The position numbers and the translations under genes were made by a program. DNA of 64,000 nt, taken from Sphingobacterium sp. CZ-2 (lineage in GTDB: Bacteria > Bacteroidota > Bacteroidia > Sphingobacteriales > Sphingobacteriaceae). The notes beneath the pieces were generated by a model. It was not told the origin of the DNA, searched no databases, and saw only the letters and a program-made list of their open reading frames with translations. Shown one piece after another: positions 1 through 64,000 of this stretch; within the stretch, counting starts at the first letter, position 1, and every line of letters begins with the position of its first letter. The stretch covers positions 3,100,001 through 3,164,000 of the forward strand of contig NZ_CP038159.1 of assembly GCF_004526235.1 (NCBI RefSeq), given 5' to 3'.

Positions 1-198
1 GATGATGTTGGTGATGGGTTTCAAAAAGGAGATCGCTTTGGAAAACTTGAAACGGATAGCCGCTTGTTTCTCGGATGGAACGCGATTTACTTTTTTAGGT
101 AAACTTTTGATGACGTCAATGCCTCTCCAAGTGCTACCAACGATGTTTCCGACCTTGCCGGAAAATCCGCCTAAAATACCTTTAAAAATTCTTGCCAT
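1..198 (-). CDS. DUF6266-like protein, 5' part only (cut by window edge)
   Basis: The first 66 codons of a gene that runs off the left edge. The N-terminus MARIFKGILGGFSGKVG, followed by a GSTWRGIDVIKSLP stretch, is the hallmark of the DUF6266 family, which is common in Bacteroidota and of unknown function. No signal peptide is visible. The ATG at 196-198 is the natural start because family members begin right at the MARIF/MGKL motif. The forward-strand reading frame over the same bases is a shadow. The rest of the protein lies outside the window, so completeness cannot be judged. Confidence 0.72.
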   Translation of the reverse strand, partial: MARIFKGILGGFSGKVGNIVGSTWRGIDVIKSLPKKVNRVPSEKQAAIRFKFSKAISFLKPITNII

Positions 199-222
199 GA
201 TTTTAATTTTTTTAATTTAATT

Positions 223-369
223 TTACCATTGCGAGCATGCTTCGCTGTTAATTTTGATATCGATGGCTAAATTATCGTTGGGGAATTGCTGTTGGAAATT
301 TTGAAAGTAATTGATAGTGAATGACTTGTATTGATAGGGTTTGAGTGCTTCGTAAAAAGAATAAAAAAA
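223..369 (-). pseudogene. Possible 3' remnant of a gene, no start codon
   Basis: Reverse-strand open frame of about 48 codons ending at TAA (223-225). It has an ordinary protein-like composition (for example YQYKSFTINYFQNF, then DNLAIDIKIN) but no ATG, GTG or TTG start before the upstream in-frame TGA. The last codons overlap CATTGCGAG (228-236), which matches part of the dispersed repeat seen elsewhere in the window, so the original 3' end may have been replaced. No family was recognised. It could be a chance open frame. Confidence 0.25.
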
Positions 370-385
370 TCAAATCATCTATATT

Positions 386-820
386 ATGAATCCCATTCTC
401 AGAAACATCCTCGCAATTATTGTAGGTTTTGTAATCGGAAGTGCTGTAAACATGTTTTTTATAAGTATTTCTGCTTCAGTTATTCCTATTCCAGAAGGAG
501 TCGATAATACCACGACAGAAGGCCTAAAAGCAGGGTTGCATCTTTTTGAACCCAAACATTTTCTATTTCCTTTCTTGGCGCATGCTTTAGGAACGTTGGT
601 CGGTGCTTTCTTTGCCGCCTGGATTGCAGCAAGCAGAAAACTGCTCTTTGCCATGATTATCGGTTTTCTTTTTATCCTAGGTGGCTTTGTAACTATTTTG
701 GTGCTGCCTTCCCCGATCTGGTTCACGATCGTAGATTTGCTATTCGCTTATTTTCCAATGGCTTGGATTGGTTACTTTTTAGCTCAAAAGAAGAATCAAA
801 AGGTTATCAATAAATTTTAA
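386..820 (+). CDS. Small integral membrane protein, unknown function
   Basis: 144 residues with four likely membrane segments (about residues 7-30, 57-80, 85-108 and 111-133), a short polar loop between the first two (VDNTTTEGLK) and a basic C-terminus (KKNQKVINK). No catalytic motif or named domain was recognised. ATG at 386 directly precedes the first hydrophobic helix, so the start is plausible. It stands alone: the gene to the left is on the opposite strand and the small-RNA-like region follows on the right. Confidence 0.65.
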   Translation: MNPILRNILAIIVGFVIGSAVNMFFISISASVIPIPEGVDNTTTEGLKAGLHLFEPKHFLFPFLAHALGTLVGAFFAAWIAASRKLLFAMIIGFLFILGGFVTILVLPSPIWFTIVDLLFAYFPMAWIGYFLAQKKNQKVINKF

Positions 821-880
821 TCTGTTAAATAAATGTTAAAACACATATTTATTGTAACGTATGCAACTATTCTACCGTTA

Positions 881-888
881 TACCTTTG
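881..888 (+). promoter_or_regulatory. Bacteroidota -7 box upstream of RNA-like unit 1
   Basis: TACCTTTG matches the Bacteroidota -7 consensus TAnnTTTG exactly. No TTG -33 box sits at the usual 19-21 bp spacing; the nearest is at 852-854. Transcription would start near 896 and run into the hairpin at 941-969. Confidence 0.5.
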
Positions 889-895
889 AATTAAA

Positions 896-973
896 GAAAT
901 CTATACGATTTTCATAATTTAGGTTAATAATTGGTTAGTAAAGCCCTGAAGCTCCCCGCTTCAGGGCTTTCGT
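896..973 (+). ncRNA. Candidate small RNA, tandem unit 1
   Basis: Short intergenic unit made of a 26-base block (911-936) followed by a perfect 12-bp hairpin (941-952 with 958-969, loop TCCCC) and a weak T run. The same 26-base block recurs exactly 180 bases downstream, again followed by a 12-bp hairpin with a C-rich loop. No open reading frame fits. The start is inferred from the -7 box at 881-888 and the end from the hairpin. It could instead be only a terminator pair; expression is not shown by sequence. Confidence 0.45.
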
Positions 974-1053
974 AATTTATTAAGGTCCTTAAGCTGTTAA
1001 AAATTGTTAATCCCTCATCCCAGGTATAACATTGGCTATATACTTGCGTTTAT

Positions 1054-1154
1054 AATAGTGAAAAGCAAAAGAGTAATAGAGTAAAGTAATTTCATAATTT
1101 AGGTTAATAATTGGTTTGGTAGAAATCCTGAGGTCCCCACCTCAGGATTTTTTT
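1054..1154 (+). ncRNA. Candidate small RNA, tandem unit 2
   Basis: Second copy of the unit: the identical 26-base block (1091-1116), then a 12-bp hairpin (1123-1134 with 1139-1150, loop CCCC) and a T7 run, which makes a strong intrinsic terminator. Compared with unit 1 the stem differs at four positions, and each change is matched on the other arm (compensatory pairs), while the CCTG core of the stem is kept. A possible -7 box, TATACTTG, lies at 1039-1046. Bases upstream of the 26-base block are not conserved between the copies. Confidence 0.5.
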
Positions 1155-1166
1155 GTGTATTATTGG

Positions 1167-1174
1167 TATCTTTG
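1167..1174 (+). promoter_or_regulatory. Bacteroidota -7 box for gpsA-hemF
   Basis: TATCTTTG, a perfect TAnnTTTG box, begins 13 bases after the T run of the preceding terminator and 27 bases before the gpsA ATG. This predicts a leader of about 20 bases. No clear TTG -33 element is present because that position falls inside the terminator stem. Confidence 0.55.
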
Positions 1175-1200
1175 TTGTTTCATCAAACGATTTTATATAG

Positions 1201-2199
1201 ATGTCGATAAAAATTGGAGTTATAGGTAGCGGAAGTTGGGCAACAGCCATGATCAAGATGCTGACCGATAACCAACAAGAAAAACAGATAAATTGGTGGG
1301 TTCGCCGGCAAGAGGATTTGGAGTATATTGAAACCTACCATCATAATCCATCCTATTTAAGCGCTGTTGAAATTAAATTGGACAAGATCGATCTTTTCCA
1401 AGAAGTTAAGGAGGTGTTTGAAAACTCTGATATCATCATTTTGAACACCCCGGCTGCGTATTTAGAAGATGCGCTTAAGGAATTATCCCCAAACGATTTT
1501 CAAAATAAGTTGGTGGTATCTGCCATTAAAGGAATTGTGCCTTCCATTAAAATGATCGTAGGCGAATTCTTGAACAGTAAATTTCAAGTTGCACTAGAGG
1601 ATATCGTAGTCGTAGGAGGGCCTTGCCATGCCGAAGAAGTGTCTCTGGAAAAATTATCTTATTTGACCTTTGCTTCGAAAAACACGGCAAACTCTGCTGT
1701 TGTTGCACAATACTTCCAAACACACTATATTAAAACGGTTGTTTCCAACGATTTATTAGGTGTTGAATATGGGGCAGTACTTAAAAATATATATGCGTTA
1801 GCCTGTGGAATATGCCATGGTTTAGGATTTGGTGATAACTTCCAGGCAGTTTTGATTTCGAATGCCATTCGTGAAATGGAGCATTTTGTGAATGTTATTG
1901 ATCCGCAAAAAAGAGAAATCAATCAATCTGCTTATTTAGGAGACCTTTTAGTGACCTCATATTCTCAATTCAGCAGAAATAGGACCTTCGGAAATATGAT
2001 TGGAAAGGGCTATTCTGTGAAGTCTGCGCAATTGGAAATGAATATGGTGGCGGAAGGTTATTTTGCATCCGGCTGTATACAGGATATCATCCATGAACAC
2101 CATTTGGAAATGCCGATCTGCAATACCGTTTACAATATTTTGTATAAGAACCAACCGGCAATATTAGAAGTGAAAAAATTGACCGAACAACTTACGTAA
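1201..2199 (+). CDS. gpsA: NAD(P)-dependent glycerol-3-phosphate dehydrogenase
   Basis: Reduces dihydroxyacetone phosphate to sn-glycerol 3-phosphate for phospholipid synthesis; cytosolic. 332 residues, the usual family length. An N-terminal Rossmann fold with GSGSWA at residues 9-14 binds the nucleotide; SAIKGI (107-112) and GAVLKNIYALACG (191-203, K195) carry the conserved lysines; SRNRTFG (258-264) is the substrate-binding signature. The stop TAA overlaps the next start by one base (TAATG), so hemF is translationally coupled. It works in the opposite direction to the FAD-linked glpD found at 16,104-17,675. Confidence 0.95.
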   Translation: MSIKIGVIGSGSWATAMIKMLTDNQQEKQINWWVRRQEDLEYIETYHHNPSYLSAVEIKLDKIDLFQEVKEVFENSDIIILNTPAAYLEDALKELSPNDFQNKLVVSAIKGIVPSIKMIVGEFLNSKFQVALEDIVVVGGPCHAEEVSLEKLSYLTFASKNTANSAVVAQYFQTHYIKTVVSNDLLGVEYGAVLKNIYALACGICHGLGFGDNFQAVLISNAIREMEHFVNVIDPQKREINQSAYLGDLLVTSYSQFSRNRTFGNMIGKGYSVKSAQLEMNMVAEGYFASGCIQDIIHEHHLEMPICNTVYNILYKNQPAILEVKKLTEQLT

Positions 2200-3098
2200 T
2201 GATCACAAAAGAACAGATTGCTGAAAAATATAAAGAGATCCAGGAGGAGATTACCCAAGCCTTAGAAAAATTGGACGGAAAAGCTGTTTTCCAAGAAGAA
2301 CTATGGGAAAGAGAAGGTGGAGGTGGGGGTAGGACCCGAATTATTCAACATGGAGATATCCTAGAAAAAGGAGGGGTTAATTTCTCTGCGGTACATGGGG
2401 AATTGCCTGCACCGATAAAGAAAGCTTTTGGCGTAGAGGAGGACCAGTTTTTTGCTACTGGAGTATCCATCGTAATCCATCCGAATAATCCTTGGGTACC
2501 TATTATCCATATGAATATCCGCTATTTCGAACTCAATGAAAACATCCGATGGTTCGGTGGAGGAATTGATTTAACGCCACACTATGTGATCGAAGAAGAT
2601 GCTAAGGATTTTCATCAGGCATTGAAAGCGGTTTGTGATCAATATTCCGCTCAATTTTATGAGGAGTTCAAAACCTGGGCGGATAATTATTTCTATATTA
2701 AACACAGAAATGAAACCAGAGGGATTGGCGGAATATTCTATGATAAGTTAACTCCCGAAAAAGCTGGGGTTTCCATGGAGGAAATTTTTGATTTTTCTTG
2801 TGCTTTAGGTCGGTTGTTCCCAAAAATCTATACCGAAATCGTTAATAGAAATCACGATAAATCCTTTACCAAAGAAGAGAAAGACTGGCAACTGTTACGT
2901 CGGGGAAGATACGTAGAATTCAATCTCGTATATGATTCCGGGACAAAATTTGGTTTGGAAACCAATGGAAGGATTGAGTCTATCCTCATGAGCTTACCGG
3001 AACAGGCAAACTGGTTCTATAATTTTCAGGCCCAACCAGGTTCTAAAGAAGAGAAAACCCTTGGTCTATTAAAAAAGGGCATTAACTGGGTTGGATAA
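2199..3098 (+). CDS. hemF: Oxygen-dependent coproporphyrinogen III oxidase
   Basis: Oxidatively decarboxylates coproporphyrinogen III to protoporphyrinogen IX in haem synthesis, using O2. 299 residues, the full length for HemF. Conserved blocks seen: a glycine-rich RTRIIQHGDILEKGGVNFS stretch (about 45-63), HMNIRYFE (104-111), WFGGGIDLTPHY (118-129), KHRNETRGIGGIFYD (168-182) and RRGRYVEFNLVYDSGTKFGL (234-253). Its start overlaps the gpsA stop by one base. No oxygen-independent hemN is visible in the window. Pairing with gpsA appears to be an operon of convenience. Confidence 0.95.
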   Translation: MITKEQIAEKYKEIQEEITQALEKLDGKAVFQEELWEREGGGGGRTRIIQHGDILEKGGVNFSAVHGELPAPIKKAFGVEEDQFFATGVSIVIHPNNPWVPIIHMNIRYFELNENIRWFGGGIDLTPHYVIEEDAKDFHQALKAVCDQYSAQFYEEFKTWADNYFYIKHRNETRGIGGIFYDKLTPEKAGVSMEEIFDFSCALGRLFPKIYTEIVNRNHDKSFTKEEKDWQLLRRGRYVEFNLVYDSGTKFGLETNGRIESILMSLPEQANWFYNFQAQPGSKEEKTLGLLKKGINWVG

Positions 3099-3108
3099 AA
3101 AAACATAA

Positions 3109-4365
3109 ATGATAAAATACGAAAAGTTCGTTCTACCGAATGGATTGCGGGTCTTGGTACACGAAGATCCCCATAGTTCCATGGCATGCATGAATATCCT
3201 ATATGATGTGGGTGCTCGGGATGAACAAGAAGACAAAACAGGGTTTGCCCATCTGTTCGAACACCTGATGTTCAGTGGGTCGGTTCATATCCCAAGTTAT
3301 GATCAGCCATTACAACGGGTAGGAGGTGAGAATAATGCCTTTACCTCAAACGATATCACCAATTATTACATTACGCTACCTGCAAATAACCTCGAAACGG
3401 CCTTTTGGTTGGAGTCTGATCGGATGATGGGACTCGCTTTCAATGAACAGGGTTTGGAGGTGCAACGAAATGTGGTTATTGAAGAGTTTAAGCAACGCTA
3501 TCTGAACCAGCCTTACGGCGATGTTTGGTTGAGACTTCGGGAATTAGCCTATCAGGTTCACCCTTACAAATGGGCAACCATAGGTAAGGAAATCAAGCAT
3601 ATTGAAGAGGCAAAAATGGAAGATGTGAAAGCATTTTTCAAGAAATTTTATGCGCCAAACAATGCTATCATGGCCATTACCGGAAATGTAAAGTTAGCGG
3701 AGGTTAAACAATTAACCGAAAAATGGTTCGGCGATATTCCAGCTACAGAACCCAATCTGCGAAATATTCCACAGGAGCCACGCCAATTAGCGCCCCGAAA
3801 ACTGGAAGTGAATGCTGCCGTTCCGGTGGATGCTGTTTATTTGGCTTTCCATACGGTCGATCGTTTACATGATGATTATTACATCGCTGATTTGTTGACC
3901 GATGTGTTATCGCGTGGAACTTCCGCAAGGCTATACCGTCGGTTGGTGAAGGAACGGCATCTGTTTTCCGAAGTGAATGCCTATGTGCTGGGAAGTATAG
4001 ATAATAACCTGATCGTAGTAGAAGGTAAGCCCCATGAGGCGGTGAGTACCGAGGAAGCGGAAAAGGCGCTTTGGCAGGAATTGGAAGCTTTATCTAATGA
4101 ATCCATCTCGGAAGAGGAATTGACCAAAGTGAAGAACAAAGTAGAATCGACCATGCGTTTTGCAGAATTGTCCATTCTGGATAAGGCCATGAACCTTTCT
4201 TTTTATGAGCTTTTGGGAAATGCAGACCTTTATAATCAGGAAATAGAAAAATATATGCAGGTAAGCTGTACCGATATCCAGCGTTTTGCGAAGGAAACTT
4301 TTCGAAAAGAGAACTCATCTACGTTAATATATCATGCCCAAAAGAAAGGAGCATATGCTGAATAG
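3109..4365 (+). CDS. M16 family zinc peptidase, catalytic subunit
   Basis: Insulinase/processing-peptidase-like metalloprotease of 418 residues. The inverted zinc motif HLFEH is at residues 48-52 and the third zinc-ligand region, VVIEEFKQRY, at about 122-131. The protein has the two-domain M16B layout and no signal peptide. The next gene encodes a second M16 protein that lacks HxxEH, and the two reading frames overlap. In characterised M16B pairs one subunit supplies zinc and the other an R/Y substrate-binding pair, so these two most likely form a heterodimer. The substrate is not known. Confidence 0.88.
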   Translation: MIKYEKFVLPNGLRVLVHEDPHSSMACMNILYDVGARDEQEDKTGFAHLFEHLMFSGSVHIPSYDQPLQRVGGENNAFTSNDITNYYITLPANNLETAFWLESDRMMGLAFNEQGLEVQRNVVIEEFKQRYLNQPYGDVWLRLRELAYQVHPYKWATIGKEIKHIEEAKMEDVKAFFKKFYAPNNAIMAITGNVKLAEVKQLTEKWFGDIPATEPNLRNIPQEPRQLAPRKLEVNAAVPVDAVYLAFHTVDRLHDDYYIADLLTDVLSRGTSARLYRRLVKERHLFSEVNAYVLGSIDNNLIVVEGKPHEAVSTEEAEKALWQELEALSNESISEEELTKVKNKVESTMRFAELSILDKAMNLSFYELLGNADLYNQEIEKYMQVSCTDIQRFAKETFRKENSSTLIYHAQKKGAYAE

Positions 4366-5635
4366 ATTTGATCCGCCAGCTTTGAAATCGATCGATGAGA
4401 TCCAAATCGAAAAACCGGAATCATTGGTTTTTAAGAACGGACTGCAGGTGTTTCTTTTTCATGCACCCGAACAGGAGTTGTTGAAAGCAGAATTCGTTTT
4501 CAAGAACCTATTTGAAAAACCGGAGAATCCGACCAGGAATTCAGCCTTGAGTTCCATGTTGAAGGAAGGGACTATCAAATTGAGTTCAGCTGAGATTGCT
4601 TCGCAGATTGATTTTTATGGTGCTTATCTAGTGCCTGAATTTAGTTATGATCATAATGCATTAACGCTTTATACCCTCAACAAGCATGTACATTCGGTTT
4701 TACCGGTGGTGCATGAGGTGCTGACAGCCGCACAGATTCCTCAAAAAGAGTTGGATACCTACATCCGTAACAATAAGCAAAGTCTACAGATCTCCTTGGA
4801 GAAATCTGATTTTGTTGCGCGTAGGGCTTTTTATAATCAGCTTTTTGGGAATACCAGGTATGGTCGATCGGTAACCGAGGGAATATTGGATGGATTGACG
4901 CGTTCGGATCTTACCCAATTGTACAAAAAACAGATTCAACCTCAGAATGGTGTGTTGTTCTTATCCGGTAATATATCGGAGGAAACATTGGATCTTTTCC
5001 GCAATTATTTTGAAAACCAATGGGATGGAACGGAATCGTTGGAATATACCCCATTTCAGAGCGAAGGAAGTCAATTTTTAGATCTACAGGTTATCCAAAA
5101 ACCGGATGCCATGCAGTCCAGTATTCGATTGGGAAAAGTTTCCATCCAACGGACGCATCCGGATTACCCCGCTCTTCAGTTTGTGAACACAATGTTTGGC
5201 GGATATTTTGGTTCTCGGTTGATGGGAAATATCCGAGAGGATAAGGGCTATACGTATAGTATCGGTTCCATGCTTGCCAATTTGAACCATGCCGGATTTT
5301 TAAGTATTTCTACGGATGTAGGAACGGAATATACCAAAGCTACACTTGCGGAGATACAAAAGGAGATCGAAAAGCTCCAACAGGAAAAGGCTTCAGAGAA
5401 AGAAATGGAATTGGTGCGGAATTATATGTTGGGGAGTATGTTGGGAAGCTTGGAATCTATTTTCTCGCACGTGGATAAGTTCAAGTCGGTATTCTTTTCG
5501 GGCTTGGATTTAGGATATTATCATAATTATACGGAGATAATTAAAGAAATAACTCCTGAACAGGTACAGGATCTTGCCCAACAATATCTGGGATTTGATG
5601 ATATGTTAAAGGTCGTGGTAGGAGAGGTGAAGTAG
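4355..5635 (+). CDS. M16 family peptidase-like partner subunit (no zinc motif)
   Basis: 426 residues from the ATG at 4355. An in-frame ATG at 4334 would overlap the upstream gene more deeply; 4355 has AAAGGAG just upstream and gives an 11-base overlap. There is no HxxEH at the expected position (the region reads NSALSSMLKEG), so it should be catalytically silent by itself. The C-terminal half keeps RLMGNIREDKGYTYSIGS, the R/Y-pair region typical of the non-catalytic M16B subunit. Coupling to 3109-4365 supports a two-subunit peptidase. It is followed by a palindromic intergenic repeat. Confidence 0.85.
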   Translation: MLNRFDPPALKSIDEIQIEKPESLVFKNGLQVFLFHAPEQELLKAEFVFKNLFEKPENPTRNSALSSMLKEGTIKLSSAEIASQIDFYGAYLVPEFSYDHNALTLYTLNKHVHSVLPVVHEVLTAAQIPQKELDTYIRNNKQSLQISLEKSDFVARRAFYNQLFGNTRYGRSVTEGILDGLTRSDLTQLYKKQIQPQNGVLFLSGNISEETLDLFRNYFENQWDGTESLEYTPFQSEGSQFLDLQVIQKPDAMQSSIRLGKVSIQRTHPDYPALQFVNTMFGGYFGSRLMGNIREDKGYTYSIGSMLANLNHAGFLSISTDVGTEYTKATLAEIQKEIEKLQQEKASEKEMELVRNYMLGSMLGSLESIFSHVDKFKSVFFSGLDLGYYHNYTEIIKEITPEQVQDLAQQYLGFDDMLKVVVGEVK

Positions 5636-5686
5636 GTTTTTCTTGTCATCCTGAGTGTATTGCATGTCATCCTGACTACTTTTTCT

Positions 5687-5760
5687 TGTCATCCTGAGCG
5701 AAGTCGAAGGATCTGTTCGTATACCACCTTACAGATCCTTCGACTCCGCTCAGGATGACA
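5687..5760. repeat. Dispersed palindromic repeat, type A
   Basis: A 74-base hairpin: 30-base arms (5687-5716 and 5731-5760) that pair with one mismatch and begin TGTCATCCTGAGCG. Degenerate partial copies of the arm start occur at about 5644-5675. Related copies lie at 25,326, 53,242 and 58,601. It sits between convergent genes and could fold as a transcription terminator in both directions. Confidence 0.85.
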
Positions 5761-5809
5761 TAAATGAATATCATCATGCCGATGATAAAACCATCAAAAA
5801 ATATTAAAA

Positions 5810-6532
5810 TCAAGATTTCATCAAATCCTGAATAGCAACCGATGCCAAGGCTCCACCAAATGCAGCTGGCAAATAAGACATCGTTCCATAGGCCGATTTC
5901 TTAAAATTACTTCCATCCGTATACAACAACGATTCCTTATCTGGAAGTTCAGTTGAAAAAACTACTTTCACGCCCTTCTTAATCCCATGTTTTTTCAGCT
6001 TCTTTCTAATATGCTGGGCCAACTTACAATTATACGTCTTTCCAATATCCGATATCTTCAATTTTGTAGGATCCAATTTCCCGCCAGCACCCATGGAACT
6101 CACAAATGGAATCTTAGCATCCAACGCCAAGCGGATAAAAAATAACTTCGGCGTGATACTATCAATCGCCTCCACACAATAATCAGGTTTCAGTTCTAAT
6201 AGTCCGGGGATACTTTGCGGAAGGATGAATTCTTGGATAACATTCAATTCCAACTCGGGGTTAATGGCCAATAACCGTTCTTTCATGATCTGTGCTTTGG
6301 GCTCGCCATGATTGGTCGCCAATGCCGGCAATTGCCTGTTCCTATTGCTGGGATCTACCGTATCTGCGTCGATAATGGTCATTTTTCCAACACCAGAACG
6401 ACATAAAAATTCGGCTGCAAACGAACCAACACCGCCTAAACCCAATACCATAACATGGGAATTTGCCAATTTCTCTAATGCTTCCCGACCAACCAATGCT
6501 TCGGTCCGGGAAAGCCAAGATAAATCCATCAT
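5810..6532 (-). CDS. tcdA: tRNA threonylcarbamoyladenosine dehydratase (ThiF/E1-like)
   Basis: ATP-dependent E1-like enzyme that cyclises t6A37 to ct6A37 in tRNAs (CsdL/YgdL family). 240 residues. GLGGVGS at residues 31-37 is the nucleotide-binding loop, DADTVDPSNRNRQ (55-67) carries the adenylation Asp and Arg, and a VEAIDS segment follows as in the family. It is shorter than true ThiF/MoeB proteins and has no rhodanese domain. There are two adjacent possible starts (MMDLSW), differing by one codon. The TatD-like gene is 3 bases upstream, so the two are co-transcribed. Confidence 0.88.
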   Translation of the reverse strand: MMDLSWLSRTEALVGREALEKLANSHVMVLGLGGVGSFAAEFLCRSGVGKMTIIDADTVDPSNRNRQLPALATNHGEPKAQIMKERLLAINPELELNVIQEFILPQSIPGLLELKPDYCVEAIDSITPKLFFIRLALDAKIPFVSSMGAGGKLDPTKLKISDIGKTYNCKLAQHIRKKLKKHGIKKGVKVVFSTELPDKESLLYTDGSNFKKSAYGTMSYLPAAFGGALASVAIQDLMKS

Positions 6533-6535
6533 GAA

Positions 6536-7180
6536 TTATAAACTATAGTTAAAAACCTCCGTGAAATTTTTTGTAATCTGCTCTTCCAATTCTTTCTTGT
6601 CCACTTTTCGAGCGTGGCAAAAATAAGCATAAATATCGGAGATTTTAACCTGTTTATCGTCTGTTTCTAAGAATAAACGGTCTAAAGGGATGTTTTGTAC
6701 AAGTTCTTCATGCTGCCCTTTTAAGATCAGGGGGCCTAGGGAAAGGTAATAACCATGGTGCAACAGGCTTTTAGCGAGTTCCCAATTCTTTGCGAAACCA
6801 TGGAATACAACGGGAACATCGGTTTTTAAGCGCATCAAGGAGGTCAGTACCTCGGAATAGGACCGTACGCAATGAATCACCAAGGGTTTTTGAACTTCTA
6901 TTGCCAATTCAATTTGCCGTTCAAAAGCCATTGTTTGTCGTTCAAGTGATGGCCCGTTCATTTTATCCAAGCCACATTCGCCTACAGCAATAACGCCCTC
7001 TTTGGCCACATAGATTTTTAGCGCTTCAAATTGTTTCTCGAAGTTTTCATCGATATACCAAGGATGAATGCCTGCACAACATGGGGTCTGCGTCAGGTAA
7101 TCCTTCGAAACGATCACATTTGGAATTTCCAGATGCTTACTGTCTGCATAGGGATGATGGGTATGGATGTTGATATACAC
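6536..7180 (-). CDS. TatD-family metal-dependent hydrolase (short form)
   Basis: 214 residues, shorter than E. coli TatD (about 260) but typical of the compact Bacteroidota form. Metal-site motifs are all present: HTHH at residues 6-9, GECGLD (67-72), VIHCVRSY with H103, HGF with H127, and LETDD with D174/D175. TatD proteins are 3'-5' exonucleases or deoxyribonucleases; the exact activity of this short form is not known from sequence. It runs directly into tcdA. Confidence 0.83.
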   Translation of the reverse strand: MYINIHTHHPYADSKHLEIPNVIVSKDYLTQTPCCAGIHPWYIDENFEKQFEALKIYVAKEGVIAVGECGLDKMNGPSLERQTMAFERQIELAIEVQKPLVIHCVRSYSEVLTSLMRLKTDVPVVFHGFAKNWELAKSLLHHGYYLSLGPLILKGQHEELVQNIPLDRLFLETDDKQVKISDIYAYFCHARKVDKKELEEQITKNFTEVFNYSL

Positions 7181-7208
7181 GAGATGTAAAATTAGGAATT
7201 AATCCTGA

Positions 7209-7538
7209 TTAAGCTTCAATTTCCTCACAACGCTCAAATTCAAGGACCACGATGCCTGAGGTGGTATCGATCTTGAACCGTTTCCGACTATGATCCACAT
7301 CAAAAGTCTTATCGATTTCCGGTACTACCTCCGATACTTCTAAGATTACCGGGTAGCCTTCATAAGGGATTTCTGAACGGGAATAATGGGTAACATGGTC
7401 AAATCGGAACTTTTTCTCCTGCGCATGGTCACCTAATTCACTATCTACCAATAGGGTCACCACTAGACTTTGTGTCATGGAATCCTCTTCTGTGCGAACG
7501 ATTTCAGCGTCCAATAATGCATTAATGTCAATTGCCAT
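7209..7538 (-). CDS. Conserved-looking small acidic protein, unknown
   Basis: 109 residues, strongly acidic, with regular alternating hydrophobic segments (SLVVTLLVD, GIVVLEFERC) that suggest an all-beta fold. No signal peptide and no recognised domain. It lies 28 bases upstream of the TatD-like gene on the same strand, so it may head that transcript (7209-TatD-tcdA). Composition is normal for the window and the frame is uninterrupted, so it is probably a real gene. I do not recognise a family. Confidence 0.6.
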   Translation of the reverse strand: MAIDINALLDAEIVRTEEDSMTQSLVVTLLVDSELGDHAQEKKFRFDHVTHYSRSEIPYEGYPVILEVSEVVPEIDKTFDVDHSRKRFKIDTTSGIVVLEFERCEEIEA

Positions 7539-7615
7539 AGCTGTTACCTATAAAGTTAAAACTAACGTTGCTGTATATGCAAATAACAGTTGAAGCCCAG
7601 TTTCTGTTTTATATA

Positions 7616-7786
7616 TTAATTAAAACTGAAAACAAAATTCCGGTTCTTAAGATCCTGAATCACTTTTTTAAGCAATTCTTGTTTGGGATCCAAGGTAGAT
7701 TTAACCTGAAACCTTTTTATAAATGGATGCTTTCCAGGAGTATTGTCCTGTGAATTTGATGTAGGCTGGTTTTTACGATTGAACAT
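7616..7786 (-). CDS. 56-residue protein, unknown
   Basis: Small reverse-strand gene. ATG at 7784-7786 follows AAAGGAGATGGCTT, giving a good Shine-Dalgarno site (AGGAGA) 7 bases upstream, which is rare in this genome and decides the start. The protein is basic and polar at the N-terminus (MFNRKNQPTSNSQ), then has an amphipathic stretch (DPKQELLKKVIQDLKNR) and ends FVFSFN. No membrane segment and no known family. A 61-codon forward frame overlapping it lacks a ribosome site and is not preferred. Confidence 0.5.
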   Translation of the reverse strand: MFNRKNQPTSNSQDNTPGKHPFIKRFQVKSTLDPKQELLKKVIQDLKNRNFVFSFN

Positions 7787-7918
7787 AAGCCATCTCCTTT
7801 TTTTGATTGTTTATACTGGTTATTGTCAGTCTATTTAGCATAGGAAGCTATCACTGACCTATTAAAGATAATGAAATTTTAAAAAAGGAATGCATATCTT
7901 CGTTACAAAATTCAAGCT

Positions 7919-8824
7919 TTGTTAAAAATCGCCCATCATACTGCATATATCCATCCATTGCCTGAGGGACATCGATTTCCAATGCTAAAATATGAATTGA
8001 TCCCCGCCCAATTACTCCATGAAGGTGTAGTAAATAAGGAAAGTTTTTTTGAACCAGGACTCGTCGATCGGGAAACCGTCTATCTTGCACATGATAAAGC
8101 TTATGTGGATGATCTCCTGGATCTTCGATTGGACCCCAAGATGGTGAGGAGGATAGGATTCCCCATGTCCAAAAGTTTGGTGGATCGGGAGCTTTATCTG
8201 ATTGATGGTACGATCAAGGCTTGCAAAGAAGCGTTTAAGTATGGGGTGGCTTTCAATACCGCAGGTGGCACCCATCACGCCGGAAAGGATTTTGGTGAAG
8301 GCTTTTGTTTGTTGAACGATCAGGCGGTTGCAGCGGCCTATCTATATGAACATAAATTGGCAAAGAAAATCCTGATCATTGATTTGGATGTACACCAGGG
8401 AAATGGAACAGCCCATATTTTCGAGGATCATCCGAATATCATCACTTTTTCCATCCATGGGGAGAAAAACTTCCCTTTTAAAAAAGAAAAATCCCATTTT
8501 GACCTTGCTTTATCCGATGGAATAGATGATATGGCCTATTTAGATATCTTGTTAAAAGCCTTGGAGAAGGTAATGGATTTTGCAGAACCTGATTTTGTAT
8601 TCTATCAAGCTGGGGTAGATGTGCTGGCCACCGATAAACTAGGTAAATTTAATTTAAGTCCTACAGGATGCAAACAGCGCGATATGATGGTCTTCCAATG
8701 CTGTAAGGAAAGGGGTATTCCAGTAGAAGTAAGTATGGGGGGAGGTTATTCGCCCCAGATTAAGGATATTGTCAATGCACATGTGAACACCTACCGTAGT
8801 GCAATTGATGTTTTTGATTTATAA
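7919..8824 (+). CDS. Histone deacetylase family protein (zinc amidohydrolase)
   Basis: 301 residues of the arginase/deacetylase fold, related to acetoin-utilisation AcuC and acetylpolyamine amidohydrolases. Active-site features: GTHHA with H119/H120 charge relay, DLDVHQGNGTA with zinc ligands D155-D157/H159, and YQAGVDVLATDKLG with the later Asp ligand near 239. The start is TTG at 7919: the family begins with a MLKIAxxxxYxHPLPEGHRFP block that is present immediately after it, whereas the next ATG would delete that block. Likely acts on acetylated lysines or polyamines in the cytosol; the substrate is unknown. Confidence 0.87.
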   Translation: MLKIAHHTAYIHPLPEGHRFPMLKYELIPAQLLHEGVVNKESFFEPGLVDRETVYLAHDKAYVDDLLDLRLDPKMVRRIGFPMSKSLVDRELYLIDGTIKACKEAFKYGVAFNTAGGTHHAGKDFGEGFCLLNDQAVAAAYLYEHKLAKKILIIDLDVHQGNGTAHIFEDHPNIITFSIHGEKNFPFKKEKSHFDLALSDGIDDMAYLDILLKALEKVMDFAEPDFVFYQAGVDVLATDKLGKFNLSPTGCKQRDMMVFQCCKERGIPVEVSMGGGYSPQIKDIVNAHVNTYRSAIDVFDL

Positions 8825-8833
8825 ATTAGTATT

Positions 8834-9889
8834 ATGTTTTTTCACCAAGACGCAAATTTTGAACATTTAATCATACATCATGTGGGAAATAAAGCCCAGG
8901 ATGAATTTTATACCCTATCTGATAACGAGATTGACTTGCAATCTGATGAAGTTTTGACTGATCTTTTGATGCAATATTTCATGCGTCCCTTTGCCAAGGC
9001 AAATGAAGTCTATCGCTTTTACCATCCCAATGATGAATTGGAATTGAACGAACTGTATTATTTTTCGAAACAATGGTTCGATAAAAAGATTTCCTTTTTG
9101 GATTTTTCGCATGCCATCGCCAAGTTCTTATTTGAAGTAACCGAGCATCCAAAGATCAAGTCGGGAGAATTATATGTCGTAGCCTTAGATAATGTGCAGA
9201 TGGAAGGCGAGGAGCATCAGGCCATCGGTATCTTTAAGTCAGAAAATAAGGAGGCATATTTGAAAGTGTTTCCGCAGCAGGATGGCCTGAACGTAAGCTA
9301 TGAGCAACAGGCTATCAATATCAATAAATTGGATAAAGGGGTAGTAATCATTAATACAGAACAGGAAGAAGGCTATAAGGTGTTATGTCTTGACCAAACC
9401 AATGGATCTGAAGCGGTTTATTGGAAGGATGATTTTCTGAAGATCAAAACCCGTAATGATAATTTCCAACAGACTGGCAATTTGATGAAGGTTTATAAAA
9501 ACTTTGTCAATGAGAAAATTGATGAGGTTTTTGATATGGATAAAGCGGATAAGATTGATTTGTTGAATCGATCCATGAATTACTTCAAATCCAAGGAAAC
9601 CTTTGATGAACAGGAATTTAATGAGGAGGTAATCTCCAATCCAGAGGCCATCAGTTTATTCAAGGATTATAAGCAATCTTTTGAGGATGAATTTGAAACT
9701 CCTTTTCAATCCAATTTTGATATTGCAGGAAATGCTGTAAAGAAAATGGCAAGTAGTTATAAGTCTGTTTTGAAATTGGATAAGAACTTTCATATTTATG
9801 TGCATGGCAAAAGGGAATTGTTGGAAAAGGGATATGATGAGGATAAAGGAATGAATTATTATAAATTATACTTCGAAAACGAAGATTAA
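8834..9889 (+). CDS. Nucleoid-associated protein (NdpA/YejK-like)
   Basis: 351-residue protein with the layout of the 37-kDa nucleoid-associated protein family (PF04245): an N-terminal domain starting FEHLIIHHVGN, a central SGELYVVALDNVQ segment, repeated mention of VIINTEQEEGYKVLCLDQT, and an acidic C-terminal half. E. coli YejK is nucleoid bound; Bacteroidota homologues have no defined role. The start 10 bases after the deacetylase stop and the end 4 bases before the next gene suggest a three-gene transcript. Assignment is by overall pattern and not by catalytic residues. Confidence 0.75.
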   Translation: MFFHQDANFEHLIIHHVGNKAQDEFYTLSDNEIDLQSDEVLTDLLMQYFMRPFAKANEVYRFYHPNDELELNELYYFSKQWFDKKISFLDFSHAIAKFLFEVTEHPKIKSGELYVVALDNVQMEGEEHQAIGIFKSENKEAYLKVFPQQDGLNVSYEQQAININKLDKGVVIINTEQEEGYKVLCLDQTNGSEAVYWKDDFLKIKTRNDNFQQTGNLMKVYKNFVNEKIDEVFDMDKADKIDLLNRSMNYFKSKETFDEQEFNEEVISNPEAISLFKDYKQSFEDEFETPFQSNFDIAGNAVKKMASSYKSVLKLDKNFHIYVHGKRELLEKGYDEDKGMNYYKLYFENED

Positions 9890-9892
9890 AAC

Positions 9893-10963
9893 ATGTGGAA
9901 TAGGGCCATTAAGAATAGATTGATTTGGTTAACTGTATTGGTGTTGTTGACCATTGGGTTGAATGTGCTAATGGCTTTTCCTGAATGGATTGAAGTTAAT
10001 TATAGTCGAACATTCTATCCGATTTTCAGTTACCTGCCAAAGTTTCTATTCTCTTGGATTCCTTTTAGTGTAGGCGATCTGTTTTATGCCGGGATTGTCG
10101 TTTTTCTCTTAGTGTTATTGGGGAAAAGTATTGTCAGCTTATTTAAAAAGAAATTCTCGGAAAGTTTGAAGGCATTTTTGACGCTTCTTGTTAGTTTGTT
10201 GGGAATATATGCATTTTTTAATATTTCTTGGGGCTTGAATTATTACCGTATTCCAGTCAGTAAACAGATGGGAATTGCAGTGGATACGGTACGTTTGGAA
10301 GATCATCTGACTGTACTGGAGGCTCATATAGAAACGGCTAATTTATTAAGGAGTGGATTGGATTGGAGGAATCAAGATAGATCGGGAATAAATCAGGACA
10401 TAGAAGGGTTGATGCAGGATGATGTGGTTTTTCCGATGCTTTCGAATAGTCAAGTGAAGATTAAGAACCCTTTGTTCAATAGTTTTGCTTCTTATATGGG
10501 CGTATCGGGATATTTTAATCCTTTTACGCATGAGGCACATATTAATGGGGCGATGCCAATGGCGGGATATCCATTTACGGTAAGTCATGAATTGGCACAT
10601 CAGATGGGGATTGGATTTGAGGATGAATGTAATTTTATTGCTTTTGTGAAATTAAAGGATCATCAGAATTCTTTTTACAGGTATGCAGCGTATTATGAAA
10701 GTGTGAGGTATTTGCTGAATTCGCTTTATTTGGTGGATAAGGGTTTGTTTGAACAGTATAAGGATAGACTGTCGGAGAAGGTGTTGGCAGACTTAAAAGA
10801 GGAGCAGGAGTATTGGAAAAGATATACTGGATGGATTTCCGATGTTTCTGGATTGTTTTATGATCAGTATTTAAAGCATAATAATCAAGCAGAGGGAATG
10901 GCGAGGTATGGGATGGTAAGTAGGTTGATTATTAATTATTCGGTGCGGGACTTGATTAGATAA
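9893..10963 (+). CDS. DUF3810 family membrane protein with HExxH motif
   Basis: 356 residues. Three membrane segments lie in the first third (about 10-28, 62-82, 93-112), followed by a soluble region with SHELAHQMG, in which H232-E-x-x-H236 looks like a zincin metal site, and a downstream EDECNFIAF that could supply a glutamate ligand. This matches the DUF3810 family of Bacteroidota and Firmicutes, whose activity is not established; a membrane-anchored peptidase is the obvious guess. It is the third gene of the run from 7919. Confidence 0.8.
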   Translation: MWNRAIKNRLIWLTVLVLLTIGLNVLMAFPEWIEVNYSRTFYPIFSYLPKFLFSWIPFSVGDLFYAGIVVFLLVLLGKSIVSLFKKKFSESLKAFLTLLVSLLGIYAFFNISWGLNYYRIPVSKQMGIAVDTVRLEDHLTVLEAHIETANLLRSGLDWRNQDRSGINQDIEGLMQDDVVFPMLSNSQVKIKNPLFNSFASYMGVSGYFNPFTHEAHINGAMPMAGYPFTVSHELAHQMGIGFEDECNFIAFVKLKDHQNSFYRYAAYYESVRYLLNSLYLVDKGLFEQYKDRLSEKVLADLKEEQEYWKRYTGWISDVSGLFYDQYLKHNNQAEGMARYGMVSRLIINYSVRDLIR

Positions 10964-10988
10964 TAATCAATGCGAGGAGATACTACCG

Positions 10989-11060
10989 CGTCATTGCGAG
11001 GAACGAAGCAATCTTTCGATTAGTGAAAAGATTGCTTCGTCGTACCTCCTCGCAATGACG
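10989..11060. repeat. Dispersed palindromic repeat, type B (two-arm copy)
   Basis: Inverted arms CGTCATTGCGAGG...GCAATC (10989-11013) and the reverse-complementary core at 11030-11060, which begins GATTGCTTCGTCG and ends CGCAATGACG. An extra CGCAATGACG follows at 11068-11077. The 31-base core recurs at 25,408, 36,891 (inside bioF), 53,332 and 58,683. Located between convergent genes. Confidence 0.85.
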
Positions 11061-11091
11061 CAGAGCTCGCAATGACGCCCAACCCCATTTT

Positions 11092-11418
11092 TTATACCGA
11101 GAAACTTTCTCCGCAAGCGCAGGTTCTGGAAGCATTTGGATTATGAAATTCAAAACCCTTTCCATTCAACCCATCCGAATAATCCAATTCCGTTCCGGCT
11201 AAATACAAATACGATTTAATATCCAAACAAATCTTAACCCCATTATCCTCAAAAAACTGATCGCCTTTTTTCTCCTCATTATCAAAATGAAGCTTATAGG
11301 ATAACCCAGAGCATCCTCCACTTTCTACCGCTACTCTCACAAAATAACTTGAATCATAATTCTCATCACTCATGATCTTTGCTACACGTTCTTTTGCTTT
11401 ATCTGTTATGGTAACCAT
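11092..11418 (-). CDS. A-type iron-sulfur carrier (IscA/SufA/ErpA family)
   Basis: 108 residues. The three metal- or cluster-binding cysteines of the HesB/IscA family are present: C36 in SGGCSGLSY, and C100/C102 in TCACGESF. It accepts or carries Fe-S clusters for transfer to target enzymes. The gene lies 136 bases downstream of the cysteine desulfurase on the same strand, so sulfur supply and cluster carrier are adjacent; no scaffold (IscU/SufU) or SufBCD is visible here. Which paralogue (IscA, SufA or ErpA) cannot be settled from sequence alone. Confidence 0.9.
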   Translation of the reverse strand: MVTITDKAKERVAKIMSDENYDSSYFVRVAVESGGCSGLSYKLHFDNEEKKGDQFFEDNGVKICLDIKSYLYLAGTELDYSDGLNGKGFEFHNPNASRTCACGESFSV

Positions 11419-11554
11419 CTTTTAATCCTTTTTATAAAATACAAAGTTAATCAATTTATTAGTTCCTCCGATTTGGCATTCATCTTAAAATTGTCATATT
11501 GACCGAATAACAATAACCGATGAACAGTATTCAACAAACAGTAAAGGACGAAAC

Positions 11555-12724
11555 CTACAATAATCCTTCCTTATACATCTGCCAGATAGGAGAGGAATTC
11601 CGAATACCATCCACCGCTTTTTTCAATTGTAAAATCGCTTCATCAATCTCTTCCAATTCATTATACCTACTGAAACTAAACCTTAAACTGCAATAAGCCT
11701 CCTCATCCGATAATCCCATCGCTTTCAACACATGAGATGGATCACGATCGCCCGAAACACAGGCTGAACCAGAAGAAATACAGATTTCTGGAACTTTCGT
11801 CATCAATTCTGAACCTCTGACATAGGTAAAATGCACATTGGATGTATTCGGCAAACGATCCGCTTCCTTACCATGGATATTAACCTCCGGAATTTCCTGC
11901 GCGATCTTTTCTTCAAAATAATCCCTAAGATTTCCCAAAGAATGAGCCTCCTGTGCCAAAAAGAGAGCTTCCCCCAAACCTACGATCTGCGGAACGGCAT
12001 ATGTCCCCCCACGGAAACCATGTTCTTGATTTCCACCAACAATCAACGCTGGAATCTGTATCGGTTTGCTTTTTCTTCTGACAAATAAAGCTCCCGAACC
12101 TTTTGGTCCATGAAATTTATGGGCACTCAAACAGAGGATATCGATCGGAACCTCCGCCAAATTCAACGGCAATTTTCCTATCCATTGCGTAGCATCACAA
12201 AAAAACAACACATCTTTCTTAGCACAGATCTCCGCAATTTCTAAAATCGGATGAAGTACACCAGTTTCATTATTTCCAGCCATCAGACAGACCAGGATCG
12301 TATCTTCCCGGATACTATTTTCCAATTCTTTTAAATCAATTAACCCATTCCCATCAGATCCCAAAAACTGAATTTCGGCACCTGACTTTTCAACAGCTGA
12401 ACACGCGCTTAATACCGCTTTATGTTCCGTTCTACAAGTTATGATATGCTTACCTTTCTTTTGGTAGGCCTGAAAAACCCCTTTGATTACGGTATTAATA
12501 GCTTCGGTAGATCCACTGCAAAAGAATATCTCCTTGGCTTGACAGGAAAGTACTTCCGCAACCTGGTTTCTTGCTCGTTCTACTGCATGATTTGCCTGCC
12601 GACCTAATTTATGCTGTATACTGGATGCATTTCCATAGGATTCGCGCAGATAGGGTAACATCGAATCCAAAACCCGATCATCCAACTTTGTGGTCGCATT
12701 ATTGTCAAAATATAATAATCCCAT
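11555..12724 (-). CDS. Cysteine desulfurase (NifS/IscS type)
   Basis: PLP enzyme that removes sulfur from L-cysteine as a persulfide for Fe-S cluster and thio-cofactor synthesis. 389 residues. Begins YFDNNATTKLD as in NifS/IscS; the PLP lysine is K203 in SAHKFHGPKGSG; SGSTEAIN (70-77) contacts the cofactor phosphate; the active cysteine is C322 in SSGSACVSG. It belongs to the group I desulfurases. Followed by an IscA-type carrier gene. The paralogue name (iscS or nifS) is left open. Confidence 0.92.
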   Translation of the reverse strand: MGLLYFDNNATTKLDDRVLDSMLPYLRESYGNASSIQHKLGRQANHAVERARNQVAEVLSCQAKEIFFCSGSTEAINTVIKGVFQAYQKKGKHIITCRTEHKAVLSACSAVEKSGAEIQFLGSDGNGLIDLKELENSIREDTILVCLMAGNNETGVLHPILEIAEICAKKDVLFFCDATQWIGKLPLNLAEVPIDILCLSAHKFHGPKGSGALFVRRKSKPIQIPALIVGGNQEHGFRGGTYAVPQIVGLGEALFLAQEAHSLGNLRDYFEEKIAQEIPEVNIHGKEADRLPNTSNVHFTYVRGSELMTKVPEICISSGSACVSGDRDPSHVLKAMGLSDEEAYCSLRFSFSRYNELEEIDEAILQLKKAVDGIRNSSPIWQMYKEGLL

Positions 12725-12808
12725 CTGATAAAGTTATTTAAAATATCCCCATACATCGCAAAAACGCTTATAATTTTTAATTTTGCGATTCAGATTAAAT
12801 CACACTAT

Positions 12809-13657
12809 ATGAAAGTTGTAAATATTGAAGCAAGTTTAGAACGTTTAATTGATAATACCATCCAAGCAATACCATCGGTTTTGATCGGATTAGGTATCTT
12901 ATTTCTTGGAAAATACATCATTCGCTTTATCTTAAAATTAATCGATAGAAGGTTTGAAAGAAGGAATGTGGACATGTCCATCCGTACCTTCATCAAAAGC
13001 ATCGTTAAGATTTGTTTATATGTTTTTCTTTACCTTACAGCAGCAGGCGTAATGGGTATTCAAACCACTTCATTTGTGGCTGCCCTGGGTGCTTTTGGTC
13101 TAGCAGTTGGTATGGCTCTGCAAGGAAGTCTTTCTAATTTCGCGGGTGGGGTTTTGATTCTTTTATTTAGACCATTTGATGTAGGTGATTATATTTCAAG
13201 TGCTAATGGATCCTCTGGAACAGTGGAACGTATCGATTTATTGTACACCACATTAATTGACGATGATGGTATCCGGGTATTCAGTCCTAATGGTACGTTG
13301 GCCAACTCTGTTATCAAGAACTTTACAAAAATTGCGGCACGGAGAATGCAGTTTTCCTTGGTGATATCTTATGATACCAATATCAAACAGGCACGTGAAA
13401 TGATCCTGCAGACGATTGCCAAAGAATCTCGCGTATTGGACAAGCCGAAGGCTGAAGTGTTAGTAGGGGACTTGAAAGAGTCTGGAATTACCTTAAATAT
13501 CCGTTTATGGACAAAACGTGAAGATTATTGGGCAACCAAGAACGAATTAGGGGAAGAAATCAAGAATGTCTTAGAAAACCAAGCTGTGACATTCCCGATC
13601 AATACAGTGAAGATGTTAAAGGATGAATCGGGTGATAATCCTGTAATAGAGGCTTAA
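12809..13657 (+). CDS. Small-conductance mechanosensitive channel (MscS family)
   Basis: 282 residues, the compact MscS size. Three membrane helices: about 20-41, 66-88 and 93-115; the last is the Gly/Ala-rich pore helix (AALGAFGLAVGMALQGSLSNFAGG). The beta domain follows with RPFDVGDYI and the FSPNGTLANSVIKNFT signature, then the cytoplasmic C-terminal domain. It opens on membrane tension to release solutes under hypo-osmotic shock. The gene stands alone and is followed by a 12-bp hairpin. Confidence 0.93.
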   Translation: MKVVNIEASLERLIDNTIQAIPSVLIGLGILFLGKYIIRFILKLIDRRFERRNVDMSIRTFIKSIVKICLYVFLYLTAAGVMGIQTTSFVAALGAFGLAVGMALQGSLSNFAGGVLILLFRPFDVGDYISSANGSSGTVERIDLLYTTLIDDDGIRVFSPNGTLANSVIKNFTKIAARRMQFSLVISYDTNIKQAREMILQTIAKESRVLDKPKAEVLVGDLKESGITLNIRLWTKREDYWATKNELGEEIKNVLENQAVTFPINTVKMLKDESGDNPVIEA

Positions 13658-13672
13658 TCCTTTGAAAGAAGT

Positions 13673-13819
13673 CTAATCCATCGAGTTCACCAACACAAAA
13701 TATCGGTAAGCTACAACGGCCTGTTGTAGCTTACTTAATTTTGAGGGATCCTTCTTGCTATAACTCGGCAAGATTTTTTGATTAATACTGTTCAATATTT
13801 TAAAGAATCCTTTCTTCAT
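13673..13819 (-). CDS. 48-residue basic protein, unknown
   Basis: Reverse-strand gene not long enough for ordinary ORF cut-offs. It starts MKKGFFKILNSINQKILPSY and ends RYFVLVNSMD; lysine-rich, no membrane segment, two short helices likely. The reading frame is clean and looks like the small MKKGFFKxLN proteins I recall from Sphingobacteriaceae; this is memory, not a search result. It lies 19 bases upstream of glpF on the opposite side of its own operon boundary... that is, glpF (13838-14563) transcription reads into it, so it may be the last gene of glpDKF. Its centre contains the mscS terminator hairpin. Confidence 0.55.
   Translation of the reverse strand: MKKGFFKILNSINQKILPSYSKKDPSKLSKLQQAVVAYRYFVLVNSMD
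13706..13734 (+). terminator. mscS terminator hairpin, inside a small reverse gene
   Basis: Perfect 12-bp stem GTAAGCTACAAC with GTTGTAGCTTAC, loop GGCCT, followed by TTAATTTT. It lies 48 bases after the mscS stop and is suited to end mscS transcription. The same bases encode residues of the 48-residue reverse-strand protein. Confidence 0.6.
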
Positions 13820-13837
13820 GATGTTGTTTTTTTGCGG

Positions 13838-14563
13838 TTAGTGGACCAAATAATTAAGTCCTACAGCTAATAAAGCCCCAATTATCGGACCAATTACAGG
13901 AACCCAAGCATATCCTCCATCAAATCCCGCCTTGTTCCTGATCGGTAAAATAGCATGCATGATCCTTGGGCCTAAATCCCTCGCCGGATTGATCGCATAT
14001 CCTGTAGTTCCCCCTAAGGAAAGACCGATGGCCCAAACCAAGAAAGCTACTGGAATTGCACCAATGGAACCTAATCCAATTACTTGATCATCCGAAAACT
14101 TAGCATCCTGAAAATGTAGGATCGTAAAGATCAATACAAATGTGCCAACAATCTCTGAAATCAGGTTGATAGGTTGGTTGCGGATGGCTGGGGCGGTACA
14201 GAATACCGCTTGTTTTGCTCCCGCATCTTCTGTTTCATCAAAATGGTTCTTGTACATCAACCAGACCACTAAAGCCCCCAACATCGCACCAATGAATTGT
14301 GCGGCGATATAAGATAGGGAAGTAGCAAGGTCCAATTTCCCCATCGCTAGGTTGGCGATCGTTACGGCACTGTTCAAATGGGCACCACTGTATGGTCCTG
14401 CGATATTGACGCCTACGAATACCGCCAATGCCCAAGCCGTCGAGATAACGATCCAACCACTGTTATTCCCCTTGGTCTTATTCAGTACCACATTCGCCAC
14501 GACACCTCCTCCAAGGAGGATCATGACACCTGTTCCTATTAATTCTGCTAAAAATGGACTCAT
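13838..14563 (-). CDS. glpF: Glycerol uptake facilitator (aquaglyceroporin)
   Basis: MIP-family channel, 241 residues, six membrane helices plus two re-entrant loops. The second loop has NPA at 192-194 followed by RD, the Asp that marks glycerol channels (GYAINPARDLGPR). In the first loop the canonical NPA is NSA (64-66, in SGAHLNSAVTIA). It lets glycerol cross the inner membrane. Third gene of glpD-glpK-glpF; 22 bases separate it from glpK. The Pro-to-Ser change is read from one sequence and may be a lineage feature. Confidence 0.92.
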   Translation of the reverse strand: MSPFLAELIGTGVMILLGGGVVANVVLNKTKGNNSGWIVISTAWALAVFVGVNIAGPYSGAHLNSAVTIANLAMGKLDLATSLSYIAAQFIGAMLGALVVWLMYKNHFDETEDAGAKQAVFCTAPAIRNQPINLISEIVGTFVLIFTILHFQDAKFSDDQVIGLGSIGAIPVAFLVWAIGLSLGGTTGYAINPARDLGPRIMHAILPIRNKAGFDGGYAWVPVIGPIIGALLAVGLNYLVH

Positions 14564-14585
14564 ATTAGGTTTATTTGTTTTTCAT

Positions 14586-16079
14586 TTAAGGATTATCTGA
14601 CCAATATTTCACGGCATTTACCGCTCTATTCCAGGAAGCGATATGTTCTTTTAATTTGCTGGATTTTCTAGGGCTGATCCGTTTATCTTCTTTCCATAAT
14701 TCTTCGAGTTCTTTCACATCTTTCCAGAATCCCACTGCTAGACCTGCCAAAAATGCTGCTCCCATCGCCGTAGTTTCTGTAATTTCAGGCTTCACCACGG
14801 TGCTGTTCAGGATATCTGCTTGGAATTGGATCAGGAAATTGTTCTGAGTGGCTCCGCCATCTACCCGGAGTTCCTTGATCTTGGTTTTGGAATCTGCCTC
14901 CATGGCCTTCAGGATATCATAGGTTTGATAAGCGATACTTTCCAATGCTGCTCGCGCAATATGGGCGTCGGAAGTACCTCTGGAAATACCAAATAGTGTT
15001 CCTCGCGCATTTGCGTCCCAGTGAGGTGCGCCCAATCCGGCAAATGCAGGAACCAGATAAACCCCATCCGTATCATCCACGCTCGTAGCCAATGCCTCGA
15101 TATCACTTGATTTTTTGATGATCTTTAATTCGTCGCGAAGCCATTGTACCACAGCTCCTCCAATAAATACACTGCCCTCCAGTGCATACACAACATCTTT
15201 TCCTATTTTCCATCCGATCGTGGTCACCAATTTATTCTCTGATTTCACGGGCTTATTGCCCACATTCATCAATAAGAAACAGCCTGTACCATAGGTGTTC
15301 TTCGCCATCCCTTTTTTCAGGCACATCTGTCCGAATAGGGCTGCTTGCTGATCACCCGCAATACCCGCAATCGGAATGGATTTACTTCCCAATTCGGTGG
15401 ATGTTTCTCCATAGATCTCGGATGAGCTTTTTACTTCAGGGAGGATAGAAGCTGGGATATCAAAAAGGGCCAATAAGTCCTTATCCCATTCCAAAGTATT
15501 GATATTATAAAGCATCGTGCGGGATGCATTGGAGACATCCGTTACATGCACCTTTCCATCGGTTAGATTCCAGATTAACCAACTGTCTACCGTTCCGAAA
15601 GCCAGTTCATTACGTTCCGCTAGCTTACGCGCTCCTTTAACATGGTCCAAGATCCATTTGATCTTAGTTGCTGAGAAATAAGAGTCGATCAATAATCCTG
15701 TTTTCTCCTGAACCTTTTCTAATTGCCCCTTTGCGATCAACTCTGCACAATAGTCTGCTGTCCTACGATCCTGCCAAACAATGGCATTATAAATGGGAAC
15801 TCCCGTTCGTTTATTCCATACAATAGTGGTTTCCCGTTGGTTCGTAATACCGATCCCTTTGATGGATTCCAGTTTAGTTTTCGATTTGGCCAATACCTCC
15901 GTTAATACAGCCAATTGACTCGACCATATTTCCTGGGGATCATGTTCTACCCAGCCTGATTTTGGATAAATCTGCTGAAATTCCTTCTGGGAAATATCAA
16001 CGATCTCTCCCTTTTTGTTAAAGAGAATGGCACGAGAACTCGTTGTTCCTTGGTCTAAGGAAATGATGTATTCTTTCAT
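14586..16079 (-). CDS. glpK: Glycerol kinase
   Basis: Phosphorylates glycerol to glycerol 3-phosphate with ATP. 497 residues, full length for the FGGY family. Key blocks: [13 protein letters not shown] (8-20), phosphate-1 loop; [10 protein letters not shown] near 82-91; [11 protein letters not shown] with the catalytic Asp near 247; GTGCFLLMN adenosine region; and [15 protein letters not shown] in the C-terminal half. Placed between glpD and glpF, 24 bases after glpD, so the three are one transcript. Confidence 0.96.
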
Positions 16080-16103
16080 TATCGTAATTTATAAAAGGTT
16101 ATA

Positions 16104-17675
16104 TTATAATAAGTAACGGGAAGCTAGTTCCTCGTATTCTTTAACTTCTTTTTCCACCCAGTCTTCTGGTTTATTCAATTCCACAGCCATGATTTTTGCC
16201 ACTCTTCTTGCCGCTTTTATGGAAGCTTTTGCATCCAATAGTAATAGCCGACATCTACGGGCTAAAAAGTCCTCCACTTTATGGATAAATTCATGTCTAC
16301 AGGACCATACCACTTCCACCAACTGATAATCATAACCTGGTACAATTTCTTCCTTCCAAGCTGGATTTTCCTGGGCCAATAATTGAATGGCCGCATAATC
16401 CTTTCCATACAAACTCCAATGTCCATGATAACGATCTTTCGTAGCTCCATGTATAGGCATCTGTTTCGTTTTACATGGCACCGGGATCAAACCGGCTACT
16501 GCTATAGCCATATCAACAGTCTCTTCAGCCATTTTTCGGTAAGTGGTCCATTTACCGCCAGTTATGGTCACCAAATTAGAATCACTTTTTATCAGTTTAT
16601 GGTCTCTGGATATTTCTTTGGTGCTTTCACCATCCTTTCCAGTAGGCGCTGCCAAAGGTCGTAGGCCGGCATAAATACTTAAGATATCCGCACGGGTTGG
16701 GGCAGGGCTTAGGTAATTTTTAGCCGTTTCCAGAATAAACTCAATCTCTTGATCCATTGGCCTAGGCTCAATCTCATGTTCATCGATGGGAATATCTGTC
16801 GTGCCCAATAGTACTTTTCCATGCCAAGGCACACCAAATAACACCCGACCATCCGAGGTTTCGGGTATCATTAAGGCGTCCTTGCCGTCTAAGAATTTCT
16901 GATCGATCACAATATGTGATCCCTGGCTTGGTCTAACTAGGTTTTTATGCGTAGGGGTATCCAATTTCAGGATATCATCCACGAAGATTCCGGTAGCATT
17001 GATGATCACCTTTCCTTTTGCTACAAATTCCTCACCCGTTTCCTGGTCTTTACAGATGACAGCGGATAATTTACCCTGTTCATCTTTTCGGAAATTTTTT
17101 GCTTCCACATAGTTTAGAACAGTGGCTCCATGCTCCACAGCTGTTTGGGCTAGGTTCACCGCCAATCGGGCATCATCAAATTGCCCGTCGTAATATAAGA
17201 TTCCACCATGCAGATCTTTCTGTGCAATATGCGGTAATTTTTCTATCACCTCTTTTTTGGAAAGGGAAATGGAGTTCCCAACCCTTAAACTCCCTGCCAA
17301 CCAATCGTAAAGCTTGAGTCCGATCAAATATTTTAATTTGCTGAAGGTAGAATAAACAGGAATAACAAAGGATTGTACTGTCGAAACATGCGGCGCATTC
17401 TTGAAGATACGACCTCTTTCCTTTAAGGCACCGATAACCAGTTTTATGTCTCCATTCGCTAAATATCGTACCCCACCATGGACCAATTTAGTACTCTTAC
17501 TGGATGTCCCTTTGGCAAAATCATATTTCTCCAGCAGTAGGACCTTATATCCTCGGGTGGCTGCATCTACGGCAGTTCCAAGACCTGTGGCCCCACCTCC
17601 GATGATAATAATATCCCATTTTTCTGTTGTCCGAAGTCGGTTTAGTTGATCTTCTCTTGTTAGCACGGATTGCAT
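16104..17675 (-). CDS. glpD: FAD-dependent glycerol-3-phosphate dehydrogenase
   Basis: Oxidises glycerol 3-phosphate to dihydroxyacetone phosphate and passes electrons to the quinone pool at the inner membrane. 523 residues. N-terminal FAD fold IIGGGATGLG (24-33) with the ribose-binding Glu at 49; GTSSKSTKLVHGGVRYL (56-72) is the DAO/GlpD signature; TGGKWTTYRKMAEET lies before the C-terminal domain. First gene of glpD-glpK-glpF, with a good promoter box just upstream. Catabolic counterpart of gpsA. Confidence 0.95.
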   Translation of the reverse strand: MQSVLTREDQLNRLRTTEKWDIIIIGGGATGLGTAVDAATRGYKVLLLEKYDFAKGTSSKSTKLVHGGVRYLANGDIKLVIGALKERGRIFKNAPHVSTVQSFVIPVYSTFSKLKYLIGLKLYDWLAGSLRVGNSISLSKKEVIEKLPHIAQKDLHGGILYYDGQFDDARLAVNLAQTAVEHGATVLNYVEAKNFRKDEQGKLSAVICKDQETGEEFVAKGKVIINATGIFVDDILKLDTPTHKNLVRPSQGSHIVIDQKFLDGKDALMIPETSDGRVLFGVPWHGKVLLGTTDIPIDEHEIEPRPMDQEIEFILETAKNYLSPAPTRADILSIYAGLRPLAAPTGKDGESTKEISRDHKLIKSDSNLVTITGGKWTTYRKMAEETVDMAIAVAGLIPVPCKTKQMPIHGATKDRYHGHWSLYGKDYAAIQLLAQENPAWKEEIVPGYDYQLVEVVWSCRHEFIHKVEDFLARRCRLLLLDAKASIKAARRVAKIMAVELNKPEDWVEKEVKEYEELASRYLL

Positions 17676-17691
17676 TGATAAGTGTTTTAGC

Positions 17692-17723
17692 TAAAAATAG
17701 GGAATTTATTAGCTATTTGACAA
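17692..17723 (-). promoter_or_regulatory. Promoter of the glpDKF operon
   Basis: On the reverse strand TTG (17721-17723), a 21-base spacer, then TATTTTTA (17692-17699), which matches TAnnTTTG in seven of eight positions. It is 17 bases from the glpD ATG, so the leader would be only about 10 bases. Confidence 0.5.
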
Positions 17724-18128
17724 CTTTATTAAACTTATTTATTTTTTTTCTTTTTGTTTCGAAAGATAATTTAACCTTTTATTAGCTTTTTAAAGCTAAT
17801 TGCTACTTCAGTTCTAAAATTTACCTATATTTAATTTTCTACTTATTAACTGAACAGGAATATGTCATACTTATATGAGTAATATTTTATTTACGCAAAC
17901 GGTTGTGTTCTCTTTTTGAGGTAATTTACATCAATTATGGCGTAAAATAATATAGATTTGACCTGATTAAATAAGTGATTACTGAAAAGATTTTATAGAA
18001 TTGTAAACTAAATCTACAATAAACGTTTTTATGAGCTAATATACTTGAAAGGCGGACTAAATTATGGAATCAGATCCTACCTTGCGTCCTTTCAAACCGT
18101 ATATTTTTTCAATGGAACCATCAATATT
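17724..18128. other. AT-rich divergent intergenic region, glpD / oxidoreductase
   Basis: About 400 bases with no convincing gene. It is very AT-rich with T runs (for example near 17745-17757). It must hold the promoter of the rightward Gfo/Idh/MocA gene, but no full TTG/TAnnTTTG pair was found; GTAATTTAC at about 17921 is a weak candidate. No operator or riboswitch recognised. Confidence 0.5.
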
Positions 18129-19397
18129 ATGAACGAAACAAAAAATTCTTCTAGAAGAGATTTCCTTAAGAAATCTCTAATCGGAGCTGCGGCATTCACT
18201 ATTGTACCGCGCTTTGTATTGGGTAAGGGCCATCTGGCTCCAAGTGATCATTTGACCAAAGGTGTCATTGGGGTAGGTTCTATGGGCCGCGGACATTTTG
18301 GCTATGCAGGAACAAAAACTGTTGCCATTTGTGATGTGGATACCAGGCACTTGGCATTAGCGCAAAAAGCGCTTGGTGGTGGTATTAAGGAACACCACGA
18401 CTTCCGTGATCTGATCAATAATCCAGAAGTAGATATTGTGCATATCGCAACTCCTCCACACTGGCACGGATTAATGGCCATGGAAGCTGCGCGTTCAGGA
18501 AAAGATATCTGGTGTGAAAAACCAATGACCAGAACAATTGGTGAAGGTAAAAAAGTGAAAGAAGCTGTAAAACAGCATGGAAATATTTTCCGTTTGAATA
18601 CTTGGTTCCGTTTTGATGCCAATTTCTATGGCATGAATGTACCCGTTAAAAAGATCAAAAAATTAGTGGATACTGGTATGTTGGGTTGGCCTTTGAAAGT
18701 AACGATCAGTAAACACACCGGTTTTGACTGGAAATTTTATTGGGTAGGAAAGGAGAACCTTCCGGTTCAACAAGTTCCTAAAGAATTGGATTACGATATG
18801 TGGTTAGGTCCAGCGCCATACAAACCATACAGCACACACCGCGTTCATACGACTTTCCGTGGGTATTGGGATTATGATGGTGGCGGTCTTGGTGATATGG
18901 GACAACATTATTTAGATCCTGTTCAATATTTCCTAGGAAAAGACAACGAAAGCCCGATCAAAGTAGAGGTGGATGCTCCACAACAACATTCTGATGCTGT
19001 GGGAACTTGGCGAAAAATCACCTATACCTATGCTGATGGCTGCCAGATCATCCTAGATGGTGCCGGCACAGAAGAAGGCAAAGCTTATATTGAAGGACCT
19101 CAAGGTAAACTATACCGCGGATTCCAATCCGATATCGTTGATATGGAGCGTAAATTAGCCCAATATCCAGATCCTGCTCCGCAGATAACGGATTTTGTGG
19201 AGGCCGTACGCACGCGTCAGAAGTTCGCACTGAACGAAGAAAACGGTTATTATTCATGTACGTTGGTGAATTTAGGCCTAGCGGCATTGCGCTTGAACAG
19301 AACCTTGCACTTTGATTCTGCAAAACAAGAGTTTGTAAACGATGAAGCTGCAAACCGCTTAATTAATCAACCTATGAGAGGACCTTGGTCATTCTAA
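18129..19397 (+). CDS. Tat-exported Gfo/Idh/MocA family oxidoreductase
   Basis: 422 residues from ATG at 18129; upstream codons back to 18045 are open but would bury the signal. A twin-arginine signal, SSRRDFLKKSLIGAAAF (about 7-23), sends the folded, cofactor-loaded protein to the periplasm. The NAD(P)-binding fold has GVIGVGSMGRGH (45-56), and CEKPM with the catalytic-region EKP is at about 129-133; GGGLGDMGQHYLDP follows in the C-terminal domain. These enzymes oxidise or isomerise sugar derivatives. The next gene, 15 bases on, carries 3-keto-disaccharide hydrolase domains, so a 3-keto-glycoside pathway is likely. Confidence 0.88.
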   Translation: MNETKNSSRRDFLKKSLIGAAAFTIVPRFVLGKGHLAPSDHLTKGVIGVGSMGRGHFGYAGTKTVAICDVDTRHLALAQKALGGGIKEHHDFRDLINNPEVDIVHIATPPHWHGLMAMEAARSGKDIWCEKPMTRTIGEGKKVKEAVKQHGNIFRLNTWFRFDANFYGMNVPVKKIKKLVDTGMLGWPLKVTISKHTGFDWKFYWVGKENLPVQQVPKELDYDMWLGPAPYKPYSTHRVHTTFRGYWDYDGGGLGDMGQHYLDPVQYFLGKDNESPIKVEVDAPQQHSDAVGTWRKITYTYADGCQIILDGAGTEEGKAYIEGPQGKLYRGFQSDIVDMERKLAQYPDPAPQITDFVEAVRTRQKFALNEENGYYSCTLVNLGLAALRLNRTLHFDSAKQEFVNDEAANRLINQPMRGPWSF

Positions 19398-19412
19398 AAC
19401 CTAAAAGAAATC

Positions 19413-22400
19413 ATGAAAAAAGTATTTAACACGATAACCGCTTTATTATTAATACAGGTTGCGGCTTATGCCCAACAACCTGCAAACCGTACCTCGGCAA
19501 CCAAAATTGCAGATGTATTGGCGCAACAGCCCGCCGAAGAAATTGGTAAGTTTACCCAAGCCATGAAGGAGTTGGAAGGATTTACAGCTGATGATGTAAC
19601 CAACTTATTGATGGGCTTGAAACCACAAGGTGGAAACAATGCACCTGTGGAATATGCAACCAATTCCTATGCTTTTTATGTGATGCAACCAGGCTTTGAT
19701 AGCCAACGCGCAACTTATGTGCAAGGTCTGCTTGCTGCATTGGATAAATTGAAAGATGCTAATAATAAAGGTTATGTATTGGAATTGCTGAAAAACTGCG
19801 CGAAGAATGAGGCAATCGAAAAAGTAGTGCCCTATCTTTCAGATGAATACCTAGCAGAAAAAGCTGCTCGAGTATTGAATGGCATCCGTACCGCTGAATC
19901 TGCAGCAGCATTGAACAATGCTTTGGCCAATGCACCTTCCGAAAAGATTGCCACTGCTATTGTAACGGCTTTAGGCGACCTGGAATCCAAAGAAGCAGAA
20001 GCCAAGATCATTGAATTATTAGGGAAATATCCTTCTGATAATTTCCAATTCGCTGGATTGACTGCGTTGAGCCATATTGCTGGTACAAATTCCGCGGCCA
20101 TTTTCCTTCAAAAAGCAAAAGAGAAGAATTATGCATTTGATCGTTCAAATGCTGCAGCACTAGCTATCCAATATGCAGACAAATTGGTAGCAAAAGATGA
20201 AAATGCTGCTGCAACGAAGTTCGCAAATACCCTTTACCAAGAGGCTGCAGCGGCTAAATCGGCGACGATTCAAGCTGGAGCTTTGGGTATTCTGACAGAA
20301 ATTTCTCCTAATAAACAAAAGAAGAACCTCATTAAATTAGCAGCTTCTGATGATAAATTGCTGAGAAATGTGGCCTTGGGTCTTTTGGCGGATGAGGCAT
20401 CAGCAGGTGACCTGAAAAAATTAGCCGCATCTCTTAGAGGATTAGATGCCGATAACCAGGAAGCCGTTCTGAACTTTTTAGCTACCAAAGATGCTGCTTC
20501 TACCATCTCGACCATTGAGAAAAATTATAACAGCCTTAAAGATGAGGAAGCTAAAATTGCCGCATTAAATGCATTGGCCGTACTTTCCAAAGGAACCAAT
20601 ACCGCATTTTTGATTTCCAAGTTAGCAGCTGCATCGGATGCAGAAACTAAAGCTATCAAAACATTGATTCTTTCAGCTAAAGATGCAGGCACCATCGATG
20701 TGGTAAACCAAGCTTTGCCTACAGCTGATACGAAAACCCAATTAGCGCTTTTGGATATCCTTGCGCAAAGAAGCAATGCCAATGCGGCGACTGCTGTACT
20801 TGGCTTGAAAAAATCCAATGATGCTAATGTGCGATTGGCGGCTTATAAAGCTCTTCCGAATGTGGTGAACCCAGATAATTTTGAAGCATTGATCAATCTA
20901 TTGGATTCAGAAAATGCAGAGGAAGTAAAGGCGGCTCAACGTGCTGCTATTATCGCTTTAAACGCAAGTGCGGATAAGGATGCAAAAATCCAGAAATTAG
21001 CTGCTAATATTTCTCGTTCTGCCGCTCCTTCAGCAGGTAAATATTTCCCAATATTTGCTGGTGTTGGTGGTGCAGAAGCGCTTAAGGCAGTACAGAATTA
21101 CAACAATAGCAATGGACCATTGAAAGCAGAATCCATTCAGGCCTTGGCCAACTGGTCAAATCCAGAATCTTTGGAAGCTTTGATCAAGTTGTCGAGAACC
21201 GAAAAAGATGCGAAATTGTTCAACAGCATTTTTACGGGCTTGATCAAACAGATCAATGCCAGTAAGATCACGCCAGAACAGAAAACCTTGTTCCTGAAAG
21301 ATGCCTTTGAAATAGCACAAACTACTGCCCAGAAAAAATCGGCATTGAGCAACCTGCAATCCACTGGAACTTACCAAGCCATGATGTTTGCTGCTCCTTA
21401 TATGGACGACAAGGATCTAGGAGAGACGGCATCCAACGTAGCTATGAACGTGGCTATGGATAATAAATCGTTCGTAGGTAAGGAAGTACGCGGTATTTTG
21501 GAGAAGGCTGCGGGTAAATTGACCGGAAGTGAAAGCTCCTACCTGAAAGAAGCCGTAGTACGCCATTTGGCGGAAATGCCTCAAGGAGAAGGATTTGTTT
21601 CTATGTTCAATGGTAAAGACCTAACAGGTTGGAAAGGACTTGTTGGAAACCCGATCTCCAGAGCTAAATTATCTAAGGCAGAATTAGCAACCAAACAAGC
21701 AGAAGCGGATAAGAAGATGCGCGAAAGCTGGTCGGCTATCGATGGAGACCTTGTTTTCTCTGGACATGGCGATAACATTGCTTCTGTTAAGCAATATGGC
21801 GATTTTGAAATGTTGGTGGATTGGAAATTGGATCCAAATGGAAAAGAACCAGATGCTGGAGTTTATTTAAGAGGAACGCCACAGGTTCAAATCTGGGATA
21901 TTTCGCGTACCAATGTTGGAGCGCAAGTTGGTTCTGGTGGCCTATATAACAACAATAAAGGCGGTAAAGACCCTTTAATTGTGGCTGATAACGCATTGGG
22001 TGAATGGAATAATTTCAAAATCCGTATGGTTGGTGAAAATGTTTCCGTTTGGTTGAATGGTCAATTGGTAGTGGACAATGTTCCTTTGGAAAACTACTGG
22101 GACAGAAATCAATCGATTTTCCCAACCGAACAGATCGAACTTCAGGCACATGGTTCTCGCGTATGGTATCGTGATATCTACATCAAAGAATTAGCGCGTA
22201 AAGAAGTCTATACCTTGAACGATCAAGAAAAGAACGAAGGTTTCGAAATGTTGTTCGATGGAACAAATCTAGATAAATGGACCGCTACTCCGGCTTACGA
22301 AATTACACCGGAAGGTTATATCCGTTCAAACCCTACTGCAAAATTCGGTAAGAATCTATATACCAAAGAGCAATACGGTGACTTCGTTTATCGTTTCGAA

Positions 22401-22811
22401 TTCAAATTGACGCCTGGAGCCAATAATGGTGTGGGTATTCGTACGCCTTTAGATGGTGATGCTGCCTATGCAGGAATGGAAATCCAGATCTTGGACGATG
22501 GGGCAGAGGTGTATAAAAACCTTCAGCCTTACCAATACCATGGATCGGTTTATGGTATCATCGCTGCAAAACGCGGATCCCTAAATCCAGTTGGTGAATG
22601 GAATACTGAAGAAATCCGTGTTCAAGGAAACAAGATCAAAGTGACGGTAAATGGAAAAGTAATCGTGGATGGTGATTTGTCTGCTGCCAGCAAAAATGGT
22701 ACGGCTGATAAGAAAAATCATCCTGGATTGTCCAATAAAGCTGGTCATATCGGTTTCTTGGGCCATGGTACCGAAGTGTTCCTTCGTAATATCCGTGTGA
22801 AAAAATTGTAG
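19413..22811 (+). CDS. Secreted HEAT-repeat protein with two 3-keto-disaccharide hydrolase (DUF1080) domains
   Basis: 1132 residues. Signal peptide MKKVFNTITALLLIQVAAYA, then about 650 residues of Ala-rich helical HEAT-like repeats (alternating KDA/NAL/AAL helices), then two tandem PF06439 beta-sandwich domains: one starting GFVSMFNGKDLTGWKG (about 725-927), the second GFEMLFDGTNLDKW to the end (about 941-1132). PF06439 proteins bind or hydrolyse glycosides, some of them 3-keto-glycosides. Co-transcribed with the Tat oxidoreductase, which could make the 3-keto substrate. Which of the two domains is catalytic cannot be told from here. Confidence 0.85.
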   Translation: MKKVFNTITALLLIQVAAYAQQPANRTSATKIADVLAQQPAEEIGKFTQAMKELEGFTADDVTNLLMGLKPQGGNNAPVEYATNSYAFYVMQPGFDSQRATYVQGLLAALDKLKDANNKGYVLELLKNCAKNEAIEKVVPYLSDEYLAEKAARVLNGIRTAESAAALNNALANAPSEKIATAIVTALGDLESKEAEAKIIELLGKYPSDNFQFAGLTALSHIAGTNSAAIFLQKAKEKNYAFDRSNAAALAIQYADKLVAKDENAAATKFANTLYQEAAAAKSATIQAGALGILTEISPNKQKKNLIKLAASDDKLLRNVALGLLADEASAGDLKKLAASLRGLDADNQEAVLNFLATKDAASTISTIEKNYNSLKDEEAKIAALNALAVLSKGTNTAFLISKLAAASDAETKAIKTLILSAKDAGTIDVVNQALPTADTKTQLALLDILAQRSNANAATAVLGLKKSNDANVRLAAYKALPNVVNPDNFEALINLLDSENAEEVKAAQRAAIIALNASADKDAKIQKLAANISRSAAPSAGKYFPIFAGVGGAEALKAVQNYNNSNGPLKAESIQALANWSNPESLEALIKLSRTEKDAKLFNSIFTGLIKQINASKITPEQKTLFLKDAFEIAQTTAQKKSALSNLQSTGTYQAMMFAAPYMDDKDLGETASNVAMNVAMDNKSFVGKEVRGILEKAAGKLTGSESSYLKEAVVRHLAEMPQGEGFVSMFNGKDLTGWKGLVGNPISRAKLSKAELATKQAEADKKMRESWSAIDGDLVFSGHGDNIASVKQYGDFEMLVDWKLDPNGKEPDAGVYLRGTPQVQIWDISRTNVGAQVGSGGLYNNNKGGKDPLIVADNALGEWNNFKIRMVGENVSVWLNGQLVVDNVPLENYWDRNQSIFPTEQIELQAHGSRVWYRDIYIKELARKEVYTLNDQEKNEGFEMLFDGTNLDKWTATPAYEITPEGYIRSNPTAKFGKNLYTKEQYGDFVYRFEFKLTPGANNGVGIRTPLDGDAAYAGMEIQILDDGAEVYKNLQPYQYHGSVYGIIAAKRGSLNPVGEWNTEEIRVQGNKIKVTVNGKVIVDGDLSAASKNGTADKKNHPGLSNKAGHIGFLGHGTEVFLRNIRVKKL

Positions 22812-22834
22812 TTACCCATTTGTAACTTTAATAT

Positions 22835-22872
22835 AAAGGGTTGTTCAAATTGATTGAACAACCCTTTGTTTT
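22835..22872 (+). terminator. Terminator after the HEAT/DUF1080 gene
   Basis: Perfect 14-bp stem AAAGGGTTGTTCAA with TTGAACAACCCTTT (22835-22848 and 22854-22867), loop ATTGA, then GTTTTT. It separates the oxidoreductase operon from the S9 peptidase gene. Confidence 0.9.
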
Positions 22873-22917
22873 TCTGAATTATCTCGTATAATTGCCTTAC
22901 AACCCAAGATTCATCGT

Positions 22918-25251
22918 ATGCGTAAGATTAACCTTTATTTATCCCTGTTTTTTATTGCTCCCATTTCCCAAGTTTATGCGCAATTGGCGCCTCTAACGGT
23001 CGAGAAGATCATGCGTGATCCGAAATGGATGGGTACTGCACCCAGTAATTATCGTTGGTCTGCGGATAGTAGATACCTTTATTTCGATTGGAACCCCAAT
23101 AATAAAAACGAATCGGAAGTATTCCGTTGGGATGTGAAAAAACAGCAATATGAACCCAGTACAGACAGTATTGCAGAACGCGATATCGCTCCCAATTATG
23201 TTTTCAGCCAAGATGCCAGCTTAAAGGCCTATGAAAGGAATGGCGACCTATATCTTGTAAAACCCAAATCGAAAAGCGAGATTCAATTGACTGAAACCTT
23301 GGAAAGGGAATCTTTATTGGGGTTTCTTGCCAATAATGATCTCGTATTTGTAAGAAATGAGAACCTCTATGCCTTAAACCTGTCCACTATGCAGCTCAAG
23401 CAATTGAGCAATTTCGTAAAAGGCCAAGCGCCAGGAAAGGGAAGCGGATTAAGCGAGCAGGATAACTGGCTAAAGAAGGATCAAGAGGAGCTATTTGATG
23501 TATTCAAGGATAAGCCTAAAGAAAATAATAGAAAGCCTACAAAGACCTTAAAACCTCAATATATTGGCGATGGAATTTTAGCTGGTTGGAGTATCAATCC
23601 GAATGGGAAACAGATCAACTATCGTTTGGTCTATCCGGCAAAAGGAAATCGAAATACCATTGTTCCTGATTTCATCACCCGCTCGGGTTATGTAGAGGAT
23701 CTGAATATGAGGACTAAAGTGGGAAATGTATTGACCCAATATCGATCTTTCCTCTACCAATTGGATCGGGATACCGTGTTGGAGATTAAATCAGCAGGTA
23801 TTACCGGCATCAAGGATCTTCCAGCTTATCTTTCGGATTATCCAGAACGCTTGGCAAAACTACAGGAATCAAACAAAGATAGGGCTGTGAATTGGGGGGG
23901 CACTTCTTGGTCGCCTGATGGAAAATATGGAGTTATAACCGCCAAATCGCAGGATAATAAGGATTTCTGGATCTTACAGGTGGATCCATCTAATGGGAAG
24001 TTAACGGTATTAAATAGGCAACATGATGATGCGTGGATTTCTGGTCCAGGAATAGGGCGGGATGTCCGCTGGATAAATGGTCATACTTTTTATTTCCAGA
24101 GTGAAGCGAGTGGGTATTCCCATTTGTATACTTATGATCTATTGAACAATGAAAAGAAACAGTTGACTTCTGGGGATTGGGAAGTTCAATCGGTGCAATT
24201 ATCAAAGGATAAGAAGTCTTTTTATCTTTCTGGTAATAAGGAACATCCTGGGATAACACATTTTTATAGGTTGAATGTGGTTGGAGGGGAATTGACGCAG
24301 ATCACCCAAATGAAAGGAGGGAATGAAGTAACATTATCTCCAGATGAGAAATGGTTAGCGATCAATTATTCGAGCATGAACAAGCCTTGGGAATTGTATA
24401 TGCAGCCCAACAACACGAAGGTTGCCGCCAAGCAAGTGACCAAGTCGACAAGTGCTGAATTTGATAGTTATGCCTGGAGGGAGCCGGATATGGTTAAATT
24501 CAAAAATAGACATGGAGATGATGTTTATGCGAGGGTATACCCAACTAAAAACCCTCATCCGAATAAGCCAGCTGTTGTTTTTGTGCATGGTGCGGGATAT
24601 CTTCAGAATGTCCATTATTGGTGGAGCCAATATTTCCGCGAATATATGTTCAATAATATGTTAGCGGATCATGGTTATACGGTAATAGATATTGATTATA
24701 CCGCAAGTTCTGGCTATGGCAGAAATCATCGTACGGGAATTTATCGACATATGGGAGGTAAGGATTTAACGGATCAAGTGGATGGAGTGAATTATTTGGT
24801 GGAAAATTATGGGGTAAATCCGGCTTATGTGGGTATTTATGGCGGTTCTTATGGTGGATTTATTACGCTGATGGCTTTGTTTACGGAGGCTGATAAGTTC
24901 AAAGCTGGCGCAGCTCTTCGTTCTGTGACAGATTGGGCACATTATAACCATGGGTATACGGCAAATATTTTGAATACGCCTGTGGAGGATCCTATTGCAT
25001 TCAAACGGAGCTCTCCGATTTATTTTGCGGAGGGGTTAAAGGGAAATTTATTGATGTTGCACGGGATGGTGGATGTGAATGTGCAGTTCCAGGATATTGT
25101 AAGATTGAATCAGAGGTTGATTGAGTTGGGCAAGGATAATTGGGATTTGGCGGTTTATCCCGTGGAAGACCATGGTTTTGTGACGGCAAGTAGCTGGACG
25201 GATGAGTATAAGAGGATCTTTAAGTTGTTCGAAAGAACATTGAAGGATTGA
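22918..25251 (+). CDS. Secreted S9 family peptidase (DPP IV / prolyl oligopeptidase type)
   Basis: 777 residues. Signal peptide MRKINLYLSLFFIAPISQVYA, then a beta-propeller of about 500 residues with TolB/DPP-like blades (RWSADSRYLYFDWN, SWSPDGKYGVITA, TLSPDEKWLAINYS), then the alpha/beta-hydrolase domain. The catalytic triad is S644 in YGGSYGGF, D719 in MVDVNVQFQD and H752 in EDHGF. It should cleave peptides, often after proline, in the periplasm or at the surface. Single-gene unit with a terminator upstream and palindromic repeats downstream. The exact specificity is not predictable. Confidence 0.92.
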   Translation: MRKINLYLSLFFIAPISQVYAQLAPLTVEKIMRDPKWMGTAPSNYRWSADSRYLYFDWNPNNKNESEVFRWDVKKQQYEPSTDSIAERDIAPNYVFSQDASLKAYERNGDLYLVKPKSKSEIQLTETLERESLLGFLANNDLVFVRNENLYALNLSTMQLKQLSNFVKGQAPGKGSGLSEQDNWLKKDQEELFDVFKDKPKENNRKPTKTLKPQYIGDGILAGWSINPNGKQINYRLVYPAKGNRNTIVPDFITRSGYVEDLNMRTKVGNVLTQYRSFLYQLDRDTVLEIKSAGITGIKDLPAYLSDYPERLAKLQESNKDRAVNWGGTSWSPDGKYGVITAKSQDNKDFWILQVDPSNGKLTVLNRQHDDAWISGPGIGRDVRWINGHTFYFQSEASGYSHLYTYDLLNNEKKQLTSGDWEVQSVQLSKDKKSFYLSGNKEHPGITHFYRLNVVGGELTQITQMKGGNEVTLSPDEKWLAINYSSMNKPWELYMQPNNTKVAAKQVTKSTSAEFDSYAWREPDMVKFKNRHGDDVYARVYPTKNPHPNKPAVVFVHGAGYLQNVHYWWSQYFREYMFNNMLADHGYTVIDIDYTASSGYGRNHRTGIYRHMGGKDLTDQVDGVNYLVENYGVNPAYVGIYGGSYGGFITLMALFTEADKFKAGAALRSVTDWAHYNHGYTANILNTPVEDPIAFKRSSPIYFAEGLKGNLLMLHGMVDVNVQFQDIVRLNQRLIELGKDNWDLAVYPVEDHGFVTASSWTDEYKRIFKLFERTLKD

Positions 25252-25325
25252 TGTTTTTTTAGTGGGGAGGGTAGTTTTTTTTCATGTTGAGCGAAGTCTT
25301 TATGTCATCCTGAGCGCAGTCTTTT

Positions 25326-25438
25326 TGTCATCCTGAGCGCAGTCGAAGGATCTGTACGGTTGTATCCGAACAGATGGTTCGACTACGCTCACCATGACAT
25401 GCTTGAAGATTGCTTCGTCGTGCCTCCTCGCAATGACG
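25326..25438. repeat. Composite palindromic repeat, type A plus type B
   Basis: A type A hairpin (25326-25399; arms begin TGTCATCCTGAGCG and end TCACCATGACA) is joined by a short linker to the 31-base type B core (25408-25438). Further CCGCAATGACGG copies follow at about 25448-25472, so the tail of B is tandemly repeated, and partial A half-sites occur at 25280-25320. The A-linker-B arrangement is the same at 53,242 and 58,601. Confidence 0.85.
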
Positions 25439-25485
25439 AGAATTCCGCAATGACGGGGATTCCGCAATGACGGTAAATAACGAAG

Positions 25486-28400
25486 TTAAGCTACGTCCCT
25501 TAGATCCACAGCAACAACTCTTGAAACCCCTTGTTCCACCATCGTCACCCCATAAATAATATCCGTACTTGCAATAGTCCGTTTATTATGCGATACCACA
25601 ATAAATTGCGATTGGTTCGAAAACTCCCTGATAATGTTATTGAACTTATCAATATTCGTATCATCCAATGGTGCATCCACCTCATCAAATATACAGAAAG
25701 GGGCAGGTTTCAATAGGTACAAGGAAAACAACAAGGCTGTCGAAGTCAAGGTTTTCTCCCCACCAGACAATTGGTTGATCGACAATGGTCGTTTACCCTT
25801 AGGCCTAGCGATAATATCAATATCCGATTCCAATGGATTATTCGGATCGCTCAATACAATATCACAGGAATCCTCCTCATTAAATAAAGACCGGAACACC
25901 TGAATAAAATTCTCACGAACCGTATTAAAAGCATACATGAACTTATCATTTGCCGTCTGATCGATTTCCATGATCGTGCTCATTAAGGAAGCTTTCGCCT
26001 CCAAAAGATCAGTTTTTTCCTTCTGAATAAAATCATGCCTTTGGCTCATTTCATCATAAGCCTCTTTGGCCATTGGATTGATCGCACCATAATCATCCAA
26101 CTGCTTCTTCAATTTCTGACAGCTGTTTTCCAATTCCGGCCAGCTCGGTCTATTTTCAGGGATTTCTCCCTCTAAAAGATCCTGGAGATTAATATTGAAT
26201 TCTACCGACAACCTTTCTTTCAATGAATTTAGATCAATCTGTAAACTCGTCTTCTTATCTTTCAATTCCGAAATCAGGGTATCACAGATTTCCTTTGATT
26301 TCCGTAAAGAACTGATTTCCTCTTCCACATCGTTAATTGTCTTCCGTGAGGCATAAAAATCTTCTTCCACTTCCTGCAATCCCTTTTCCAAGGATTCTTT
26401 CTGCTCATACATGGTCAAAAGATCGGAATCATCATGGTCTACAAATTTCAGTGCTTCTTTCATTTCCACCTTCACCTGCTCATATTCCAAACTGTTTTTC
26501 TCGATCCGCTTTTCAAAATCCTGCTGCTGCGCATCGCGGTATTCCAAATCCTTGTTCAAGGTGGAAACCTTGCTCTGTTGTTGATGGAATTTGATATTGA
26601 TCTGATTGAATACCGTGGATTTATCGGTCAAGATCTCTGAAATATCCCTAAAAGATTCCTGAAGACGCATTAATTCCTCCTGATCATTCTCCGATTGGAT
26701 TTTAAGGCGCATCAATTCCGGCTCCGCCTTTTCCAGATCGATCGAAAGCTGTTGGATTTTGGTTTCAATATCCAATTTCCGGTTCTGACTGTTGTTAATG
26801 AAGGTCAGGTATTGTTCCTGTTTGGTTTTAACCGTGATCAATTCATTGTTCAAGCGATTCAATTGCATGCGCTGTTCATCAATGAATTCCTTTTGCGAAC
26901 TTCCTTTAAAGGATATCAGTTTATCGTTTAATTCCTTTTCCGTTTTTTGTAGTCCTTCTATCCGTTGGTTGAGGGTCTTGATCTCCTTGGCAAGATTTTC
27001 TAAATTCTTTGCCCGACCAATCCTTTTCCCTTCGAACAATCCTACCGAACCGCCACTTAGGCCTAACCTGGTTTTGCTGTATTTTCCTTCTCGTTGTAGG
27101 ATAATACGTTGATCCTGTGGTAAACTGCTCTCCAGGTTGATCTCCGATTCAGATTTCAGCAAGAAAACATGTTGCAGCAACAAACTGCAAAGTGGTCTAT
27201 ATTTTTCCTCCACCGATATGATTTCCATGGCAGAAATCAACCGATCATCGGACGGATAAGCAGGTTGATCATTCGCCAATTCGTTTATAGCATCTAAAAC
27301 GAAGAAATTGGCTCTTCCACGAGAGGCTTCCGACAATAAACGGATGGCTTGCACCGCATCTTCCTTAGATTCTACCACATAATGGTTCATGATAGGTTCC
27401 AAATAATTTTCAATGGCTACCCGATAATCCTCCTTACAGAATAGAATATCTGAAAATAGGGGATGTTTCTGTTTCCAACCCGCATGTTTTCTTAAGAAAC
27501 GGATGGACTCTGGGAATCCTTCCAAGTTATCCACTAACGATTTGGTCAGGTTATACTCGTTCTGCTTTGCATCCGCAATTCTGATTTCCTTATGTAGGTC
27601 ATCCGTACAGGACTTGATTTGCTCTTCTGTCTCTTTGATTTTTCCTTGTAGTTCCTGTTCGGTTTGCATGGACACATCAAATTGCTCCTGTTGAAGGCTC
27701 ACCCTTTCTTCGAGTTCTGCAACCACCATATTGAACTGGTTAAGTTCCTGCTCCTTGGATTGGGTATCGGTACTGGTCCTTAAGGATTCCTGCTCCAACG
27801 CATCTCGTTGTATACCAAGAACGGCAATATCCTTTTCCAGTTTATAGATCTGGTTCTGCAATTGGGTACTCGCTAGATTAAAAGCATCCAATTTTCCTTT
27901 AGCAGCTTGTTGCTGCCCTCTTAAGGCATCCACTTCCTGTTTGTTCGATTCCAATTCCAAACTCATGCTCTCCAGTTTTCCCTGCTCTTCGAACAGCTCT
28001 TCGTTCAAGCGTTTGATGTTATAGAGCACATGGTTCAACTGTTGCTTATCGTTGTTCAGATCATTGTTCAACCGAGCATCCTTTTCCTGGAGATGCTGAA
28101 TCTGCGCATTCTTGATCTTTTTTTCCGATTCGTAGGAACGGATTTTATTTACGTATTCATTGGTGATCTTCTGTTGGGTAGCCAGGTTCTTCTCTTTGGA
28201 AAGGATATCCTTTTTTAAGACCTGCAAACTACTTTCCTGCTGCGTGATCTTGGTTTGGAGTTTGAGCAGTTCATCCTGTTGATTGCCCTCTTGTTCCGTG
28301 ATCCGCTCCAGGTCTTGATGAAAACCTTCCAGCTTATAATAGGCCAATCCGATGCTCGCCTCTTTATACTCTTCTTTTAAACTGAAGTATTTGGCTGCTT

Positions 28401-29031
28401 TTTTGGCCTGGTTCTCTAAGCTTTTTAAGTTCTTATTGATTTCGTACACCAAATCCTCCACGCGGGAAAGATCGGCTTCCGTTTCTTTCAGTTTGGATAA
28501 GGTCTGTTTTTTCCGAACCTTATATTTTGAAATTCCTGAAGCCTCTTCGAAAAGATTTCTTCTTGAATTTTCCTTATTGGCAATGATTTCATCGATCATC
28601 TTCAACTCGATGATCGAGTAGGTGTCTGCCCCGATACCGGTATCCAAAAACAGATCGGTAATATCTTTTAGCCTACATTTTACATCGTTCAATCGGTATT
28701 CACTTTCCCCAGTACGGAAAAGCTTTCGTGTAATGGTTACCGTGGTAAATTCGGTAGGCAATATATTCTTGGTATTATCAAAGGTCAAGGATACTTCCGC
28801 AAGATTTGCCGGTTTACGGTTCTTTGTACCATTAAAAATGATATTCTCCATTTTCTCCGAGCGTAGGGTCTTGGTACTCTGCTCGCCCAAAACCCAACGG
28901 ATGGCATCCACGACATTGGATTTGCCACAACCATTGGGGCCGACAATAGCGGTAACCCCTTCATTGAAATTGATGGATACTTTATCTCCGAAGCTTTTGA
29001 ATCCCTTGATCTCTAACTTTGTTAACTGCAT
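25486..29031 (-). CDS. smc: Chromosome segregation ATPase SMC
   Basis: Structural-maintenance-of-chromosomes protein, 1181 residues from ATG at 29031 (MQLTKLEIKGFKSFGD, the family's natural start; a start 24 bases upstream is possible). Walker A GPNGCGKS (31-38); long coiled coils on both sides of a hinge at about 500-650 (FPESIRFLRKH, GLSGGSVGLFEG); ABC signature LSGGEKT near 1088; Walker B IFDEVDAPLDD near 1114. It dimerises and, with ScpA and ScpB (not in this window), compacts and segregates the chromosome. It appears to be transcribed alone. Confidence 0.96.
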   Translation of the reverse strand: MQLTKLEIKGFKSFGDKVSINFNEGVTAIVGPNGCGKSNVVDAIRWVLGEQSTKTLRSEKMENIIFNGTKNRKPANLAEVSLTFDNTKNILPTEFTTVTITRKLFRTGESEYRLNDVKCRLKDITDLFLDTGIGADTYSIIELKMIDEIIANKENSRRNLFEEASGISKYKVRKKQTLSKLKETEADLSRVEDLVYEINKNLKSLENQAKKAAKYFSLKEEYKEASIGLAYYKLEGFHQDLERITEQEGNQQDELLKLQTKITQQESSLQVLKKDILSKEKNLATQQKITNEYVNKIRSYESEKKIKNAQIQHLQEKDARLNNDLNNDKQQLNHVLYNIKRLNEELFEEQGKLESMSLELESNKQEVDALRGQQQAAKGKLDAFNLASTQLQNQIYKLEKDIAVLGIQRDALEQESLRTSTDTQSKEQELNQFNMVVAELEERVSLQQEQFDVSMQTEQELQGKIKETEEQIKSCTDDLHKEIRIADAKQNEYNLTKSLVDNLEGFPESIRFLRKHAGWKQKHPLFSDILFCKEDYRVAIENYLEPIMNHYVVESKEDAVQAIRLLSEASRGRANFFVLDAINELANDQPAYPSDDRLISAMEIISVEEKYRPLCSLLLQHVFLLKSESEINLESSLPQDQRIILQREGKYSKTRLGLSGGSVGLFEGKRIGRAKNLENLAKEIKTLNQRIEGLQKTEKELNDKLISFKGSSQKEFIDEQRMQLNRLNNELITVKTKQEQYLTFINNSQNRKLDIETKIQQLSIDLEKAEPELMRLKIQSENDQEELMRLQESFRDISEILTDKSTVFNQINIKFHQQQSKVSTLNKDLEYRDAQQQDFEKRIEKNSLEYEQVKVEMKEALKFVDHDDSDLLTMYEQKESLEKGLQEVEEDFYASRKTINDVEEEISSLRKSKEICDTLISELKDKKTSLQIDLNSLKERLSVEFNINLQDLLEGEIPENRPSWPELENSCQKLKKQLDDYGAINPMAKEAYDEMSQRHDFIQKEKTDLLEAKASLMSTIMEIDQTANDKFMYAFNTVRENFIQVFRSLFNEEDSCDIVLSDPNNPLESDIDIIARPKGKRPLSINQLSGGEKTLTSTALLFSLYLLKPAPFCIFDEVDAPLDDTNIDKFNNIIREFSNQSQFIVVSHNKRTIASTDIIYGVTMVEQGVSRVVAVDLRDVA

Positions 29032-29076
29032 GCGCGCTTCATTTCTTAAAAACAAATGTTTGCGAAAATAAGGAAT

Positions 29077-29571
29077 TTATTGAATTTTTTGGAGTAGGAT
29101 AAACTTATCAACGTCTTCAAAAGGTAATTTGAAAATACCATTTGCACCACGGAGGTAGGCAGATACTGCCCCAACGGCCCAAGCATGCTTTTCGGTGGCT
29201 TGCCAATTTCTTGTGGTCAATGCCTCGAAACCATAAAATTCACCATAATTATAGATCACCTCCAGATCTTCTTGAATAGGATGATCACCCTCCCAAGCCC
29301 AAGCCCAAGTCCAGGTATTTTCGCTACGGTTCCAAGTCCCAATCAGAAGATATTGGAAGGAAAGGGAAGGACTTCCATCTGCATGGAAAAACTGTATGCT
29401 GTTTTGGGATTCATCCAGCGCATAATCGCTAAAATCTTCCAATCCAAAATTCAATAGCAATTCTTCCTGTTTATCGGTGACAAACTCATGGGCTTTTCCG
29501 TGCAGGACCAGAAAGGCATCATTGAAAGCTATGTTTTTAGCAGCTTGGTTTTCACCTGAAATGTTTTCCAT
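29077..29571 (-). CDS. DUF6882-like cytosolic protein
   Basis: 164 residues from ATG at 29571 (MENISGEN). The frame stays open to an ATG at 29595, but that start lies within the terminator hairpin of the upstream gene, so 29571 is preferred. The pattern LLIGTWNRSENTWTWAWAW followed by a final AVSAYLRGANGIFKLP resembles the DUF6882 family as I recall it, which has no known activity. Tryptophan-rich, no signal peptide. Confidence 0.55.
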   Translation of the reverse strand: MENISGENQAAKNIAFNDAFLVLHGKAHEFVTDKQEELLLNFGLEDFSDYALDESQNSIQFFHADGSPSLSFQYLLIGTWNRSENTWTWAWAWEGDHPIQEDLEVIYNYGEFYGFEALTTRNWQATEKHAWAVGAVSAYLRGANGIFKLPFEDVDKFILLQKIQ

Positions 29572-29587
29572 GGTATAAAAATAAGAA

Positions 29588-29607
29588 AAGCCCATATAAA
29601 ATGGGCT
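29588..29607 (-). terminator. Terminator of the DUF4397-like lipoprotein gene
   Basis: Reverse-strand stem AGCCCAT with ATGGGCT (29601-29607 and 29589-29595, loop of 5), followed on that strand by TTTTCTTATTTTT. It lies 31 bases after the lipoprotein stop. Confidence 0.6.
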
Positions 29608-29637
29608 AATCTAATTATGGATGTATTGTAAAGCTGC

Positions 29638-30348
29638 CTATTCTTGGTCGCTCAAGCTGATTTCAAGTGGGAATTTCTCATTTCCTTTGATACCGTTGAT
29701 GCGGATATTATGGTAAGAACCAGATTTTAGGTTCACATTTTCTTTTTGAGCCAAAAGGTTTCCGGCTTCATCAGTGGCTTTGATCGTAAATGTTCCAGAA
29801 TTTACAGGGCGAAATACCTCCGTAGTTTCGATCGTCGCTGCACTTTCCTGAACTTTATTCATGAAAGCTGGAATCTCTTGATCACCAATCGTGATGTTGA
29901 TCTTTTCTGCTCCTGTTGCCAAATGGAATACACGAACACCTGATTTTGTTCCCAAATCCTTTACAGCGATGTTTTTCGCACGTACGAATTTAGGTTTCTC
30001 CACCTGTCCGTAAACAAAACAACTGTAAGAAAGCGTGTCAATGAAGGTCAAATTGGTGTCAATCATCACTTCGTTGGCATTGCTGCCTTCTTTTGTAAGT
30101 TTGGAACGGTCAATAACTTTGATGTTCTTATTACCTGGGATAGCTAAAAATCCTTCGTTGGATTTATATTTTCCAGATTGTATTTGAATTTGGTTGTTGT
30201 TTACCAAGTAAAGTACGCCACTTTCAGTAGGGTAAAGGTTGGTTAAGGTGACTACTGATGTAGAAGGTATATCTGAATCGTCTTTCAAACAACTTGTAAG
30301 ACTGAATACTCCTGCTACAAAAACGAATAAAATGCTAAATTTTTTCAT
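29638..30348 (-). CDS. DUF4397-like lipoprotein
   Basis: 236 residues from ATG at 30348 (a TTG two codons earlier is less likely). MKKFSILFVFVAGVFSLTSC is a lipoprotein signal with a LTSC lipobox; the next residues are LKDDSD, typical of surface-directed or periplasmic Bacteroidota lipoproteins. The body is beta-rich, with a VRVFHLATGAEKINITIGDQ segment that fits the DUF4397 immunoglobulin-like fold. Function unknown, probably cell-envelope structural or binding. Single gene with its own terminator. Confidence 0.65.
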   Translation of the reverse strand: MKKFSILFVFVAGVFSLTSCLKDDSDIPSTSVVTLTNLYPTESGVLYLVNNNQIQIQSGKYKSNEGFLAIPGNKNIKVIDRSKLTKEGSNANEVMIDTNLTFIDTLSYSCFVYGQVEKPKFVRAKNIAVKDLGTKSGVRVFHLATGAEKINITIGDQEIPAFMNKVQESAATIETTEVFRPVNSGTFTIKATDEAGNLLAQKENVNLKSGSYHNIRINGIKGNEKFPLEISLSDQE

Positions 30349-30436
30349 GTTCAATTATCTCTTTTCTTTAAAATTCAGAACGTTCTATCCTAAATACGTT
30401 AACGCCTTCAAAATTGCTACACAGGAAAAGAAAAAA

Positions 30437-31006
30437 TTAAAAAGATTTTCGGAGTGGATTGGTTTTATGAGGGTCTATCAAGGCCAAAAATTGCGGTAAT
30501 CCCAGTCTTGCAATGCTTAAAACTTCCTCCTCATAGATAGGCAAAAGCTGCATAATATGAACACCAGTGGACTTTTTGCCATCAAAGACTGGATTTGGTA
30601 GTCCATCAAGATCTGGCGTGACCAGCACGAATGAATTTAATTTGGATTCTTGGCTAATTTTTTGTCCAAATCGGATGATTTCCCCTGGGTTGAAGGGGCA
30701 ATCGCCACGCAATTGATTCGCTAGATAACCTACAACATGTGCCCAAGCCATATCTTCGCTATCCATCTGCAGCATCAACTCCACCTTTTCTTTCTGATCG
30801 GGAGTAACCGCAAAAGATGCGCCATATGAAAATGTGCACAAGGGCTCCGAAGTATCTTGGTTGAATACCAGGGTATAAACAAAAGGTAAGCCTTTTTTGA
30901 CTGATTTTTCCCGAAACACGGCCGATTTCTTGCCCATAACGCTTTCCATACTATCGCGATAATGTTCCAATGGAGATTTTAAAAAACCAGGTTTGCTGAA
31001 GGCCAT
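30437..31006 (-). CDS. SUFU (suppressor of fused) domain-like protein
   Basis: 189 residues from ATG at 31006 (the frame extends to a TTG at 31021). The layout fits bacterial SUFU-domain proteins: a beta-rich N-terminal half (TFSYGASFAV), a central helix before a PGEIIRFGQKI segment, then NSFVLVTPDL and a C-terminal HIMQLLPIYEEEVLSIA motif. In bacteria SUFU domains are often immunity proteins of polymorphic toxin systems; no toxin gene is next to this one. Assignment is by pattern and is moderate. Confidence 0.55.
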   Translation of the reverse strand: MAFSKPGFLKSPLEHYRDSMESVMGKKSAVFREKSVKKGLPFVYTLVFNQDTSEPLCTFSYGASFAVTPDQKEKVELMLQMDSEDMAWAHVVGYLANQLRGDCPFNPGEIIRFGQKISQESKLNSFVLVTPDLDGLPNPVFDGKKSTGVHIMQLLPIYEEEVLSIARLGLPQFLALIDPHKTNPLRKSF

Positions 31007-31154
31007 AAGATGTTTTTGCAATGATTATTCCGCTAAAGTAGCCTTTTTATGTAAAAATTGCAGTTGATGCTGTCAAATTGACTTAAAATTAACAATGGAA
31101 TACTCCTTGATAATGTACTGGACAAACTATAGAAAAATATTATAAATTAAGGAT

Positions 31155-33044
31155 ATGCAAGAAGAGAAAGGTACAATTTCCATTCATACCGAGAATATCT
31201 TCCCGGTTATTAAAAAGTTCTTATACTCAGACAATGAGATTTTCCTACGCGAATTGGTTTCCAATGCCGTAGATGCCTCTCAAAAAATCAAAAGATTAGC
31301 TTCTTTAGGTCAATATGCAGGTGAAGTTGGCGATTTAACCGTCGATGTTAAATTGGACGAAAACGCAAAAACCATTACCATCTCTGATCATGGTATCGGA
31401 ATGACGGCCGAAGAAATCAAAAAATACATCAATCAGATCGCTTTTTCCGGTGCTACGGAATTCATGGAGAAATTCAAAGAAGCCAATGATGCCAATGAAA
31501 TTATCGGCCGTTTTGGATTGGGATTCTATTCGGCGTTCATGGTGGCGGATCTGGTTGAAATTGATACATTATCCTATCAGGAAGGTGCAGAACCTGCACA
31601 TTGGACCTGTGATGGTTCTACCTCTTATGAGATCTCCAAAGGCACACGTACCACGCGCGGAACCGATGTGATCCTTCATATCAATGAAGAATCCGCAGAA
31701 TTCTTGAATAAGGCTAGAATCCAGGAGATCTTAAACAAATACGCGAAATTCCTTCCGGTTCCGATTCGCTTTGGTACCAAAACGAGCAGCGAAGAAGATG
31801 GCGTAGATGCCGATGGTAAACCGGTGTATAAAAGTGTGGAAGTTGATAATATCATCAACAATACAAACCCTGCCTGGACAAAATCGCCATCCGAATTGAC
31901 CGATAAGGATTATTTGGATTTTTATCATGAACTGTATCCACATTCGATGGACGAACCCTTGTTTTGGATCCATTTGAATGTAGACTATCCGTTCAACCTG
32001 ACAGGTATCCTGTATTTCCCGAAAGTAAAGAACGAGATGGAGATCCAACGCAACAAAATCAAGTTGTATTCCCGTCAGGTATTTATTACGGATGAAGTGA
32101 AGGATATCGTTCCTGAATTCTTAATGTTGTTGCAAGGGGTTATTGATTCACCGGATATTCCATTGAACGTTTCCCGTTCCTTCCTTCAGGCGGATAGCAA
32201 TGTGAAGAAGATCAACAATTACATCACGAAGAAGGTAGCTGATAAGCTTCAGGAAATCTTTAAAGCTGACCGTAAAGGGTTTGAAGAGAAATGGGGAGAT
32301 ATTGGTCTGTTCATCAAATACGGTATGTTGACCGATGAGAAATTTGCTGAAAAAGCGAATGATTTCTGTCTGTTGAAAGACGTGGATAATCAATACTTTA
32401 CCATTAAGGAATATTACGAGAAGGTCAAAGATATCCAGGTGGATAAAGATGGCAATATTGTATACCTCTATGCGACCGATAAATCACAACAGGACAGCTT
32501 TATTGCAGGTGCAAAAGCCAAAGGTTATGATGTATTGGAATTAGATGGTCCTTTGGATACGCATTTTACGGGTTATTTGGAGCAAAAAGGAGGGGAGAAG
32601 GTACAATTGAAACGTATTGACTCGGATGTGATCGAAAAATTGATTCCAAAAGATGAGCAGATCAGTCTGAACCTTTCCGAAGAGGAGAGCAAGAAGGCTT
32701 CGGAGATCTTTGAAAAGGCGATTTCAAGAGCAGACATGAAGGTGGAGATCGATGCCTTGCCTGAAGGGGATTTCCCAGTTTCGGTGACCATGGATGAGTT
32801 TATGCGCAGAATGAAGGATATGGCGAAAACAGGTGGTGGCATGGGCTTTTATGGAAGTATTCCGGATAATTATAAGGTTACGGTTAATGGAAACCATCCA
32901 TTGGTGAAACGTATTTTGGAATCTTCGGAAGAAGAAGGATCCCAATTGGCGAAACAGGCCTTTGACTTGGCATTATTATCCAGAGGATTGCTGACAGGTC
33001 CTGAATTGACAGCATTTGTTAAACGTAGTGTGGATTTGATTTAA
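31155..33044 (+). CDS. htpG: Molecular chaperone HtpG (bacterial Hsp90)
   Basis: 629 residues, full length. N-terminal GHKL ATPase: FLRELVSNAVDA (30-41) with the catalytic Glu and Mg-binding Asn, ISDHGIGMT (76-84), and GRFGLGFYSAF (118-128) forming the ATP lid. The middle domain has NVSRSFLQAD with the conserved Arg that contacts the gamma-phosphate. The C-terminal dimerisation domain ends without the eukaryotic MEEVD. It folds client proteins in the cytosol, usually under stress. Single gene followed by a strong terminator. Confidence 0.96.
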   Translation: MQEEKGTISIHTENIFPVIKKFLYSDNEIFLRELVSNAVDASQKIKRLASLGQYAGEVGDLTVDVKLDENAKTITISDHGIGMTAEEIKKYINQIAFSGATEFMEKFKEANDANEIIGRFGLGFYSAFMVADLVEIDTLSYQEGAEPAHWTCDGSTSYEISKGTRTTRGTDVILHINEESAEFLNKARIQEILNKYAKFLPVPIRFGTKTSSEEDGVDADGKPVYKSVEVDNIINNTNPAWTKSPSELTDKDYLDFYHELYPHSMDEPLFWIHLNVDYPFNLTGILYFPKVKNEMEIQRNKIKLYSRQVFITDEVKDIVPEFLMLLQGVIDSPDIPLNVSRSFLQADSNVKKINNYITKKVADKLQEIFKADRKGFEEKWGDIGLFIKYGMLTDEKFAEKANDFCLLKDVDNQYFTIKEYYEKVKDIQVDKDGNIVYLYATDKSQQDSFIAGAKAKGYDVLELDGPLDTHFTGYLEQKGGEKVQLKRIDSDVIEKLIPKDEQISLNLSEEESKKASEIFEKAISRADMKVEIDALPEGDFPVSVTMDEFMRRMKDMAKTGGGMGFYGSIPDNYKVTVNGNHPLVKRILESSEEEGSQLAKQAFDLALLSRGLLTGPELTAFVKRSVDLI

Positions 33045-33066
33045 TTCAACTATAAAATATTACAAA

Positions 33067-33102
33067 CAGAAAGCCCCAATGGAGATTGGGGTTTTCTGTT
33101 TT
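33067..33102 (+). terminator. htpG terminator
   Basis: Stem of 14 pairs with one G-T wobble: CAGAAAGCCCCAAT with ATTGGGGTTTTCTG, loop GGAG, followed by TTTTT. It is 23 bases after the htpG stop. Confidence 0.9.
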
Positions 33103-33255
33103 TAGGTAAACCAATAAAATTAGGATTATTCAATCAGTTTTAACACCTTTAGATTAAGCTTCTTATCTTAACATTAATTATCCATTTTCTCGAGGTGGTG
33201 TCTATGTTGTGCCTTCAAAATATGTTTGTTTTTGGGTCATAATCGTACTTTAAGT

Positions 33256-33345
33256 AGGTTTAAAGTAAGGTTAAAGTAGGAGGTTAGTATATAAAACATA
33301 GATTTTACATACTTTAAGGTTACTTTCAGTATGCTTTAACTACGA
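33256..33345. repeat. Dispersed repeat, type C, copy 1
   Basis: A 90-base AT-rich element with short internal repeats of AAAGTA and a matching CTTTAAGGTTACTTT near its far end. An 89-base relative lies at 53,411-53,499: both share AAAGTAA...AAAGTA at the start and CTTTAAGGTT...CTT...ATG...TACGA at the end. Intergenic, with no coding potential. Confidence 0.5.
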
Positions 33346-33363
33346 AGGAAACTCAATAAAAAA

Positions 33364-33383
33364 AGGCGTCCATTTGGACGCCT
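33364..33383 (-). terminator. tRNA-His terminator
   Basis: Reverse-strand stem AGGCGTCC with GGACGCCT (33376-33383 and 33364-33371), loop of 4, followed by TTTTTTT on that strand. It is 8 bases after the mature tRNA 3' end. Confidence 0.88.
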
Positions 33384-33391
33384 CTTAACCG

Positions 33392-33466
33392 GGTAAGTAA
33401 TGGGGCTCGAACCCACGACCCCTAGAACCACAATCTAGTGCTCTAACCAACTGAGCTATACCTACC
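33392..33466 (-). tRNA. tRNA-His (anticodon GTG)
   Basis: 75 bases on the reverse strand, folding as a full cloverleaf: 8-bp acceptor GGTAGGTA with TACTTACC that includes the extra G-1 paired to C73 typical of tRNA-His; D arm GCTC/GAGC with AGTTGGTTA; anticodon stem CTAGA/TCTAG with loop TTGTGGT (anticodon GTG); T arm containing GTTCGAGC. The 3' CCA is not encoded. It has its own promoter and terminator and no tRNA neighbours. Confidence 0.96.
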
Positions 33467-33480
33467 GTGTTTTTGTGATA

Positions 33481-33511
33481 CAAAAGTAGAACTAAAAAGC
33501 ATATTCTCCAA
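33481..33511 (-). promoter_or_regulatory. Promoter of tRNA-His
   Basis: The clearest promoter in the window: reverse-strand TTG (33509-33511), a 20-base spacer, and TACTTTTG (33481-33488), an exact TAnnTTTG. Transcription would start about 8-10 bases before the tRNA 5' end. Confidence 0.75.
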
Positions 33512-33829
33512 ATAAATTCAAGTAGATTTTATCCAAGACCATCGAATAAGCTCATTTTGAATTAGATAATTTTTTAGGAAACTTATTCAAACAACCTGCG
33601 TTTATACCCCAATTGGGGTAGGTGAATTTTCAAGTTTGTTGTAACATTTATGATATAAGTTGTTGATTTGTAGCTGATAAAACTGTTAAAATTAAAGGTA
33701 AATCCTCGTGGTTAATTATTTGTTTAATTATTATTATTAAAAAAATACATAATAACAAATAATTAGATTATTTGATATATTTGATAGGATATCCAATAAT
33801 GGGTAACAATCACCAAACTAGTTTAAAAC
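33512..33829. other. AT-rich intergenic region
   Basis: About 320 bases with no gene. It includes a very AT-rich stretch (33715-33775) and one exact TAnnTTTG box, TATATTTG at 33776-33783, that likely drives the gene at 33830. No repeat, hairpin or RNA gene recognised in the rest. Confidence 0.5.
33776..33783 (+). promoter_or_regulatory. -7 box of the 141-residue protein gene
   Basis: TATATTTG is an exact TAnnTTTG match, 46 bases upstream of the ATG at 33830. No clear TTG -33 element at the expected spacing. Confidence 0.4.
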
Positions 33830-34255
33830 ATGGTTTCTAAGAATATTTTAGTAGATATCAGTCCAATAGGAACATTTACTTTCTTTGCCTATGTATTTAA
33901 TGATGAAGAGGGAAGAGTGGGCTTTGGTTTGTTCCCAAATGATGGACCATCTCCAGTTATTTATCTTTTGAATGTACAAAATAATAGGGTCAAGATTTTT
34001 TTTAATGAAAAGCTAATTGTGCAGATCTGTGAACAGAGTCAGTTCAATACCAATGAACGGAGAGAAATTTTCCGCAAATTCATTGAATATGCCAGTAAAA
34101 TGGAAAAGAAAGCAGCGCGATTGGTGTTCCGAGACTGTAAGATGTCGTATCTGACAGAATCTAGAGACATGGTTAAATATAAACGTTTGTATATTCATTA
34201 TAAAAATCCTTTGAGCCTTACAGGTGATCAGTTCGCTGCTAACGAACCCGCCTAA
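33830..34255 (+). CDS. 141-residue protein, unknown
   Basis: Mixed alpha/beta protein without signal peptide or membrane helix. The N-terminal half is beta-rich (FTFFAYVFND, VGFGLFPND, VIYLLNVQNNRVKIFFN), and the C-terminal half is basic and helical (NERREIFRKFIEYASKMEKK). No domain recognised. It converges on the MocR regulator with only 8 bases between the stops. Codon use is ordinary, so it is probably a real gene. Confidence 0.6.
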   Translation: MVSKNILVDISPIGTFTFFAYVFNDEEGRVGFGLFPNDGPSPVIYLLNVQNNRVKIFFNEKLIVQICEQSQFNTNERREIFRKFIEYASKMEKKAARLVFRDCKMSYLTESRDMVKYKRLYIHYKNPLSLTGDQFAANEPA

Positions 34256-34263
34256 TTCCCTTT

Positions 34264-35739
34264 TTATTTAGGATCAATTTTATCCAGCATCAATACCATA
34301 CTCTTTAGTATGCTTATTGTCTGTTCCATTTCCTGTTGGTCTAAATGACCGAATCCAACCCGCATGCCGGTTAACTTGTTGTTTTGATAGAGAATGGTCT
34401 TAGGAATGTACAAATCATGCTTTAACGCCAATTGCGAAAGCTTAAACAGATTGAGGTTTTTTTTCCAGGTCAACCAAAATGCTAGGCCAGCATTGGGGAT
34501 CTGGAAGTCTATTACATCACCCAGCTCTTCCATCAATCGGACCGCCATTTCATTTCTTCGAAACCGATAAATCTTTAAGGACTTTTTCAGATGCCTATTG
34601 ATGCTGCCATCTTCGATCAGCTCGCCTAAAGCCTGTTCCATCAATACGTCACCTTGGCGGTCGATCATGCCAAGGTGTTTCTTCAGCTCTTGAATGAGGT
34701 TTTCCGGACAGACAATAAATCCCGTTCGGAATCCTGGAGCTAGGGACTTACCGAATGAACTCACATAGATGACCATCCCGCCATCATCGTGGCTAGCCAA
34801 TGGAACCAAAGCCGGTTTGTCGTATTGAAAATCATACTCCTGATCATCTTCGACAATGATGAATCCATATTCCTTGGCCAATCGTAGCAGTTCCATCCTT
34901 CTTTTAGGGCTGAGGCTCACGGTAGTCGGATAATGCACATGCGGGCTGATATGGACCATCCGTACCTTATGGTTTTGGCAAATATGGCGTACAGCATCTA
35001 TATCCATGCCTTCTTCGTCAATTGGTACGGTCATGAGCTGGCTTCCTGATTTTTGAAAGATCATGTTTGCCGAGAAATAACTCAATTCCCCAACCAAGAC
35101 TAGGTCTCCGGGAGAAAGGATGACCTCAGAAAGGATATAAAGGCTCATTTCCATGCTCCTCGTGATCAATAGGTTACTCGGGCTGATCTTTAATCCTCTC
35201 GATTTAGCCAGATAAGAGGCCAATTGCTCCTTAAAATATTCACTGCCTTCCTGGTTATAATAGCCCATTTTCTTTCTGTTGCTACGGCGTTTGAGGTTTG
35301 CGCTATAAACCCGGGAAAGATCTTCCAATTGGGTCAATCGGATATCCGGACTGCCATCATTCCAAACATATCTGCAATTGATATATTCAAAAGGGTTGTC
35401 AAAAAGAAAGGACTTTTTGAAGGTATAGCCGGTCCTTATTGGATACTTGTTTTCAGGCTTTGGGTTGGTGCTGGTCTTTGGAAGTAGGGAAGCCACAAAA
35501 GTTCCTTTGTTCGGGAGGATATCCACCCATCCTTGGCTATGCAGCTCCTCGTAACTTGCGGTAGCCGTATTGCGGTGCATATGTAATTGTTCGGCTAATT
35601 GCCTGCTTCCTAAAAGTTTTTGTCCTGATTTGAGGATGCCACGATTGATGGCCAATACCATTTGATTCGTGACCTGAAGGTATACAGGAACATCCGAAAA
35701 TCGATCTATTTTAATAAAACTTGCGTAATTATATTCCAC
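34264..35739 (-). CDS. MocR/PdxR-type regulator (GntR helix-turn-helix fused to aminotransferase domain)
   Basis: 491 residues. Winged helix-turn-helix at about 15-80 (VPVYLQVTNQMVLAINRG, then GSRQLAEQLHMHRNTATASYEEL), a linker, then a fold-type I aminotransferase domain with ITRSMEMSLYILSEV, EDDQEYDFQYD and the PLP lysine K331 in SSFGKSLAPGFRTGF. The start is GTG at 35739 (GTGGAATAT). Proteins of this class bind PLP plus an amino compound as effector. It is divergent from the biotin operon across 76 bases that hold a 10-base inverted repeat, so it is a candidate biotin-pathway regulator; pdx or gab control is the alternative. Confidence 0.85.
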   Translation of the reverse strand: MEYNYASFIKIDRFSDVPVYLQVTNQMVLAINRGILKSGQKLLGSRQLAEQLHMHRNTATASYEELHSQGWVDILPNKGTFVASLLPKTSTNPKPENKYPIRTGYTFKKSFLFDNPFEYINCRYVWNDGSPDIRLTQLEDLSRVYSANLKRRSNRKKMGYYNQEGSEYFKEQLASYLAKSRGLKISPSNLLITRSMEMSLYILSEVILSPGDLVLVGELSYFSANMIFQKSGSQLMTVPIDEEGMDIDAVRHICQNHKVRMVHISPHVHYPTTVSLSPKRRMELLRLAKEYGFIIVEDDQEYDFQYDKPALVPLASHDDGGMVIYVSSFGKSLAPGFRTGFIVCPENLIQELKKHLGMIDRQGDVLMEQALGELIEDGSINRHLKKSLKIYRFRRNEMAVRLMEELGDVIDFQIPNAGLAFWLTWKKNLNLFKLSQLALKHDLYIPKTILYQNNKLTGMRVGFGHLDQQEMEQTISILKSMVLMLDKIDPK

Positions 35740-35783
35740 CGGACTAGCTATTATCTTTAAACTGGCACCCTATGCTGGTCCGG
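35739..35783. promoter_or_regulatory. Candidate MocR operator
   Basis: Inverted repeat CCGGACTAGC (35739-35748) and GCTGGTCCGG (35774-35783), arms matching at nine of ten positions with 25 bases between. One arm overlaps the GTG start of the regulator gene and the other lies just before the -7 box of the bio operon, the arrangement expected for joint control of both directions. Confidence 0.5.
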
Positions 35784-35791
35784 CAAGATAG

Positions 35792-35799
35792 TACTTTTG
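35792..35799 (+). promoter_or_regulatory. -7 box of the biotin operon
   Basis: TACTTTTG, an exact TAnnTTTG, 16 bases before the ATG at 35816. The leader would be about 10 bases or less. No good TTG -33 box: that place is taken by the inverted repeat. Confidence 0.6.
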
Positions 35800-35815
35800 T
35801 TGGAAATTATTTAAC

Positions 35816-36451
35816 ATGAAAACCATTCTCCAAGAAATTGTTGCTGATCCCCATCTGCATGCGGCCTGGCTTAATACGCTCTCTTTTATGGAAAATGCCG
35901 GAGCCAGAAAAATTTCGGCATGCGAACATCCCATAAAGACACAGATTATCCAACTAAAACACGCCGCTGAAGAGCATCGACATGCGTATTACCTGAAAAA
36001 ACAGCTTTCCAAATTGGAGGTGAAGGGTTTTGAGGATTATGCGGATGCAAATCTCTTGGCAGCCAGGTCTTCTAAACAGTACCTTGCCCGTTTGGATCTG
36101 TTAGCCTGTCGTTATTTGAAGGAACAATTTTCCTTGGCCGATGATGATCTTAGGTATGCTGCTTATCTTTTTGTAACCTATGCGATTGAGGTTCGGGCGG
36201 ATGAGCTTTATCCGATTTATCAGGAATTGCTGAGTGCAGCTGGATCTAAGGTGAATGTGAAATCCATTATTTTGGAGGAAGAAGGGCATTTGGAAGAGAT
36301 GATCAGTCAGTTGCAGGCTTTTGATTCGGATTGGGAAAAGCATGCGCAGGAAATCTTGAAATTGGAGAGCAGTTTATTTGAATTTTGGATCGCTGAATTA
36401 AGGAAACATATTTTTCCCGCTGTGAATGAGCATGAAGGATCTTTGGGATAA
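35816..36451 (+). CDS. Ferritin-like diiron-type protein, first gene of the biotin operon
   Basis: 211 residues, nearly all helical. Metal-ligand pattern of a four-helix diiron carboxylate protein: E26 in SFMENAGARK; E53-H-R-H56 in AAEEHRHAYYL (ExxH); E125 or E130 in YAIEVRADELY; E155-E-G-H158 in LEEEGHLEEM (ExxH). No signal peptide. The end overlaps the bioF start by 20-26 bases, so it is translationally coupled. Family name not recognised. Inference: an O2-activating or metal-handling protein serving biotin synthesis, perhaps in making the pimeloyl precursor, since no bioC, bioH, bioW or bioI is present here. Ferritin-like storage or a hydroxylase are alternatives. Confidence 0.7.
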   Translation: MKTILQEIVADPHLHAAWLNTLSFMENAGARKISACEHPIKTQIIQLKHAAEEHRHAYYLKKQLSKLEVKGFEDYADANLLAARSSKQYLARLDLLACRYLKEQFSLADDDLRYAAYLFVTYAIEVRADELYPIYQELLSAAGSKVNVKSIILEEEGHLEEMISQLQAFDSDWEKHAQEILKLESSLFEFWIAELRKHIFPAVNEHEGSLG

Positions 36452-37598
36452 ACTGGAGGTGAGAAAGAGGCTTGGTTCTTTACGTTTCTTAAAGGAAAGG
36501 GGCGAGGGGATCGACTTTTATTCGAATGATTATTTGGGACTTTCGAGGAATCTGGGTTTTAGGGAGGAGATTGTGGAGTTGGCAAGGAATAATCCGGAAG
36601 CATTGTTGGGAGCGACAGGGTCTCGGCTTATTTCAGGAACGGGAAAGAGGGTGTTGGAAGTGGAGGATTTTATTGCGGATAAGCATGGGGTGGAAAGGGC
36701 TTTGTTGTTTCCATCGGGGTATATGGCGAATGTTGGGCTTGTTTCTAGTTTGTTGGGTAGGCATGATGTGTTGATCTGTGACGAGTATATACATCGATCG
36801 GTGATCGATGGGTGGAAGATGACGAATGCGAAACGGTTGAAGTTTAGGCATAATGATGTGAGGGATTTGGAAAGGGTGCTGGGGTGTTTGGATTGCTTCG
36901 TCGTGCCTCCTCGCAATGACGCGAGGCGGAGACGTGATGACGCGGAAGGGTCGCGCGATGGCGAGGGGCGGGCTGGCAAAATATTTATTGCGATTGAATC
37001 GCTTTATTCGATGGAAGGGGATTTCGCGCCGATCGAAGAGATTGTTGAATTGGCGGAAAAATATCAGGCTCATGTGCTGTTGGATGAAGCGCATGCTTTT
37101 GCTGTATTTGGATGGGGTTTGGCGCATCAACTTCAGCTTCAAAATCGAATACTTGCGATAACTGTTACTTATGGAAAAGCCATGGGTCTTCATGGAGCCA
37201 GTATTCTTGGAAGCAAAGACCTGATTTCCCATCTCATTAATTTTGCGAGTCCTTTTATTTACAGTACTGCCCAACCAGAATTCCATGCCTTATCCATCAG
37301 GACAGCATATGATTTCATAGCCAATAATCCAGAATTGCCTATGCGCTTGTTTGAAAACATCCGATTATTCCAATCCTTGAAAACAGGTCCAGCATCTCCC
37401 ATTCAATGTTTTTTCCCAAGTGCTGCAGCCGATCTTCAGCACATTCAAAGCAAACTTTCGGAAAATGGAATCCTAACATATCCAATTTTCCCGCCCACCG
37501 TTCCAAAAGGAAAAGAAAGAATCCGGATTTGCCTTCATGCCGATCACCAAGAATCTGAGATCCGATTGATGCAGCAGCTGCTAAACGAAACGATTTAA
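36426..37598 (+). CDS. bioF: 8-amino-7-oxononanoate synthase with an in-frame repeat insertion
   Basis: PLP enzyme that condenses pimeloyl thioester with L-alanine to KAPA. 390 residues from ATG 36426 (36432 is equally possible). Family blocks: IDFYSNDYLGLS, GATGSRLISGTGK, FPSGYMANVGLVSSL, FRHNDVRDLERVL, IESLYSMEGD, LLDEAHAF, and the PLP lysine near residue 251 in TYGKAMGLHGAS. Between FRHND and ESLYS residues about 156-184 are a foreign, Arg/Asp-rich stretch: they begin CFVVPPRND, translated from the type B repeat. That site is a surface loop region in the family, so activity may be kept. Base composition changes sharply near 37,100. Confidence 0.88.
   Translation: MSMKDLWDKLEVRKRLGSLRFLKERGEGIDFYSNDYLGLSRNLGFREEIVELARNNPEALLGATGSRLISGTGKRVLEVEDFIADKHGVERALLFPSGYMANVGLVSSLLGRHDVLICDEYIHRSVIDGWKMTNAKRLKFRHNDVRDLERVLGCLDCFVVPPRNDARRRRDDAEGSRDGEGRAGKIFIAIESLYSMEGDFAPIEEIVELAEKYQAHVLLDEAHAFAVFGWGLAHQLQLQNRILAITVTYGKAMGLHGASILGSKDLISHLINFASPFIYSTAQPEFHALSIRTAYDFIANNPELPMRLFENIRLFQSLKTGPASPIQCFFPSAAADLQHIQSKLSENGILTYPIFPPTVPKGKERIRICLHADHQESEIRLMQQLLNETI
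36891..36921 (+). repeat. Type B repeat core inside bioF
   Basis: The 31-base core (GATTGCTTCGTCG... ...CGCAATGACG) is identical to the copies at 25,408 and 53,332, here in a coding sequence and in frame. A GC-rich tail to about 36,979 (including a GTGATGACGCG segment) probably belongs to the same insertion. It adds about 28 residues to BioF. Confidence 0.88.
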
Positions 37599-37599
37599 A

Positions 37600-38226
37600 A
37601 TGAACATAAAACCCAGACAATATTTTGTAACCGGTATAGGTACTGGCGTCGGAAAAACCATTTGTTCCGCGATGTTAGCCCAATTATGGCAAATGGCCTA
37701 TTGGAAGCCTATTCAATCTGGCGACCTTGAGCAGTCGGATTCCATGATGCTGAACCATTTATTAGATCATAAAATCCAGATTTTTAAGGAAAGATTTAGA
37801 CTCCATACTGCCGCATCTCCGCATCAGTCGGCATTTTTGGATGGCATCGAAATGCATTTGGAAGATTTCGAATTGCCAGACAAACAGATCGACTTATTGG
37901 CCGAAGGGGCAGGTGGATTATTTGTGCCCATCAATGATAAAGAATGTATCATCGATCTTATCAAAAAATTGGCAATTCCAGCCATTCTGGTTTGTAGGGA
38001 TTATCTAGGTGCCATAAACCATAGCCTTTTAAGCATAAAAGCCCTGGAAAACCATCAAATCCCTTTACACTATCTGGTGCTAAATGGGGAGTTCAATCCC
38101 TTTAGTAAGGAAATCCTTTTGAAACATATGCCAGAAAATTGCAGGTTGATCCAATTACCTGAAATAGAGGAGTTAAATGCAGCACATATGCAGCATGCCC
38201 TCTCCAAAATAACCATTGAAAAATAG
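37600..38226 (+). CDS. bioD: Dethiobiotin synthetase
   Basis: Closes the ureido ring of DAPA with CO2 and ATP. 208 residues. P-loop GIGTGVGKT at 12-20, then YWKPIQSG (34-41, substrate lysine), and EGAGGLFVPIND (101-112), the Mg/DAPA region. It begins 2 bases after the bioF stop. The adenine-recognition segment (LVLNGEFNP) is near 158-166. Part of the bioF-D-B-A transcript. Confidence 0.94.
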   Translation: MNIKPRQYFVTGIGTGVGKTICSAMLAQLWQMAYWKPIQSGDLEQSDSMMLNHLLDHKIQIFKERFRLHTAASPHQSAFLDGIEMHLEDFELPDKQIDLLAEGAGGLFVPINDKECIIDLIKKLAIPAILVCRDYLGAINHSLLSIKALENHQIPLHYLVLNGEFNPFSKEILLKHMPENCRLIQLPEIEELNAAHMQHALSKITIEK

Positions 38227-38244
38227 TAGTAAATAGTAGATAAA

Positions 38245-39243
38245 ATGAACAACATGAATGAAAATATGCTGAAACATGATTGGACCAAAGAAGAGTTGTT
38301 GGCCATCTATAACCGACCGTTGATGCAATTGGTTTTTGACGCAGCAACTGTACATCGGCAATGGCAAAAGCCGGATGAGGTGCAGATTTCCACCTTACTG
38401 TCCGTAAAAACTGGCGGATGTCCGGAAGACTGTTCCTATTGTGGACAGGCTGCAAGGTACCATACCGATATCAAAGTTCAGGCCTTATTGCCAACAGAGA
38501 CGGTATTGGCGCATGCCCAAAAAGCGAAGGATGCCGGTTCATCCCGTTTTTGTATGGCGGCTGCTTGGCGTGAAGTGCGCGACAACCGGGATTTCGATCG
38601 TATCATTGATATGGTCAAAGGGGTCAATGAGATGGGGTTGGAAGTTTGCTGTACTCTTGGTATGTTGACCGAGAGCCAAGCTCAAAGGTTGCAGGAGGCT
38701 GGACTTTACGCTTATAACCATAACCTGGATACTTCGGAGGAATTCTATGATGAAATCATTTCCACGCGCAAATTTGATAATCGCTTGGAAACCATAAAGC
38801 ATGTCCGTAAGGCAGGCATCACCGTCTGTTCTGGTGGGATCATCGGATTGGGCGAAACGATAGATGATCGGGTTTCCATGCTTCGTAGCTTAGCGAATAT
38901 GGAAAAGCATCCGGAATCCCTGCCGATCAATGCCTTGGCCCGGGTAGCCGGAACGCCATTGGCAGACCTCCCAAGGATTGATATCTGGGAAATGGTGCGA
39001 ACAATTGCTACCGCTAGGATCGTAATGCCAGCCTCTATGGTGCGTTTGAGTGCTGGGCGCATCGAAATGTCCGAAGTGGAACAGGCATGGTGTTTTATGG
39101 CCGGTGCAAATTCCATTTTTACCGGAGAAAGGCAAACCTTATTGGTAACTCCCAATCCTGGTGTTTCCGAAGATATGCAGATGCTGCAGAATTTGGGATT
39201 AAAAGCTATGGTATTGGATAAAAAAGAAGCATGCGCCCACTGA
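38245..39243 (+). CDS. bioB: Biotin synthase (radical SAM)
   Basis: Inserts sulfur into dethiobiotin. 332 residues. The radical-SAM cluster motif is C59-x3-C63-x2-C66 (CPEDCSYCGQAARY); the second (2Fe-2S) cluster ligands are expected at the conserved Cys residues in RFCMAAAW and EVCCTLGML and the Arg in ASMVRLSAGR; the last is clearly seen. CSGGIIGLGET is a SAM-binding block. Overlaps the bioA start by 13 bases. It depends on Fe-S supply such as the IscS/IscA pair elsewhere in the window. Confidence 0.96.
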   Translation: MNNMNENMLKHDWTKEELLAIYNRPLMQLVFDAATVHRQWQKPDEVQISTLLSVKTGGCPEDCSYCGQAARYHTDIKVQALLPTETVLAHAQKAKDAGSSRFCMAAAWREVRDNRDFDRIIDMVKGVNEMGLEVCCTLGMLTESQAQRLQEAGLYAYNHNLDTSEEFYDEIISTRKFDNRLETIKHVRKAGITVCSGGIIGLGETIDDRVSMLRSLANMEKHPESLPINALARVAGTPLADLPRIDIWEMVRTIATARIVMPASMVRLSAGRIEMSEVEQAWCFMAGANSIFTGERQTLLVTPNPGVSEDMQMLQNLGLKAMVLDKKEACAH

Positions 39244-40493
39244 TAGACCGGGATCTGGCTGTCAATTGGCATCCCTATTCCCAGATGAAATTGAGTCATC
39301 CCATCCCGATCATTAAGGGCGAAGGTGCCTATCTATTTGCTGAGAATGGACAAAGGTACTTGGATATGGTCTCTTCCTGGTGGGTCAGTATTCATGGACA
39401 TGCCAATCCAACTATTGCAAATGCGGTATTCAATCAATTGAACACCTTAGAACAGGTTATTTTTGCAGGTTTTACGCATGAACCAGCCATTTTATTATCC
39501 GAAAGGTTATTGAATCTGTTGCCTAGCAATCTGCAAAAGGTGTTTTATTCGGATAATGGCTCCACGGCGGTAGAAGTTGCCCTGAAAATGTGCCTTCAAT
39601 TAGGCAATAATCTAGGCAGGCCGAAAAATAAAATACTGGCATTTAAAGAAGGATACCACGGTGATACCTTTGGAGCCATGTCGGTCAGTGAAAGAGGACA
39701 ATGGACTGCTCCTTTTTCCGACAAACTTTTCGACGTGATCTTTATAGATCCGCCAACCTCATTGAATTTGGAACAGACGAAAGTTTTAATTCGAGAACAT
39801 GCAGCAGAAACCGCATGCCTGATCTACGAGCCGCTGATCCAAGGAGCAGGAGGGATGTTGATGCACAGTGCTGAAGATCTGTCAGATCTGATGACCTTTT
39901 GTAGATCTTTGGGTATTCTTTTGATCCAGGATGAAGTTTTTGTGGGATTTGGAAGAACAGGGACCTTATTTGCCGCCGATCAGTTAAGTGTTGCTCCGGA
40001 TGTGATGTGCTTTTCTAAGGGACTTACAGGAGGGACCATGGCCATGGGCATCACAACTTGTACGGATGAAATCTATCAAGCATTTTATTCCGATGAGAAG
40101 CAGAAAGCGCTCTTTCATGGTCATTCTTTTACAGCAAGTCCGATTGGCTGTGCAGCAGCATTGGCAAGCTTGGATATCCTATTGTCTGCTGAATGCCAAC
40201 AACAGCTGGACAGCATTCATAAAAAGCATCTTGCTTTTCTAGGTAAGTTGATGCTGCATCCGAAGGTTCAACAGCCTCGATTGATGGGAACAGTCCTGGC
40301 TTTTGAATATCATACCGCAGAACAGGATGGCTATTTCCATAGCAGGCAGGAATTCCTTTACCAAGAATTTCTAAAGAGAAATATCATCATGCGGCCTTTG
40401 GGAAATACCATTTATCTGGTGCCACCTTATTGCATAAAGGAAGAAGAGCTGGAATACGTTTATGACATGATATTGGAAGTCCTAGATTGTTGA
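39231..40493 (+). CDS. bioA: Adenosylmethionine-8-amino-7-oxononanoate aminotransferase
   Basis: Converts KAPA to DAPA using S-adenosylmethionine as amino donor, with PLP. 420 residues. The start region WHPYSQM is the BioA substrate signature. Further blocks: SSWWVSIHGHANP, YSDNGSTAVEVALKM, KEGYHGDTFGAMSVS, QDEVFVGFGRTG, and the PLP lysine K263 in CFSKGLTGG. Last gene of the operon; its final bases overlap the convergent gene 40482-41366 by 12 bases with no terminator between. Confidence 0.95.
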   Translation: MRPLIDRDLAVNWHPYSQMKLSHPIPIIKGEGAYLFAENGQRYLDMVSSWWVSIHGHANPTIANAVFNQLNTLEQVIFAGFTHEPAILLSERLLNLLPSNLQKVFYSDNGSTAVEVALKMCLQLGNNLGRPKNKILAFKEGYHGDTFGAMSVSERGQWTAPFSDKLFDVIFIDPPTSLNLEQTKVLIREHAAETACLIYEPLIQGAGGMLMHSAEDLSDLMTFCRSLGILLIQDEVFVGFGRTGTLFAADQLSVAPDVMCFSKGLTGGTMAMGITTCTDEIYQAFYSDEKQKALFHGHSFTASPIGCAAALASLDILLSAECQQQLDSIHKKHLAFLGKLMLHPKVQQPRLMGTVLAFEYHTAEQDGYFHSRQEFLYQEFLKRNIIMRPLGNTIYLVPPYCIKEEELEYVYDMILEVLDC

Positions 40494-41366
40494 TCTTAGG
40501 AATTTTGATCCATCCCATTCATAGATTTCTTCTGATTTCTCGACTTTATAAATGACTTCAGAAACAGTTTCATCGTTGATGTCTGATTCGGATTCCCCTT
40601 GTTCGATACGCTTGACGATGATCTGTTTCCCTTTTTTATGGGTATTGGGAAAGACTAATTCCTCTGAATAGTAAAATATTCCAGCATCGCTTACCGAGGA
40701 AGTTTTTGGTAAGGTGTGGAGTTGCTTTCCATCCCAGGAAAAATAATAATCGAAGGTATAGATCCCGCAGGCTTCCCCAGAAAAACTTACCTTAATGATG
40801 TTTTTGCTGTTTGCTAAGCCTTGGGCATCAGCAATTTCATTGTAGGAAAAAGATTGGCTGGATGGTAAATAGGCAAAGCTTTCCGTATCGATCAATTGCT
40901 TGTTCTTGTCCAGCACCTTAAGTTCCGTCCAATAATAATTGTTGTCCTCTTCTTGGTTCTGCCAAGCAAAGCCATGTAGGAACGTATTACCGGTTTTCTT
41001 GTCCACATTTGACCCCACTGCTAAAAGACCAGCCCAGATATAGCCTCTTTTCTTTTGACCATTATGCACGTATTCGATATAGTACCAAGGTAATTTCATC
41101 CTCCGGATGAGGGTTGGATTGATGGCATCAGCACCTATATATTTTAGTTCAGTTCCAAGTGCGAGTGAATCCAAAAGCTTGCTTTTCGTGCTGGGCTCCT
41201 CCCGGATATAGGCCATATTGGCAAAGACCAAAGTTTCTTTCTGATCATGTACCTGATAGAAGTTGAAATCCTCCACCACTTCATAGGCAGCAGGTGCTTG
41301 AGCGAAACTAAAGGAAATGCTCATCATGGCTAAGCTCAAAGCGAAAATAAATACTCTAAAATTCAT
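40482..41366 (-). CDS. Secreted SH3-like domain protein, unknown role
   Basis: 294 residues. Signal peptide MNFRVFIFALSLAMMSISFSFAQ; then a bacterial SH3-like segment (AYIREEPSTKSKLLDSLALGTELKYIG, about 53-80, with the GYIWAGLL strand near 114-121), the pattern used by envelope proteins that bind peptidoglycan or partner peptides. The C-terminal 150 residues are beta-rich with no recognised domain. No catalytic motif seen. Convergent with bioA and followed upstream by a methyltransferase gene 20 bases away, likely the same transcript. Confidence 0.72.
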   Translation of the reverse strand: MNFRVFIFALSLAMMSISFSFAQAPAAYEVVEDFNFYQVHDQKETLVFANMAYIREEPSTKSKLLDSLALGTELKYIGADAINPTLIRRMKLPWYYIEYVHNGQKKRGYIWAGLLAVGSNVDKKTGNTFLHGFAWQNQEEDNNYYWTELKVLDKNKQLIDTESFAYLPSSQSFSYNEIADAQGLANSKNIIKVSFSGEACGIYTFDYYFSWDGKQLHTLPKTSSVSDAGIFYYSEELVFPNTHKKGKQIIVKRIEQGESESDINDETVSEVIYKVEKSEEIYEWDGSKFLRSTI

Positions 41367-41386
41367 AAAAGGAGATGCGTAATGTC

Positions 41387-42214
41387 TTAAGATTTAATAG
41401 CCGTTAGGGCATATAACATCGGGATTTTGCCTTCCAGCCCCTTTATTCTGTATTTGTCTGGACCATCCTGAACGGTATTCAAAAAACAGTTATAGGGTGA
41501 GTAATCAAATTCCTCAAAAGAGCTTATCTGTAAGTTATTTTTCAGTAGTGCCTTAAAAACATCGCTCAAGGGATGGTTCCAAGAAACAGATTTGTTTTTG
41601 ATTTCGGCATTACGGTCTGCATAGGTACCTTCGGTGGTTTCAACAATCGTTTCGACATTGAAGTAACTGTAGGCTATTTTGCTGAATTCATAGTCAAATG
41701 CCCAGACCATCGGATGAAATTCTACAAAGACTAATTTACCCCGTGGTTTTAAACAGCGATGAATAACCGCCGCCCATCTGTCCAAATCTGGAAGCCATCC
41801 GATGGTTCCATAACTGATGAACACCATATCAAATTGGCCATTGAGTTCCTCAGGGGTATTATAAACATCGGTACAGATAAATTCTGCATCTAATGCCAGG
41901 TCCTGTGCCAATTGTTGCGCAAAGAGTATGGCTGCATCGGAAAGGTCGACCCCCGTCACTTTCGCGCCCATTCGTGCCAAGGATAGACTATCCTGACCAA
42001 AATGACATTGTAAATGCAGGATGTTTTTACCTCTTACATCGCCCAGTAAATTTAATTCCACTTCCTTTAAAGAGGATTTCCCTTCCAAAAAGGAAGGCAT
42101 ATCATAAAATTCAGAAGAAGTATGGGAATTGGTTTTATCGTTCCATAGCTTTCGATTGATCGCTAGATAATCTTCATCCGGATTGTCCGGTTGGAATGCG
42201 GTATGGTCTGCCAT
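41387..42214 (-). CDS. Class I SAM-dependent methyltransferase
   Basis: 275 residues. Motif I reads NILHLQCHFGQDSLSLA (about 62-78), followed by TGVDLSDAAI (motif II, acidic residue) and FDMVFISYGTIGWLPD (motif III-IV). The LQCHFGQ variant is common in a Methyltransf_11/25 subgroup annotated only as class I methyltransferase. No substrate domain is recognisable. Sits between the SH3-like protein and the EEP-family gene, all on the reverse strand. Confidence 0.82.
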   Translation of the reverse strand: MADHTAFQPDNPDEDYLAINRKLWNDKTNSHTSSEFYDMPSFLEGKSSLKEVELNLLGDVRGKNILHLQCHFGQDSLSLARMGAKVTGVDLSDAAILFAQQLAQDLALDAEFICTDVYNTPEELNGQFDMVFISYGTIGWLPDLDRWAAVIHRCLKPRGKLVFVEFHPMVWAFDYEFSKIAYSYFNVETIVETTEGTYADRNAEIKNKSVSWNHPLSDVFKALLKNNLQISSFEEFDYSPYNCFLNTVQDGPDKYRIKGLEGKIPMLYALTAIKS

Positions 42215-42247
42215 TTTATTTCAAATTAAACATCAGGAGATATATCC

Positions 42248-43303
42248 CTAAGTGTCGGCATGAATCTTTTCCTCCGCCAATTCTTCATCTGCTTTTGTCT
42301 GCTCCAATTGGTTATCCTCTTGTTCCTCTTCGGCCTGCTTTTCATACTGAACCTTCACAAAGATAGGAAAATGGTCCGAGTCGAAATTATCCAATTTCTT
42401 AAGGGATATTAATTTAAAATCTGCGGAGATAAAAGCATGGTCCAATGGGAACTGCATTAAAGGCATTTTGGCATGGAAGGTATTGTAAAAACCTCTGCCG
42501 CGCCGAGGATCTAAAAGCTGACTGGTTTTTAGAAAAAGTTCCGTGGTATAACTCCAGGCCACATCATTAAGATCTCCAATTACGATGACAGGCATATCCA
42601 ACTTTTCGGCTTTTTTGGCCACCAATAACAGTTCCTTATCGCGTTCTGTTGAACGGGGGTTTTCATTGGGAACAGGCGGGGTAGGATGTACCGCAAACAC
42701 TTGAACCCGCTCGCCCGAAGGCAATTCCACCTGACAGAATATACTTGGGATCTCCTCTTCCACCAAATAGTTTACAGAAATTTCGTGAAGTTTGAATTTG
42801 GAAAATAAGAGCATACCATAGGTATTGTCTATCGGAACTTTTACTTGAAAAGGGTATTCCTTATCTAGGCTTTCCGTTTCTTTCGCCCAGGTATGATTGG
42901 TCTCTAATAAGAGGATGAGATCGGGGTCATTTTCATGGATCACCTGAAGGCATCCTTGATAATTAACATTATCTTCATATACATTGGAGATCATTACAGC
43001 GATCTGGTTGTTGGGGTCCAATTTTTCAGCACGATAAACCTGTTTTTTTGCCAAAGGTGTAAAAGGCCAAATCTGCCAACAAAGATAGATACCATTGATG
43101 ATCAGGGCGTAAAATAGGATTTTTTGAAAAATGACTTCTTTATTTACAAAGGATATATATAATACTATCCAAAGAATAACGAGTGCTAATTTCTGGATTC
43201 TAGGATATTCAAATACTCGGAAGGTCCAAAAGTCACTTCGGATTAAAGGTAGAATACTAAATAATAATATCAGGCATCCCAAAATCGGCAAGAATATATC
43301 CAT
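42248..43303 (-). CDS. Membrane-anchored endonuclease/exonuclease/phosphatase family protein
   Basis: 351 residues. Three N-terminal membrane segments (about 4-22, 37-55, 60-82), then an EEP domain: ISNVYEDNVNYQ (Asn), LLLETNHTW (catalytic Glu), VIGDLNDVAW (Asp/Asn), DHAFISADF and SDHFPIFVKV (catalytic His). The family includes DNases, sphingomyelinases and inositol phosphatases; the substrate here is open, and the active site probably faces the periplasm. The last 35 residues are acidic and glutamine-rich (EEEQEDNQLEQ). Confidence 0.84.
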   Translation of the reverse strand: MDIFLPILGCLILLFSILPLIRSDFWTFRVFEYPRIQKLALVILWIVLYISFVNKEVIFQKILFYALIINGIYLCWQIWPFTPLAKKQVYRAEKLDPNNQIAVMISNVYEDNVNYQGCLQVIHENDPDLILLLETNHTWAKETESLDKEYPFQVKVPIDNTYGMLLFSKFKLHEISVNYLVEEEIPSIFCQVELPSGERVQVFAVHPTPPVPNENPRSTERDKELLLVAKKAEKLDMPVIVIGDLNDVAWSYTTELFLKTSQLLDPRRGRGFYNTFHAKMPLMQFPLDHAFISADFKLISLKKLDNFDSDHFPIFVKVQYEKQAEEEQEDNQLEQTKADEELAEEKIHADT

Positions 43304-43458
43304 ACAACCCTTAAGATTAATTTGTTTTTTAAGTTTAATTCATGCAAAAGCAATGCCTTTTTTTTGTGACAACAGCTAATTTTTCATAATTTGATACCAT
43401 CTAAGGATCCACCTAAGGATCTACTTGGAAAGGGATGTGAAAAATTAATAGCAGTCTT

Positions 43459-43791
43459 ATGGCAAATCTATCAAGAAAAAGTTACGATACATTAAGCGAA
43501 GCAGTAAATGACCTGCAGAAACAAGGTTATACCGATGATTTTTTGATTTCAGAGGATGGCGAATGTCTTCGCTGTGCTGGAAAGTCTATGGAATTATCTC
43601 CAGATGAATTCATTATCGATGATATCTATCGTTTTGAAGGTATGACGGATCCAGCGGATGAAAGCATCTTATTTGCTATCTCTTCCAAGGATAATCTGGT
43701 GAAGGGTTTGGTAGTGAATAGTTTTGGCGCTGAATTCAGTTTCAGATCTTCGAGATTGGTGGAGGAATTATATAAAAGATCAAGAAGTTAG
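43459..43791 (+). CDS. 110-residue conserved Bacteroidota protein
   Basis: Small soluble protein: an N-terminal helix (YDTLSEAVNDLQKQGYTDDF), a central FIIDDIYRFEGMTDPADESILFAIS block and a basic end. From memory, Bacteroidota homologues with this block are often labelled phosphoribosylpyrophosphate synthetase, but nothing in 110 residues matches PRPP synthetase, so that label should be ignored. Function unknown. It is followed after one base by the GNAT gene. Confidence 0.72.
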   Translation: MANLSRKSYDTLSEAVNDLQKQGYTDDFLISEDGECLRCAGKSMELSPDEFIIDDIYRFEGMTDPADESILFAISSKDNLVKGLVVNSFGAEFSFRSSRLVEELYKRSRS

Positions 43792-43792
43792 T

Positions 43793-44323
43793 ATGTCAAT
43801 TCAAGTGAATTTAGAGGATCTTATCCTACGGAAAGCCCGAGCAGAGGAAGCAGAAGCAATTTGGGCTATCATAAAACAGGCAATAGATAAGCGGAAAGAG
43901 GAAGGAAGTAACCAATGGCAAGATGGTTATCCAAACCTAGGAGTTATCCAACGGGATATAGAATTAGGTTATGGCTATGTGCATGTGGATGCTAATGGCG
44001 AAATATATGGCTATTTGGCTTTGATTTTTGAGATAGAACCTGCTTATGAAATCATAGAAGGGAAGTGGTTGAGTGATCAGGCATATGGCGTAGTGCACCG
44101 AATAGCAGTCAGTCAATCAAATTATGTCAAAGGACAGGCAAGTAAGATGTTGAAAGAGGTAGAAGAATTATGTAAAGAAAGGCAAGTATACAGCCTACGT
44201 GTGGATACGAACTTTGATAACGTAGGAATGCTTCGCGTTTTTGAAAAACTGGGATATACCTATTGTGGCGAAGTGTATTTCCGCGGGGGAGCCAGAAGAG
44301 CCTATGAAAAGGTTTTAAACTAA
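43793..44323 (+). CDS. GNAT family N-acetyltransferase
   Basis: 176 residues from ATG at 43793, one base after the previous stop; a longer frame back to 43724 would overlap that gene. The GNAT fold shows YLALIFEI (strand 4), VVHRIAVSQSNYVKGQASKML (acetyl-CoA pyrophosphate loop, here in the variant KGQAS) and LRVDTNFDNVGMLRVFEKLGY, the typical C-terminal half. The substrate is unknown; the family acylates small amines or protein N-termini. Confidence 0.85.
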   Translation: MSIQVNLEDLILRKARAEEAEAIWAIIKQAIDKRKEEGSNQWQDGYPNLGVIQRDIELGYGYVHVDANGEIYGYLALIFEIEPAYEIIEGKWLSDQAYGVVHRIAVSQSNYVKGQASKMLKEVEELCKERQVYSLRVDTNFDNVGMLRVFEKLGYTYCGEVYFRGGARRAYEKVLN

Positions 44324-44382
44324 ATAGTTTTCTTCATTCCTAGTTTTCATACCAAATGACCTTTCCTCCGCAGAGATCATCC

Positions 44383-45135
44383 TTACGCAGGGATCTTTCC
44401 TACGCGCAGGTAGATTTTCCAAACGGCATCTTTTACCAATTGCGGGTTGCCCCAGATTTTCTCGACCTCGAGTCTTAATTGATCAATAGGGTTGTGACCA
44501 ACCTGTTCAATGAATCGTTGCGTTGCAGACCAACTCAAAAGATGTCCTAAAAGATCTTCCATCTTAAATCTTTTTCGGATATAGAATTCAGGAGGCTCGA
44601 TTTCCCGAAATGGGAAGGGGATGGTCGTATATTCCTGATCGATACTGCGGGTTTCGATCGGCCAATAAGGACCAACGGTTTTTTGATGGAAATGCTTGAT
44701 CAATACATCCAATTCCTTATTTATACTGGGTATTCCATAAGCCCAGGTGGCAATAATGCCTCCTTTTTTAAGGACTCTTTTGACCTCCGCGTAAAATTTA
44801 TCATAATCAAACCAATGTATGGCTTGCGCAATAGCCACCAAATCCACTGATTGGTCTTTTAATGTTGATTCCTCTGCTTTTTCGACCTTATAGGTCACCC
44901 GATCATGGGCGAAGGCATTGGTGATCTGTGCTTCGCTGGGGTCACTAGCATATACCGAATCGTAAAAATCTGCGAGGTGTATGGCAGACTGTCCATTCCC
45001 TGTACCACAATCCCATGCTAATTCATGGGTGGGGGTTAATTCGGAAAGATAATCGTAAAGCTCATGCGGATAGGATGGCCGGTATTGGGCATAAATGGAA
45101 GCTTGCTTAGAAAAATTGTCATTGAATGTAGCCAT
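44383..45135 (-). CDS. Class I SAM-dependent methyltransferase (Methyltransf_11 type)
   Basis: 250 residues. Motif I LAWDCGTGNGQSAIHLA (about 39-55), motif II VYASDPSEAQI, and LVAIAQAIHWFDYDKF, the HWFD block typical of the trans-aconitate/UbiE-like subgroup. No partner gene points to a substrate. Divergent from the small-RNA-like region at 45,300. Confidence 0.85.
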   Translation of the reverse strand: MATFNDNFSKQASIYAQYRPSYPHELYDYLSELTPTHELAWDCGTGNGQSAIHLADFYDSVYASDPSEAQITNAFAHDRVTYKVEKAEESTLKDQSVDLVAIAQAIHWFDYDKFYAEVKRVLKKGGIIATWAYGIPSINKELDVLIKHFHQKTVGPYWPIETRSIDQEYTTIPFPFREIEPPEFYIRKRFKMEDLLGHLLSWSATQRFIEQVGHNPIDQLRLEVEKIWGNPQLVKDAVWKIYLRVGKIPA

Positions 45136-45528
45136 AATGCATATCTATTAACTTCAATTACTGCTAATAAATATACAAATTTTCAAAGAAAATTGATCTT
45201 TATTCTTTTGTTAACCAGCAAGGATTCAGATTGATGCAAACGAAAATGTAGATTTTTCATTACAAGAATATCTTATTTGACCCTTGAACATAATAAATCT
45301 TTTTTACTTGGATTTTTTGGAGTAAAAATTGCTATTGATTTTTTATATACAACCACATTTTCACTACTTAAGGAAAACACAAGTAAAAGTCAGTCCCAAA
45401 AGGGCTGACTTTTTTTTATACATTAGAAATCCATTAAAACGCTATTACAATTCCATAAGATGCTCATTAGAAACATGTTAATTTCCTTTTTTGATTAATT
45501 ATTTAACAATTAATTAATCATCAAATTG
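45136..45528. other. Divergent intergenic region with an orphan terminator
   Basis: About 390 AT-rich bases with no plausible gene. It contains an orphan forward terminator at about 45,385-45,419 and hence a possible short transcript (listed separately). The rightward gene's -7 box follows at 45,529. Confidence 0.5.
45335..45419 (+). ncRNA. Candidate small RNA ending at an orphan terminator
   Basis: A forward-strand intrinsic terminator (AAAAGTCAGTCCC, AAAA loop, GGGCTGACTTTT, then a T run; one bulged T) stands at about 45,384-45,419 with no forward gene in the 290 bases before it. A short transcript starting near 45,335-45,360 would explain it. The start is a guess; no exact TAnnTTTG box was found. 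Not related in sequence to the tandem units at 896-1154. Confidence 0.35.
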
Positions 45529-45536
45529 TAGTTTTG
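45529..45536 (+). promoter_or_regulatory. -7 box of the 141-residue protein gene
   Basis: TAGTTTTG is an exact TAnnTTTG match. Transcription from it starts after the TTG at 45,534, which rules that codon out as the start and supports the ATG at 45,627. Confidence 0.5.
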
Positions 45537-45626
45537 CAGCACATTTATAGGGTAAATGGTAAATCTGCTGCGTATTCCTTTTTTAAGAGGAATGAAAAAC
45601 AATTCTCAAAAATTCATCAAAATAAT

Positions 45627-46052
45627 ATGGAAACACCAATAACAAATGTATCGGAAATGAGCTTGTCCGAAAAAATGCAGGAGCTCGTTATTAATTGTTT
45701 TACTTCAGCCAATAATTTGGAAAACCTGGATGAAGAACAGCAACAATCGATCTACAACCTATATGCAAAAATTAAATATAAGGATATCATCGATCAAGGA
45801 TTTTGGAGTTTAGGAGGTGGGCTGACGCATTATTTCCTGAGCCTAAATGAGATGAAGCTTTCCTTGTTGGAAATTATGTCTACCAGATCTGACGAGAAAG
45901 AACGCTTGATCCTAAAAGAATTGTTTCTTTTTCTGAATATCCTCGACGACCGAAGTTTCTATCAACTATTCTCGATTAGGCAGTTATTGCACTGTCCAAC
46001 CGAAATCTTTCCTGAAAAATTGGAAGACATCAGTAGGGAATATTTTGATTAA
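45627..46052 (+). CDS. 141-residue helical protein, unknown
   Basis: From ATG 45627 (METPITNVSEM). All-helical, acidic, with long amphipathic stretches (SLSEKMQELVINCFTSANN, DEKERLILKELFLFLNI). No signal peptide, membrane segment or recognised domain. The open frame reaches back to 45534 but those codons precede the inferred transcription start. About 85 bases of 5' leader are predicted. Single gene. Confidence 0.55.
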   Translation: METPITNVSEMSLSEKMQELVINCFTSANNLENLDEEQQQSIYNLYAKIKYKDIIDQGFWSLGGGLTHYFLSLNEMKLSLLEIMSTRSDEKERLILKELFLFLNILDDRSFYQLFSIRQLLHCPTEIFPEKLEDISREYFD

Positions 46053-46220
46053 AGAATATACTGTTGTTTGTATGTCTAGAGGGTGTTTCTGTAAGGGATT
46101 CACCCTTTAAACTTTCCAAAATAGTTATGTAAAATTTATAGGTATTTAACGAATTTTTCGAGGCATTTTAATTAAATTAGAACCAATTACCCAAAGGCTA
46201 TTTAGCTCAGGGTTAAATCA

Positions 46221-46242
46221 GGTTATCTTCTATGGGATAACC
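46221..46242. promoter_or_regulatory. Inverted repeat upstream of the acyl-CoA dehydrogenase gene
   Basis: GGTTATC and GATAACC (46221-46227 and 46236-46242) with 8 bases between, 23 bases before the ATG at 46265. It could be an operator for an acyl-CoA-responsive regulator or a leader hairpin. No regulator gene adjoins. Confidence 0.35.
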
Positions 46243-46264
46243 ACTGTGAACCAAATAAACTTAT

Positions 46265-47428
46265 ATGCACAACACAAGATTGACGGAGGAACATCTAATT
46301 TTCCGAGATAGTCTGAAGTCATTTATTCAAAAAGAAATTCTCCCACACATTGACAAATGGGAAAAAGAAGGTGCGATTGACAAATCCATCTGGAAAAAAT
46401 TAGGCGACATGGGATATATGGGGCTTATATACCCAGAACAATACGGCGGCCTAGATCTTGACTTTTATTATTCCCTTATCTTCTGCGAAGAAATTTCCAA
46501 ATGTTTTTCTGGTGGTTTCAGTGTTTCGGCACTGGTGATCCAATACATGTCTACGCCTTATCTTTGGAAATATGGTTCCGAAGAATTAAAATCGAAATAC
46601 CTGACAGCTGTGATCCAAGGAGATATGGTAAGTGCTGTTGCGATCACGGAGCCTGGTGCTGGTTCAGATGTTCAACGTATGAAAACCACGGCGGTGCTCG
46701 ATGGCGATGAATACATCATCAATGGTTCCAAAACATTTATCACCAATGGCTATTATGGCGACTTCTTTATCACTGCGGTAAAGACAGATCCTGCTGCGGG
46801 AAGCAAGGGCATCAGCTTGATCTTGGTCGATCGGAATACGCCGGGAATCACCTGCAATAAAATAGAAAAGTTAGGCTGGCATGCTTCGGATACCGCGGAG
46901 ATCGGTTTTGATCATGTACGAGTTCCGAAATCTCATCTTATAGGTGTGGAAGGAGAGGGCTTCAAATATTTAATGGGAGGTCTGCAATTAGAACGTCTGA
47001 CAGCAGGCATACATAGTTTGTCCACGGCGGAATCCGCTATGGAATATACCTTGGATTATCTTCAACAGCGAGAGGCGTTCAATAAACCCTTGAAGGATTT
47101 CCAAGTATTGCGCCATCGTTTTGCTCAAATGTATGCGGATGTGGAGACACTGAAGGCCTTTATCTACCATTGCTGCGATTTGCAGAACCAGGGGATATAT
47201 GCTGTAAAGGAATGTTCCATTGCAAAACTACAGGCCAGTGAATTGGCCATTAAGGTAGTTTCAGAATGCCTACAGATGTTTGGTGGTTATGGCTTTACCG
47301 AAGATTATAAGATTGCCCGTTTATACCGTGATGTACGCGTTGGCACCATTATCGCTGGTACTTCCGAAATCATGCTCGAAATCTTGGCCAAGATCAGTAT
47401 CGACCAAGTCGATTATTCAAAAAAATAA
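46265..47428 (+). CDS. Acyl-CoA dehydrogenase (IVD/LCAD-type active site)
   Basis: FAD enzyme for the first step of fatty or branched acyl-CoA oxidation. 387 residues, full length. Motifs: AITEPGAGSD (126-135) and the C-terminal YRDVRVGTIIAGTSEI. The canonical catalytic Glu of the MCAD class is Ala here (IAGT in place of YEGT); the base is instead E243 in LQLERLTAG, as in isovaleryl- and long-chain-type enzymes. This points to branched or longer acyl-CoA. The FadB-like gene follows 4 bases later. Confidence 0.92.
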   Translation: MHNTRLTEEHLIFRDSLKSFIQKEILPHIDKWEKEGAIDKSIWKKLGDMGYMGLIYPEQYGGLDLDFYYSLIFCEEISKCFSGGFSVSALVIQYMSTPYLWKYGSEELKSKYLTAVIQGDMVSAVAITEPGAGSDVQRMKTTAVLDGDEYIINGSKTFITNGYYGDFFITAVKTDPAAGSKGISLILVDRNTPGITCNKIEKLGWHASDTAEIGFDHVRVPKSHLIGVEGEGFKYLMGGLQLERLTAGIHSLSTAESAMEYTLDYLQQREAFNKPLKDFQVLRHRFAQMYADVETLKAFIYHCCDLQNQGIYAVKECSIAKLQASELAIKVVSECLQMFGGYGFTEDYKIARLYRDVRVGTIIAGTSEIMLEILAKISIDQVDYSKK

Positions 47429-47432
47429 ATCT

Positions 47433-49547
47433 ATGGAAATCAATCACCTGCCCGAACATATACAGTATCAAGAAAGAAACATCAATGATTATGTCTTAGA
47501 GATTTATGTGCATAATTCATTGGAAACCCCTTATGAGTTGGATTTTGGTTTTGTACGCGCTTTACTACGCCGTGTTCAGAACCATTTGCTTAAGCCCGAA
47601 ATAACAGGTTTGGTCCTGCATTTTTCAGGATCATTTGAATCCCTAAATTTCAGGCAGTTGTTCAAGCAGGCAAAAGAAAAGATCGAATTCAAGAAAAGGT
47701 TGTTTGAGATCATGGACCTGATGGTAGGGATCGATCAAATAAAAAAACCGATCGTTGGTATTTTTGACCATGCCTTGTTGGGTATAGGATATACCCTGGG
47801 TCTGGCATGTTCGAAATTGATCGCCGTTGGAAACCAGGCAACAGTTGGTTTTCCAGAGGGGGCCTATGCAGTCATCTATGGAATGGGATCGGTGGTCCAC
47901 CTCAAAGAAAGAGTTCCTCTTTCAACAGCTTTTGAAGTGTTGACCAAAGGAAAGATCTATAAAGGCAGTGCTGCGCTGGAATTGAATCTGATCGATTCCT
48001 TTGTCGATAACCTGGATGATGCCCTAGTGGATGCCTTAAACTTCCTGGAACAACCAGGGAACGGCCTTAAAAGGCAGCAAGCCTTGAGTGATGAAGAGAT
48101 CAATGGAGAACTGCAAAAGCTGAACAAACAGGCCAATTCCAATATTCCAGCACATATTTCCTGTTTCATCATTTTTAAAACCAGTCCTTTCTTGAGCAAA
48201 GCGGAATTGTTGACCATGGAATTGGTCCAATTTGAATACATCCTCCATGAAAAGCAGACCATGTCCATAATCCGCACGATGTATTATTCCATGAAGGAAG
48301 CGGCAGCATTGGGTGCTAAGGCGGAAAGCCAGGTCAATAAACTAACGGTTTTAGGTGCAGGTATGATGGGTTCCGGGATAGCTTATGAGGCAGCGAAAGC
48401 AGGTATAGAAGTCCAACTAAAGGACATATCCGATGCGGCCGCCGAAAAAGGAAAGAGCTATTCGGAGAAAGTGACCAACAAATTGATGGAATTGGGTAAA
48501 ATGACGCCCGAAAAGCAGCAGAAGATCCTGGATTTGATCAATCCCATATCTCATTTTGAAGGGTTGGACAAACAGGACCTGATTATTGAGGCTGTTTTTG
48601 AAGACCTGAACCTGAAGGCTGCAGTCATCCAGGAAAGCTTACCGATATTAAATCCAAAAGGATTCTTTGCCTCCAATACCACGAGCCTTCCAATCCATAA
48701 GTTGGCTAAATTTAGTGCTGATCCCAGCCGATTCATCGGACTTCATTTTTTCTCACCGGTAGACCGGATGGCCTTGGTGGAAGTGATCAAAGGTGCAGAT
48801 ACCAGTCCTGAAACCTTGGAAGAGGCATTGACCTTTGTCCATAAGCTTCGAAAGATACCTATTGTGGTCAATGATGGCCCTGCCTTCTTTACCTCCAGGA
48901 TTTTCTTTAACTACCTTCTGGAAGGGATTACCCTGTTATTGGAAGGAGCCTCGGTAGAGGTGATCGATCGCCAAGCGAAGGAAGCCGGCTTTGCTGTCGG
49001 ACCATTAGCTGTATTAGACGAGATTTCATTGGATCTCATGGTTCATGTGTATGATCAGTTACCAAAACTTCATGCCAGTCAGAAAAGAGCTTATAATTAT
49101 CTGAAAAAATTGATAGCAGAAGGTAGGCACGGAAGAAAATCAGGGAAAGGGTTCTATGAATACTCCAGCGAGGACCGAAGTAAAAAGCCTTGGGAGGATA
49201 AGGAGATTGAAAAGCCTGCTAAGCCAGCCTGTTTGATCATGATCAAATACAGGTTGTTGCACGTGATGGCCTTGGATAGTTACCGATGTTTGGAAGATGG
49301 GATTTTGACCAGTCCGAAAGATGGCGATCTAGGCTCGGTATTGGGCGTTGGTTATGCGATGCAGACAGGAGGTGTTTTCGGGCATATCGATCAAGTAGGC
49401 CTGCATGCCTTTGTGAATGATTGCCTGGAGTTCGCTAAATATGGTGAACAATGGGAGCTCCCGAAATCCTTGATCGAACTATCGAAGAAAGACTTTAAAT
49501 TCTACTCCGGGTTTGATTCCAATTGGAATGAAGGCCCTTCAAAATAA
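47433..49547 (+). CDS. FadB/FadJ-like enoyl-CoA hydratase / 3-hydroxyacyl-CoA dehydrogenase fusion
   Basis: 704 residues from ATG 47433 (MEINHL); the frame is open to 47280 inside the previous gene but that part is spurious. An N-terminal crotonase fold (about 1-290), a 3-hydroxyacyl-CoA dehydrogenase NAD domain from about 303 (LTVLGAGMMGSGIAYEA), catalytic His in GLHFFSP (about 438), and a C-terminal helical domain. In the crotonase part the second catalytic Glu is kept (GFPEGAY), but the position of the first (ALGGGCE in FadB) reads ALLGIGYTLG with no Glu, so hydratase activity is doubtful. Co-transcribed with the acyl-CoA dehydrogenase. Confidence 0.88.
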   Translation: MEINHLPEHIQYQERNINDYVLEIYVHNSLETPYELDFGFVRALLRRVQNHLLKPEITGLVLHFSGSFESLNFRQLFKQAKEKIEFKKRLFEIMDLMVGIDQIKKPIVGIFDHALLGIGYTLGLACSKLIAVGNQATVGFPEGAYAVIYGMGSVVHLKERVPLSTAFEVLTKGKIYKGSAALELNLIDSFVDNLDDALVDALNFLEQPGNGLKRQQALSDEEINGELQKLNKQANSNIPAHISCFIIFKTSPFLSKAELLTMELVQFEYILHEKQTMSIIRTMYYSMKEAAALGAKAESQVNKLTVLGAGMMGSGIAYEAAKAGIEVQLKDISDAAAEKGKSYSEKVTNKLMELGKMTPEKQQKILDLINPISHFEGLDKQDLIIEAVFEDLNLKAAVIQESLPILNPKGFFASNTTSLPIHKLAKFSADPSRFIGLHFFSPVDRMALVEVIKGADTSPETLEEALTFVHKLRKIPIVVNDGPAFFTSRIFFNYLLEGITLLLEGASVEVIDRQAKEAGFAVGPLAVLDEISLDLMVHVYDQLPKLHASQKRAYNYLKKLIAEGRHGRKSGKGFYEYSSEDRSKKPWEDKEIEKPAKPACLIMIKYRLLHVMALDSYRCLEDGILTSPKDGDLGSVLGVGYAMQTGGVFGHIDQVGLHAFVNDCLEFAKYGEQWELPKSLIELSKKDFKFYSGFDSNWNEGPSK

Positions 49548-49565
49548 GGAAGAGATTACTTTATA

Positions 49566-49599
49566 AAAAAACATCGCCTAAATGTAGGCGATGTTTTTT
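49566..49599. terminator. Bidirectional terminator between the fadB-like gene and prpD
   Basis: Perfect 15-bp stem AAAAAACATCGCCTA with TAGGCGATGTTTTTT, loop AATG. T runs on both strands let it end both converging transcripts. Confidence 0.92.
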
Positions 49600-49610
49600 T
49601 ATATGGCTAC

Positions 49611-51059
49611 TTATACCATCATATCAACCAGGTCATTGACCGATAATTTGATGAAGTCTTCGTATGCCAAGGTATGTTGCAATAATGTTTTCTGTTGTTT
49701 ATCGGCAAATACACGAGCAAGATTGATCTTATATTTTTCGATCAGTTTCGGGATACCTTCGGATCTTCGGCGTTTATGTCCAATCGGATATTCTACGACC
49801 ACTTCTTCCAGGATGGTTCCATCGTTCAGCTCCAGTGTCAGCGCATTGGCGATCGAACGTTTCTCCGGATCATGGTAATCTACAGTGAACTGTGGATCTT
49901 CAATACAGGTGATTTTTTCCCTTAATGCATCGATACGCTCGTCTTTGGCGATGTTATCCTCATAATCTGCAGCGGTCAAACGTCCGAAGATCAATGGAAC
50001 GGCCACCATGTATTGGATGGCATGGTCACGGTCTGCCGGGTTATGTAAAGGACCTTTTTTATCGATAATCCGGATGGCCGCCTCATGTGTCCTGATTTTA
50101 ACGGATTTGATATCCTCCGAAGTTTTTCCCAATTCTTTTAATTTTCCATGCAAGGTCATGGCTGCTTCCACTGCAGTCTGCGAGTGGAATTCTGCTGGGA
50201 AGGAGATCTTGAACAACACATTCTCCATGACGTAGCTTCCATAAGGGCGTTGGAACTTGAATTCCTGACCTTTAAAGGATACATCATAGAATCCCCAAAC
50301 CGGAGCGGTAAGTACCGATGGATAGCCCATTTCACCTTTTTGTGCTATCAACGCCAAACGTACAGCTCTGGAGGTGGCATCACCTGCTGCCCAGGATTTA
50401 CGGCTGCCGGTATTCGGAGCGTGGCGGTAGGTACGCAAGGATTGCCCATCTACAAAGGCTAAAGATAGCGCATTGACCAACTCATCGCGGTTCAAGCCCA
50501 AAACTTTACCGACAACAGCGGTAGATGCTACCTTAACCAGGATCACATGGTCTAATCCCACTTTATTGAAAGAGTTTTCCAATGCAAGTACACCTTGTAC
50601 TTCATGCGCTTTAACCATGGCTTCCAGCACGGTTTCCATGTTCAATGGCTCTTTTCCTTTCGCCAGGTTGTTTCTACTGATCCAATCAGCCACGGCCAAT
50701 ATACCACCAAGGTTATCGGATGGATGACCCCATTCGGCGGCCAACCAAGTATCGTTGAAATCCAACCAGCGAACCATAGCACCAATGTTGAAGGCTGCTT
50801 GGATGGGATCTAACTGATAGGGGGTACCAGGTACCTTGGCACCATTCGGAACAATCGTTCCAGGAACGATTGGACCAAGCATTTTCGTGCAGGCCGGATA
50901 GGTCAAGGCTTCAAAGCCACAGCCTATCGTATCCAAAAAACAATAATGGGCGGTTTCCTTCGCTAACTGACTATCAATTTTATAGTCTAGAATATAATCT
51001 GCAATATCCAGTAATACTTGATCTGGATTGGGTCTGTTGTTGGAAATATGTGATGACAT
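49611..51059 (-). CDS. prpD: 2-methylcitrate dehydratase (MmgE/PrpD family)
   Basis: Dehydrates 2-methylcitrate to 2-methyl-cis-aconitate. 482 residues, full length, with the MmgE/PrpD layout: a helical start ([33 protein letters not shown]), [27 protein letters not shown] (central active-site block) and [19 protein letters not shown]. Third gene of prpB-prpC-prpD, 23 bases after prpC. A separate aconitase-type enzyme would be needed for the final hydration. Confidence 0.93.
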
Positions 51060-51082
51060 TTCTGATTGTTATGTACTTATTT

Positions 51083-52234
51083 TTATCTGTCTTTTAATGG
51101 GATGAATTTCTGGTTTTCAGGGCCCGTATAGTTGGCGCTAGGGCGGATGATCTTGCCATCTTCACGTTGTTCGATGATGTGTGCCCCCCAACCGGAGATT
51201 CTCGACATCACGAACAATGGGGTGAACATATCGGTTGGGATTCCCATCAGGTGATAGGCCACCGCAGAGAACCAGTCCAGATTAGGGAACATTTTCTTTT
51301 CGTCCCACATCAGGGTTTCCAGGCGTTCGGCAATATCGAATAATTTCATATCCCCCAATTCCTCTGAAAGTTCCTTGGCGATTCTTTTGATGACCTGATT
51401 GCGGGGGTCTGAAATGGTATAGACCGGATGTCCAAAGCCGATGATGACCTCCTTTTTGGACAAACGCTCTCGGATATCCTTTTCCGCATCGTCTGCATCC
51501 TTATACCTGCTTTGGATCTCGAATGCTACCTCATTGGCACCTCCATGTTTTGGTCCACGTAGCGCTCCGATCGCTCCGGCGATACTTGCATACACATCGG
51601 AGCCGGTTCCAGCAATTACGCGTGCCGTAAAGGTGGAAGCATTGAATTCATGTTCGGCATAGAGGTTCAAGGAAGTTTGCATAGCCCGTACCCAAGCTTC
51701 AGAGGGTTTTTTTCCATGCAATAGATGGAGAAAATGACCTCCTAAGGTCCTATCGGTGGTTTCTACTTCAATTTCTTTTTGATGATGGCTGTAATGGTAC
51801 CAGTATAAAAGGGCAGAACCCATGCTGGCCATAAGGCGATCGATGATCTCGCGGGTCTTTGAAGGCTCATGTTCCAAAGGTTCCGGTTCCAATGTGCCGA
51901 ACATAGACACGGAGGTTCGCAGCACGTCCATCGGATGAGCAGATGCAGGAATCAATTTTAAAACCTCTTTCAGTTTTTGGGGCAGGCCCCTTTGCTGTAC
52001 AAGTTTATGCTCGTAGTTTTCCAATTCTTTTGCATTGGGCAATTTGCCATGGATCAGTAGATAGGCCACTTCTTCAAAACTGGCCTGATCGGCTAGGTCC
52101 AATATATCATAACCGCGGTAGTGGAGGTCGTTTCCACTTCTTCCTACCGTACAAAGGCTGGTGTTTCCTGCAGGAACCCCGGATAGGGCAACGCTTTTTT
52201 TCGGTTTAAAACCTGATTCATTCGTTTCTTTCAT
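51083..52234 (-). CDS. prpC: 2-methylcitrate synthase
   Basis: Condenses propionyl-CoA with oxaloacetate. 383 residues, the short citrate-synthase fold. Blocks: [19 protein letters not shown] near the start, the [38 protein letters not shown] region (catalytic His in KHGGAN), IIGFGHPVY (second His) and [14 protein letters not shown] (catalytic Asp region). Placed between prpB and prpD, so methylcitrate rather than citrate synthase; the stop of prpB is one base upstream. Confidence 0.93.
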
Positions 52235-52235
52235 A

Positions 52236-53114
52236 TCATTTCTTGTTAAACAATTGGTCTAAACGATTCTCGTAATTATAATAGTCAATACTTTGATAAA
52301 GTTCTTCACGGGTCTGCATGGTTTCCAATACAGCTTGCTGGCTACCATCATTCCGGATATGTTGGTACACATTCAAGGCAGCCTTATTGGCTGCGCGGAA
52401 AGCAGATAGTGGGTAGAGTACCATGGAAACCTTAGCGCCTTTAAGTTCCTCCACGGTGAACAAAGGCGTTTGCCCAAATTCGGTGATGTTGGCTAATATG
52501 GGCATTTGGGTAGCTTCCTGAAAGCGTGTATAGTCTTCCAGGGAGCGGACAGCTTCTGCAAAGATGAAATCCGCACCAGCCTCCGCATAGGCTTTGGCTC
52601 TTGCCAGGGCATTTTCAATGCCTTCGGAAGCAATGGCGTCGGTTCGGGCACCGATCACAAAATCAGCATCGCTTCGAGCATCTACCGCTGCGCGGATGCG
52701 GTCTACCATTTCGTCCAAACTGACCAATTCCTTGCCGGGACGATGCCCACAACGTTTAGCGCCTACCTGGTCTTCCATATGTATACCGGCAGCGCCAGCT
52801 TTTTCGAGAGATTGGATGGTACGAGCGATATTGAAAGCGGATGGTCCAAAACCGGTGTCGATATCTACCAATAAGGGAGTTTTACAGACATTGGTGATAC
52901 GTTCTACATCGATCAGGACATCTTGTAGGGTGGTAATGCCAAGGTCTGGGATGCCCAGTGAACCTGCAGCTACGCCACCTCCCGAAAGGTAAATGGCTTT
53001 GAATCCTGATTGTTCTGCTAATAGTGCATGGTTGGCGTTGATGGTTCCTACGATTTGTAGGGGTGATTCGGCTTGAAGAGCTTCTCTAAATTTTTTTCCA
53101 GCAGATTCCTTCAT
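52236..53114 (-). CDS. prpB: 2-methylisocitrate lyase
   Basis: Splits 2-methylisocitrate into pyruvate and succinate. 292 residues, full length. The catalytic cysteine is C122 in [19 protein letters not shown] (83-90) holds the Mg-binding Asp residues; [29 protein letters not shown] is the family's mid-barrel block. First gene of the prpB-prpC-prpD operon. No PrpR-type regulator gene adjoins. Confidence 0.95.
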
Positions 53115-53241
53115 TCTGATGAGGGATTTTTTTAGTTTATAAATAGGGTTATGGACGTTGGAGCTTCATCTTCTTTTGCTGTCCAGCGACCTTTTTAAAG
53201 ATAAGAAAATCTGATGGGTTTAGGAATTAAAATAGAAAGCT
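53115..53241 (-). other. Upstream region of prpBCD
   Basis: Contains the prpB leader. On the reverse strand TATCTTTA at about 53,201-53,208 matches TAnnTTTG in seven of eight positions and may be the -7 box, giving a leader of about 80 bases. No operator recognised. Confidence 0.35.
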
Positions 53242-53362
53242 TGTCGTGCTGAGCGTAGTCGAAGCATCTGTACGGTGGTATGGTGGTATACGAACAGATC
53301 CTTCGACTTCGCTCAGGATGACATGGGGGAAGATTGCTTCGTCGTGCCTCCTCGCAATGACG
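53242..53362. repeat. Composite palindromic repeat, type A plus type B
   Basis: Type A hairpin (53242-53323) with the arms separated by a loop that carries GGTGGTATGGTGGTATACG, joined by ATGGGGGAA to the type B core (53332-53362). A degraded CCTCCTCGCTATGAGAG follows at 53373. Same order and linker as at 58,601-58,713. Confidence 0.88.
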
Positions 53363-53410
53363 GGATGGCTTGCCTCCTCGCTATGAGAGTTTTTGCTTCG
53401 CTCTTAAAGC

Positions 53411-53499
53411 AGGGTGAAAGTAATGTAAAAGTATGTATTTAGTAACCTAAGTATACTAAAACCCGCTTTAAGGTTGCTTAAACCATGGTTTTAATACGA
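53411..53499. repeat. Dispersed repeat, type C, copy 2
   Basis: 89-base AT-rich element, similar in length, order and end sequence to the one at 33,256-33,345 (start AGGGTGAAAGTAATG, end CTTTAAGGTTGCTT...TACGA). It follows the composite A+B repeat. Confidence 0.5.
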
Positions 53500-53546
53500 A
53501 AACAAGCTTTTACCATAGGAAAATAACAACATTATCTAATTTAACA

Positions 53547-53576
53547 AAAAAAGCCGTATCAACATCGATACGGCTT
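53547..53576 (-). terminator. susD terminator
   Basis: Perfect 10-bp stem AAGCCGTATC with GATACGGCTT (53551-53560 and 53567-53576), loop of 6, then a run of seven T on the reverse strand. It lies 8 bases after the susD-like stop. Confidence 0.9.
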
Positions 53577-53583
53577 CTTAATA

Positions 53584-55179
53584 TTAATAACCTGGATTCT
53601 GAATCAATCCTGGTTCTACGCGTAAGCTGTTCTCATGGAACGGCCACACATAATTATGCTGTTGGAAAGTTCGATCTTCGATCTTTAAAGTTTCCACTTT
53701 TCCATTCACCAAACGGGTATGTCCTAATGCGGGTTGGTTCAACACCTGTTCCGCAATTCGCCAACGGATGATATCATCATAGCGGATACCTTCTCCAGCT
53801 AATTCCGTTCTGCGTTCGTTACGGATCAAGTTTACCCATTCCTCTTGGGTTTTGCTGCCCAATTTCACATCGGCCACGGTCATATCCAATCCAGCACGTT
53901 TTCTCAACTGGTTGATGCAATCTTTCGCCAGGTCATCCACTTGTCCCAACATGATCTGTGCTTCGGCATAGGTCAATAAAACCTCTGCATACCTTAACAA
54001 TGGGAAATGCATGTTACCACCAGATTTAAAAGCATCGGTTTCATCGACAAACTTCTTGAACCAATAGCCAGATTTACTGGAGCGTTGGTTCTCAAAATAG
54101 AATAAACTTGCTGTATTGTAAATATCGATCTTATCGCCGTAAAACGTATCTCCTTGGCCAAAAATACTAGCTTTTAAACGTGGGTCACGATTTAATTTCG
54201 GATCCAGTTCATATTCCTGTTTCGTATGCAATGGACAATTGTCGATTGGTCTACCTTGCAGGGTCCAATACGAATCCACCAAGGATTTGGTCGGAACAGA
54301 ATAGGATTGTCCATTACCGGTACGGTATTGTGGTGCCAGGTCGCGGAAAGAGTTGGTCGCCGTATTATTATGACTTTCCATATCGAATTTCATAATGAAC
54401 TCCTTGTTGGTCTTATCCGCTTTGTAATTGAACAGATCGGCATAGTTCGCATGCAACTGATATTTTCCGCTTTCGATGATCTCTTTGGCCAATTTGGCTG
54501 CCAGTTCGTATTTGCCGTTATACAACGCATAACGCATGGTCAGTGCCTTGAACGAATACTTATTGAACATATAAGCATCTGAGGTATATTCATTTTCCGG
54601 TAGGCGGGAGGCAATTTCTTCCGCTAATGGGAAAAGGGTTTCCAAAATTTCTTCCTTGCTTTTTGCAGGTTGAAGGGCGGTTTCCATGTTGGCCGGCTCC
54701 AGGTGGAAAGGAACATTTGCCCAACGGCTGGTCAATTTGAAATAATGCCAAACACGCAGCGCTTCCAAGATACTCTTGAATTTAGTACGAACGGCTTCAT
54801 CCTCCACATAAGGAACATCCACGTTCGCAATAAAGGTATTCAGACGGCCTAAATGTTTCATCTGCAATTCATAGTAATACAAGAATGCGGTGGTATTGGC
54901 GTTGATATTCCCATTGGCGATACGTTGGTGATGGTCATTTTCGATGCGGCTATAGGCATTGTCCGATTTAGAATCTTCCAAATAGAACAATAATCCGCGA
55001 GCACCCACCGAAGTGAACACATCCACATAACTACTGTACACCACACGGCGAAGGTCTTCCTCGGTATTGAAGAACTCAGTAAAGGAAGTTGCCGTTGGAT
55101 CTGTTTTATCTAAGAATTTTTCACAACTGGCCAAGGACATACTTGCCAATAGACCAAAATATATGATTGATTTTCTCAT
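53584..55179 (-). CDS. SusD/RagB family nutrient-binding outer-membrane lipoprotein
   Basis: 531 residues. Lipoprotein signal MRKSIIYFGLLASMSLASC with C19, followed by EKFLDKTDPTA, the usual SusD N-terminus. Tetratricopeptide-like helices form the first part, and RNERRTELAGEGIRYDDIIRW near 450-470 is the strongest SusD signature. It caps the SusC-type pore 20 bases upstream and binds the substrate, usually a glycan or peptide. No enzyme genes adjoin, so the substrate cannot be guessed. Confidence 0.93.
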   Translation of the reverse strand: MRKSIIYFGLLASMSLASCEKFLDKTDPTATSFTEFFNTEEDLRRVVYSSYVDVFTSVGARGLLFYLEDSKSDNAYSRIENDHHQRIANGNINANTTAFLYYYELQMKHLGRLNTFIANVDVPYVEDEAVRTKFKSILEALRVWHYFKLTSRWANVPFHLEPANMETALQPAKSKEEILETLFPLAEEIASRLPENEYTSDAYMFNKYSFKALTMRYALYNGKYELAAKLAKEIIESGKYQLHANYADLFNYKADKTNKEFIMKFDMESHNNTATNSFRDLAPQYRTGNGQSYSVPTKSLVDSYWTLQGRPIDNCPLHTKQEYELDPKLNRDPRLKASIFGQGDTFYGDKIDIYNTASLFYFENQRSSKSGYWFKKFVDETDAFKSGGNMHFPLLRYAEVLLTYAEAQIMLGQVDDLAKDCINQLRKRAGLDMTVADVKLGSKTQEEWVNLIRNERRTELAGEGIRYDDIIRWRIAEQVLNQPALGHTRLVNGKVETLKIEDRTFQQHNYVWPFHENSLRVEPGLIQNPGY

Positions 55180-55199
55180 TTTCTTTCTCTGTTTATTGA

Positions 55200-58112
55200 T
55201 TAAAAGATAGTGGCTCTGATACCAAAACTATAGGTAGCCATGCGTGGGTAGTTCCCATTTCCACCGTTACGTTCTGGCTCTAATCCCTCGTATTTGGTGA
55301 AGGTAAAGGCATCCTGTGCATTCACATATACGCGTACATTTTGGAAAGCTTTGCCCCATTTCGGGAAAGTATAGCCCAATTGAAGCATCTTGATGCGGAA
55401 GTACGACGCGTCGCTCAACCATACATCACTAAGGAAAGTGTTGGTGCTTGCGCCGGTCCAAACCCTTGGAAAACGGGAGTTTGGATTTTCTGGTGTCCAT
55501 CTGTTGTCTGCATATTCTTGGCGCGGTGCACCTAATGCATTCGATGCATTATCCACGTAGATCGGATAGCCTTCCTGTCCGCCAATGCGGGAGGTACGGC
55601 GACCAACACCTTGTCCCAAGGCTGCAAAGTCCCAACGTTTGTATTTCAGGTTTAGATTGACTGAATAATTCAAATGTGGGAATGGATCACCCAGTTCCAC
55701 ACGGTCATCATCATTGATGATGCCATCACCATTCTGATCTCTATAACGGATGTCTCCAGGAATGGTATTCGGTAATTTTGCTGTTGTGGCATCAATTTCC
55801 GCCTCATTCTGGAAGTAACCATCGGTTTCATAGCCATAATAGTTATCAATGGCAATTCCGTTGTACCAGATTTTATCGTTGGTGTTTTTGAAGATTAAGG
55901 TGTCGGTTTTATTGTATCCAGCCTTTTCAACTTTGTTGCTGTTGTCGAAGAACATACCACCAATGGTATATTTCAAATCCCCGATATTATCTGACCAGTT
56001 TGCCGAGATTTCATACCCTTTATTTCTAACCTCACCAATGTTTACCGCCGAAGTTAAGGTGTTCGATCCGGTTAGTGGAGGTACTGGGAAGTCGGAATAG
56101 ATCAGGTCGTACGAGAATTTGTCGTATACATCCGCTGTAATATTCAACCGGTTGTCCAATAAAGTCAGGTCTGCACCTACGTTCCATTGTTTTTGTTTTT
56201 CCCAAGAGAATAATGGATTTGGCACACGCATGGTCCATCCCCAGGTATTCACTACTTCCTGCCACAGGTATGGATCCACATTCTCATTACCGATCAAACC
56301 GTATGATGCACGGATCTTGAAGTTGGTCAAGGTTTTGCTGTCGCGAAGGCTGCTCATGAAACTTTCGTTATGCAGGTTCCAAGCTAGGGCAGCAGAAGGG
56401 AAGAAACCCCATTTCTGTCCTGGCGCAAATTTACTACTACCGTCTGAACGTGCGGTTAATTCCAGCAAATAACGTTCATCGAAGGAATAGTTCAACTTTC
56501 CGAAGAAAGATGCCTTATTGATCTCGCGGTAATCGGTGTAGGTGAAGTTCATCATTTCTGAACCAGCTGTCAGGTACAGTTTATCCTTGTTTCCACGAAG
56601 ATCTTTGGTATAGTTTACCAATGCTCTAGCCGTGATTTGGGATTGGCTGACACCTTGATCGGCAGTCACCGAATTTGCCCAGATGGTAGCCGGTTTTCCG
56701 GTTGCATCATAGAATTTAAAGGTCTCACGAACAGATTTGTTCGCCGATTTATTGATCATATACGAAATATTACCCTCAATGTTCAAGTTCGGATTGATGT
56801 AATATTTTGGTCTTAGGTTGATCGTACTCCGGTCGTGCATGTAGTTTTTGATACCACCATGGTTGATGGAAGCAACCGGGTTCAGGTTGTTGTGCAACAT
56901 GTAGTGATTCGGAAGGTCTGTCCCTTCAAAAAATACTTGTTGCGTAGGGTTCATTCGCCAAGCGATCTGGTATAGGCCATGGCCATCATCATTGGCCATC
57001 AAACGATCTACCTGTAAACGGTGGGCATAGAAATCGGCAAGAAGCACGAATTTGTCTGCAATATTGACGTTGGTATTGAAGCGTGCGGAGAATTTTTGTG
57101 TTCCTTCAATGTTGTTCAATCCATTTTCCTGGATATGGCCTAGCATTAGGTTAAATGTTCCTACACCACCACCACCGGAAATATTAGCCGATTGGTTATG
57201 GGCATAGGCGCGGCTTTGCATCACTTCGTCCAACCAATTTACACTTTTAGTCTCGCCACTTTCCGCTTTTTGGATATCCTCTGCGGTGTATAGGGTGGTT
57301 TGCCCTTGAAGAGATCTGGCTTCATTGTTCAGACGCATGTAATCTGCGGCATTCACAAAGGTAGGTAGGTCGATTGGGTTATCGACCGATCCCCAAGCAT
57401 TCAGGTCCACCTTGAATTGTCCGGTTGTACCGCGTTCTGTTTCAATGATGATTACCCCATTGGCACCTCTAGAACCATACATGGAGGTAGAAGCCGCATC
57501 TTTTAGGACCGTTAGACTCTTGATCTGGTTCGGGTCGATGTCGCTTAAGGATTGTTCCATTCCATCGACAATGACCAAAGGACTTGCATTCTGCAAGGTA
57601 CTCACGCCGCGGATAGCAATACTTCCTGGGGAGCTTCCTGGAAGGCTGTTGCCCTGCAACATGGTCACACCTGGAATGGTTCCGCTGAAGGCTTGTTCCA
57701 TTTTCATGATCGGACGCGTTTTGGTCTGCGACATGTCCATTTGGGCAACAGAGGAGGCCAAGTGTTTCTTGTCGACTGTAGAATAACCTACGACTACGAC
57801 CTCATCGATGCCCAGGTTTTTTTCGGCAAGAATGACATTCAGGTTTTTTTTGTCGCCAATGTTGACCTCTTGGTCATCATAGCCGACTGCGGAGAAAATC
57901 AAGACAGAAGCTGTCGCTGGGACTTGAATTTCGAAGTTTCCGCCTGCATCGGAAGCAGTACCTAGGTTGGTTCCTTTGACCAAGACACTTGCATTCACCA
58001 CAGGTCGATTTTGATTGTCTTTAATGGTACCCGTAATGGTCTTATTCCCTTGGGCATAAGACAACGAGCCGCATAAGACAATGAATAACATCATTGTAAA
58101 GATATTTTTCAT
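55200..58112 (-). CDS. SusC/RagA family TonB-linked outer-membrane transporter
   Basis: 970 residues from ATG 58112 (MKNIFTMMLFIVLCGSLSYA signal peptide); the open frame reaches 58163 but that would precede the signal. CarboxypepD-like beta domain (about 24-105), a DEVVVVGYSTV TonB-box-like segment, plug domain (about 115-225, with IRGVSTLQNASPLVIVDGME) and a 22-strand barrel ending SFGIRATIF. No N-terminal STN domain, so no anti-sigma signalling is expected. It imports the SusD-bound ligand using TonB energy. Confidence 0.94.
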   Translation of the reverse strand: MKNIFTMMLFIVLCGSLSYAQGNKTITGTIKDNQNRPVVNASVLVKGTNLGTASDAGGNFEIQVPATASVLIFSAVGYDDQEVNIGDKKNLNVILAEKNLGIDEVVVVGYSTVDKKHLASSVAQMDMSQTKTRPIMKMEQAFSGTIPGVTMLQGNSLPGSSPGSIAIRGVSTLQNASPLVIVDGMEQSLSDIDPNQIKSLTVLKDAASTSMYGSRGANGVIIIETERGTTGQFKVDLNAWGSVDNPIDLPTFVNAADYMRLNNEARSLQGQTTLYTAEDIQKAESGETKSVNWLDEVMQSRAYAHNQSANISGGGGVGTFNLMLGHIQENGLNNIEGTQKFSARFNTNVNIADKFVLLADFYAHRLQVDRLMANDDGHGLYQIAWRMNPTQQVFFEGTDLPNHYMLHNNLNPVASINHGGIKNYMHDRSTINLRPKYYINPNLNIEGNISYMINKSANKSVRETFKFYDATGKPATIWANSVTADQGVSQSQITARALVNYTKDLRGNKDKLYLTAGSEMMNFTYTDYREINKASFFGKLNYSFDERYLLELTARSDGSSKFAPGQKWGFFPSAALAWNLHNESFMSSLRDSKTLTNFKIRASYGLIGNENVDPYLWQEVVNTWGWTMRVPNPLFSWEKQKQWNVGADLTLLDNRLNITADVYDKFSYDLIYSDFPVPPLTGSNTLTSAVNIGEVRNKGYEISANWSDNIGDLKYTIGGMFFDNSNKVEKAGYNKTDTLIFKNTNDKIWYNGIAIDNYYGYETDGYFQNEAEIDATTAKLPNTIPGDIRYRDQNGDGIINDDDRVELGDPFPHLNYSVNLNLKYKRWDFAALGQGVGRRTSRIGGQEGYPIYVDNASNALGAPRQEYADNRWTPENPNSRFPRVWTGASTNTFLSDVWLSDASYFRIKMLQLGYTFPKWGKAFQNVRVYVNAQDAFTFTKYEGLEPERNGGNGNYPRMATYSFGIRATIF

Positions 58113-58163
58113 GATCTGATTTTGGTTATTGATTATATAGATAGTTAAATAATTCAATTCCAT

Positions 58164-58400
58164 AGGCTTAATCCGGTAGATGTTGAGGATTTTGCTCGCC
58201 GAAAATACAATTAATTAGTTTAATAATGTTTAATAAGATTGAATAATGTTGTTAAATAAAGTTTATAATAGTTTGGGAAAGTATAGATTTTATAGATAAG
58301 AAAAGAAATAGTAAGAATAATTAATTTTGTGATTAAAAAATGCCGTTTGGGTTGGTGGGTTTATCCTTAGGAGTAAATTTTGTGTTGGAAATGTTACAAT
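58164..58400. other. AT-rich region upstream of the susC-like gene
   Basis: About 240 bases, very AT-rich, no gene. It must hold the susC/susD promoter; on the reverse strand TATTTTCG at about 58,202-58,209 is a weak -7 box. No regulator binding site recognised. Confidence 0.4.
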
Positions 58401-58598
58401 TGGGGGGGGTGGGAAGGATGGGATGGGAAGGGAAGGGAAGGAAAGGGAAGTGGATGGAAGGGAAGGGAAGGGATGGAGGTTGGAGAGAAAAGGTAAGGGG
58501 TAAGGATGGGGATGGAAGAGTGGGAAAGGGATGGAATGGAAGGGGAAGGGACGGTAAGGGGTGAGGGAGGCTGGAGAGTGAACGGGATGGGTCGGGGA
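58401..58598 (+). repeat. Polypurine low-complexity tract
   Basis: About 200 bases that are almost only G and A on this strand, built from GGGAA, GGGATGG and GGAAGG units, opening with a G8 run. Open frames across it on both strands are repetitive and not genes. G runs of three or more are closely spaced, so G-quadruplex or triplex formation is possible. Confidence 0.85.
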
Positions 58599-58600
58599 GT

Positions 58601-58713
58601 TGTCATGCTGAGCGTAGTCGAAGCATCTGTACGGTGGTATACGAACAGATCCTTCGACTTCGCTCAGGATGACATGGGGGAAGATTGCTTCGTCGTACCT
58701 CCTCGCAATGACG
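58601..58713. repeat. Composite palindromic repeat, type A plus type B
   Basis: Type A hairpin (58601-58674, arms TGTCATGCTGAGCG... and ...GCTCAGGATGACA), linker TGGGGGAA, and type B core (58683-58713). Nearly the same as the copy at 53,242-53,362. It directly follows the polypurine tract and precedes the M48 peptidase stop. Confidence 0.88.
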
Positions 58714-58738
58714 GGAAGCCTCCATGCAAAGACAGAAA

Positions 58739-60796
58739 TTACATTAGGTCTGCTTGGATAGCTAATATTTTCTTTTTCTGTAGGAAGTATCGTTGATAAA
58801 TCAAATAAGGCAGGGCTTCCATGGCTTCTCTTAAGATCATTATATTTTCATCTACATAAGCTGAGACCATGAAATATTTCCACTCCTTATCCATATACTT
58901 TTTTAAATTTTCCACATACTTCTTATCCAGTTCATTTTCAAACCCTGGATATTCCAATAATTCCTTCAATTCTTTCTTCAGCCTCAACTCTAAAACCTTG
59001 AATTCAATAAAGAAGGTTTCTATTTGATTATAATCCAAGACTTGGTTCAGATAGCTAAATTTATTGTTCAGCTCGTAATAAAAATTCATCTGATCTTCAT
59101 AGATCTTATCATAAGCCGCCAATTGCAGATGAGCTTCCAAAAACTCCTGCTCCATGTTCTTGCTTTTTGCCAGATGATGGAAATGTTTAAATATTTGCAT
59201 ATTCAATTCATCCAATTCAGCTGCTTTAGATACTTCTTCCTTTTTCAATCTTTCCAATAACTCAGGAATGGCTTTCCGATGAAATTTAATACCATCATAA
59301 TCAAAGGTCTTTACTCCAATTTCCTTAGCCTGAATAGATTTTAAAGTGCCAATATCTTGACGCAGGGCTTGCAATTCATACGATAGCTCCGTATCCTCAT
59401 CCGAGAAATAAGATCTTTCTGGAATATTACCATCTAGATCAATCTTTTCGTAATCAGAAATCACTGGGGTTACTAAGTTGTAATATTCATTGAATACCTT
59501 ATCAAAACTTCTTTTGTTAAAAGCCAATTCATATTTATGGATAAATTCATCCGCACCCAATTTAACAATAGGTATGTTTGCATTTGGTCCTTCATCCTCC
59601 AAAAACAAATTTTTAAATAGGAAATCTGATATTTCCGAGATCACTTTATCCTTATCCTTGATCATATCCATCGCGGGGCTATCCTCTTCCACCGCCTTAA
59701 CAATATTCAATTGCCTAACCTTTTTCACCCGGTCGGCAGTGCTCGGATGCGATGCCCATTGGTTTTCGAAGTTCAGTTTAGATTTATCGTATTTGAGATT
59801 ACTATCCAGATCGATCATCGGCATGCCATCCTTCATCTCATAACTGTTCTTTTTTGCTAAAAAGCGAAGCATGTTCTGATGATCCGCATAAATATCATCA
59901 GGAAACAAGCTTTCGGAGGAGCGATTAAAATAGAACTGCACCGCTTCATTAAAGGCATGGTCAGCAAAATCTAAACGCATCAGGGAGCTGCTAAAGGCTT
60001 CCGACCCAGCAATATGGGCTGCCACTTCATCCGCATGGAATTCCATCTCGCGGGATAAGGCCATGTAATTCTTATTGATGAAATTGTATAATTTTTTGAG
60101 GATCCATTGGATTCCACGGATAGCATAAATCGCTCCCCAGAGTGTGATGACTAAAGAATTACTCCAACCGGTTACCCTATTGATCGTTCTATCAAAAGAT
60201 TCATTGTTATACAGCATGTTAAAGATCACTTGGTTCACATGGTACACGTATGAGCCAAGCTTCATGCTCCGTTGGGAGAAATGACCAAATTCATGGGCAA
60301 TAATGGCCTTTAACTCCTGTTTACTAAGTACATTGATCAAGCCCATCCCGATTTGGAGGTTTTTCCGAACGGGAATGATCATGCTCCAAAAACTGGAATT
60401 ATAGAAAACCGAGGCATTAACTTCCTGTGTTAAAAATACTTTTTTGGGGAAGTCCGTTCCAGCTTCCTGTACAACCTCGTGGATCATTTGGAACAGTTCA
60501 GGTTGCATGTCTGCAGTAATCTCAAACATGCCCTCCGTATGGTTTTGATTCTTGGAAAAGATGAATTTTATAAGAAAAAACAGAATGGTCAATCCGGCAA
60601 AGATTAATCCAGCACCAAATAAAATGATATATAAATTGGGTATTTCTATGATCAAATGGATACCAAAATAGGTGAGCGCAATGGTTAGTCCTATTGCGGC
60701 TATTAAAAGCAGCATATAGACAATGACGAAAACGAGAATGGAAGTAAGGGTTTTTTTGACGCTTCGCTGAAATGCCGGGCTGGTCTGAATATGCAT
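58739..60796 (-). CDS. M48 family membrane metallopeptidase
   Basis: 685 residues, longer than HtpX (about 290). Two membrane segments near the N-terminus (about 18-45 and 55-80), then the zinc motif HEFGH (168-172, in AIIAHEFGHFSQ) and the third ligand Glu in SREMEFHADEVAAHIAG (about 245-260). Hydrophobic stretch near 208-230 between them. The C-terminal 350 residues are helical and charged with no recognised domain. Probably a membrane-protein quality-control or housekeeping protease. Single gene. Confidence 0.88.
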   Translation of the reverse strand: MHIQTSPAFQRSVKKTLTSILVFVIVYMLLLIAAIGLTIALTYFGIHLIIEIPNLYIILFGAGLIFAGLTILFFLIKFIFSKNQNHTEGMFEITADMQPELFQMIHEVVQEAGTDFPKKVFLTQEVNASVFYNSSFWSMIIPVRKNLQIGMGLINVLSKQELKAIIAHEFGHFSQRSMKLGSYVYHVNQVIFNMLYNNESFDRTINRVTGWSNSLVITLWGAIYAIRGIQWILKKLYNFINKNYMALSREMEFHADEVAAHIAGSEAFSSSLMRLDFADHAFNEAVQFYFNRSSESLFPDDIYADHQNMLRFLAKKNSYEMKDGMPMIDLDSNLKYDKSKLNFENQWASHPSTADRVKKVRQLNIVKAVEEDSPAMDMIKDKDKVISEISDFLFKNLFLEDEGPNANIPIVKLGADEFIHKYELAFNKRSFDKVFNEYYNLVTPVISDYEKIDLDGNIPERSYFSDEDTELSYELQALRQDIGTLKSIQAKEIGVKTFDYDGIKFHRKAIPELLERLKKEEVSKAAELDELNMQIFKHFHHLAKSKNMEQEFLEAHLQLAAYDKIYEDQMNFYYELNNKFSYLNQVLDYNQIETFFIEFKVLELRLKKELKELLEYPGFENELDKKYVENLKKYMDKEWKYFMVSAYVDENIMILREAMEALPYLIYQRYFLQKKKILAIQADLM

Positions 60797-60863
60797 AAAA
60801 GGTAATTTCGATTAGTTTTATAAATATAGACGAAATGAAGAATATATTTTTCAGAAAACCTAA

Positions 60864-62483
60864 TTAATAATATTTAGTTAATATTTCTTTGGCCGTTAAA
60901 TAGCCTCTATAGAATGCTTCCTCGAATATGGAGAGTCCGGAAAGGTCAGAATGTGCAAAGTATATCCGGTCGGCAATTGGTTTGGCCATTTCCTTCCGGG
61001 CCTCACTCATCATGAACCCTGGAACTGGGCTGATCATGCCATGGCCTAAACGATGGATACGCATATCCAATATTTCCTCCTCGATGCCATAATGTGCTTT
61101 GGAGAGATCTTCAATAATGAAATCCCGCCATTGTTCCTCGTTAAAATCCAATAGTTTCTTTCGTTCTTTCCGAAGGTCCTGTGCGTCCAGGGAATGGTAA
61201 TAACTGATTACATAAGGTGCTTTATATTGGGCAAGGCTCTGATGCTGATCAAAGATATAGCCTAAGCCTTTTCCTTCATGGATCACATTGTCCCAGGATA
61301 AGGGCGCGCCCGAAGCAGCGGGGAAACTTTTCAGCGTAATCGTGGCAATCAACCATGGTGCATAAGCAAATTTATCGCTTAAGGTTTTCCGTGTAGGGAT
61401 CAGGTATTTGTTCACAAATTGCGGACAACAATTGATGAGTTGATTAGTTATATAAAGGGTTGATTTATTGGTTTTACTGTCGTATACCTGAACTTGAACT
61501 TTGTTATCATCCCATTCTATTTTATAAGCTAAACAATTGTTCCTTATCTTACCTTCCGCGTATTTTTTCAATAAGGACACCAATCTTCCATTGCCTTCCT
61601 GCCATGTTAATACGGCTTCTTCATTTTCGAGATAATCATGCTTTCTACTGGAAAAATAATGTATTCCCGCAAAAGCTGAGGTATGTTTAACGCCTGTACC
61701 GAAATCATCCCTGCAACAGTAATTCACATAGCTAAATACCGGTTTTGTTTTGAAACCTTGATCCAGCAGCCACTTTTCCATGCTGATGCTATCCAGATCC
61801 TCCAGATCATGATCGTTTGATGCGAAAAGTGTTGGAATATCAAATACATATTTTCCATCCCTACCTTTCATTTCCGTGAAATCCTTCATGAGGCTATGAA
61901 AACGCTCCATTTCGGCCAATTCTTCCTCATCTAGCCCATATTCAGGAACAATGCCATTCTGCCAATAATTGTCGATAAAGAGCCTATGCATCGGGTCAAA
62001 GGACAGCTGTTCTTCATCAAATATTGGCTCACCATTTTCTGTCCAACCCTTAACGATCTTTGACTTTTCTAAAAATTGGTAAATTTCTTTGTTGGAGGCG
62101 TTGGGTATGGGCAGGTAATGAGCGCCCAGTGGATGTTTACTGTAGGAATTTGACCCTGATTTGGAGTTGCCACCCACTTCATCTTCCATTTCCAATAAGA
62201 GAAAGTCCTGGAAGCCCTTTTCATGGAATTGATATGCAGCAGATAAGCCTGCGATACCACCTCCAAGAATCAATACAGGGATTTCAATCTTTTCAGAAAC
62301 AGGGGGGAAGTCGGGTAGCCATAAGCGATGCCCTAAGATGTGGTTGGTGCCGGTAAGTTTTAATAAGATATGGTTTGCCTTTCTTTTACAGGCTTGCAGG
62401 AAAGTAGTGCCAAGACCCAATAAAAGGCTTGCTTTCAGGAAATGACGCCTGTTCCACTTATATCTTGCTCCACTCTTCATCAA
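60864..62483 (-). CDS. Tat-exported FAD-dependent oxidoreductase (amine-oxidase-like)
   Basis: 539 residues. Twin-arginine signal NRRHFLKASLLLGLG (11-25) with a lipobox-like LQAC ending at C32, so probably a membrane-anchored periplasmic lipoprotein. FAD fold LILGGGIAGLSAAYQF (71-86), with EDEVGGNSKSG (100-110) as in flavin amine oxidases. The C-terminal GHGMISPVPGFM and RIYFAHSDLSGLSIFEEAFYRG match the second FAD-contact region. Its start overlaps the spermidine-synthase-like gene by 26 bases, so the two are coupled; a polyamine-related substrate is suggested by context only. Confidence 0.85.
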   Translation of the reverse strand: MMKSGARYKWNRRHFLKASLLLGLGTTFLQACKRKANHILLKLTGTNHILGHRLWLPDFPPVSEKIEIPVLILGGGIAGLSAAYQFHEKGFQDFLLLEMEDEVGGNSKSGSNSYSKHPLGAHYLPIPNASNKEIYQFLEKSKIVKGWTENGEPIFDEEQLSFDPMHRLFIDNYWQNGIVPEYGLDEEELAEMERFHSLMKDFTEMKGRDGKYVFDIPTLFASNDHDLEDLDSISMEKWLLDQGFKTKPVFSYVNYCCRDDFGTGVKHTSAFAGIHYFSSRKHDYLENEEAVLTWQEGNGRLVSLLKKYAEGKIRNNCLAYKIEWDDNKVQVQVYDSKTNKSTLYITNQLINCCPQFVNKYLIPTRKTLSDKFAYAPWLIATITLKSFPAASGAPLSWDNVIHEGKGLGYIFDQHQSLAQYKAPYVISYYHSLDAQDLRKERKKLLDFNEEQWRDFIIEDLSKAHYGIEEEILDMRIHRLGHGMISPVPGFMMSEARKEMAKPIADRIYFAHSDLSGLSIFEEAFYRGYLTAKEILTKYY

Positions 62484-63972
62484 AATACCGCACTAAAATC
62501 TGATTGTCCAAACGATTGATCTCCACCGGTATTTTTTGCATATCTGTTGCAAAGTCCGTGAGTTTGGAGAAATTGTAGTCATAGAAACGCAGGTTGTCCA
62601 CCTTATGGTTCACCTGTTGGAAATCTACGTTTTTATCTGGGGAGAATAAACAGAAGCCCCATTCGCCGAAGGAAGGCACATAAGCATGGTAAGCCTGTGG
62701 GTTCGGAAAAATAGAAGCAATGGTTTCATGAATGCACCAATAGGCTTTTGGCGCATAATAGGGTGATGTGGTTTGCACGGCAATAATGCTTTGCTCATGC
62801 ATCAGAAACCGTAAGCGCTTGTAAAAAGCATTGGTGTACAATTTGCCTAAGCTGTAGTTGGAAGGATCCGGAAAATCGATGATGATGACATCATATTGCT
62901 CCTGATGGTCCTTTATCCAGATAAATGCATCTTCATTTACGACCCTTACCTTAGGGCTGTTCAATGCATCCTGATTATGCTGACGAAGAATTTCATTAGT
63001 CTGAAACAGTTTGGTCATCCCTTCGTCCAGGTCGACCAAGGTAATATGTTCTACCATAGGGTATTTCAGGATTTCCCTGGCGGCCAAACCATCGCCACCC
63101 CCTAAGATAAGCACACGTTTCGGTGTTTTGGCAACCGACATGGCGGGATGCACCAGGCATTCATGGTACCTATACTCATCCTTGGTGTTGAACTGAAGGT
63201 TGTTGTTCAGAAACAGCTGGTAATTTCCTTTGGAGGAGGTCAGTACAATACGCTGATAGGTCGTCGAATGCTTGTAGATGACGTTGTTTCCATATAGCTG
63301 GTTCTCCGAATAGGCTAGGAGCCGATCGGAGTAATAGAAGACAACTACAAGGAATACCAAACATAGTATAGCCTTAATCTTTATCCAGGTAGGCCTTTTC
63401 AGGAACTTGCTCAGGTAAAAGGCAAGGAAAACCCCTACACAGATATTGATGATTCCGAACAAGAGGGAAGTACCCATTACCCCTAATTTTGGGATCAGCA
63501 GGATCGGGAATAAAACCGAAGCGATCAATGCACCGATGTAATCAAAAGCGAAAACATTGGAGACCAAATCCTTGAATTGCACCCTGTCCTTGAGGATGTT
63601 CATCAACAAAGGGATTTCCATTCCACAGAGGCAACCTGTTAGAAATACAATAAAGTATAAAATAAACTGGAAATGTTCAACCTGTTGAAATAGAAGGAAT
63701 AAAAGGACGGAACTTGTGCCGCCAATGATACCTATCAAGAGTTCGATCTCGATGAATCGATCGAACAGGTTCTTATGGATAAATTTGGCGAGATAGGAAC
63801 CAACCCCCATTGAAAAGAGGTAAGTACCGATGATGAAAGAGAATTGCTTTACCGAATCTCCCAATAGATAACTGGCCAATGCACCAGCCACCAACTCGTA
63901 GACCAATCCACAAATGGCGATGATGAATACAGCTAATAAAAGGAAGATGGAAAGATTTTTCTTTCTATCCAT
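62458..63972 (-). CDS. Membrane-anchored spermidine synthase-like protein
   Basis: 504 residues. Six or seven membrane helices (about 1-210), then an aminopropyltransferase-like Rossmann domain: RVLILGGGDGLAAREILKY (about 285-303), ITLVDLDEGMT, and IIDFPDPSNYSLGKLYT in place of the classic DSTDPVG. The Asp of DPS is kept, but the surrounding motif differs from true SpeE, as in other membrane-fused family members whose activity is unproven. Overlaps the FAD oxidoreductase by 26 bases and the partial gene upstream by 8 bases. Confidence 0.88.
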   Translation of the reverse strand: MDRKKNLSIFLLLAVFIIAICGLVYELVAGALASYLLGDSVKQFSFIIGTYLFSMGVGSYLAKFIHKNLFDRFIEIELLIGIIGGTSSVLLFLLFQQVEHFQFILYFIVFLTGCLCGMEIPLLMNILKDRVQFKDLVSNVFAFDYIGALIASVLFPILLIPKLGVMGTSLLFGIINICVGVFLAFYLSKFLKRPTWIKIKAILCLVFLVVVFYYSDRLLAYSENQLYGNNVIYKHSTTYQRIVLTSSKGNYQLFLNNNLQFNTKDEYRYHECLVHPAMSVAKTPKRVLILGGGDGLAAREILKYPMVEHITLVDLDEGMTKLFQTNEILRQHNQDALNSPKVRVVNEDAFIWIKDHQEQYDVIIIDFPDPSNYSLGKLYTNAFYKRLRFLMHEQSIIAVQTTSPYYAPKAYWCIHETIASIFPNPQAYHAYVPSFGEWGFCLFSPDKNVDFQQVNHKVDNLRFYDYNFSKLTDFATDMQKIPVEINRLDNQILVRYFDEEWSKI

Positions 63973-64000
63973 GAATTGAGGCTGCGATAATAATGGAGAT
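63965..64000 (-). CDS. 3' end of an upstream gene, cut by window edge
   Basis: Reverse-strand frame of 11 codons reading ISIIIAASIHG and ending TAG at 63965-63967, open to the window edge. The 8-base overlap with the next start (ATGGATAG) and the hydrophobic residues fit the C-terminus of a small membrane protein in the same operon. Family members of this operon type often carry a DUF350 gene at this place, which would fit, but 11 residues cannot prove it. Confidence 0.35.
   Translation of the reverse strand: MSIIIAASIHG

What the first reader, a model, noticed from the sequence alone, without database searches (positions are those of the whole stretch)
35816..40493. Ferritin-like diiron protein translationally coupled to bioF in a biotin operon with no pimeloyl-synthesis gene
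The five-gene run is diiron protein, bioF, bioD, bioB, bioA. Seen: ligand pattern E26, E53xxH56, E125/E130, E155xxH158 on four helices, and a 20-26 base overlap with bioF. Known: BioF needs a pimeloyl thioester, which other bacteria make with BioC plus BioH-type esterases, BioW with a CoA ligase, or the P450 BioI that oxidatively cleaves acyl-ACP. Inference: a diiron oxygenase could do a BioI-like C-C cleavage or oxidise a precursor, filling the missing first step. It could equally serve as an iron or redox partner for BioB.
Basis: partly seen in the sequence, partly recalled or inferred. Interest (0 to 1): 0.8.

Follow-up and report, generated by a model that had tools for sequence, protein, structure and literature searches.

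The report
Known biotin enzyme BioE and repressor

Summary
In detail: a 211-aa all-helical protein with ligands E26, E53xxH56, E125 and E155xxH158 overlaps bioF by 26 nt at the head of an E-F-D-B-A operon. The complete genome has no BioW or P450, and no BioC hit above half of that family's cut-off. The protein is BioE, the diiron oxygenase that cleaves C7-C8 of long-chain acyl-ACP/CoA to give pimeloyl thioester (PMC12915131). That paper's E. meningoseptica BioE has the same six ligands at the same residue numbers, and it already lists Sphingobacteriaceae among BioE carriers. In 151 family genomes BioE co-occurs with BioB and BioD. The 7 genomes with BioB but neither BioD nor BioE include 3 of the same genus, whose bioB loci hold no bioE, F, D or A. 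That argues against the BioB-partner rival. New side points: a 27-aa in-frame repeat-derived insert unique to this BioF, a bioE::bioB deletion scar in a relative, and BioL-type sites driving a TonB receptor in species without BioE.

The parts
35816..36451 (+). bioE, ferritin-like diiron oxygenase, 211 aa
   Evidence: ligands E26/E53/H56/E125/E155/H158 invariant in 100/100 sequences, same positions as published EmBioE, helical model pLDDT 93.7
36426..37598 (+). bioF, 8-amino-7-oxononanoate synthase, overlapping bioE by 26 nt
   Evidence: Pfam and NCBIfam; overlap; bioE/bioF overlap seen in 45 of 50 other loci
36891..36974 (+). in-frame 27-aa insert in bioF containing one copy of an interspersed repeat (exact 29-mer at 36893-36921)
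   Evidence: absent from every other BioF shown in the alignment; about 194 copies of the repeat core in the genome; low pLDDT at residues 163-180
37600..38226 (+). bioD, dethiobiotin synthase
   Evidence: TIGR00347 100.5 bits, cut-off 83.3
38245..39243 (+). bioB, biotin synthase
   Evidence: TIGR00433 396 bits, cut-off 225
39231..40493 (+). bioA, DAPA aminotransferase
   Evidence: TIGR00508 524 bits, cut-off 405
34264..35739 (-). bioL, divergent MocR/GntR-aminotransferase repressor; GTG start, the ATG of relatives reads ATA here
   Evidence: GntR plus aminotransferase I/II domains; 57% identical to the Chryseobacterium indologenes gene; R46 and K331 align with published R50 and K340
35757..35801 (.). 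conserved bioL-bioE intergenic block: candidate BioL operator (ACTGGCACC-N9-TCCGGCAAG) with a TAnnTTTG-type -7 box (TACTTTTG) for bioE
   Evidence: conserved in 52 loci; single match in this genome at window 35761-35794

Best explanation
This is a BioE-BioL biotin locus. BioE binds long-chain acyl-ACP and/or acyl-CoA. Using O2 and an unidentified electron donor at a carboxylate-bridged diiron site, it cleaves the C7-C8 bond and gives pimeloyl-ACP/CoA. BioF, translated from an overlapping start, condenses this with alanine, and BioA, BioD and BioB complete biotin. The divergent MocR protein BioL represses the operon from the intergenic site and, in Elizabethkingia, senses 8-amino-7-oxononanoate. 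Shown here: gene order, ligand conservation, fold, absence of BioC/BioW/P450, co-occurrence, conserved regulatory site. Shown by others in homologues: catalysis, iron content, repression. Inferred: that the window's own proteins do the same.
For: Published EmBioE ligands E26, E53, H56, E125, E155, H158 have the same numbering as the window protein and are invariant in 100/100 sequences. The protein is 62% identical over residues 4-199 to that of Chryseobacterium indologenes, a species in which the paper showed the pathway's regulator at work. The substrate-pocket residues L22, Y117 and I124 are invariant and L131 is near-invariant. The paper already lists Sphingobacteriaceae as BioE carriers. 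Gene order L'-E-F-D-B-A in 46 of 100 loci, L'-E-B in 8, E-F-D-B-A in 3. No BioW or P450, BioC hits far below the cut-off, and no BioC above the cut-off in any of 151 family genomes. 78 of 79 BioE genomes have BioB (Fisher p 7e-19) and 77 of 79 have BioD (p 3e-21); these p-values ignore shared ancestry. BioL key residues are conserved, as is the intergenic site.
Against: No biochemistry on this protein. The Elizabethkingia and Chlamydia sequences themselves were not in hand, so membership rests on matching published residue numbers and on the C. indologenes homologue. Two of the seven residues the paper docks against CoA differ here (K46 to Q, H91 to A) and R87 is K, so CoA versus ACP preference may differ. 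About 20 family genomes with bioD lack BioE and BioC, so another pimeloyl source or precursor salvage exists in the family.
Confidence: 0.94

Rival explanations
1. The diiron protein is an iron store or redox/repair partner for BioB, and pimeloyl thioester comes from an undetected route.
For: Same operon; BioB is an oxygen-sensitive Fe-S enzyme; some Chitinophaga loci have bioE directly next to bioB.
Against: 26 of 104 BioB genomes have no BioE. The seven BioB genomes without BioD and BioE include three of the same genus whose bioB loci hold no bioE, F, D or A. The translational overlap is with bioF, not bioB. BioE alone bypasses BioC-BioH in E. coli (PMC12915131).
Confidence: 0.02
2. The protein is a BioE-like oxygenase but differs in substrate from EmBioE, for example restricted to acyl-ACP as in Chlamydia BioE (a variant within the main explanation, not exclusive of it).
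For: Docked CoA-contact residues K46 and H91 of EmBioE are Q46 and A91 here.
Against: F24, R31, K32 and Q88 of the same patch are kept. EmBioF uses only pimeloyl-CoA in vivo, and this BioF is of the same linked type.
Confidence: 0.2
3. The protein belongs to the heme-oxygenase-like diiron oxidases (AetD, UndA type) rather than ferritin-like ones, with different chemistry.
For: The best Foldseek matches in the PDB are AetD chains, probability 1.00, TM 0.58-0.63.
Against: All E-values are above 0.001 (best 0.022). The ligand set E, ExxH, E, ExxH (2 His, 4 carboxylate) is the ferritin-like pattern (my knowledge). The same ligand set in CpBioE binds about 2 Fe and is needed for biotin.
Confidence: 0.08

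Closest known systems
BioE of Elizabethkingia meningoseptica / Chryseobacterium / Chlamydia psittaci (PMC12915131)
   Same: Six diiron ligands at identical EmBioE positions, acyl-pocket residues L22, Y117 and I124 invariant and L131 near-invariant, operon with bioF/D/B/A, divergent bioL
   Different: All five bio genes follow in one run here, whereas Elizabethkingia has separate bioEFD and bioBA promoters; K46 and H91 of the docked CoA patch are substituted; BioF carries a 27-aa insert
BioL, MocR-family repressor of bioE/bioB in E. meningoseptica
   Same: GntR plus aminotransferase domains, R50 and K340 equivalents (R46, K331), divergent from bioE
   Different: Annotated start moved: ATG of relatives is ATA here, probable GTG start
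BioI (cytochrome P450 of Bacillus subtilis)
   Different: Heme P450, unrelated protein; no P450 in this genome
AetD and other heme-oxygenase-like diiron enzymes
   Same: All-helical scaffold with a diiron site; best fold matches
   Different: No significant sequence or Foldseek E-value; different ligand pattern (my knowledge)

Membership tests
BioE | Diiron ligands E26, E53, H56, E125, E155, H158 (EmBioE numbering) | tested here: met
   same residues at the same positions, invariant in 100/100
BioE | All-helical fold with ligands on four helices | tested here: met
   AlphaFold2 pLDDT 93.7, helices 12-35, 44-67, 109-141, 149-169
BioE | >40% identity over >85% of EmBioE (the paper's own search rule) | tested here: inconclusive
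   EmBioE sequence not in hand; 62% over residues 4-199 to the C. indologenes protein
BioE | Linkage to or co-occurrence with bioF/D/B/A | tested here: met
   window operon; 78/79 with BioB, 77/79 with BioD; gene order
BioE | Pathway replaces BioC/BioW/BioI | tested here: met
   no BioC above cut-off, no BioW, no P450 in the genome
[quoted passage not shown] rescue of E. coli bioH mutant | not testable with these tools
   experiment
BioL | MocR architecture with HTH R50 and PLP lysine K340 | tested here: met
BioL | Binds a palindromic promoter site at bioE | tested here: inconclusive
   conserved intergenic site with inverted arms; binding itself not testable here
BioI (P450) | Cytochrome P450 domain | tested here: not met
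   no P450 match in the protein; no P450 in the genome

The most novel reading that the evidence does not exclude
A high-copy interspersed repeat has inserted in frame into bioF and been kept as an expressed 27-residue surface loop in a working enzyme, a Rickettsia-palindromic-element-like event in a free-living Bacteroidota core vitamin gene. Alternatively the insert has crippled BioF and this strain is losing biotin synthesis, as the bioE::bioB scar shows has happened in a species of the same genus.
Probability: 0.6. Interest if true: 0.35.

Novelty: already known. Interest (0 to 1): 0.2.

Why it matters
BioE is a fourth published route to the pimeloyl precursor of biotin, and this locus is a clean, complete example with its repressor. 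The family survey adds evidence that BioE goes with the early steps of the pathway and not with BioB. The electron donor of BioE is still unknown; the operon here offers no candidate for it.

Tried and rejected
BioC candidates elsewhere in the genome: ten weak hits, best 83 bits against 185; the two best have full sequences that look like generic class I methyltransferases. The methyltransferase at 41387-42214 next to the operon scores 25 bits on BioC and is not BioC. Sequence search of the PDB with BioE gave nothing; Foldseek gave only non-significant E-values. Pfam and NCBIfam have no matching model for BioE. Fetching named Elizabethkingia or Chlamydia BioE failed: the single genome-contig scan returned only the best 80 loci. 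A search for further BioL sites in this genome found only the bioE site, so no co-regulated electron donor was found.

Full report
Observation. The five-gene run is real. ORF 35816-36451 encodes 211 aa with E26, E53, H56, E125, E155 and H158. bioF starts at 36426, inside the end of the first gene (26-nt overlap, or 20 nt from the next ATG), and bioD, bioB and bioA follow. The overlap is a conserved trait: bioE and bioF overlap in 45 of 50 other loci. Pfam and NCBIfam have no matching model for the first protein, and a sequence search of the PDB gives nothing, which is why it looks orphan from sequence alone.

What it is. A literature search found PMC12915131. It describes BioE, a diiron oxygenase that cleaves C7-C8 of long-chain acyl-ACP/CoA to a pimeloyl thioester, and its MocR repressor BioL in Elizabethkingia. 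The paper credits the first report of BioE to earlier work by the same team, which I could not read. The paper gives the EmBioE site as E26, E53, H56, E125, E155, H158, the same residues at the same numbers as here. The protein is 62% identical over residues 4-199 to the homologue of C. indologenes, a species in which the paper deleted bioL and saw biotin auxotrophy. The paper already names Sphingobacteriaceae among carriers. The closest named genome found here is Sphingobacterium mizutaii, 70%.

Fold. AlphaFold2 with 53 sequences gives pLDDT 93.7, all helices, with ligands on helices 12-35, 44-67, 109-141 and 149-169. Foldseek finds AetD, a heme-oxygenase-like diiron enzyme, first (TM 0.58-0.63), but no E-value is below 0.001. 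The ligand pattern is ferritin-like (my knowledge), so the scaffold class is not settled by this search.

Regulator. The divergent gene 34264-35739 has GntR and aminotransferase domains, is 57% identical to the C. indologenes gene in the same place, and keeps R46 and K331, which align to the published R50 and K340. The ATG of relatives reads ATA here, so GTG at 35739 is the likely start. The intergenic block AAACTGGCACC-N9-TCCGGCAAG-ATAGTACTTTTG is conserved in 52 loci outside coding sequence and occurs once in this genome. TACTTTTG fits the Bacteroidota -7 box TAnnTTTG (my knowledge).

Pathway context. The genome (3.93 Mb, one contig) has no BioW, no P450, and BioC-family hits of at most 83 bits against a cut-off of 185. 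No family genome of 151 passes the BioC cut-off. BioZ was not tested. Among 151 family genomes 79 have full BioE: 78 of these have BioB and 77 have BioD; shared ancestry is not corrected for. Nine genomes have BioB but no BioD, and seven of those lack BioE too. Three of the seven belong to the same genus, and at their bioB loci only bioL and bioB remain of the cluster, as expected for dethiobiotin scavengers. Thus BioE goes with the early steps and not with BioB. Gene order is L'-E-F-D-B-A in 46 of 100 fetched loci, L'-E-B in 8 and E-F-D-B-A in 3. In another 28, mostly Pedobacter, bioE is next to bioA, and in 13 no other bio gene was found nearby.

Side findings. bioF carries a 27-aa in-frame insert (residues about 156-182) absent from every other BioF shown in the alignment. 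It contains an exact copy of a repeat with about 194 copies in the genome. In 30 sampled copies almost all lie outside long ORFs, and the insert is modelled as disordered. The repeat resembles the CGTC-tagged palindromic repeats of PMC3733652 (judged from title and abstract only). One relative (G083) holds a bioE(1-52)::bioB(270-323) fusion, a deletion scar of the operon. In G159, G160 and G166, which lack BioE, a BioL homologue with the same type of site faces a TonB-dependent receptor.

Verdict. The rival role as BioB partner is disfavoured. Catalysis by this particular protein, its acyl-carrier preference, its electron donor and the activity of the insert-bearing BioF remain untested.

Noticed in passing
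36891-36974: 27-aa in-frame insert in BioF containing an exact copy of an interspersed repeat (about 194 copies genome-wide); absent from every other BioF shown in the alignment; modelled as a disordered loop.
   Followed up: partly
11032, 25410, 53334, 58685: Four further copies of the repeat core TTGCTTCGTCGTNCCTCCTCGCAATGACG in the window, none expected by chance.
   Followed up: partly
L174:6003-6380: Same-genus genome G083 carries bioE codons 1-52 joined in frame to bioB codons 270-323: the scar of a deletion that removed the rest of the biotin operon.
   Followed up: partly
L199, L201, L206, L208:1556-4964: In three BioE-less species of the genus a BioL homologue with the conserved operator faces a 622-aa TonB-dependent receptor; a candidate BioL-controlled receptor for biotin or a precursor. 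Homologues of the receptor are in all 31 genus genomes searched, including this one.
   Followed up: partly
L188:3395-7388, L197:3633-7669: Two family genomes (G021, G077) have bioB-F-D-A clusters without BioE and without BioC above the cut-off; about 20 family genomes with bioD lack BioE, so their pimeloyl source is unidentified.
   Followed up: partly
35736-35751: The ATG start codon of bioL in relatives is ATA here; translation probably starts at the GTG four residues downstream.
   Followed up: partly

Follow-up and report, generated by a model that had tools for sequence, protein, structure and literature searches.

The bioF gene of Sphingobacterium sp. CZ-2 raises the question of how a dispersed palindromic repeat came to be read in frame within a biosynthetic enzyme, and of what the base composition around the copies of this repeat may mean. 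The window (the whole stretch of DNA analysed, 64,000 nucleotides) holds the gene on its plus strand, with the following features:

36426..37598, plus strand: bioF, 8-amino-7-oxononanoate synthase, 390 aa, frame intact (ORF; TIGR00858, 271.8 bits)
36882..36974, plus strand: stretch from the conserved L152 to the conserved strand IFIAIES, with a net gain of 81 nt (27 aa) over homologues and pLDDT of about 47-52 in its middle
36891..36921, plus strand: exact 31-nt core, one arm of the repeat, translated DCFVVPPRND (pattern match)
36922..36979, plus strand: remainder of the insert, a tail rich in GC and skewed towards G, ARRRRDDAEGSRDGEGRAG (composition)

The core at 36,891-36,921, GATTGCTTCGTCGTGCCTCCTCGCAATGACG, lies wholly inside bioF, and the translation around it (...LERVLGCLDCFVVPPRNDARRRRDDAEGSRDGEGRAGKIFIAIES) bears out the reading CFVVPPRND given in the original prediction. 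Further copies in the window are found at 11,030, 25,408, 53,332 and 58,683; in the first and the last of these, base 15 is A and not G. The matches in bioF and at the four intergenic sites were all confirmed, and none of 100 dinucleotide shuffles produced a match to the core with three or fewer mismatches. The intergenic copies belong to larger structures:

10989..11060, plus strand: hairpin of type B, intergenic, built of the short arm CGTCATTGCGAGGAACGAAGCAATC and the long core (fold z = -6.5)
25326..25438, plus strand: palindrome of type A with a type B core, intergenic (pattern match, folding)
53278..53362, plus strand: arm of type A with a type B core, intergenic (pattern match)
58601..58713, plus strand: palindrome of type A with a type B core, intergenic (pattern match)

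The idea that bioF holds a full palindrome is thus only half right: its core is exact, but it has a single arm, whereas the intergenic hairpin is whole. Next to the repeat at 58601..58713 lies an intergenic stretch (58,201-58,590) with 2.3% C and G-rich, GGGAAGG-like runs, and runs of this kind also occur beside some other copies.

The genome, a single 3.93-Mb contig, contains 194 copies of the core with up to two mismatches, while the reversed core, used as a control in the same genome, gave zero matches. Exact 31-nt cores number 152 (85 + 67), and there are a further 221 copies, with at most one mismatch, of the palindrome's short arm, CGTCATTGCGAGGAACGAAGCAATC. The long core on the minus strand and the short arm on the plus strand both begin CGTCATTGCGAGG, which gives the element a CGTC end; both arms follow the pattern CGTC-AT...AT-C, with A-T complementary residues at the first two stem positions, and hold ATTGC/GCAAT together with irregular pairing. 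Five of the six frames of the core are without stops. When grouped into 143 clusters, the elements lie between convergent genes in 82 cases, between co-directional genes in 45 and between divergent genes in 6, with 10 undecided. A strand bias that the repeats seemed to show from 1.06 to 2.96 Mb proved to be an artefact.

Massive amplification of the repeat is limited to this genome among the congeners compared: the 93 congeners have at most five copies of the core each, and copies are present in 11 genomes. The core was not found in plasmids. It occurs exactly in seven IMG/VR viral contigs (L218-L224), three times within 8 kb in one of them. Like REPINs and RAYT-mobilised REPs, the elements are dispersed, paired palindromes, but unlike them they reside in a genome with no match to the Y1 transposase (Y1_Tnp, PF01797), so that mobilisation by a RAYT in cis is unsupported. 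The sole reverse transcriptase detected with PF00078 is a UG5-type defence enzyme (L295:409-2517); it was considered as a partner of the repeat and set aside, no link between the two having been shown.

The stretch of BioF that houses the core is short elsewhere. Homologues read 'LExxL-KRQxG-CYIAIES' at this site, and in an alignment of 37 of them (20 from Chryseobacterium, the remainder mostly alphaproteobacterial) the segment that joins the HND helix to the IFIAIES strand is shorter by up to 27 residues. A same-class set agrees with an insertion, and same-genus orthologues align as two blocks flanking residues 153-182. The closest BioF compared is about 53% identical, and the ends of the insert are set against homologues this distant. 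Since the insert is absent from 37 of 37 homologues and from the same-genus orthologues aligned, an ancestral BioF loop shared by relatives fails as an explanation. The extra loop that had been proposed is present, its net length being 27 aa (81 nt) and not about 28 residues. A GCTGG pair flanking the insert was rejected by eye as a target-site duplication, its spacing not being a multiple of three. Of the 94 genomes of the genus, only 30 have a BioF-like match (E<=1e-30).

The tail that follows the core had been regarded as a part of the element. Its 58 nt are indeed rich in GC (72%, compared to 41% for the window), but an origin from the repeat is unsupported. Folding hinted at an inverted second arm, and this candidate failed the shuffle test, the similarity to the inverted core not being significant (p=0.58). 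Nor do shuffles support (p=0.14) a likeness to an array of CCTCGCAATGACG units, in the form of degenerate CGCAATGACG units with 21-nt spacing (RND/RDD/RDG). Only 31 nt of the bioF insert are certain to derive from the repeat, and the origin of the tail is unproven.

With respect to the protein, an AlphaFold2 model built on a 31-row alignment has a mean pLDDT of 87.4, with the lowest values (47-52) in the insert, and the secondary structure of BioF is otherwise retained. The catalytic-type residues H123, D220, H223 and K251 are invariant in the BioF alignment, and all 390 codons are open, in agreement with the earlier statement that the frame is kept and the BioF signatures are intact. Against TIGR00858, this BioF reaches 271.8 bits, near the 294-298 of intact BioF from Chryseobacterium, the cutoff of 426 lying above all of them. 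The rest of the operon lies downstream:

37600..38226, plus strand: bioD (TIGR00347)
38245..39243, plus strand: bioB (TIGR00433)
39231..40493, plus strand: bioA (TIGR00508)

These three genes are intact and score above their family cut-offs. BioF is probably an active enzyme bearing a disordered loop of 27 residues. The contrary view holds that bioF is a decaying pseudogene, disabled by an insert too recent for stops to have built up; the repeat insertion itself and the unusual composition of the 5' two thirds of the gene would suit it, but the open frame has survived extensive substitutions in the flanks, the four catalytic-type residues are conserved and the remaining bio genes are intact, which makes decay improbable. 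That the insert is a native, lineage-specific loop resembling the repeat by chance or convergence, as the lack of a significant repeat match in the tail might allow, is barely conceivable: it is refuted by the 31/31 identity to a repeat with 152 exact copies and zero matches in shuffles, and the short loop in homologues also speaks against it.

An in-frame insertion of a repeat arm into bioF, tolerated by the gene, is therefore very likely. According to the proposed course of events, an arm of a CGTC-type palindrome, amplified in one lineage, would have entered a loop of BioF tolerant to indels, which follows the HND helix, precedes the IFIAIES strand and is outside the conserved catalytic segments. 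The insert would have survived because 81 nt preserve the frame and the core is free of stops in all frames but one of six. Recombination, or mobilisation acting in trans, would have brought the element there.

The bioF copy is one of several read in frame, at least three genes being affected. Open frames were tested across all 152 exact cores, with about 1.5 kb on each side, a survey that only partly covers the 42 cores with one or two mismatches. An exact core lies in frame in nuoN (L168:1354-2964; contig ~2,165,350-2,166,966), whose product matches TIGR01770 with 328.8 bits, just below the cut-off of 332.6. There the core is on the opposite strand and in a different frame from that of bioF, and is read as ASLRGGTTKQ followed by a Ser/Pro tail. 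The insert, of about 29 residues, is located in the loop preceding the last transmembrane helix and is absent from 25 of 25 aligned congeners, with identities of up to 74%. In a PepSY_TM protein (L331:1020-2489; contig ~181,071), it is the short arm that is read in frame, as ASLRGTKQS within a low-complexity linker. A Coq4-like ORF (L363:1572-2102) has a C-terminal tail derived from the repeat. Long ORFs over other copies (L150, L021, L188 and L207) lack a family match and look spurious. Exact cores within recognisable genes thus amount to two of 152 (bioF and nuoN) in a genome with a coding fraction of about 0.84, which indicates that copies within genes are strongly avoided or purged.

Among known systems, the closest likeness is to the CGTC-tagged REPs of Di Nocera, De Gregorio and Rocco (2013, PMC3733652). 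These are described as having no transposase of their own, as occupying mainly the intervals between genes that are convergent or co-directional and, in several species, as also present within ORFs. The present elements share with that description the CGTC end and the A-T pairs at the first two stem positions, the high copy number, the frequent pairing and the prevalence by the 3' ends of convergent or co-directional genes, as well as the lack of a dedicated transposase and the presence of some copies within ORFs. They differ from it in their core, which is 31 nt long and asymmetric inside and is joined by short arms and a type A palindrome. The likeness refers to the end, the A-T pairs and the distribution; the description further gives families 1-4, with a stem of 8-9 bp, a loop of 4-5 nt and a CCA-like tail. 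By this analogy, the bioF insert belongs with the intragenic CGTC-tagged REPs already described, and the type of insertion is not new.

The same paper (PMC3733652) classes RPE-4 and RPE-6 of Rickettsia conorii as CGTC-tagged REPs and documents intragenic CGTC REPs, making the comparison with Rickettsia palindromic elements drawn in the original prediction an apt one. A MITE review (PMC10969869) gives RPEs a length of about 150 bp and places nearly half of those of R. conorii within ORFs. The resemblance, drawn from these descriptions, consists of a palindromic repeat inserted in frame into unrelated housekeeping genes (bioF and nuoN) and absent in relatives. It stands for in-frame insertion but not for frequency: unlike the RPEs of R. 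conorii, nearly half of which are intragenic, only 2/152 exact cores here lie in ORFs and intergenic sites dominate. A search of the literature with the exact peptide and repeat strings found no relevant papers.

Most copies of the repeat also coincide with a local strand asymmetry. The strongest switches of GC skew in the window, at 11,034, 25,378, 58,815, 5,662 and 53,443, fall on repeats, and a weaker one lies in bioF, at 37,122. In the average over the 152 exact cores, the left side has a skew of 0.05-0.07 at distances above 1 kb that climbs to about 0.35 at 200-300 bp, and the right side is its mirror image (about -0.34), independently of core orientation, GC content and AT skew remaining almost unchanged. 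At fourfold sites less than 400 bp away, in genes running towards a repeat, the frequency of C is 0.09-0.10 and that of G 0.37-0.39, compared to 0.21 and 0.20 at 45,296 control sites, and the shift fades by about 1.4 kb. All three codon positions shift, A drops at position 3 too, and the loss of C is strongest after T. In genes running away from repeats, the repeat-ward strand changes in the same direction, about half as strongly; skew is 0.339 in genes running towards repeats and 0.033 in those running away, with controls at about 0.11 and -0.085, respectively.

The mean skew step is 0.46 over 142 clusters, in comparison with 0.175 over 30 convergent junctions without elements (p=6e-9), the standard deviation at control positions being 0.128, and 69% of the clusters exceed the 99th percentile of control positions. 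Every type of element cluster shows the footprint, composite clusters most strongly. At bioF it largely resembles that of the intergenic copies and takes the following form:

36001..37120, plus strand: flank rich in G and poor in C that approaches and spans the bioF core, with GC skew reaching +0.57

The skew of this left flank (0.57) exceeds the maximum of 0.43 among 1,521 control gene windows, while in 23 bioF orthologues the same flank ranges from -0.26 to +0.15. Skew turns negative from about 37,150 to 37,500; the right side is weak, and the core precedes the switch by about 215 bp, a distance at the limit of those seen at other sites. The core has retained all of its C, whereas adjacent third positions have lost most of theirs, which suggests that it may be younger than the skew, or maintained. 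At the nuoN core no footprint was found.

Neither the same core in congeners, nor related palindromes in three other genomes, nor the seven viral contigs with the core showed a skew footprint; a class-wide palindrome pattern, whose spacing is wrong for this genome, served as a negative control only. Skew tents occur at a few convergent junctions with ordinary terminator hairpins and no repeat (L228:7880, L237:6240 and L229:880). A footprint centred on repeats was not found in the open-licence literature searched, nor a local strand asymmetry in the available excerpts of PMC3733652.

A possible precedent for such an asymmetry comes from human meiotic breaks, around which an excess of C>N and A>N mutations, including C>G and A>G, is found on the forward strand on one side and its complement on the other, over 1-2 kb, a pattern attributed to error-prone filling of resected DNA (Science 2023, PMC7615360). 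Here too, C and A are lost and G is gained on the strand whose 3' end is at the repeat, and it is for this match that a reading of recurrent breakage is favoured. The human breaks, unlike this case, are eukaryotic and programmed, with mutations seen directly, while the bacterial pattern is deduced from standing composition and has no known nuclease. By this analogy, the palindromes would break recurrently, and the resected single strands would be filled in an error-prone manner, with G replacing C and A on the strand whose 5' to 3' direction points at the repeat. The repeats may thus be foci of strand-specific mutagenesis over about 1 kb on either side, through breakage and mutagenic fill-in of the resected strand, a reading held tentatively. 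Genes transcribed towards the repeat carry about twice the footprint of those transcribed away from it, a difference not expected under a pure break model.

This last asymmetry leads to the main rival, a doubtful but serious one, in which the skew arises from transcription (by R-loops or by selection on the 3' ends of transcripts) and the repeats merely favour the ends of transcription units. The higher skew of genes running towards repeats (0.339 vs 0.033) would follow from it, as would the tents at a few repeat-free convergent terminators. It fits less well with the much weaker step at repeat-free convergent junctions (0.175 vs 0.46), with the significant shift in genes running away, and with the absence of a tent at the same core in congeners or at related palindromes elsewhere. 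Moreover, the bioF site lies inside a co-directional operon and not at a 3' end, so that convergent gene ends cannot explain its footprint.

Alternatively, the repeats could insert preferentially where a switch of skew already exists. The pristine core within a C-depleted bioF and the nuoN core with no footprint point in this direction, but a skew that fades over about 1 kb, with the repeats at its centre, and is visible at synonymous sites, the proportion of clusters above the control 99th percentile (69%) and the lack of skew in bioF orthologues render such a preference unlikely.

The inserts in bioF and nuoN extend protein-coding palindromes to a member of the Bacteroidota with a 3.9-Mb genome, and provide test cases for the conversion of noncoding repeats into protein loops. 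If the footprint is mutational, as the breakage reading supposes, REP-like elements would not be passive, but would mark local hot zones of mutation that alter nearby genes and can be read from the genome sequence. The synonymous and amino-acid content of the neighbours of the repeats, bioF included, would then have been reshaped, and the repeats would represent a bacterial, repeat-anchored counterpart of break-associated mutagenesis.
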